Source: Candidatus Fermentibacterota bacterium (lineage in GTDB: Bacteria; JAFGKV01). Taken from it: DNA of 24,644 bases. Of this stretch, positions 1-24,644 are shown in pieces (position 1 is the first letter of the stretch; every line of letters begins with the position of its first letter). The notes below the pieces were generated by a model. The model was not told where the DNA came from. It searched no databases and saw only the letters and a program-made list of their open reading frames with translations. The stretch spans positions 1 to 24,644 of the forward strand of contig JAUXFG010000046.1 of the NCBI GenBank assembly GCA_030620115.1, written 5' to 3'. The translations under genes and the position numbers were made by a program.

Positions 1-962
1 CCCAGGCCGGGGACATTCCCAAGGTAGACGAACTGAAGCCCTTCTTCCCGGGCAATTCGGTAGCATCGTTCCAGTATCGAGACCGGAGTTCTTGGCAGGT
101 TTCGGATTCGATAGGTAGGGTGGAACTGAGAGAAATGCACGGGGACCTCTGGTCCCAATTCCGAGACAATCCATTTGCTCATGTCGCGTATTTCCCGGGG
201 ATCATCATTCTGGGTAGGGAGAATGAGCACGACTATCTCGAGCCAGGTGCCCTCTTCTTTGATCACCCGAAGGGCGTCCAGCACAGGCTCGAGTCGTCCG
301 CTGCACAAACGCCGATAAAAATCCTCGGTAAACGCCTTGAGGTCGACCTTTACCGCATCCAGCGTGGGGAGAAGCTCGAGCAGCGGCTCGCGTTTGATGT
401 AGCCATTGGAAATCATGGCCGAGCGGATGCCCTGTTTTCTCCCCTCAACCGCCGAATCAAACATATACTCGTAAAAAATCACCGGCTCTGAATAGGTATA
501 GGCGATGCTCGCACAGCCGCGCCTCTTGGCATGAAGGGCGATCTCCTCGGGAAAGAGCGCAACCTCGTCTACCTGCTCGGGCCTGAACTGCGAGATGTCC
601 CAGTTCTGGCAGAACTTGCATTCCATATTGCAACCAACAGTGGCAATGGAAAACGCATCGCTCCCAGGAAGGAAATGAAAGAGCGGCTTCTTCTCGATGG
701 GATCAACGTGCGTTGCCACCGCTCTCCCATACACCAGTGTATAGTACTCTCCATCGATGTTCTCGCGAACACCGCAGTAGCCTCGTTCCTTGAGTGCCAC
801 CTCGCACTCCCGCGGACAAAGCGTACATGCCACCCGCTCTTCCGGCAATTTCTCCCAATATCTGGCCCGCCGGTAGAAGATCGAATCATCTTCGCCATGA
901 GCCGTGAGAACGGGGCATGCAACTGCAGAGAGAAGACCTCCGAGGAATACTCTCCTCTTCAT
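1..962 (-). CDS. AmmeMemoRadiSam system radical SAM enzyme, Tat-exported (3' end outside window)
   Basis: Radical SAM iron-sulfur enzyme of the pyruvate formate-lyase-activase-like group that accompanies Memo and AMMECR1 proteins; its substrate is not known. Reading down from the ATG at 962 gives 320 open codons and no stop before the edge. Visible features are the SAM-cluster motif CNMECKFC (Cys111, Cys115, Cys118), an N-terminal cysteine set (Cys46, Cys49, Cys53, Cys63), and a typical C-terminal stretch ending YLGNVPGLG, so only a short tail is missing. The N-terminus, MKRRVFLGGLLSAVACPVL, looks like a twin-arginine signal, implying export of a folded, cluster-loaded enzyme. The ATG overlaps the TGA of the upstream DUF362 gene (ATGA) with GGGAG just before it, indicating translational coupling. 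The family is clear from the motifs and the two neighbours; export is inferred. Confidence 0.88.
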   Translation of the reverse strand, partial: MKRRVFLGGLLSAVACPVLTAHGEDDSIFYRRARYWEKLPEERVACTLCPRECEVALKERGYCGVRENIDGEYYTLVYGRAVATHVDPIEKKPLFHFLPGSDAFSIATVGCNMECKFCQNWDISQFRPEQVDEVALFPEEIALHAKRRGCASIAYTYSEPVIFYEYMFDSAVEGRKQGIRSAMISNGYIKREPLLELLPTLDAVKVDLKAFTEDFYRRLCSGRLEPVLDALRVIKEEGTWLEIVVLILPTQNDDPREIRDMSKWIVSELGPEVPVHFSQFHPTYRIRNLPRTPVSILERCYRIAREEGLQFVYLGNVPGL

Positions 963-1912
963 ATCTCCCGCTCCAAAAGCTGGATCTGCTCCAGGTCACC
1001 CACGCCGAGCCCCATCTTCGCGGCAGTGGAAATCCACGCCGGGTATCGACCGGCCTTGCGGAGAGTTTCCAGCCCCTGACGGGCACGTTGGGCCTCGATG
1101 ATGTCCAGCGCCACACGATCGGCAGCCACCAGATCAAAGGAGACAAGGATGCAGTCGAGCTCCCAGGCCCAGGAAGCTCGATACGCGGGCCCGCCATGAC
1201 ACTGGGCCACGGCGCCATCAAGAATAGTGAGGAATACCCGTTCTCTGATCGGCTTCATGGCCGCAACCTGCGCTACAAAAGGATCGCACCCATTGTCATG
1301 GTACTTGTTAGGATTATGTATCACACCGTACAGGTTCTTCAGCGCGCACGTGATCCCCGCCAAGTCATGGTCTTTCATGACCCCCAGGCTCACCATGGCT
1401 TCACTCTGAAGGAGGGCATTAGAGACCAGGCTCCCGACATCACCGCTCTCATAGAGAGCTCGGCTATAGCCCACATCAGGTCGATCTGTTGCTGTCAACT
1501 GAACTGCTTTCGATGCGCCGGGCCGGTAGCCCGCCCCGAGAAGCTCACGCCAGCTCCGTTCCCAGAGGGTCACCCGCTTTGCACCCCATGATCGCAGCAT
1601 CTCCGCCACCTGAAAGGCCAGCTCGGGTCGGGGTGAAAGCGGCCGTCCAGCCAGGCAATTCGCCTTCAGCGATACGGTTTTTCGCCCCGCAAGGCCCTGT
1701 CCGGCCAGGTCGACCCCAAGAACGGAAAACGCCTCCTCCAACATCCCGGCATATGCCTGAGCGAGCTCGCGGCCGGCCAGCTGTGAGAGCCCCTTATGCC
1801 GGATGAGGGCAACCCTTCCCCGACCGACATCCGCTGCCGTGCTTCGGCAATGGAGAAGCGCCGGCGCACCGGCCAACGCTTGCAGGAATGAACGCCTATT
1901 CAAAAGCCACAC
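959..1912 (-). CDS. DUF362 family protein with Tat signal
   Basis: About 317 residues. The DUF362 core shows as LKANCLAGRPLSPRPELA near residues 83-100 and HDLAGITCALKNLYGVIHNP in the middle. Other DUF362 proteins are often fused to ferredoxin domains and are thought to act in redox or cofactor chemistry; this one has no 4Fe-4S ferredoxin tail. The N-terminus contains NRRSFLQALAG, a twin-arginine motif, followed by an Ala/Leu-rich stretch and a cysteine, so the protein is probably exported and perhaps anchored. The start is uncertain: GTG at 1912 is the longest reading, while TTG at 1903 would begin directly at NRRSF after a GGGGTGTGG stretch. It lies 38 bp after the Memo-AMMECR1 gene and overlaps the radical SAM gene by ATGA, so it is the middle gene of the operon. 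Its role in the system is unknown. Confidence 0.82.
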   Translation of the reverse strand: MWLLNRRSFLQALAGAPALLHCRSTAADVGRGRVALIRHKGLSQLAGRELAQAYAGMLEEAFSVLGVDLAGQGLAGRKTVSLKANCLAGRPLSPRPELAFQVAEMLRSWGAKRVTLWERSWRELLGAGYRPGASKAVQLTATDRPDVGYSRALYESGDVGSLVSNALLQSEAMVSLGVMKDHDLAGITCALKNLYGVIHNPNKYHDNGCDPFVAQVAAMKPIRERVFLTILDGAVAQCHGGPAYRASWAWELDCILVSFDLVAADRVALDIIEAQRARQGLETLRKAGRYPAWISTAAKMGLGVGDLEQIQLLEREI

Positions 1913-1950
1913 CCCATTCGTGCATGGTTAAACCTTTTTTGCCCTCAAGC

Positions 1951-3456
1951 TTAATCCTCCGAGAGCAGCTCATCTCCAAAGACAATGGACTCGAACTTCT
2001 GAAGCTGCGCCCGCTTCCACGCATCCCTGTCAAGGCCAGCCTTGCGACCCAGCTCCCGGAGATACGTCTCCAGATCCCATCCTTGCTCCACAGGAACCTC
2101 GGGGAGGAATACCCCCCTCCTTCCCTCAGCCAAGAGCACGAGCCCATGCCGCCCCACCTCGATCTCGCTGATATCCTGCACCTCTTCCAGGGGAGTGAGC
2201 ACACTCAGCTTGAAGCACAAATCATCCCACTCGGAAAGCGAAACAGGCGGGAAACGAGGATCCCGGAAAGCGGCGGAAAGGGCGTTATCCGCCACCGCCC
2301 GAATCATGGGTTTCAAACCCTCGATATAGCCAATGCATCCCCTTAGATGTCCATTGATTGTCAGCGTGACAAAAACGCCGACGTTCTTCTGGACATCATC
2401 GCTCATCTGGGCCGCAAACTCGTCCATATCTGGTGCTGCACGACCCTCCAGCCGGCAAAACACCACATCCCGCGCCAACCTCACAAGAGCCCTTTGGTCG
2501 TTCTCGGAGAGAAAAGAAGTCGGTGCTTCCATGGGAAAGGATCCTTTCATGTGAGATGAAGAGAAACCAATGGAGAGGTAACTGACGGAGTTCCGCGTGT
2601 CGGGCGCGCGATCGAGAGACGTATGGTAGGAGAACTTGGCGCCCACGGCGTCATGCGGCAGGAGCTCCAAGAGAACCCCAATGGCATTCCTCCCACAAAT
2701 CGTGTCTTTGGTTCGCTCCAGGAAATCATCGAAGCCCTCGAGGTCTCGCTGAGATATCAAGTCAGCAGCCTCGAAGTCGAGCTCTTGCAACTTCGCTCTG
2801 AGATCTTCCACCGATGATGCCTGAAACGGCACATAGTTGAACCGGCTCCCATAATGCGTAAAGTCGCTGCTGGCGATGAGAAGCGTGTGGGTATCATACA
2901 GTGGAGCCAATACAGCAGCGAGTTCCGCCCGTTGCTCTCTTGAGATGTCACCAATCAGCACAGGTACAATGCTGAAATCCTTCATGACAACCTGGAGAAA
3001 CGGGAGTTCGATTTCGATTGAATGCTCCTGCAAATGGGCGCGCCGTACCGTGGAGAAGAGGGGGTTCTCGAGGAGCTTCTCGCACGCCTGACGATCCACG
3101 GGAATCCTCCCTAATGGCGTCTCGTAGAAGTCAAACAACCCTATGGAAGCCCCGGACAACCGCACATGGTGGCTCGGCGCCAGGATGACAACCCTGCTGA
3201 ACTTGCCTTCCGGAAGACGAGCAAATCCTTCTCCGGCAGTGGGCCCCGAATAGGCATAACCGGCGTGGGGTGAAATGAGTGCCAGCAAGGAGCTGTCCGG
3301 CGCGGCACCCGCGGTCTCAATGTACTGAGTCACCAGCACTCGGAGCTCTTCAGGATCCGACGGGTACCAGCTTCCGGCCAAGACAGAGGGACGCACCTCT
3401 GTCGCATTCCCACAATCGCAGAGCACGAGCAGAACCAGCAGCATAAGCCATCTCAC
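1951..3456 (-). CDS. Fused Memo-AMMECR1 protein (AmmeMemoRadiSam proteins B and A), secreted
   Basis: Residues about 20-300 are a Memo domain and about 318-501 an AMMECR1 domain. Memo hallmarks are PHAGY (His64), SHH (95-97), EHSIEIELPFLQ (144-155), SSDFTHYG (196-203) and ICGR (Cys254). The two His and the Cys match the metal-binding triad of human MEMO1 (His49, His81, Cys244), so metal binding is likely kept. The AMMECR1 hallmark LRGCIGY is at 371-377. I chose GTG at 3456 because AGGAGA lies at 3463-3468, seven bases upstream; TTG at 3474 would extend it by six residues. The N-terminus, RWLMLLVLLVLCDCGNA, is a signal peptide; the Cys context is a poor lipobox, so cleavage after GNA is an alternative to lipidation. 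It is the first gene of an operon with the DUF362 and radical SAM genes. Memo and AMMECR1 are usually separate cytosolic proteins, so the export signal is notable. Confidence 0.92.
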   Translation of the reverse strand: MRWLMLLVLLVLCDCGNATEVRPSVLAGSWYPSDPEELRVLVTQYIETAGAAPDSSLLALISPHAGYAYSGPTAGEGFARLPEGKFSRVVILAPSHHVRLSGASIGLFDFYETPLGRIPVDRQACEKLLENPLFSTVRRAHLQEHSIEIELPFLQVVMKDFSIVPVLIGDISREQRAELAAVLAPLYDTHTLLIASSDFTHYGSRFNYVPFQASSVEDLRAKLQELDFEAADLISQRDLEGFDDFLERTKDTICGRNAIGVLLELLPHDAVGAKFSYHTSLDRAPDTRNSVSYLSIGFSSSHMKGSFPMEAPTSFLSENDQRALVRLARDVVFCRLEGRAAPDMDEFAAQMSDDVQKNVGVFVTLTINGHLRGCIGYIEGLKPMIRAVADNALSAAFRDPRFPPVSLSEWDDLCFKLSVLTPLEEVQDISEIEVGRHGLVLLAEGRRGVFLPEVPVEQGWDLETYLRELGRKAGLDRDAWKRAQLQKFESIVFGDELLSED

Positions 3457-3481
3457 GGTATTCTCCTCTCTCAACCCTTGT

Positions 3482-3529
3482 TTGAGAGTACATAACTCAT
3501 ACGGCCTGTTCTTCCACCTGTACTCTCAA
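3482..3529 (-). promoter_or_regulatory. Perfect 11-bp inverted repeat upstream of the Memo operon
   Basis: TTGAGAGTACA at 3482-3492 and TGTACTCTCAA at 3519-3529 are perfect inverted repeats separated by 26 bases. They lie 26 bases upstream of the Memo-AMMECR1 start codon. In RNA this would be a leader hairpin; in DNA it could be a two-site operator. No protein is assigned. Confidence 0.4.
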
Positions 3530-3562
3530 CCCTGAACCCTTCCTTCTCTCCTCCCCCCACCC

Positions 3563-3662
3563 AGATTCTTCGGTCGCTTCGCTCCCTCAGAATGACACGC
3601 GGTGCCACCTACTTCCGCACACTACCACTGTCATTCTGAGCGACTCCAAGGAGCGAAGGATC
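3563..3662. repeat. Inverted pair of CATTCTGAG-type intergenic repeats
   Basis: Two roughly 34-bp arms, 3563-3597 and 3629-3662, are imperfect inverted copies ending in TGTCATTCTGAG. Arms of the type CATTCTGAGCGAAGCGAAG are, as I recall, scattered between genes in many unrelated bacterial genomes. The pair sits after the gpmI stop and before the Memo operon and could fold as a transcript-end hairpin on either strand. Confidence 0.55.
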
Positions 3663-3709
3663 TCTCTGAATCCTTCCTCCGTCATCTGAACCATGAACCT
3701 CCGAACCCA

Positions 3710-5572
3710 TCACCCCATCCCACAGATCAAACTCTCATCATAATCCTCTGGTTTCTCATACCCCAACAGGTTCAGTACTGTTGCAGCAACATTGGACAGA
3801 CCCGCGCCCTCCACCTGTCGCAGGGCGTATCCGGGATTCTCGCGCTCATCAGCCATCAAAAACAGTACAGGGTTCAAGGTATGGCTGGTCAAGGGAAGCG
3901 GCTCTCCCGCGGCATTCCGCATAAATCTCCCCTTCTTGTCCTTTTGGAACATCTCGTCAGCATTCCCATGGTCAGCCGTAATAATCAGAACGCCTTCCGC
4001 CTTCCGTATCTCGTTCCATACCCTGCGCACACATAGATCAACCGCTTCCACGGCAAGGATGGCGGCATCTAGAATCCCGGTGTGACCCACCATGTCTCCA
4101 TTGGCATAATTGACTCGTATGAATGGATAGGAACCCCCCCGAATACCACGGATGACTTCATCGGTCACCTCGGCCGCCTTCATCCAGGGCCGCTGCTCAA
4201 ACGGCACCCGGTCCGAAGGGATTTCCACATAGGTCTCAAGATTCTCGTCGAACTTCCCGCTTCGATTGCCGTTCCAGAAATAGGTGATATGCCCAAATTT
4301 CTGGGTCTCCGCAATAGCAAGCTGACGAACACCTGCGCCAACAAGGTACTGGGTCATCGTTCGGTCGATTGCCGGCGGAGAAACCAGGTACTGCTTGGGA
4401 ATATGAAGATCACCGTCATACTCCATCATCCCGGCATACAGGACATCCGGCCTCCGCCCGCGAGGGAATTTGTCGAATGTCGCTTCTTCAAATGCCCTGC
4501 TGATCTCAATGGCACGATCGCCTCGGAAATTGAAGAAGAGCACCGCATCGCCATCCACGATCTGCCCCACGGGCTTCCCCCCTTCGGTGACCACGAATGG
4601 GGGGAGGAACTGGTCACTGATGCCGGGTTCTTCCACTCGATAGGTCTCAATGGCAGCCTCGGCTGTGTCGAAGGCTCTTCCTTCTCCACGCACATGAGCC
4701 TTCCAGCCACGCGCAACGATGCGCCAATCCGCCTCATACCTATCCATGGTGGTGACCATGCGGCCGCCTCCGCTGGCTATCCGGTAGTCTGCGTTCCCCT
4801 CCGAGCTGAGTGATCTCAGCTTCTTCTCCAGTGAGCGCACATACTGCAATGCACTGGTCTCAGGCACATCTCGCCCATCTAAGAGGATATGCAGTCTGAC
4901 CCTGGCAATACCCTCCTCGTGCGCTCGATCCAGAAGCGCAATGATATGGTCCATATGGCTGTGCACATTTCCGTCTGAGAGCAAGCCTATGAGGTGAAAC
5001 GTCCCGCCGGCGAGACATCGGGCAACAATCCCTTTCCATACGGACGATTGCCACGCAGTGCCTGAATTCAGCGCCATATTGACGAGCTTGGCTCCCTGGT
5101 CAAAGACTCTGCCTGCCCCCAATGCATTATGCCCCACTTCCGAGTTGCCCATGTCCTTCTCTTTCGGCAGCCCCACGGCTTTTCCATGGGCACGGAGTCT
5201 GATATGTGGAAAACGTGAAATCAGGCCATCAAGTGTTCCGGTACGTGCGAGATGCACGGCATTTCCCTCGTCAGGTGTGCCGAGACCAACCCCGTCCATG
5301 ACCACAAGTACCAACGGACCGGCAGGCCGTCTCAATCCGGCTAGCCCGGACTTCTCACCAGCCTTCGTCGCGAAACGGTTGAGATGGTATTGCCTGCAAG
5401 GCCTGCGACCAAAGTCGGTCGAAAGCGTATCCTCTGCGATACGCCGAGGCCGGTCGACCGAGCGTAACGAAGCAGGGAGTGCCAGATCAATCGTTGCAGT
5501 CCCGCGGCCGACGCGGGATTGGTGAGAAGTTCGGGTTATAGCGGAAAGCTTCAGTGCCTCTGTCGTCGCCAT
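3710..5572 (-). CDS. gpmI: 2,3-bisphosphoglycerate-independent phosphoglycerate mutase with in-frame repeat insertion
   Basis: Interconverts 3- and 2-phosphoglycerate in glycolysis, in the cytoplasm. It is 620 residues; the family is usually about 510-550. Hallmarks are VVMDGVGLG (metal Asp93), DMGNSEVGHNALGAG (catalytic Ser144), ITADHGNADEM and the SHT motif near the C-terminus. Residues 13-77 are translated from a terminal-inverted-repeat element at 5342-5538. Removing the element plus one TA deletes exactly 195 bases (65 codons) and restores MATTEALKLSAI-AGLRRPAGPLVLVV, a 555-residue enzyme of normal length. The start is ATG at 5572, four bases after the stop of the waaF-like gene with GGGAGGG upstream, so it is the last gene of the surface-glycan operon. 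No strong in-frame start with a ribosome site lies downstream of the insertion, so the insert is probably translated; a weak TTG near 5339 cannot be excluded. Confidence 0.93.
   Translation of the reverse strand: MATTEALKLSAITRTSHQSRVGRGTATIDLALPASLRSVDRPRRIAEDTLSTDFGRRPCRQYHLNRFATKAGEKSGLAGLRRPAGPLVLVVMDGVGLGTPDEGNAVHLARTGTLDGLISRFPHIRLRAHGKAVGLPKEKDMGNSEVGHNALGAGRVFDQGAKLVNMALNSGTAWQSSVWKGIVARCLAGGTFHLIGLLSDGNVHSHMDHIIALLDRAHEEGIARVRLHILLDGRDVPETSALQYVRSLEKKLRSLSSEGNADYRIASGGGRMVTTMDRYEADWRIVARGWKAHVRGEGRAFDTAEAAIETYRVEEPGISDQFLPPFVVTEGGKPVGQIVDGDAVLFFNFRGDRAIEISRAFEEATFDKFPRGRRPDVLYAGMMEYDGDLHIPKQYLVSPPAIDRTMTQYLVGAGVRQLAIAETQKFGHITYFWNGNRSGKFDENLETYVEIPSDRVPFEQRPWMKAAEVTDEVIRGIRGGSYPFIRVNYANGDMVGHTGILDAAILAVEAVDLCVRRVWNEIRKAEGVLIITADHGNADEMFQKDKKGRFMRNAAGEPLPLTSHTLNPVLFLMADERENPGYALRQVEGAGLSNVAATVLNLLGYEKPEDYDESLICGMG
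5342..5538 (+). mobile_element. TIR element copy A (full, 197 bp) inside gpmI
   Basis: The left end TA-GCCCGGACTTCTCACCA and the right end TGGTGAGAAGTTCGGGT-TA are inverted repeats flanked by TA. An internal hairpin GCGTATC/GATACGC sits in the middle. The element proper (5344-5536) is 193 bases, and with one duplicated TA the net gain is 195 bases, a multiple of three. It stays open in the gpmI frame. It shares its left end and internal blocks (CTGCAAGGC, GCGTAACG, GAAGCAGG, GTTGCAG) with copies D, F and G. Confidence 0.85.
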
Positions 5573-5576
5573 CTTT

Positions 5577-6557
5577 TCAGGTTCCCTCCCTCACACATGC
5601 CTCCAGCACATGCTCCACAGTAATCTCCTTCAGGCAATTGGTATGCCCCAGGGGGCAACGCCTCTCAAGACAAGGGCTGCAGGAAAGACCCTTGTATATG
5701 ACGCACACCCGGGAACCCAAGGGGCGGGTCCACGCAGGATTGGTTGAGCCGAAAATGACGACCACCCGTGCACCGGCCTAGGCTGCCACGTGTGCGACTC
5801 CTGAATCATTGCCCACAAAAAGCGCACACCGCCGCAGCATAGACAAGAGCTCAGGCAGGGTCGTCTCCCCGGCAAGATTCACCACGTCGGACCTCGCCGC
5901 GGCAGCAATCTGAGCCAGCAATGGACGTTCAGGAGCCCCCCCCACAAGAGCGACCCGAAGCGAGAAGCGACGCACCAATTCTCGAGCCAAGGCAGCAAAG
6001 GAATCCGCGGGCCATTGCTTCGCAGGGCCATAGCGCGCTCCCGGAGCAAGGACAACCGTGTTGTCGATATTCTCTTGCACTGCCGCGGGAATCTCTCCAG
6101 CCACATGATCCATGGCGGGTAGCTCCATGGCGCCCTCAAGGCCAAGAGCGGCGGCGAGGTTGAGATACTCCCGAGCCATGTGCCGAGCCTTCACACGCCC
6201 CTGAACCAATCTGTTATACGCCCATTCCCCCTCCCGACCTTTTCGCCCAACCCGGATGCGGGCTCTGGACACTGCCACCATGGCGGCCGCCCTCGAGCTT
6301 CTTGGGAATGACACGGCCACGTCCGGTCTGAAATGCCAAAGCCATCGCATCATGCGCCAAGTGTCCTGGAGGCCTTTTCCTGTGGTCACCACGAGCTCAC
6401 CATCGCCTAGCGAAGCGAGATCAACAAGGCCTGGGCGCACTATGACACAAAACGGCGCGGGCAGCCCAGCTCGCATGATCTTCAGAGCGGGAAGCGCCAT
6501 CACCAAATCGCCAAGCCAGTTCGGCGCAATGATAATCGTACCGCCAGATCCAGCCAC
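5577..6557 (-). pseudogene. waaF: WaaF-like GT9 glycosyltransferase with in-frame TAG
   Basis: ADP-heptose:LPS heptosyltransferase family (GT9), which adds heptose to the LPS inner core at the cytoplasmic face of the inner membrane. The start is GTG at 6557, with GGGAG about eight bases upstream, just after the flippase stop. Hallmarks are IIIAPNWLGDLVMALPALK at the N-terminus, VVLAPGARYGPAKQWP in the middle and GNDSGVAHVAA near residue 250. A TAG at 5778-5780 interrupts the frame right after VAA. The same frame continues AGARVVVIFGSTNPAWTRP and then the typical waaF tail CSPC...CPLGHTNCLKEI to the TGA at 5577, giving about 326 residues if read through. The whole family length is intact apart from this one codon. 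It may be a recent nonsense mutation, readthrough or an assembly error. The heptose substrate is inferred from similarity. Confidence 0.82.
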
Positions 6558-6560
6558 AGG

Positions 6561-7862
6561 CTATCTCCCGTGCACCAGAAGAAAAACCACCGTGGCGGCA
6601 AGCAGCACTACTGGTACGAGGGATCTCGGCAGCCATCCCTTGCCGGCCCACTGCGAAAGCAGAGTGATACGCACCACATCAGCAGCCAAGCTGCTTACCG
6701 CTCCGACCACGGGCCCAAGGCTTGCCCAAAGGGCCAAATCAAGCCCGATCTTGATGACGAGCGCGGGGCCCGCTCCCCATAATGCGAGTTGCTGTCGACC
6801 CGATGCCAAGAGCTCAAGCTCCATGAGGTATGACAGGGCGTGTAAGGCGGGCAGTAGGGCGAGAAGTCTGAGTATTATTACCGAGGTCGGGCAGGAGAAA
6901 CCGTGCCCCAGCGTGCCGGTTATCAATGCCTCGGCGGGCACTGCCAAACCAAACCCCAATACGACTGATACGGATGCCGCGATAAGAGCGGCCCGACTCA
7001 TGATATTCGCGCCCTCTGCTCCGCGTCGTGTCAGACTCGGAAGGAACGCCCACATTGCGGGCACCACCGCCACTATGAGCCCAACAACAATTCTGAATGG
7101 CGCCGCAAAGAGGCCAAGCTCCTCAGAGGAAAGCAATCTTCCTAGTAGTACGTTGTCCACGTGGAAATACGCGGTCACCAGGACTAGGCGGACAAGGAGT
7201 GGCCAGCCTTCTCTCAAAAGGCATAGCGCCAAGATGCGACGAGCCATGAGGTGAAGATTCCCCAGGTAATTGCGGGCAAGCAGAAGCCCAAGCGAAATCT
7301 GGACTGCCTCTGCCACTACGGGCACGATGAGTATGGCATGAAAGCCCAGGTCGGCTCTGGAGACCACAAGAAGACCACTCACCCGAATGCATTGCCCCAC
7401 TGCAGTGGCGGCTATGTCGCGTTCAACCCGTTCGAGACCGAGAAACATCGCTCTACAGATGAGATTACTCGCCTGTCTCAAAAAAAGGATGTTGGCAGCC
7501 ACGATGGCCGCGGCGAGGACATAGTGTCCCGATGCATGGGAGATCATGAGCCAAATGGCCAGAAAAGCAGTGGCACAGAGGGCAGCAAGAAGTCGTACCA
7601 CTGCGCTGGTGCCAAGGAGTGTCCCGGCTCGCTCCCTTCCGGAAACGAGTTCTCTGACCATGAGTTGATCAAGACCCATATCCACCAGCGGCCATAGGAG
7701 CATGATCGTGGATACGATCTCCGCATAGAGACCGTAGCCGGAGCGACCCAGATATCGTGCAACGATGAATGTCGCCGCGAAGGAACCGCCGGCCTCGATC
7801 CCCTTGCTTATGATGGTGAGCAGAGAATTCCTTGCCAGCCGGTTGCCAACCGGCAAATTCAT
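6561..7862 (-). CDS. Wzx-like oligosaccharide flippase (MOP superfamily)
   Basis: A 433-residue polytopic membrane protein with about 12-14 hydrophobic segments. It begins NSLLTIISKGIEAGGSFAAT, followed by ARYLGRSGYGLYA, the usual N-terminal signature of polysaccharide-biosynthesis flippases of the MOP exporter superfamily. The expected role is moving lipid-linked oligosaccharide across the inner membrane. Its ATG (7862) overlaps the TGA of the upstream SGNH gene (ATGA). It stops at TAG (6561-6563), three bases before the GTG of the waaF-like gene. This TAG stop argues against general UAG recoding in the genome. The substrate cannot be told from sequence; the operon suggests a cell-surface glycan. 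Confidence 0.88.
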   Translation of the reverse strand: MNLPVGNRLARNSLLTIISKGIEAGGSFAATFIVARYLGRSGYGLYAEIVSTIMLLWPLVDMGLDQLMVRELVSGRERAGTLLGTSAVVRLLAALCATAFLAIWLMISHASGHYVLAAAIVAANILFLRQASNLICRAMFLGLERVERDIAATAVGQCIRVSGLLVVSRADLGFHAILIVPVVAEAVQISLGLLLARNYLGNLHLMARRILALCLLREGWPLLVRLVLVTAYFHVDNVLLGRLLSSEELGLFAAPFRIVVGLIVAVVPAMWAFLPSLTRRGAEGANIMSRAALIAASVSVVLGFGLAVPAEALITGTLGHGFSCPTSVIILRLLALLPALHALSYLMELELLASGRQQLALWGAGPALVIKIGLDLALWASLGPVVGAVSSLAADVVRITLLSQWAGKGWLPRSLVPVVLLAATVVFLLVHGR

Positions 7863-9043
7863 TTCAGAACTCGATGTCGCCAGGAAAAGAGATCCTGCTC
7901 GTCTATCATCTCAGCGGCTGCAGCACCTAGGATTCTATGGCCCAGGGTGGAGGGAAGGAGTCTGCTGTCAAAGAAGTAGCGGCTGGCAAACACCGGCTCC
8001 ACCGCAGGTCGGAGATATCCTTTTACCCACCATGCGAACGCCTTGTTTTCCCCTGCCTCAGCGCGCATTTTCTCCACCTCCTTCGAAGTCCTCTGGTCGA
8101 CGATTTTCCGCTCTTGATCCTCTTCCTCCCCACGCAGCTCGCTCAAGCGTGACACAAGGGCCATATCACCGTCGAAGTAGGCCACATCTTCCCTGCGGCA
8201 CAGCCGTTCCAAAACGGATCGGTGGCTCTCGGGAAGGCTGAGACTCGTCAGCGCCAGTGTGATTCTCGCATCATGAGCGGTGCCGATGATCCTTTCGATC
8301 ACTTTCTGGAACTCCTCGAGGCTGTCATCACGTACCCGGCCTCGCGAGACTTCCCATTCGACCCCCCTGACCTCGCGTCCACCCGTGATTCTTCCGAGTC
8401 CAAGGTATATGGCCTGAGTGAGCCCTGGCCGGTAGAACAGCTCCTTCCTGAGCGCACGGTCGAGCCCATATGGTCTTTTGAGATCCTCAGAATCCCCTGC
8501 CCGCAGGAGCTGGCCGCCGGAAAAACAGAACAACGCGAGATGTGGCTTGAGGACAAGAAGCTTCCTGAAAAGCAGATACATCTGGAGGGCATCATACCCG
8601 GGAACCGCGGCATTCCCCACCGCCACAGTCCTTTCCGACATTGCTCGTTCGGTAGCTCGCTTGATCCAACCTGCATAGGTGTTGTCCAGGGGGATGCCGG
8701 GACCGAAGGTGGATTCATCACCAAGGATCAGAAGCTTCAGGGGTGGACCCATGTCCAACGCGGCGGGGAGCCACCGCGCGCCCACTCCAGAGCCTATCAT
8801 CTCGAATTCCTTGCTCATGGCCCAGGCCGCCTCCGGTGGCGGCGCAAGCGCCCAACCCAAGACCGGATCCATGCGAAGTGGCCATGTGGCAGTGCTCCTG
8901 CCGGACTCCAGGGTCAACACGGGCGTAGCCAGCCACTTCGACACGAGAAGGCTGTCCGCAGCGTAATTGAGCAGGAGAAGAAAGAGCACTACATAGACAA
9001 GACGGAGAAGAAGAGACTTGATACCTTTCATACTTGCACCCAT
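7859..9043 (-). CDS. Membrane-anchored SGNH/GDSL-type hydrolase or acyltransferase
   Basis: 394 residues with one N-terminal membrane segment (LVYVVLFLLLLNYAADSLLV) and the bulk probably periplasmic. The nucleophile block reads LLILGDESTFGPGIPLDNTY (GDES rather than GDS), with the serine followed by the usual glycine-rich turn. The next block, GNAAVPGYDALQ, matches the GVPGY region of SGNH proteins found in glycan loci. The C-terminal Asp/His block is FDSRLLPSTLGHRI. The canonical GxND block appears as FSGGQL, so the oxyanion-hole Asn is not evident. Related proteins add or remove acetyl groups on exopolysaccharides. It heads the minus-strand operon, overlapping the flippase gene by ATGA. Starts at 9043 or 9031 are both possible, neither with a strong ribosome site. 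Activity is inferred. Confidence 0.72.
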   Translation of the reverse strand: MGASMKGIKSLLLRLVYVVLFLLLLNYAADSLLVSKWLATPVLTLESGRSTATWPLRMDPVLGWALAPPPEAAWAMSKEFEMIGSGVGARWLPAALDMGPPLKLLILGDESTFGPGIPLDNTYAGWIKRATERAMSERTVAVGNAAVPGYDALQMYLLFRKLLVLKPHLALFCFSGGQLLRAGDSEDLKRPYGLDRALRKELFYRPGLTQAIYLGLGRITGGREVRGVEWEVSRGRVRDDSLEEFQKVIERIIGTAHDARITLALTSLSLPESHRSVLERLCRREDVAYFDGDMALVSRLSELRGEEEDQERKIVDQRTSKEVEKMRAEAGENKAFAWWVKGYLRPAVEPVFASRYFFDSRLLPSTLGHRILGAAAAEMIDEQDLFSWRHRVLK

Positions 9044-9091
9044 TCTTGAGTGATCATCAGAAACTCTCGGCGCCGCACAAGGAGCTTCTTC

Positions 9092-10705
9092 ATGTCGATC
9101 AGACGATTCTCGGCCCCCGGGGTTCGTTTCCCATTGATGGTGGGCATCATCCTTCGGCTTGTGATGATGTTCCAGGTCAATGCACCATGGGGCGACAATG
9201 GAGCCGCTGTTCTCGATGTGGCGAAGAACCTTCTCTCAGGCAGAGGGTACACCACACAACGAATCTGGACATTCTATGGACCAGCCCGGGAATTTGGCCA
9301 ACCGGAAGGGAATCGGCAACCCCTCCTTCCGGTTCTTGAGACCGGAGTTCGCGCCATGGCCGGCCCCTCATTCAGGGCAGCTCAATCCATTCCGCTTCTG
9401 TTCGGTCTGGTGGCAATTCTCTTGTCCTTCTTGCTGGCATCTCTCCTCGGCGGCCCTGTGGCGGGATCGTTGGCAGCGTGGTTTGCGGCATTGGATCCAC
9501 TGCAGATCTACTTCACAGCCCAGATCGAAGACCAGATCCTCTTCCTTGTCTTTGTGCTTTCCCTGGGCGTATGGCTGGCTTCCAAGCCTCACGAACGCCC
9601 GGGAGGCTCACCATTCGTGCCTGCGTTGCTGCTGGCCTTGATGTACTTGACCAGGGCGAACGGTCTCTTGTTTCTGGTCTCGTATGTCGGGCTCTGCGTG
9701 TGGAAGAAGGAGTTGCGCCATGTGCGAGGTGTCGTACTTCTTTTTCTCCTCTTCTCGTCGCCTTGGTTGGTGAGAAACATAAGGGCATTCGGCAACCCGT
9801 TTCATACGGACAATGCATACTTCCTGTGGAATGATGAATTCTGGCAGGTCTTCTCGGTAAGGCCGACCGCCCCCAATGCTCTCGAGTATATCTCCACCCA
9901 TTCGCTCTGGCATATCATAGGAAGATGGATCAAGGGCGCCTATCTCTGTTTGGAGGGCTTTTTCCTCGGCAACATCTTCAAGGACGAACCATTCGCGCGT
10001 GGTGCACTCACAATCCCCATGCTCCTCGCCGCATGGGGCTTTTCCAAGAGCAAGATGAGCTGGCTGCTGCGCTTCTTCGGCCTCGCCCTTCTCCTCCACT
10101 TCCTGTCCTTGTCGTGGCATGCCCACGGTACGCACCGATATTTCCTGCCATTCTACGCATTCATTCTTATTGGCGCGGCCGTAGGCCTCAAGGCGGCATG
10201 GACAACATGGGTCAGCCCGCTTCCAAAAAGCGGCAAGATTTACGTTCTCCTCTTTGCCTCGTGCGTGCTGCTCTTCCCGCTGATCAGGCCGCTTGCACAT
10301 ACCCTGGGGCGTTCGGACAAGGCCATCCATGATGAGGCCCAACAAGTGGTGTTTTGGCTGCAGGAGGAGGCCGGCAAAAAGACCGTGCTCATGGACTTCC
10401 CCATCATAGAGAAATACCTATACCTCTACGATCTCCCCACAGTCATGATGCCCTATGGCACCCTGGAGGAGATCTGGAGCGTCGCCAAGGCCTACCAAGC
10501 AACCCATCTCGTGGTCTGCCCAGACCAGGTGAGACTCATCCCTGCATTAGGCGCACATTGGCAGGTATGCAACGGAGAGCTTGTAGAAGCCGGCATCCCC
10601 CCGTTCCTCGTACCCGTGATGAGCAGCAGCAAGGGCATGTTCAGGGTCTACGCATTCCATTGGGAGCGAGCATGTGACCTTCCTCATGAAGAATCCTCGC
10701 CCTAA
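9092..10705 (+). CDS. GT39/ArnT-like polytopic glycosyltransferase
   Basis: 537 residues with about ten hydrophobic segments and a soluble C-terminal region. The N-terminal loop after the first membrane helix reads NAPWGDNGAAVLDVAKNLLS, with the acidic residue expected in the first periplasmic loop of GT39/ArnT/PMT_2 enzymes; ALDPLQIYFTAQIEDQILFL and LTRANGLLFLVSY are also typical. Such enzymes transfer a sugar from a polyprenyl-phosphate donor at the periplasmic face. I chose ATG 9092 because AAGGAG lies at 9079-9084; GTG at 9050 would add 14 polar residues without a ribosome site. It is divergent from the SGNH-led operon across 48 bases. Its stop TAA (10703-10705) is the first TAA of repeat copy B. 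Acceptor and sugar are unknown. Confidence 0.82.
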   Translation: MSIRRFSAPGVRFPLMVGIILRLVMMFQVNAPWGDNGAAVLDVAKNLLSGRGYTTQRIWTFYGPAREFGQPEGNRQPLLPVLETGVRAMAGPSFRAAQSIPLLFGLVAILLSFLLASLLGGPVAGSLAAWFAALDPLQIYFTAQIEDQILFLVFVLSLGVWLASKPHERPGGSPFVPALLLALMYLTRANGLLFLVSYVGLCVWKKELRHVRGVVLLFLLFSSPWLVRNIRAFGNPFHTDNAYFLWNDEFWQVFSVRPTAPNALEYISTHSLWHIIGRWIKGAYLCLEGFFLGNIFKDEPFARGALTIPMLLAAWGFSKSKMSWLLRFFGLALLLHFLSLSWHAHGTHRYFLPFYAFILIGAAVGLKAAWTTWVSPLPKSGKIYVLLFASCVLLFPLIRPLAHTLGRSDKAIHDEAQQVVFWLQEEAGKKTVLMDFPIIEKYLYLYDLPTVMMPYGTLEEIWSVAKAYQATHLVVCPDQVRLIPALGAHWQVCNGELVEAGIPPFLVPVMSSSKGMFRVYAFHWERACDLPHEESSP

Positions 10706-10740
10706 CCCGGACTTCTTCACCAGCCTTCGTCGCGCAACGA
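10703..10740 (+). repeat. TIR element copy B (left-end fragment) between convergent genes
   Basis: The sequence from TA-ACCCGGACTTC through CACCAGCCTTCGTCGCG matches the left end of copies A and D, with one extra base in the CTTCTTCACC stretch. No right end follows. It supplies the TAA stop of the plus-strand glycosyltransferase and, on the other strand, the last residues LRDEGW and the TGA stop of the TagB/F-like gene. Confidence 0.75.
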
Positions 10741-11775
10741 GGGGACCAGCTCCCGTATGGCTACCGCCGCGCGTTGGCCGGCCCGACCATCCAGCGCATC
10801 GAACATTATCGCGTTGGCCTTCCGGCGCTGTTCGCTTTTTGCGCGGGGATCGCTGAGGCTCCTCTCAATGGCTTCTCTCAGTTCGGCGGCGGCCTCAAGC
10901 TGCATACTGATGTCCCGCAACAGCCGCGAGACTTCGGGTACGGTGCGCTCGCTCTCCGGCGTCTTGAAGTTTATGATCGGCTTGTCCAACGCACAGAATT
11001 CGGCAATGATCGAACTGGTGTCGCCCACCAGGACATCGGAAATCAGCAGGAATGGGACTACGTTGGGGTGCCTTATGAAATGCGCGGCCTGCAGCTTTCT
11101 CAGTTTCACGATGTATTTCCTCGACATCCAAGGGTGGACGGTGACCAGGACGTTGTAGTGCTCGGCGAGTGAATCGAGCTCATCTATCCACATCTCGATT
11201 GCCGACATCCCGGACCTATCCCACGTCGCGGTGAACATCACCGTGCTTTTTGCGGGATCGACGTTCGCCTCCCGACGAAACGCATCCAGGGTCTCTTTGC
11301 TGTACGTGCCATCGAAGGCGGGATCCAATTTCGGAAAGCCGATTGCCTGAGCCGACGTTATCCCTCTTGCCCTCGCCTCTTCCAGTTCTCGCTGACTGCT
11401 CATGAAATAGACGTCGAACGAGTTGTAGTAGTGTGCTTTCGCAAAGGCCTTGAAGTGATAAGGCCCGTGACGAAACCCGATCTTCACTATTCTATCGTCG
11501 GGAAACCTGTGCGTGGCGTGTCTGCACATGATGACGGCTTTCGGAAACGACGGCATCCGCTGTGGGTTGATCCCTTGTTTCTTCAGGAATGCTGCCGTTT
11601 GCCGGTTCTTCGTCACGAAAGGGATCGCCGGCAAGTGCCTCAAGACGGGTTTCAGAACGATGTAGTCCAGAGGGTCCGCACAGTACACCACCACCTCGGG
11701 ACTGTGCCCAAGCAGGTGTGCCATGCGCCGGATCCATCTGTAGGGATACTTGAACACGTGGTACGAGACGATCAT
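10717..11775 (-). CDS. CDP-glycerol glycerophosphotransferase-like (TagB/TagF-type) transferase
   Basis: About 352 residues. The GT-B style C-terminal half carries FTATWDRSG, VTVHPWMS and GDTSSIIAEFCALDKPIINF, the signature of the Glyphos_transf family (TagB, TagF, capsule polymerases), which moves polyol-phosphate units from CDP-glycerol-like donors. There is no TM segment, so it is likely cytoplasmic or peripheral. ATG 11775 follows the stop of the ATP-grasp gene by one base (TGA-G-ATG); GTG 11793 is an alternative overlapping by 17 bases. Both imply coupling to the ATP-grasp gene. The last seven residues and the stop codon are read from a mobile-repeat fragment (10703-10740), so the original C-terminus has been replaced or extended. 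Substrate unknown; a role in surface-glycan decoration is inferred from the neighbours. Confidence 0.8.
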   Translation of the reverse strand: MIVSYHVFKYPYRWIRRMAHLLGHSPEVVVYCADPLDYIVLKPVLRHLPAIPFVTKNRQTAAFLKKQGINPQRMPSFPKAVIMCRHATHRFPDDRIVKIGFRHGPYHFKAFAKAHYYNSFDVYFMSSQRELEEARARGITSAQAIGFPKLDPAFDGTYSKETLDAFRREANVDPAKSTVMFTATWDRSGMSAIEMWIDELDSLAEHYNVLVTVHPWMSRKYIVKLRKLQAAHFIRHPNVVPFLLISDVLVGDTSSIIAEFCALDKPIINFKTPESERTVPEVSRLLRDISMQLEAAAELREAIERSLSDPRAKSEQRRKANAIMFDALDGRAGQRAAVAIRELVPSLRDEGW

Positions 11776-11776
11776 C

Positions 11777-12883
11777 TCAACCGCCAGATTCACCCCGGCG
11801 AGCGCTGACGTACCGGGCCAGGGCGATGGCGAGCTCCGTCTCGATGTCAGGGGTGGCCTCGACGAAATCCCAGCGGCCGTTCCGATGCACGTAGTACCCG
11901 TTCGATTTCACAAAGACGTTGAGGCCGAAGTGCAGCGCCTGGAACTCGAACAGGTAGTAGCTGCTTTCGTGAGCACCGATGTCCACAGATAGGAAGGGCG
12001 TGTCGAACTTGTGGTATATGTCTCTGACGAAGTCCAAGAGGGACGGATCGGGCTCGAAGTCGAAGTCGAATCTCTTGGCTCCGCTGGCCCGGAAATCACC
12101 CTCCGGGATGTGCCGTTTGGTGACATAGTACTTGTCGTACAACACGAGAACGCGGTAATCGAACTGCAGATCGGGCACGAACTCCTGCAAGAGGAAACTG
12201 GCGTCATTCCGTACGTAGTCTCGGTACTGGTGGTAGTCAGTTCTATTGCTGTAGTCCGGGTATTCCTTGTAGTGCTTCCTCCTTCGGAAGTACTTCCTTC
12301 TGAGCAGGTCAATCATCGTGAGCAAGCGCTGAGGCGTGTTCCGCTCGATCAGTCGCAGCAGTTCCCTCTGATTCCTGGCCAGGAACACGCCTTTGGCGTT
12401 TGACCCTTCCCGCGTCTTGAAGACCACGGGAAACCCTATGTCACAGTGTTGGAGCTCCTCCTTCCTGGTCAGGTAGTACGTCCTGAGGCCGCCAAGGTTG
12501 ATCTTCCTCTTGTACAGCTCCTGGAAACCCTTGTTCTCGTGACACAGCAACAGGTCGTACGAAGGGATGAGGGTGTTCGTGCCATCATCCAGGTAACGAA
12601 TGAGGTCGGTTATGTACCTTCGTCTGTTTGGTTTCTGACTGAAGGAATAGAAGATGAGCGAGTCAGTAATACTTCGTTCGTGGTTGGCGATGACATGGAA
12701 CGCGTATCTCTCAACACGAAACCCGTGCTCTTCGAGCATTGCCTGCATTTTCTCAACGTTCATGCTGACCCAGGGCTTCCGGGTCTGGCCGAAGAAGCCC
12801 TCGCTGCCTGTCAGAAGGATCAGCCTTCTATCTGACATGTTTAGAGAAATACGCTTGAGGCCGGACATCGGGAGCATCTGCAT
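11777..12883 (-). CDS. ATP-grasp family ligase-like protein
   Basis: 368 residues. The N-terminal part SDRRLILLTGSEGFFGQ is a Rossmann-like pre-ATP-grasp region. The centre holds GFPVVFKTREGSNAKGVFLA (ATP-binding Lys and Gly-rich loop), then LLQEFVPDLQFDYRVLVLYDKYYVTKR and FEFQALHFGLNVF, matching the RimK/D-Ala ligase-type ATP-grasp layout with metal-binding Glu/Gln near the end. Such enzymes form amide or peptide-like bonds through acyl-phosphates. A strong sigma70-type promoter lies just upstream (12930-12958). The start is uncertain: ATG 12883 is the longest, and ATG 12838 (MSDRRLIL) fits the fold better; neither has a clear Shine-Dalgarno site. It is followed immediately by the TagB/F-like gene. 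Possible job: adding an amino acid to a glycan or nucleotide precursor, which is a guess from context. Confidence 0.72.
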   Translation of the reverse strand: MQMLPMSGLKRISLNMSDRRLILLTGSEGFFGQTRKPWVSMNVEKMQAMLEEHGFRVERYAFHVIANHERSITDSLIFYSFSQKPNRRRYITDLIRYLDDGTNTLIPSYDLLLCHENKGFQELYKRKINLGGLRTYYLTRKEELQHCDIGFPVVFKTREGSNAKGVFLARNQRELLRLIERNTPQRLLTMIDLLRRKYFRRRKHYKEYPDYSNRTDYHQYRDYVRNDASFLLQEFVPDLQFDYRVLVLYDKYYVTKRHIPEGDFRASGAKRFDFDFEPDPSLLDFVRDIYHKFDTPFLSVDIGAHESSYYLFEFQALHFGLNVFVKSNGYYVHRNGRWDFVEATPDIETELAIALARYVSARRGESGG

Positions 12884-12929
12884 GCGGCTGGGTCTGTTCG
12901 AGACATGCTGGAGAACTCATGATGACGAG

Positions 12930-12958
12930 ACTATACCCGGACGATGAGACACAGTCAA
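12930..12958 (-). promoter_or_regulatory. Sigma70-type promoter for the ATP-grasp/TagB-like pair
   Basis: Minus strand: -35 TTGACT (12953-12958), 17-base spacer, -10 TATAGT (12930-12935), close to consensus. Predicted transcript start near 12923, about 40 bases before ATG 12883. The surrounding 78 bases (12889-12966) resemble the promoter region at 15109-15185. Confidence 0.7.
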
Positions 12959-13055
12959 GCATTGATGGGATGTCCTTGTCGGGGAATTTCCCTTGATTCA
13001 CAACACCCTCGCTGGTCAGACCCTGCATGCGAATTGAAGAATACGGTATTGTCCC

Positions 13056-13091
13056 ATAGAAAACGGGCTGCCATCGAAAGACGGCAGCCCG
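13056..13091 (-). terminator. Intrinsic terminator of the secreted-protein gene
   Basis: Minus strand: a perfect 9-bp GC-rich stem CGGGCTGCC/GGCAGCCCG (13064-13072 and 13083-13091) with a 10-base loop is followed directly by TTTT (13060-13063). It lies 22 bases after the stop of the gene ending at 13113, in the right orientation. Confidence 0.85.
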
Positions 13092-13112
13092 CTGGGATTG
13101 TCTGTTGATTGC

Positions 13113-14969
13113 CTACCGGAGAATGAATGGTGAAGCGAGCGTCCCTACCGGAGTGGCGGCGCGAAGCATGTACGCGCCCGGTGCGAGATCTCGTGCATTC
13201 CATTCAACAGTGACGATACCGGCTTTCACCTCACCCTTCCAAATGGCTCCGACGATTCGCCCGTTGAGATCGTACAGCTCCATGGAAACGAATCCTTCAG
13301 CTGGAACAGCGAGTCGAATGGCCGCCTGCCCATCGATGACGGGCATCGGTGAGACCGACAGATCCAGAGCCGTGGGCAAAGTCATCGGCACCTCGACGCT
13401 CACGGGGCCGAAGAGCTCCGAGGAGCCGCTGTAGTCCACCTGCTCGAGCCAGTAGAGATAGGAGCCGCCCGGGGCAACCGAGTCGTCGATATAACGGTAC
13501 GACCGCGGTTCAAGCGTGGTCCCGAATCCCGAAATCAGCTCGGCATTGATTTGTGTTCGATCCATCTGATCCGATTCGGCGCGATAAATGTTGAACCCGA
13601 GGTTCTCTTCTTCAGATGCCGTCTCCCACTGCAATTCTACCACCTTTTCCCCTGCACTAGCGCTGAAGGAGACGAGTTCCACCGGGACGTAAACGGTGGT
13701 GAAGTCAACGCTGCAGTCGTTGGTGTCTTGAGTATAAGGAGTCCGGACGATTTCCGTGCTGGCCGACGGCGCGGCGATGGCTGCAACGCCATCATAGGAT
13801 GCCGATCCGTAGATGACGACATCCTCGACGGTATCTGAACCGTCGAGGATCATCACGTGATCACCGCCGTTGGAGAGGTTGATGTTTCCAGTTGCCCAGG
13901 TCAGGTATTGGGTCATATCCGAAAGATCGTAATCAACGGTAATGCCGTAGTTGGTTGCAATGGCGGTGGAGTCATTGCCGAGAATCTGCACGGTGGCCGG
14001 GTTGATGGAAGCCCCAGAGGGAAACTGATGCATGCCTTCTCCGGCTCCGATTGATTCTTCATCACCGATCTTATAGAAGCTGAGATCGACGGGTCCCGGA
14101 GTTGCGTTAAAAAAACGCACGAACTCATTGGCCGGCTCTGGGTATGGAGGATTTGGATCGGGTAGCGCCCCGACCACGAGCACCGGCGGGAAGGGTTCAG
14201 CATCGGGATCGAACCATACATCGAAGTAGTAGTTGATTACCCCATCGCTGACTTCGGTCCATGTATTGTGCGTGCTGCCCGGATCTCCATAATTGGTCAC
14301 TGCATCAAGTGCATTCGACACACCCGTGTCCCATGCATCATCGCTCGGATTGGCCCGAAAAGTGGCGACGGTGAAACGAACCCACTGGGGGAATGCCAAA
14401 ACCTCCATGGCGTTCCACGGCACGGCGAATTCGATGGTTTCCGTATTGATGTCGATTGCCTCGACGCCTACGAAGGAGGGACCAATCCACCCGGTCTGCC
14501 AGAGTATCACATTGGGATTGCCGCTGCCGAACCGAGTGATGGCCAGATACTCCCATTCCGCGTTGGGATCAACCTGTGTGTTGCCGAATCCACCGAACCA
14601 CTCGGTGCCGCTGCCTGAGGTACGATCCAGATCGATGGCCACCTGAACCATCGGCGCGCCGTCGCCCTCAGCAAGATCGATATCGGTCATCCTGGCCATG
14701 AAGTAGAGATTCGTTTGATCGGCGGTGACGCGGAATTCCACCAGATCCACTCGCGTATCGGGCGAGGCGAAATTGGTTCGTTCGTCCCCCGGCATGTCCT
14801 TCCAGACATATTCACCGTTTGATGTGGCATTCCGGCAGATATGACCGAGATTTACCTGTGCCGGTGAGATCATGGGCCAATCAACGGGATTCCCATCAAC
14901 GGTAACCAGATGAGCTCCGGCATTGAGCCATAGACCACAGACGACGAGGAAAGAAAGTATTCGGTGCAT
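13113..14969 (-). CDS. Secreted multidomain protein with lamin-tail-like and C-terminal sorting-type domains
   Basis: About 618 residues. The signal peptide is MHRILSFLVVCGLWLNAGA. Next is a beta-rich domain opening VDGNPVDWPMI with acidic, aromatic-rich repeats, like exported carbohydrate-binding (CBM9/DOMON-type) modules. The middle, EFVRFFNATPGPVDLSFYKIGDE to GGDHVMILDG, resembles a lamin-tail domain. Then comes an Fn3-like segment, LQWETASEEENLGFNIYR. The end, SVSPMPVIDGQAAIRLAVPA to APGAYMLRA, is a FlgD-Ig/type IX-like sorting or anchoring domain. I chose ATG 14969 because GAGGGG sits eight bases upstream; ATG 14975 is too close to it, and 15023 adds 18 residues before the signal peptide. 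It is monocistronic: a promoter at 15148-15176 and a terminator at 13056-13091 frame it. Function unknown; it may bind a surface polysaccharide. Confidence 0.8.
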   Translation of the reverse strand: MHRILSFLVVCGLWLNAGAHLVTVDGNPVDWPMISPAQVNLGHICRNATSNGEYVWKDMPGDERTNFASPDTRVDLVEFRVTADQTNLYFMARMTDIDLAEGDGAPMVQVAIDLDRTSGSGTEWFGGFGNTQVDPNAEWEYLAITRFGSGNPNVILWQTGWIGPSFVGVEAIDINTETIEFAVPWNAMEVLAFPQWVRFTVATFRANPSDDAWDTGVSNALDAVTNYGDPGSTHNTWTEVSDGVINYYFDVWFDPDAEPFPPVLVVGALPDPNPPYPEPANEFVRFFNATPGPVDLSFYKIGDEESIGAGEGMHQFPSGASINPATVQILGNDSTAIATNYGITVDYDLSDMTQYLTWATGNINLSNGGDHVMILDGSDTVEDVVIYGSASYDGVAAIAAPSASTEIVRTPYTQDTNDCSVDFTTVYVPVELVSFSASAGEKVVELQWETASEEENLGFNIYRAESDQMDRTQINAELISGFGTTLEPRSYRYIDDSVAPGGSYLYWLEQVDYSGSSELFGPVSVEVPMTLPTALDLSVSPMPVIDGQAAIRLAVPAEGFVSMELYDLNGRIVGAIWKGEVKAGIVTVEWNARDLAPGAYMLRAATPVGTLASPFILR

Positions 14970-15147
14970 AGACATATCCCCTCGGGTTTCGGGAGAACAC
15001 TCCCGGTGAAACAGATACAACACATCGGACAGCTAAAAAAGATTGCTGACAAGAATTTTCCCTTCAGCACTGATGGATCCTCACAACACGGAGATCCCTG
15101 CGCGGATTGGGTCTATTCGAGACGTGCCGGGGAAATCGTGTTGGTGC

Positions 15148-15176
15148 CATATACTGGGCCGGTAAGGCACAGTCAA
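15148..15176 (-). promoter_or_regulatory. Sigma70-type promoter for the secreted multidomain protein
   Basis: Minus strand: -35 TTGACT (15171-15176), 17-base spacer, -10 TATATG (15148-15153). The predicted transcript start near 15141 leaves a leader of about 170 bases before ATG 14969. It is in the same sequence context (CCATCAATGC before the -35, TCTCGAATAGACCC after the -10) as the promoter at 12930-12958. Confidence 0.65.
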
Positions 15177-15220
15177 GCATTGATGGAAGTAGAAGACCCC
15201 GAGAGTCATTCTCCGTTGAC

Positions 15221-15292
15221 TAACCCGGACTTCTTACCAGCTTTGGAAGCGAAGCGGTCCCACGGCGGACGCGGGATGAGAAGTGCCGGTTA
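15221..15292 (+). repeat. TIR element copy C (short form, 72 bp)
   Basis: The left end TA-ACCCGGACTTCTTACCAGC and the right end ATGAGAAGTGCCGGT-TA are inverted and TA-flanked, but only about 35 bases of interior remain, so it is an internally deleted copy. It sits between the promoter at 15148-15176 and the AGGAGG site of the TrmO-like gene. Confidence 0.7.
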
Positions 15293-15311
15293 GGTCAGGA
15301 GGGATGCCCCC

Positions 15312-15857
15312 ATGAGTGAGGGTAAGATACAGTGCAGTCAGTGCAAGCAGTTATCGGAATCGAGCAAGATTCTCTATATAGACAAGTCCTCATTTTGCTC
15401 GAAATGCATGTACGGCGATCTCGAGCCTTTTGAGATCTATCCCATCGGTATTGTCAGGAATAACCTAGGTCGAGAATCGGATCAGGAATTCGGGCTAGTC
15501 GGCGATCCCAGGGAAGAGTCCCGCATAGAGCTTCTTCCCTCGCAAAAGCCCTTTATGTACAAACTGGAGGAAGAGGAGTACCTGACAATCGTCTATTACT
15601 TCCATAAAGGAAAACCACCCCGATCAAGATTCCGAAGGAGGATCGACCTAAAGGAAGTCGGTATCTTTGCCTCCCATTCCCCTGACAGGCTATCCAGGAT
15701 CGCGGTGACAGATGTAGAATTGCTAAGAATCGAGGGTCTGACCCTGTTTGTCACCGGCCTGGATGCCATCAACGGGACCCCTGTGCTGGACATAAAGGCT
15801 CCTGCGGGATCAAAAGGTGAAGTTGTTTCTGCGCGAGCCTTGAAGGAAATGGAATGA
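15312..15857 (+). CDS. Zinc-ribbon TrmO/UPF0066-like protein
   Basis: 181 residues. An N-terminal zinc ribbon has CxxC pairs at Cys8/Cys11 and Cys29/Cys32. From about residue 41 it follows the UPF0066 (TrmO/TsaA) fold: PIGIVRNN, then ESRIELLPSQ, GIFASHSPDRLSRIAV, VELLRIEG and GLDAINGTPVLDIKA. TrmO uses SAM to N6-methylate t6A37 in tRNA. Here the usual TRSPxRPNPIG stretch reads SHSPDRLSRIA, so key residues differ and activity on tRNA is doubtful. The start ATG has AGGAGGG eight bases before it. The stop overlaps the GH51 start (ATGA), an unexpected pairing with a secreted glycosidase. It could be a SAM- or ligand-binding regulator rather than an enzyme. Family assignment is fairly secure; function is not. 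Confidence 0.75.
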   Translation: MSEGKIQCSQCKQLSESSKILYIDKSSFCSKCMYGDLEPFEIYPIGIVRNNLGRESDQEFGLVGDPREESRIELLPSQKPFMYKLEEEEYLTIVYYFHKGKPPRSRFRRRIDLKEVGIFASHSPDRLSRIAVTDVELLRIEGLTLFVTGLDAINGTPVLDIKAPAGSKGEVVSARALKEME

Positions 15858-18178
15858 TAGGCCATAGTCCCTTGAAATTGCCCATGTGTGCCATGGTGCT
15901 GATGCTCCTTCCTGCCACCGGTCTTTTCCAAGCCCGAGCTGAGAATATTGAGGCTGAGATCACCGTTGATCTCGGGGCAACATCAGAGACAACCATCAAA
16001 CCATACATATACGGCGGGTTCGTGGAATTCCTGGGCAGTGTCATAAACCATCAATACGGCCTCTGGGCACAAGAAATCGACTACCGGGGATTTGAAGCTC
16101 CCGACCCCGGCGACACCGGTTTCGCGAAGAAGTGGGAATCAATAACCAGGGGAACGAATACTTCCGAATGTCTACTTGACACGGCAAGATACAACAGGCG
16201 CGGCAGCTATTCCCAGAGGATAGATATCTCCTCATTCACCGACGGGTTCAGTGGAATAGTCCAGTCGCCGATTATCATCAAACCCGGCCAGACATACGAC
16301 CTTTGCCTGCATATGAAGGGCTCCGAGATAGATAGTAGTGTCACTGTCTGGTTGATTGATCGCCCATCCGAATGGGTCGTCATCGATTCAGTCACTTTTT
16401 GTGACATTGGAGACTCCTGGAGTAAGTACAGCGCTGCCATGACTGCTTCGACAGAGCGATATCGAGGGACATTTGCCATCACTTTCTGCGAAGAGGGAAC
16501 GATCTGGATAGACGATGTCTCCTTGATTTCCCAAGATGCACATAACGGTGTCCGAACGGAGTATTTCGAGCTGATCGAAACCATGAATCCCGGCATCATG
16601 CGGTATCCCGGAGGTTGTTTCGCTGACGGCGATGCAAGCCATTGGGAGGATGGCGTCGGAGACGTAGATCAGCGGCCTACGAATTGGGACAATCACTGGG
16701 GCAACTACCAGCGGATGGATTTCGGGACAGACGAGTTCGTGCAGTTCTGCCGCGATGTCGACATGGAGCCGCAGATAACGGTAAACTTCGGAAGCGGCAG
16801 CCCGACAGAAGCCGCCTCCTGGGTGGAGTACGCGAATGGCGATATCGCCACTGAATATGGCGGATTCAGAGCTCAGAACGGCCATCCGGAGCCATACAAC
16901 ATCACCTTCTGGGAGATCGGGAATGAGCAATACGGTGACTGGGAAATCGGTCATACTTCCGCCACGGAATACGCGGCCCGGTTCAGGCATTTCGCCAACA
17001 GCATGAAGGCTGTTGATCCCAGCATAAAGGTCATCGCCAACGGTGCCTTCAGCAGAGCATGGACTGACACGATCCTGACGCTTGCCGGGGATGTAATGGA
17101 TTATGTCTCAGTTCACTACTGTATTCCATGGAATGTTTCGGAGTACTCCGATCAGGAGATATACCAAGCCGTAGTGGCTGCCCCACTGCATTTCGGCGCT
17201 CTCCTCGAGATGCTGGAGCAGAGAATCCACTCATTGACTCAGGAGAATGTGAGGATTGCCATCACGGAATGGTGGAACGATTTCTATCCACTGGAGCATC
17301 ACAACGAAACACTGGAGGTAGGGCTGTTTGTGGCGGGGATGCTGAATCTGTTTCAGCGAGAGACCGATATCCTTGATCTCGCCAATCGATCGACATTCGT
17401 GGAAATTTTGGCCTGCATGGGGAATGATGAACCTTTCGCTTTCTACGCGACTCCGGCAGCCCACGTACTCTCTCTGTACTCAAACTACAGCGGCGCGGTA
17501 CCGGTGAGCTGCGGCGTTGTCTGTTCCACCTACAGCTCACCCCACGTCAATGAGATACCGGCCATGGCTTCGGTTCCATTCCTTGATGTATCGGTTACGA
17601 GAAAAGATGAAAGAATCTACCTCAATGTCGTCAACAGGAGTCTGAACGACATTGAGACAAAGATCATCATGACTGGTGGAGAGATAGAATCCGAAGCGGT
17701 TGTGAGGACAATAAACGGCCACGATGTGCTCAGCAACAACCATGAACCGCCACATGACAACATCGTCATCGAGGAATCACCGCTGAGCGGCATCAGTCAG
17801 ACCTTTCTATACACCTTTCCTGCGCATTCGGTAACAGGTCTCGAGCTCACCGCGGCAGAAAGTGGGACAAGTCTTCCGTTGCCTGAATCTCTCACCTACT
17901 CGATAGGCGATGCTTGGCCGAACCCCTTTTGTTCGTCGACCATGATTGCCTACACACTACCCAAAGAAACCAACGTCAGTCTTCGCATTTTTGATATGCT
18001 TGGCCAAAGAGTGTGCACCCTCGTGGAAGAGGATCAACCCGCCGGCCCGCACATAGTCGCTTGGCATGGAAACAATGCTCACGGCAAGCCTGTAGCGTCA
18101 GGGATCTATCTCTGCAGAGCCGAATTTGGCAAGGAATACCGGCGAACAAGAAGATTGTCGCTTCTGGGCAACCCATGA
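15854..18178 (+). CDS. Secreted GH51-type alpha-L-arabinofuranosidase with C-terminal sorting-like domain
   Basis: 774 residues. A signal peptide ends LFQARA. An opening typical of GH51, TIKPYIYGGFVEFLGSVINHQ, is followed by a beta-sandwich insert (about 105-225; SYSQRIDIS to IWIDDVSL, CBM-like) and the catalytic barrel with IMRYPGGCFADG. The likely acid/base is Glu358 in EIGNEQYG and the nucleophile Glu472 in ITEWWN. The usual C-terminal beta domain follows. The last ~85 residues, DAWPNPFCSSTMIAYTLP to ASGIYLCRAEFG, form a FlgD-Ig/type IX-like domain for surface sorting. It would release terminal arabinofuranose from plant arabinan or arabinoxylan outside the cell. Its ATG overlaps the TrmO-like stop, with AAGGAA upstream. 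Family and export are well supported; the exact substrate is inferred. Confidence 0.9.
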   Translation: MIGHSPLKLPMCAMVLMLLPATGLFQARAENIEAEITVDLGATSETTIKPYIYGGFVEFLGSVINHQYGLWAQEIDYRGFEAPDPGDTGFAKKWESITRGTNTSECLLDTARYNRRGSYSQRIDISSFTDGFSGIVQSPIIIKPGQTYDLCLHMKGSEIDSSVTVWLIDRPSEWVVIDSVTFCDIGDSWSKYSAAMTASTERYRGTFAITFCEEGTIWIDDVSLISQDAHNGVRTEYFELIETMNPGIMRYPGGCFADGDASHWEDGVGDVDQRPTNWDNHWGNYQRMDFGTDEFVQFCRDVDMEPQITVNFGSGSPTEAASWVEYANGDIATEYGGFRAQNGHPEPYNITFWEIGNEQYGDWEIGHTSATEYAARFRHFANSMKAVDPSIKVIANGAFSRAWTDTILTLAGDVMDYVSVHYCIPWNVSEYSDQEIYQAVVAAPLHFGALLEMLEQRIHSLTQENVRIAITEWWNDFYPLEHHNETLEVGLFVAGMLNLFQRETDILDLANRSTFVEILACMGNDEPFAFYATPAAHVLSLYSNYSGAVPVSCGVVCSTYSSPHVNEIPAMASVPFLDVSVTRKDERIYLNVVNRSLNDIETKIIMTGGEIESEAVVRTINGHDVLSNNHEPPHDNIVIEESPLSGISQTFLYTFPAHSVTGLELTAAESGTSLPLPESLTYSIGDAWPNPFCSSTMIAYTLPKETNVSLRIFDMLGQRVCTLVEEDQPAGPHIVAWHGNNAHGKPVASGIYLCRAEFGKEYRRTRRLSLLGNP

Positions 18179-18272
18179 CGGGACAAGGGAGTCGCTGTGG
18201 ATTCTGTTTTCTTCTCCAGGAAGGGCATGCATTCAGGGGTCCAGCGTTCAGACTCCGGCCACGCTTCTCTCC
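18179..18272. other. Non-coding stretch after the GH51 gene
   Basis: No gene, hairpin terminator or promoter is evident here. With copy D and the 91-base leader beyond it, this makes up the 353-base gap between the GH51 gene and the small ORF at 18532. A weak 9-bp inverted repeat (18407-18415 with 18462-18470) bridges the end of copy D and that leader. Confidence 0.4.
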
Positions 18273-18440
18273 TAGCCCGGACTTCTCGCCAGCCTTCGTC
18301 GCGAAACGGCTGAGATGGTATTGCCTGCAAGACCTGCGGCCAAGGCCGGTCGAAGGCGTATCCTCTTTCCGCCAGCTGGCGGAAAGCAGGGAGTTCCGGA
18401 TCAGTCGTTGTAGAAGACGGTTGGTGTGAAGTCCGGGCCA
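18273..18440 (+). mobile_element. TIR element copy D (full, 168 bp)
   Basis: The left end is TA-GCCCGGACTTCTCGCCAGC and the right end TTGGTGTGAAGTCCGGGC-CA (the flanking TA has drifted to CA). The interior matches copy A over the first 85 bases. In place of the central GATACG hairpin it has a perfect 20-bp palindrome, TTTCCGCCAGCTGGCGGAAA (18366-18385). Several frames remain open through it, producing spurious ORFs. Confidence 0.82.
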
Positions 18441-18531
18441 AGCGTAGGCTGACCTCTACGATTCTACAACTCGGAAAGAGGGGGGTTGCCTTTCTTTCGA
18501 TGATCTTCGGAACCAAGGATAGGTACAAGAC

Positions 18532-18807
18532 ATGATGAAATACAATCAGATCGGAGTAGCCGCAATTCAAGAACTGGAGAGCATTCTGGAATCCGCTCGC
18601 ATTCCCTTCGAGATGCGACGCAAGATGCTCTCAATACTCAGTTGCGTGGATTATCAGATTGAGGAGGGAGAGTGCCCACCTGATGTGTTGGCGGCACTGC
18701 AGGAAGCGATCAGCAACTGGCTGAGGTATCTCCCTGACGAGCAGACGCAGAACCTGATGAATGCAATCACAGTCTGCTTCAAGAAGATTGCGAAGACCAT
18801 GGATTAG
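18532..18807 (+). CDS. Small helical protein of unknown function (91 aa)
   Basis: 91 residues starting at ATG 18532, with a moderate AGGATAGG site about eight bases upstream. It looks mostly alpha-helical and acidic at the N-terminus (AIQELESILESARIPFEMRR), with two cysteines and no membrane segment. I recognise no family. It is bracketed by TIR element copy D (18273-18440) and the inward-facing end fragment E that starts directly after its TAG stop (18805-18807). It may therefore be cargo of a 601-bp unit bounded by inverted element ends, or simply a gene with elements on both sides. Codon use looks like a genuine gene rather than repeat-derived sequence. Confidence 0.6.
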   Translation: MMKYNQIGVAAIQELESILESARIPFEMRRKMLSILSCVDYQIEEGECPPDVLAALQEAISNWLRYLPDEQTQNLMNAITVCFKKIAKTMD

Positions 18808-18873
18808 CAGAAGCCTCGCAGCCGCAGCCGCCTTCGCCGCTTCGCGACGAAAGCCGGTGAGAAGTCCGGGTTA
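18808..18873 (-). repeat. TIR element copy E (end fragment)
   Basis: It ends CGACGAAAGCCGGTGAGAAG-TCCGGGT-TA, the reverse complement of the family's left end, with an interior resembling the GCGAGGCTT block of copy G. No opposite end of its own is seen. It is in inverted orientation relative to copy D across the 91-residue ORF. Confidence 0.7.
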
Positions 18874-18934
18874 AGGGTTCACGCAGAAATGAATTTCGCC
18901 GTTATTGCGCACTGATGTGCTGCAGAATTGGTCT

Positions 18935-19039
18935 CCCCCATGTGGGGGCACCCGCCAGCTGGCGGACCGTGCCCACCGGCTTGCCACGGCAAAGCCTTGG
19001 CGTAGACGGGAGGCGTAGTCCCGCGCCCAAAGCTTTGGG
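18935..19039. repeat. Cluster of short palindromes in the gene gap
   Basis: Three hairpins occur close together: CCCCCA-TG-TGGGGG (18935-18948), CCGCCAGCTGGCGG (18952-18965) and CCCAAAGCTTTGGG (19026-19039, perfect). The second is also found inside copies D and F. The last lies 34 bases beyond the DUF6544-like stop and could end that transcript, though no T-run follows. Confidence 0.5.
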
Positions 19040-19072
19040 TGCGAGATAAAGATGGGATGTCAAGATGTGAAG

Positions 19073-19936
19073 TTATTTCTGCGCGAACTCATAGCCAATC
19101 TCTGTGATGCGCCCACGCCAGTACGGCAAAAATCCCTCCGGCAATTGCCACGCCACCTCGCCCTCCAACGGAATCCGTATGCCGTCTCGAACTTCCCAGG
19201 CCCAGAACCGCCCTTGCCACGGCGCGAACTCGGGCACGCCATCTACATCTCCATGGTAGCGCGACGCGGCACTCAATGAAGTGATCAGCCCCTCGGAATC
19301 AAAACGAAACTCAAGCGAAACAGTTGTTACGCCGTCCGTGAGTGTGGCTCTCGCCGTAGAGTCATCCATCGCTTCCCAGCGCACGCCTTGGCTGGGCAAC
19401 AAAGCCATCGGATACCAAGCCGCTTCGGCAAAGTAGCGCAGCAGTTCTCCTTGGGCGGCCGCGGGCGTGCCGCGCACGTCCGCGACAGTAAAAAGGCCAA
19501 GTGCTTCTGCGTGCAGTATCCCCTCCCCCGCCACATAGGCATCGTGGACAAAGGCAGTTATTCCGGGCGCCATGCGTATGCGCGCGTCCCAAACGAAACC
19601 AGCAGGTCGGGTTGTGGCGATCTGATTGGAGAAAAGAGGAGTCCAGCGATCCTCGGACTCTTTCATCCGGAACTGTCCCTTGTGCGAGAACCGCGCCACG
19701 GCAATGATTGGCTGCCCGTCCTTCAGCACCGCCCGAAAGTAGCGTTGCACCGGTACCGGCAGACTCTCAATCTCGCGCGTGTTGTAGGTTACGGGTTTGA
19801 TCGGCTGGCGCGCAGCCTCCATCCTAGCGCGAAGGTCTTTGGTCTTGGCCTGCCAACGTAATGTGCCGTAGATGATGACACCAGCAATGCATGCAGCAAG
19901 CAGAATGAGAATCAGTACAATTGTTCTTGGCCACAT
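19073..19936 (-). CDS. DUF6544-like membrane-anchored protein
   Basis: 287 residues. One N-terminal membrane segment (TIVLILILLAACIAGVIIYGTL) is followed by a probably periplasmic or extracytoplasmic beta-rich domain. LPVPVQRYFRAVL followed by HKGQFRM matches my memory of the DUF6544 family, whose function is unknown. Aromatic and acidic residues are frequent towards the end (FAPWQGRFWAWEVRDG). GGAG lies about 12 bases before ATG 19936. It follows the beta-rich small protein by 25 bases on the same strand, so the two are probably one operon. The family name is from memory, so treat it as probable; the topology is directly visible. Confidence 0.7.
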   Translation of the reverse strand: MWPRTIVLILILLAACIAGVIIYGTLRWQAKTKDLRARMEAARQPIKPVTYNTREIESLPVPVQRYFRAVLKDGQPIIAVARFSHKGQFRMKESEDRWTPLFSNQIATTRPAGFVWDARIRMAPGITAFVHDAYVAGEGILHAEALGLFTVADVRGTPAAAQGELLRYFAEAAWYPMALLPSQGVRWEAMDDSTARATLTDGVTTVSLEFRFDSEGLITSLSAASRYHGDVDGVPEFAPWQGRFWAWEVRDGIRIPLEGEVAWQLPEGFLPYWRGRITEIGYEFAQK

Positions 19937-19961
19937 AGCGATGCAACTCCTCTATTACTGC

Positions 19962-20429
19962 CTATCCCAGAGGAGTTTGGAGAATCTGCACATCCTTGAT
20001 CCATAGCTTGCCGCTTCCTTCAACCACAAGATTGAGCTTCAAGAGATCGGGCTTCTGACCTTTCTTCAGATAGAAAGGAATCTCGTATGACGCCCAGTCG
20101 GTTGTCCCTTTGACGGCGTTGTGAATGCCTTTCGAGAAGAACTCTCCCCGCCCTGGTATTCGGCACCACATCTCGAGATAGGCTCGTCTCTGGAGATCTT
20201 CTGTCTTCAGTCGTGCCCGATAGGTCAACATGCACTGTTCGACGCCAGGCTCTGGCACCTCAAAAAGGCGAATCGTCTGCTTCTCCGCACAGTCCACACG
20301 CCAAATATCTCCCTCCGGAACGATCACCCCTTGAGTGATGGTGGGATTCGAGATGGTGAAGGTCGCCAGTTGCTGTGGCGGGCCAGATGGTTGAGGTGTC
20401 CTGAACAGTGACTTTAGCAATTCAAACAT
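19962..20429 (-). CDS. Small beta-rich hypothetical protein
   Basis: 155 residues. ATG 20429 is preceded by AGGAGGA at eight bases, which decides the start over a longer in-frame reading from 20459. After an amphipathic N-terminus (FELLKSLFRTP) the sequence alternates like a beta-sandwich: WRVDCAEKQTIRLFEVPEPG, LTYRARLKT, YLEMWCRIPGRG and LWIKDVQIL. This is the style of galactose-binding or CBM-like jelly rolls, with a conserved Trp-Cys pair. No signal peptide is seen. I do not recognise a named family. It is the first gene of a probable two-gene operon with the DUF6544-like gene. Confidence 0.65.
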   Translation of the reverse strand: MFELLKSLFRTPQPSGPPQQLATFTISNPTITQGVIVPEGDIWRVDCAEKQTIRLFEVPEPGVEQCMLTYRARLKTEDLQRRAYLEMWCRIPGRGEFFSKGIHNAVKGTTDWASYEIPFYLKKGQKPDLLKLNLVVEGSGKLWIKDVQILQTPLG

Positions 20430-20800
20430 GAATGATTCCTCCTCTGATTTCACACACAACGCAAGAGTTAAGCCACGGAGCTATCTGCTCAAGATGAGCT
20501 AAGCTGTCTCACATCGCACGGGAAGGCCTTGGGCCGCAGCATCGTTCGTCATATCCCAAAGTATATGCTGCTCGCGGGTTCGACAAGTGGCCATACCCGC
20601 TGAACATAGCGAGCAAGTTCCATCCTATCCGCGAACCCTTAGTCGGGATCTTTGCCTTCCGCCATCCTATGCCTGCTTGACCGAAAGGATCATGACAGTC
20701 ATCAGAGAAGCTCCATTTGAGCGAGGCCCTATATCGCCCGGAGGCCAGAATCGTTGTCCGATAAATCTCTAGTAAATCCATGGATTTAGTGGGGATTTAT
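20430..20800. other. Unassigned 371-bp intergenic region
   Basis: No recognisable gene. A 90-codon minus-strand ORF (20509-20781) has no ribosome site and no family signature. A perfect 16-bp palindrome, TAAATCCATGGATTTA, is at 20773-20788, just before the left end of copy F. The promoter of the beta-rich protein operon must lie here, but I see no convincing one. Confidence 0.4.
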
Positions 20801-21217
20801 TATGGCCCGTACTTCTCCCCGGCTTTCGTCGCGAAGCGGTGTAGTTCGCTGTGGCTGCAAGGCTTGCGACTGAGGACCCCGGCTCTGCCAGGGCGTAGCC
20901 CGGACTTCTCACCGGCTTTCGAAGCGAAACGGTTGAGATGCTTCTGAACGCGAGGCTTGCGACCAAGCACCCCGCAGGCGTATCCTCTGCGATACGTCGA
21001 GGAGGCCGACGGAGCCTAACGAAGCAGGCAACGCCATATCGGCGGTTGCAGCCGAGAGTTGGTGAGAAGTCCGGGGTAGCCTGGCTCCGCCGTGGAGAAG
21101 CCCGGAGGCGTATCCCCTGTCCGCCAGCTGGCGGATCGAGGAGTCCGAAGGAGCGTAACGCAGCAGGCAGGGCCAAATGCGACGTTGCGGCAGATGGCTG
21201 GTGAGAAATGCGGGCTA
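20801..21217 (+). mobile_element. TIR element copy F (outer, interrupted by copy G)
   Basis: The left part, 20801-20895, starts near TATGGCCCGTACTTCTCC and runs through GCTTGCGACTGAGGACCCC. The right part, 21079-21217, contains GGCGTATCCCC, the TCCGCCAGCTGGCGGA palindrome (21120-21135), AGCGTAACGCAGCAGGCAGG and ends CTGGTGAGAAATGCGGGC-TA. Together they make one element of about 236 bases split by copy G. More diverged ends than the inner copy fit an older insertion. Confidence 0.65.
20896..21078 (+). mobile_element. TIR element copy G (full, 183 bp, nested in F)
   Basis: Clean ends TA-GCCCGGACTTCTCACCGGC and GTTGGTGAGAAGTCCGGGG-TA, with TA on both sides. The interior has the GCGTATCCTCTGCGATACG hairpin and the AACGAAGCAGGCAACGCC block shared with copy A. 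Confidence 0.78.
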
Positions 21218-21272
21218 TGTATCCCGGAATCCGCAATCCAAAATCCGAAATTCACGATTCTCGATTGAAGAT

Positions 21273-21929
21273 TCACGCCCGCCTGATCTCAACGATCTTC
21301 GTCTCGTTGCTGAGATCGAAGTACGCATACTTTCCACCCCGCACCGGGCCCGGGTTCACAATCTTCGTCTCGCCGATCGTGTCAATGCCCGTTGCCTCAT
21401 GAATATGGGCAGTCAGACAGGCCACGGGTTGATGCTCTTCAATGAACGCGCGAATAGCCTTGCTTCCCACGTGCAACCCACCGTGCAGCATATCATTGAC
21501 CGTATCCCTCGGAGGCTGATGAGCGACGAGAATCATGGGCACTCCTTCAGGTACTCCTGCGGCCGCCTCGTTCAGCCATCGCCGGAACTCCGCTTCGGAA
21601 GATTCATTGGGTGTCGTTCCGGGACACGGAAGTGATCCGCTGATTCCGACAAACGCGTACCCGCCTGCGAGGACACAACGGCGATGCAGGCTCAGACCGG
21701 CACGAATGAGATAGTCCTCAACGCCAGGATAATCACAGTTCCCTGATACGGCCAGGATTCGTTCGCACGTTGTCTTCGCCGTGTCAACAACGCGCGCCGC
21801 CTCATTTTCGCCGCCGAAATGGGTCAAATCCCCAGCAAACACGACCAGATCGACGTGATCGATCCCCCCAAGCGTTCGAGATACGGATGAAGCATCTCCG
21901 TGAACATCCGATAGTCCGACCACAACCAT
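21273..21929 (-). CDS. Metallophosphoesterase (YfcE/calcineurin-like)
   Basis: 218 residues. Metal-binding motifs are in family order: SDVHGD (Asp8, His10), AGDLTHFG (Asp34), SGNCD (Asn64), VAHQPP and TAHIHE, then IVNPGPVRGGKYA, typical of small cytosolic phosphodiesterases. The third motif is GNCD instead of GNHE, as in many YfcE-like proteins. ATG 21929 has GGAGGG six bases upstream; a longer reading from GTG 21959 is less likely. The substrate (phosphodiester or nucleotide) cannot be told. It stands alone between element cluster F/G and element H. Short AATCCGNA-type repeats follow its stop at 21227-21260. Confidence 0.87.
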   Translation of the reverse strand: MVVVGLSDVHGDASSVSRTLGGIDHVDLVVFAGDLTHFGGENEAARVVDTAKTTCERILAVSGNCDYPGVEDYLIRAGLSLHRRCVLAGGYAFVGISGSLPCPGTTPNESSEAEFRRWLNEAAAGVPEGVPMILVAHQPPRDTVNDMLHGGLHVGSKAIRAFIEEHQPVACLTAHIHEATGIDTIGETKIVNPGPVRGGKYAYFDLSNETKIVEIRRA

Positions 21930-21966
21930 TGCAGCCCTCCAGTCATATTTCATCCACACCGATCGA

Positions 21967-22091
21967 GCCCGGCTCCCTCAGCCTCCTCGACGTATCGCAG
22001 AGGATACGCCTGCGGGGTCTTCAGTCGCAAGCCTCGCATTCAGAACCATCTCGGCGGCTTCGCTTCGAAAGCCGGTGAGAAGTCCGGGCTA
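21967..22091 (-). repeat. TIR element copy H (one end plus middle)
   Basis: On the minus strand it starts at TA-GCCCGGACTTCTCACCGGC (22091 downward) and runs through GCGAGGCTTGCGAC and the GCGTATCCTCTGCGATACG hairpin, closely matching the left half of copy G, then stops near 21967 with no opposite end. It lies in the gap between the metallophosphoesterase start and the phospholipase-like stop. Confidence 0.75.
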
Positions 22092-22095
22092 AGGG

Positions 22096-23430
22096 TCAAA
22101 TTTGATCCCTTATGAAACGAAAAACACGCTTCAAAATACCCCACTCCTCCACTTCAGGAAAAGACCGGGCGAACTCATCGTGTGTCTCCGGCCATGTGGC
22201 CGTAAAAAGCAGGAACAGGAAATCGGGGAGTGAAATCAATCCGTTGAATCCGGAAATCGCCGCCATCACTTCACCGTCCAGCAGCATTCCGCGGCGGTCC
22301 TGATTCTGGGAACCAATGAGCCACGATTGAATCCAGGGGTTCGTGGAAACGTCGGCTGCGGAATCGAGCTGTCCATTCACCGCTCGGCAGTCGGGGTGGT
22401 GGCCCAATGGGAGCAATCGCAGGATATCAGGGCAGATTGATGGGGTTGGGCAGCCGCGGATCTGCCTGTCACGAATATGGTGGTATTCCTGAGCGACTGT
22501 CGCCCACTCGTTCATGCTCAGTGCTTCAAAGACCTCTTTCGTCGTGTAGTACTGGGCCTTCAAGTGCAAGAAAGGCTTATGGTCACACTGAATCTGCGGG
22601 GGCATTTCGCACATCGTGTCCCCTGATGACACCACCGTTCGATCTTTCAGGCCACGAAGTGCCTCCACCATGACATCGTGTATCGGGAACTCCTTCAGAA
22701 CGAACTGATTCCGTTCAATGCCATCAAGAAATGCCTCGATCCTGCCGCGGGGATCCGATACGCCGGGTTCCAGTGCATAGAACCCTGTACGTAGGGATCC
22801 TCCCGCTGCCCCGATGTCTGTCTCGAAGTACTCACGAGCGCGGAAAAGCTGATCCTGCGTCTCCCGCATGAGAACAAGTGTGGCTTTCGCACTGCTCGGT
22901 GCATGGTCTGGCGTCGGCGCAATAGTGTAGACCTTCACGCCCCGAAGCGCTGCGCTGATCAGCATCCCGGCCCAGAACTCACTGATCCACAGAGAATCAT
23001 AGGAAAAGAGAACGCTGCCGGGCGCGGCGAGATTGTAGACGGCCGCCTTGAGCACGGTACATTCCTTCTTGCCATATCCCGTGTCATTCATGACGAGCAG
23101 TACGCTGCTGTTCCAACCCCGATCAAGAAGCTGACGACACTGATTGTCGTAATCGGCGGGAAACGGATCCCCCTTGAGATAGGGAGGCAGTTCAAACGCA
23201 CGAAAACCCTGGCTTTTGAGGAGTCTCTGAGCCTCGACCTTGAGGTCGAGCAGAGCGGGCCCCGCGTACCAGAATGCTTCGATCCTCCCACCCGGAGCCG
23301 CTGTAGTGCTCACCCACCCCCTTTCCCGTGAAGATCGCTTCACCGAGCCCCGGATCACGTTCGAAAACATCACGAAAGGTGATTTTCCGATGATCCCGAA
23401 TGGTGGCATCAGCAGTAAATGCCGGGTCAT
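22096..23430 (-). CDS. Phospholipase D-like protein, C-terminal part (after frameshift)
   Basis: C-terminal half of a PLD-superfamily protein. Homologous coding runs from about 23262 (GPALLDLKVEAQRLLKSQGF) to the TGA at 22096. The upstream part of this frame (23263-23430, from ATG 23430) is a shadow of the N-terminal half. HLKAQYY near 22550-22565 is a plausible second HxK motif, lacking the full HxKxxxxD. Dropping one base from the C-run at 23260-23263 joins both halves into one 813-residue protein (22096-24538). It may be a pseudogene, an assembly error or, less likely, programmed frameshifting. The stop is five bases from element H. Substrate unknown. Confidence 0.68.
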   Translation of the reverse strand: MTRHLLLMPPFGIIGKSPFVMFSNVIRGSVKRSSRERGWVSTTAAPGGRIEAFWYAGPALLDLKVEAQRLLKSQGFRAFELPPYLKGDPFPADYDNQCRQLLDRGWNSSVLLVMNDTGYGKKECTVLKAAVYNLAAPGSVLFSYDSLWISEFWAGMLISAALRGVKVYTIAPTPDHAPSSAKATLVLMRETQDQLFRAREYFETDIGAAGGSLRTGFYALEPGVSDPRGRIEAFLDGIERNQFVLKEFPIHDVMVEALRGLKDRTVVSSGDTMCEMPPQIQCDHKPFLHLKAQYYTTKEVFEALSMNEWATVAQEYHHIRDRQIRGCPTPSICPDILRLLPLGHHPDCRAVNGQLDSAADVSTNPWIQSWLIGSQNQDRRGMLLDGEVMAAISGFNGLISLPDFLFLLFTATWPETHDEFARSFPEVEEWGILKRVFRFIRDQI

Positions 23431-24538
23431 GGGGGTTCGTAACGCTTACGTGGACTTTGAGAAGATCACGAAGTTCATCTCTATCCAACGATGCAAGCGC
23501 AGACGAATTCTGCGCCAGGGAAAGGAGATGGCGCTGCGCGACACGAACACGGCCTTGAACACGCTTGTCCTGCAATTCGATTTCTTTATGGTTCCCGATG
23601 TTCTCAAGAAAGGTGATTATCTGCCTCGATCGGTTCTCCTGGTAGTACAGCTCATCAAGGAAGATCATGAACTGCGGAAAGGTGTTTCGGCACCCCGCAT
23701 CCATATCCAGAATGGCCTGAATGAGTGCGGGGATGTACCCGTCAACCACAAGATCCCACCCTATGATATCTGTTCTTCCCTTCCCGTGTCGCCCACGGAA
23801 ATCATGAAGCCAAAGAATGTGGTATACTTCGGTCTCTTTGATCATTCTCTTGAGTTCGGTATGAAACTGCTCGTTGACCAGATATCTGATATCATTCGTG
23901 TGGGTGAACCGCTTTCGGGTCAATTGCTCCATGACCCGATCCCATTCTTCCTGCGTGTCATACTGCTCGGAGCGAAGACCATAGTTCAGCGGAAGCCAGA
24001 CCAGTCGTGACTGATAAAGCCAGAAAAGGTATGATTGGAACCACCTATCGCGACTGTTCTTCGAAACCCGATCGAGCTGTCTCAAAACCCTTCTGAAAAT
24101 CTCGCGCGCGTGGGCAAGCTGACGATCTGCGATGTGCGGATCGAGACGGGAGAAATGCCGCTCCTGAGCCAGGTAGGATTCGAACTCCTGAAGAGCGGCC
24201 TGAGTGTAGCCTCCCAAACGATGGGGCCGCTTGTTCTGTCCGAAGAGCCGATTGAAGGGGATGACAACCCGTTGCAGGAGCACGGCCTCGGCCTTCTGGG
24301 CGAGGATGTCTCCCTGTTCTACGTCTCCGTCAACAGCCAGCGCAAAGGCGTCGCTCAGTCCTTGGTGATAGATGGCGTCTTCTTCCAGGAATGTGTGCCC
24401 CTTTTCACGAATATGTACCCGGTATGCGTCAGCATCGGGGACGAAATTCTCTCCGAATTCAAAGCAAGGTGTCAGAAGCCGATCGAGCCACAACATTGCG
24501 TGCTCCACCTCTTCGATACGCGTGCTTAGTGAAGGCAC
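23192..24538 (-). CDS. Phospholipase D-like protein, N-terminal part (frameshifted)
   Basis: N-terminal half of the same PLD-like protein. The first HKD motif is DHRKITFRD (about residue 382; HxK then Asp four residues on), preceded by HVSVTNPHDPAF and followed by GEAIFTGKGVGEHY. ILWLHDFRGRHGKGRTDIIG and FMIFLDELYY also look conserved. Real homology ends at EDRSILVRG near 23265. The last ~22 residues (ARSARPQGRG onwards) are out-of-frame sequence. No signal peptide is seen. The start is uncertain: GTG 24538 has no ribosome site, and the next Met is residue 15 (MLWLDRLLTP). Such proteins hydrolyse or transfer phosphodiesters, but large members like this are poorly characterised. Confidence 0.68.
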   Translation of the reverse strand: MPSLSTRIEEVEHAMLWLDRLLTPCFEFGENFVPDADAYRVHIREKGHTFLEEDAIYHQGLSDAFALAVDGDVEQGDILAQKAEAVLLQRVVIPFNRLFGQNKRPHRLGGYTQAALQEFESYLAQERHFSRLDPHIADRQLAHAREIFRRVLRQLDRVSKNSRDRWFQSYLFWLYQSRLVWLPLNYGLRSEQYDTQEEWDRVMEQLTRKRFTHTNDIRYLVNEQFHTELKRMIKETEVYHILWLHDFRGRHGKGRTDIIGWDLVVDGYIPALIQAILDMDAGCRNTFPQFMIFLDELYYQENRSRQIITFLENIGNHKEIELQDKRVQGRVRVAQRHLLSLAQNSSALASLDRDELRDLLKVHVSVTNPHDPAFTADATIRDHRKITFRDVFERDPGLGEAIFTGKGVGEHYSGSGWEDRSILVRGARSARPQGRGSETPQKPGFSCV

Positions 24539-24606
24539 AAAAATAAACTACCATTCTTGAGGGGAACTTATCGCGGCTGGGAATCATACCACTCTGTTTT
24601 GTGATG

Positions 24607-24622
24607 TAGTAACCCATTACTA
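24607..24622. promoter_or_regulatory. Short inverted repeat upstream of the PLD-like gene
   Basis: TAGTAA-CCCA-TTACTA, a perfect 6-bp stem with a 4-base spacer, lies about 70 bases before GTG 24538. It could be an operator half-site pair, but chance is quite possible. Confidence 0.2.
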
Positions 24623-24644
24623 GACAATGCATTTTGGCTCTTGA

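Follow-up and report, generated by a model that had tools for sequence, protein, structure and literature searches.

Results and discussion

An in-frame element in the phosphoglycerate mutase gene

The window analyzed here is the whole stretch of 24,644 nucleotides from a Candidatus Fermentibacterota bacterium (contig JAUXFG010000046.1, positions 1 to 24,644 of the forward strand). On its minus strand, at positions 3710–5572, it carries gpmI, whose product of 620 amino acids, insert included, was matched by both Pfam and NCBIfam to 2,3-bisphosphoglycerate-independent phosphoglycerate mutase, in agreement with the glycolytic enzyme named in the original prediction. Within gpmI lies a 197-bp element with TA at both ends, hereafter copy A (5342–5538). 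Its canonical terminal inverted repeat (TIR), TAGCCCGGACTTCTCACC, occupies positions 5342–5359 on the plus strand, and the other end, TAACCCGAACTTCTCACC, is found with one mismatch at 5521–5538 on the minus strand; the copy is thus bounded by TAGCCCGGACTTCTCACC...GGTGAGAAGTTCGGGTTA, and the ends of the element are denoted TANCCCGGACTTCTCACC. A short internal palindrome (ATCCCGCGTCGGCCGCGGGAC, minus strand, 5500–5520; recognized by alignment, with its coordinates read off the sequence) belongs to a length difference of 12 nt (4 codons) that distinguishes some copies from others.

In the gpmI open reading frame the element covers about residues 12–77 of 620. Its net insertion amounts to 195 nt, or 65 codons, through which the gpmI frame runs without a stop. 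After removal of copy A together with one TA (195 nt), the recomputed sequence encoded 555 residues followed by a stop, with the join ...KLSAIAGLRRPAGPLVL, also given as KLSAIAGLRRPAG. The coordinates, ends and frame of the element, its net length and the size of the restored enzyme were therefore all as predicted. Homologues from three other genomes, G001 from the same family (66% identical), G019 (61%) and G047 (58%), all lack the 65 residues, which answers the alignment check proposed with the original prediction. The site is located in the poorly conserved N-terminal tail of GpmI, ahead of the first strand of the domain, and the TIGR01307 match (E=1.2e-125) has its best stretch past the insert, from residue 86. 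Because the insert falls into this tail, gpmI is weaker proof of an internal insertion than the truA and GT39-like genes described below. AlphaFold, run on GpmI as a single sequence, returned a pLDDT of 36, too low to be informative.

The gpmI ATG lies 4 nt past the TGA of the preceding glycosyltransferase-9 frame and is accompanied by a GGAGG-like stretch; in G001, the stop of the preceding gene overlaps the GTG start of gpmI. In addition, the N-terminal tail of the G001 enzyme (VNSHIHLSSWAGPPRPDGPVVLV) resembles the element-free tail of the enzyme studied here (MATTEALKLSAIAGLRRPAGPLVLV). Based on the position after the preceding stop, as in G001, and on the likeness of the tails, the upstream ATG is probably the inherited start. 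Translation would then proceed from this ATG through copy A, and we infer that GpmI retains its activity with the insert. A less likely reading, which concerns gpmI only and was named with the original prediction as an outcome that would refute it, is that initiation has moved to a TTG two codons past the element, so that an insert-free enzyme is made and the open frame is incidental. This TTG codon indeed occurs in LRRPAG right behind the insert, the GpmI domain matches begin only after it, and the N-terminal tails of the G019 and G047 homologues are short. However, the placement of the upstream ATG, which has a GGAGG-like stretch, is much like the stop/start overlap of G001, the tail ahead of the insert resembles that of G001, and the frame is intact across the element. 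A downstream start would also leave truA and the GT39-like gene unexplained, where the sequence beyond the insert needs an upstream start. We thus regard downstream initiation in gpmI as unlikely, although it is the strongest of the alternatives considered, and favor the upstream ATG.

The glycosyltransferase-9 gene upstream of gpmI (5577–5780, minus strand) contains an in-frame TAG (AHVAA*AGARVVV) at a position where the G001 relative encodes W; past this codon, the frame stays open until the TGA ahead of gpmI. The TAG may possibly represent a premature stop, a site of readthrough or an assembly error.

A high-copy repeat family with TA ends

When copy A was searched against the DNA of its own genome (4.1 Mb, 296 contigs), 51 matches were obtained, and the 18-base end pattern was found 633 times with up to three mismatches, compared to 10 times for a reversed control pattern. 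Copy A is therefore not a chance structure. With two ends counted per copy, these numbers suggest a family of about 300 copies, which is only an estimate and is limited by the many ends that occur without a close partner in the stretches read. In two genomes of the same family the end repeat was absent at up to one mismatch; the element family is lineage-specific.

Copies were studied in selected stretches of the genome, and 66 unique copies were used for the end statistics. They are 51–239 bp long, have TIRs of at least 18 bp and are too short for a transposase. TA was present at the first end of 57/66 and at the second end of 50/66 copies, the base before the element was C or T in 54/66, and the base after it was A or G in 57/66. 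This pattern indicates a TA target duplication within a YTAR site, consistent with the homologue-like length that element-free gpmI reaches upon removal of one TA. The sites in gpmI, truA and the GT39-like gene are filled in this genome and empty in its relatives. TA duplication is the hallmark of IS630/Tc1-mariner elements, and IS630 itself is described as preferring CTAG (PMC2170065 and its reference list). As the copies combine TIRs and small size with a high copy number and no transposase coding capacity, the features by which MITEs are recognized, the family is best read as a non-autonomous TIR element (MITE) with TA target duplication that appears IS630/Tc1-mariner-like. This likeness is confined to target choice, and we do not file the family as a member of the group, because neither a partner insertion sequence with matching terminal repeats nor an IS630-type transposase was found: the PF13358 model of IS630-type transposases was unmatched in the genome (a draft assembly, which could lack the gene), and at the PF01609 (DDE_Tnp_1) loci the end repeat was not present as a flanking pair. 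Viral contigs, searched with the exact 26-base end, and plasmids gave no element match.

Internal insertions in truA and a GT39-like gene

In truA (contig C160, locus L142), a related copy occupies residues 225–286 of a 331-residue open reading frame, between GGRS and APCAPPQGLSF. The insert was missing from 11/11 homologues examined, and removal of the element extended the TIGR00071 match from 3–211 to 3–224 (profile length 228). The second case is a membrane-glycosyltransferase-like gene on contig C266. In G001 and G002, the orthologues align both before and beyond the insertion, with 57–58% identity over residues 2–282 and 42–49% over residues 349–503/505, so that they lack nothing but the element. 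No family model matched this protein, which we term GT39-like by judgement. With conserved sequence on both flanks, the alignments make truA and the GT39-like gene the stronger proof of internal insertion. This recurrence also bears out the predicted resemblance to the Rickettsia palindromic elements (RPEs) as far as behavior is concerned, and the prediction's caution that the sequence family looked different and was not known as described holds as well.

The remaining in-gene copies are candidates; codon-usage scoring of empty sites was too weak for a genome-wide census of such copies. A signal-peptide-like stretch precedes the insert in a BNR-repeat protein (L140) and in a small protein, L128, whose insert belongs to another subfamily with a net length of 180 nt. 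The inserts in a transglutaminase-like protein (L006) and a GT2 protein (L007) are N-terminal, and these cases are ambiguous. In an RND efflux periplasmic adaptor (L126, 1761–3035), the last approximately 65 residues are element-coded and form the C-terminal end of the protein.

Length, frame and subfamilies

All six candidate in-gene copies of the copy A subfamily use the same element strand and frame, and their net lengths of 183, 195 or 204 nt are multiples of three. Across the subfamily this frame is open in 18/19 copies; the remaining copy is also the only one with a net length not divisible by three. In contrast, no internal insertion was found among 16 copies of a sister subfamily (183 bp), whose net length of 181 nt would shift the frame of the host gene. 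Depending on the number of N-terminal cases accepted, the comparison of 3, 4 or 6/19 in-gene copies with 0/16 gives p = 0.15, 0.07 or 0.02 (Fisher's test), and the numbers are small. The peptide encoded by the element is basic and hydrophilic (pI 10.4–11.7), which suits an exposed loop, and it may be disordered.

On the tree of copies, intergenic ones included, no stop-creating change was found in the coding frame (3.9 expected), and internal length changes were nearly all multiples of three (9 or 12 nt). One could speculate that evolution has made the subfamily translatable, as a mobile element adapted to life inside genes. If so, the fitness of this selfish element would depend on its coding for a harmless peptide. 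We consider this doubtful at present. Another frame of the same strand was also depleted (1 stop-creating change vs 6.3 expected) and the copies share ancestry, so that the avoidance of stops is only suggestive. The substitutions in in-gene copies showed no third-position excess and thus no signal of protein-level selection in their codon-position bias.

Probable translation of the insert

Given established insertions that relatives lack and that leave the frames intact, we consider it very likely that a high-copy MITE family with TA duplication is present, and that copies of its in-frame subfamily are translated inside host proteins. Enzymes including GpmI would then probably carry about 61–65 extra amino acids. 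Mobilization may depend on an IS630/Tc1-mariner-type transposase. As the net length of the copy A subfamily (183, 195 or 204 nt) is divisible by three and one fixed frame is free of stops, a host protein could still be made after a copy has inserted into its gene, provided that orientation and phase match and the site is tolerant. The protein would gain a basic, hydrophilic segment of 61–68 residues, and the translatable subfamily could in this way survive inside proteins.

Apart from the downstream start in gpmI, the open frames could be chance in GC-rich DNA if the host genes were decaying pseudogenes. The in-frame TAG in the gene upstream of gpmI would fit such decay, and random substitutions fairly often leave the element frame open. 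However, truA and gpmI are otherwise complete and retain conserved motifs, searches revealed no further homologues (no second truA was detected in the genome), and the GT39-like protein is 42–58% identical to its orthologues on either side of the insert. Decay thus seems very improbable. Somewhat more remote still is removal of the element after transcription or its skipping in translation, by self-splicing or ribosome bypassing, in which case no insert would be made. The element RNA does fold more strongly than shuffled sequences (z = −3.85), but strong folding is expected for the palindromic DNA of any MITE, and splicing or bypassing needs neither a length divisible by three nor a stop-free frame, both of which were found in six of six candidate in-gene copies. 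An Rfam search of the window gave no match and hence no known self-splicing intron. Finally, an ancestral origin of the 65 residues, as protein sequence that relatives then lost, can practically be dismissed, since the sequence recurs both in unrelated genes and outside of genes and the relatives of each host protein lack it.

Relation to known elements

In-frame fusions of bacterial MITEs, above all of the Rickettsia RPEs, have been described by Delihas (PMC2229807) and in a 2024 review (PMC10969869), which considers in-frame invasion in prokaryotes beyond Rickettsia conceivable. The translated MITE family proposed here appears to work like the RPEs, which are likewise small palindromic TIR repeats found in frame in unrelated conserved protein genes as well as outside genes, and which contribute a similar peptide at each insertion (PMC10969869, PMC2229807). 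The likeness is one of behavior, and we do not claim membership in the RPEs. RPEs are smaller (105–146 bp, compared to 183–204 nt net), only some of them have the TA at both ends that most copies show here, and their host is Rickettsia, whereas the family studied here resides in the 4.1-Mb genome of an uncultured bacterium from a sparsely sampled phylum. For the RPEs, production and activity have moreover been demonstrated for one host protein, guanylate kinase (PMC2229807).

By description, the family also resembles the Neisseria Correia/NEMIS elements in its TA ends, inverted repeats and two size classes (PMC2229807). Their open-frame class occurs inside genes and the class without open frames is almost only intergenic (PMC2229807). 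They differ in host and in size classes (107 and 155 bp), and the classes found here are distinguished by length modulo 3, not by stops. RUP of Streptococcus pneumoniae is likewise a MITE that targets TA and has been ascribed to an IS630 transposase (PMC2229807), but it is closed in all six frames and intergenic, unlike the translatable subfamily of this genome, in which no IS630-type transposase was found. ERIC/IRU elements also end in TA and have an open frame that is joined in frame to certain genes (PMC2229807); they are enterobacterial and 127 bp long, with a 7-bp contiguous inverted repeat.

Small palindromic elements that invade proteins in frame are documented above all in Rickettsia. 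The insertions described here offer an independent case: the host is an unrelated uncultured bacterium, its genome is larger, and the homologues of two enzymes provide clean empty sites. The insertions form a natural set that records which sites in proteins accommodate some 60 additional residues, and the contrast between in-frame and out-of-frame subfamilies makes filtering by selection testable.

Further copies and related repeats

A related copy in the window (18273–18440), 93% identical over its first 94 bases, is not in an identified gene, and a copy of the 183-bp sister subfamily (net 181 nt) at 20896–21078 also lies outside identified genes. A short 72-bp derivative of the family is found at 15221–15292. 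The 20896–21016 arm has an inverted partner at 21971–22091 on the minus strand (121 nt, 90% complementary), and the inverted copies in 20896–22091 flank a gene weakly matching YfcE-type phosphodiesterases (21276–21959, minus strand) in a composite-unit-like arrangement. Sixteen occurrences of the 16-bp palindrome TCCGCCAGCTGGCGGA were counted across 296 kb (L145–L164 and the window), and it is also present inside some element copies (L002, L003), apparently as an exchangeable hairpin module. Directly after gpmI, at 3563–3663, lies the inverted repeat AGATTCTTCGGTCGCTTCGCTCCCTCAGAATGACA of a separate repeat family.

Among GTDB release 220 contigs, the exact 26-base end occurred in one further genome, the Planctomycetota MAG OFTM49 (G060), which contains 87 end matches of the family. 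Typical copies in this genome (including L088) are 179–180 bp long, and their interior looks different. Insertions into genes are not claimed for this genome: although open frames run across several elements, those inspected are mostly antisense or low-complexity, and in one inspected case the recognizable protein was located downstream. In G001, a related-looking end, TANCCCGGATATTTCAYS, was found about 10 times (e.g., L089–L096), nine of them in one orientation.
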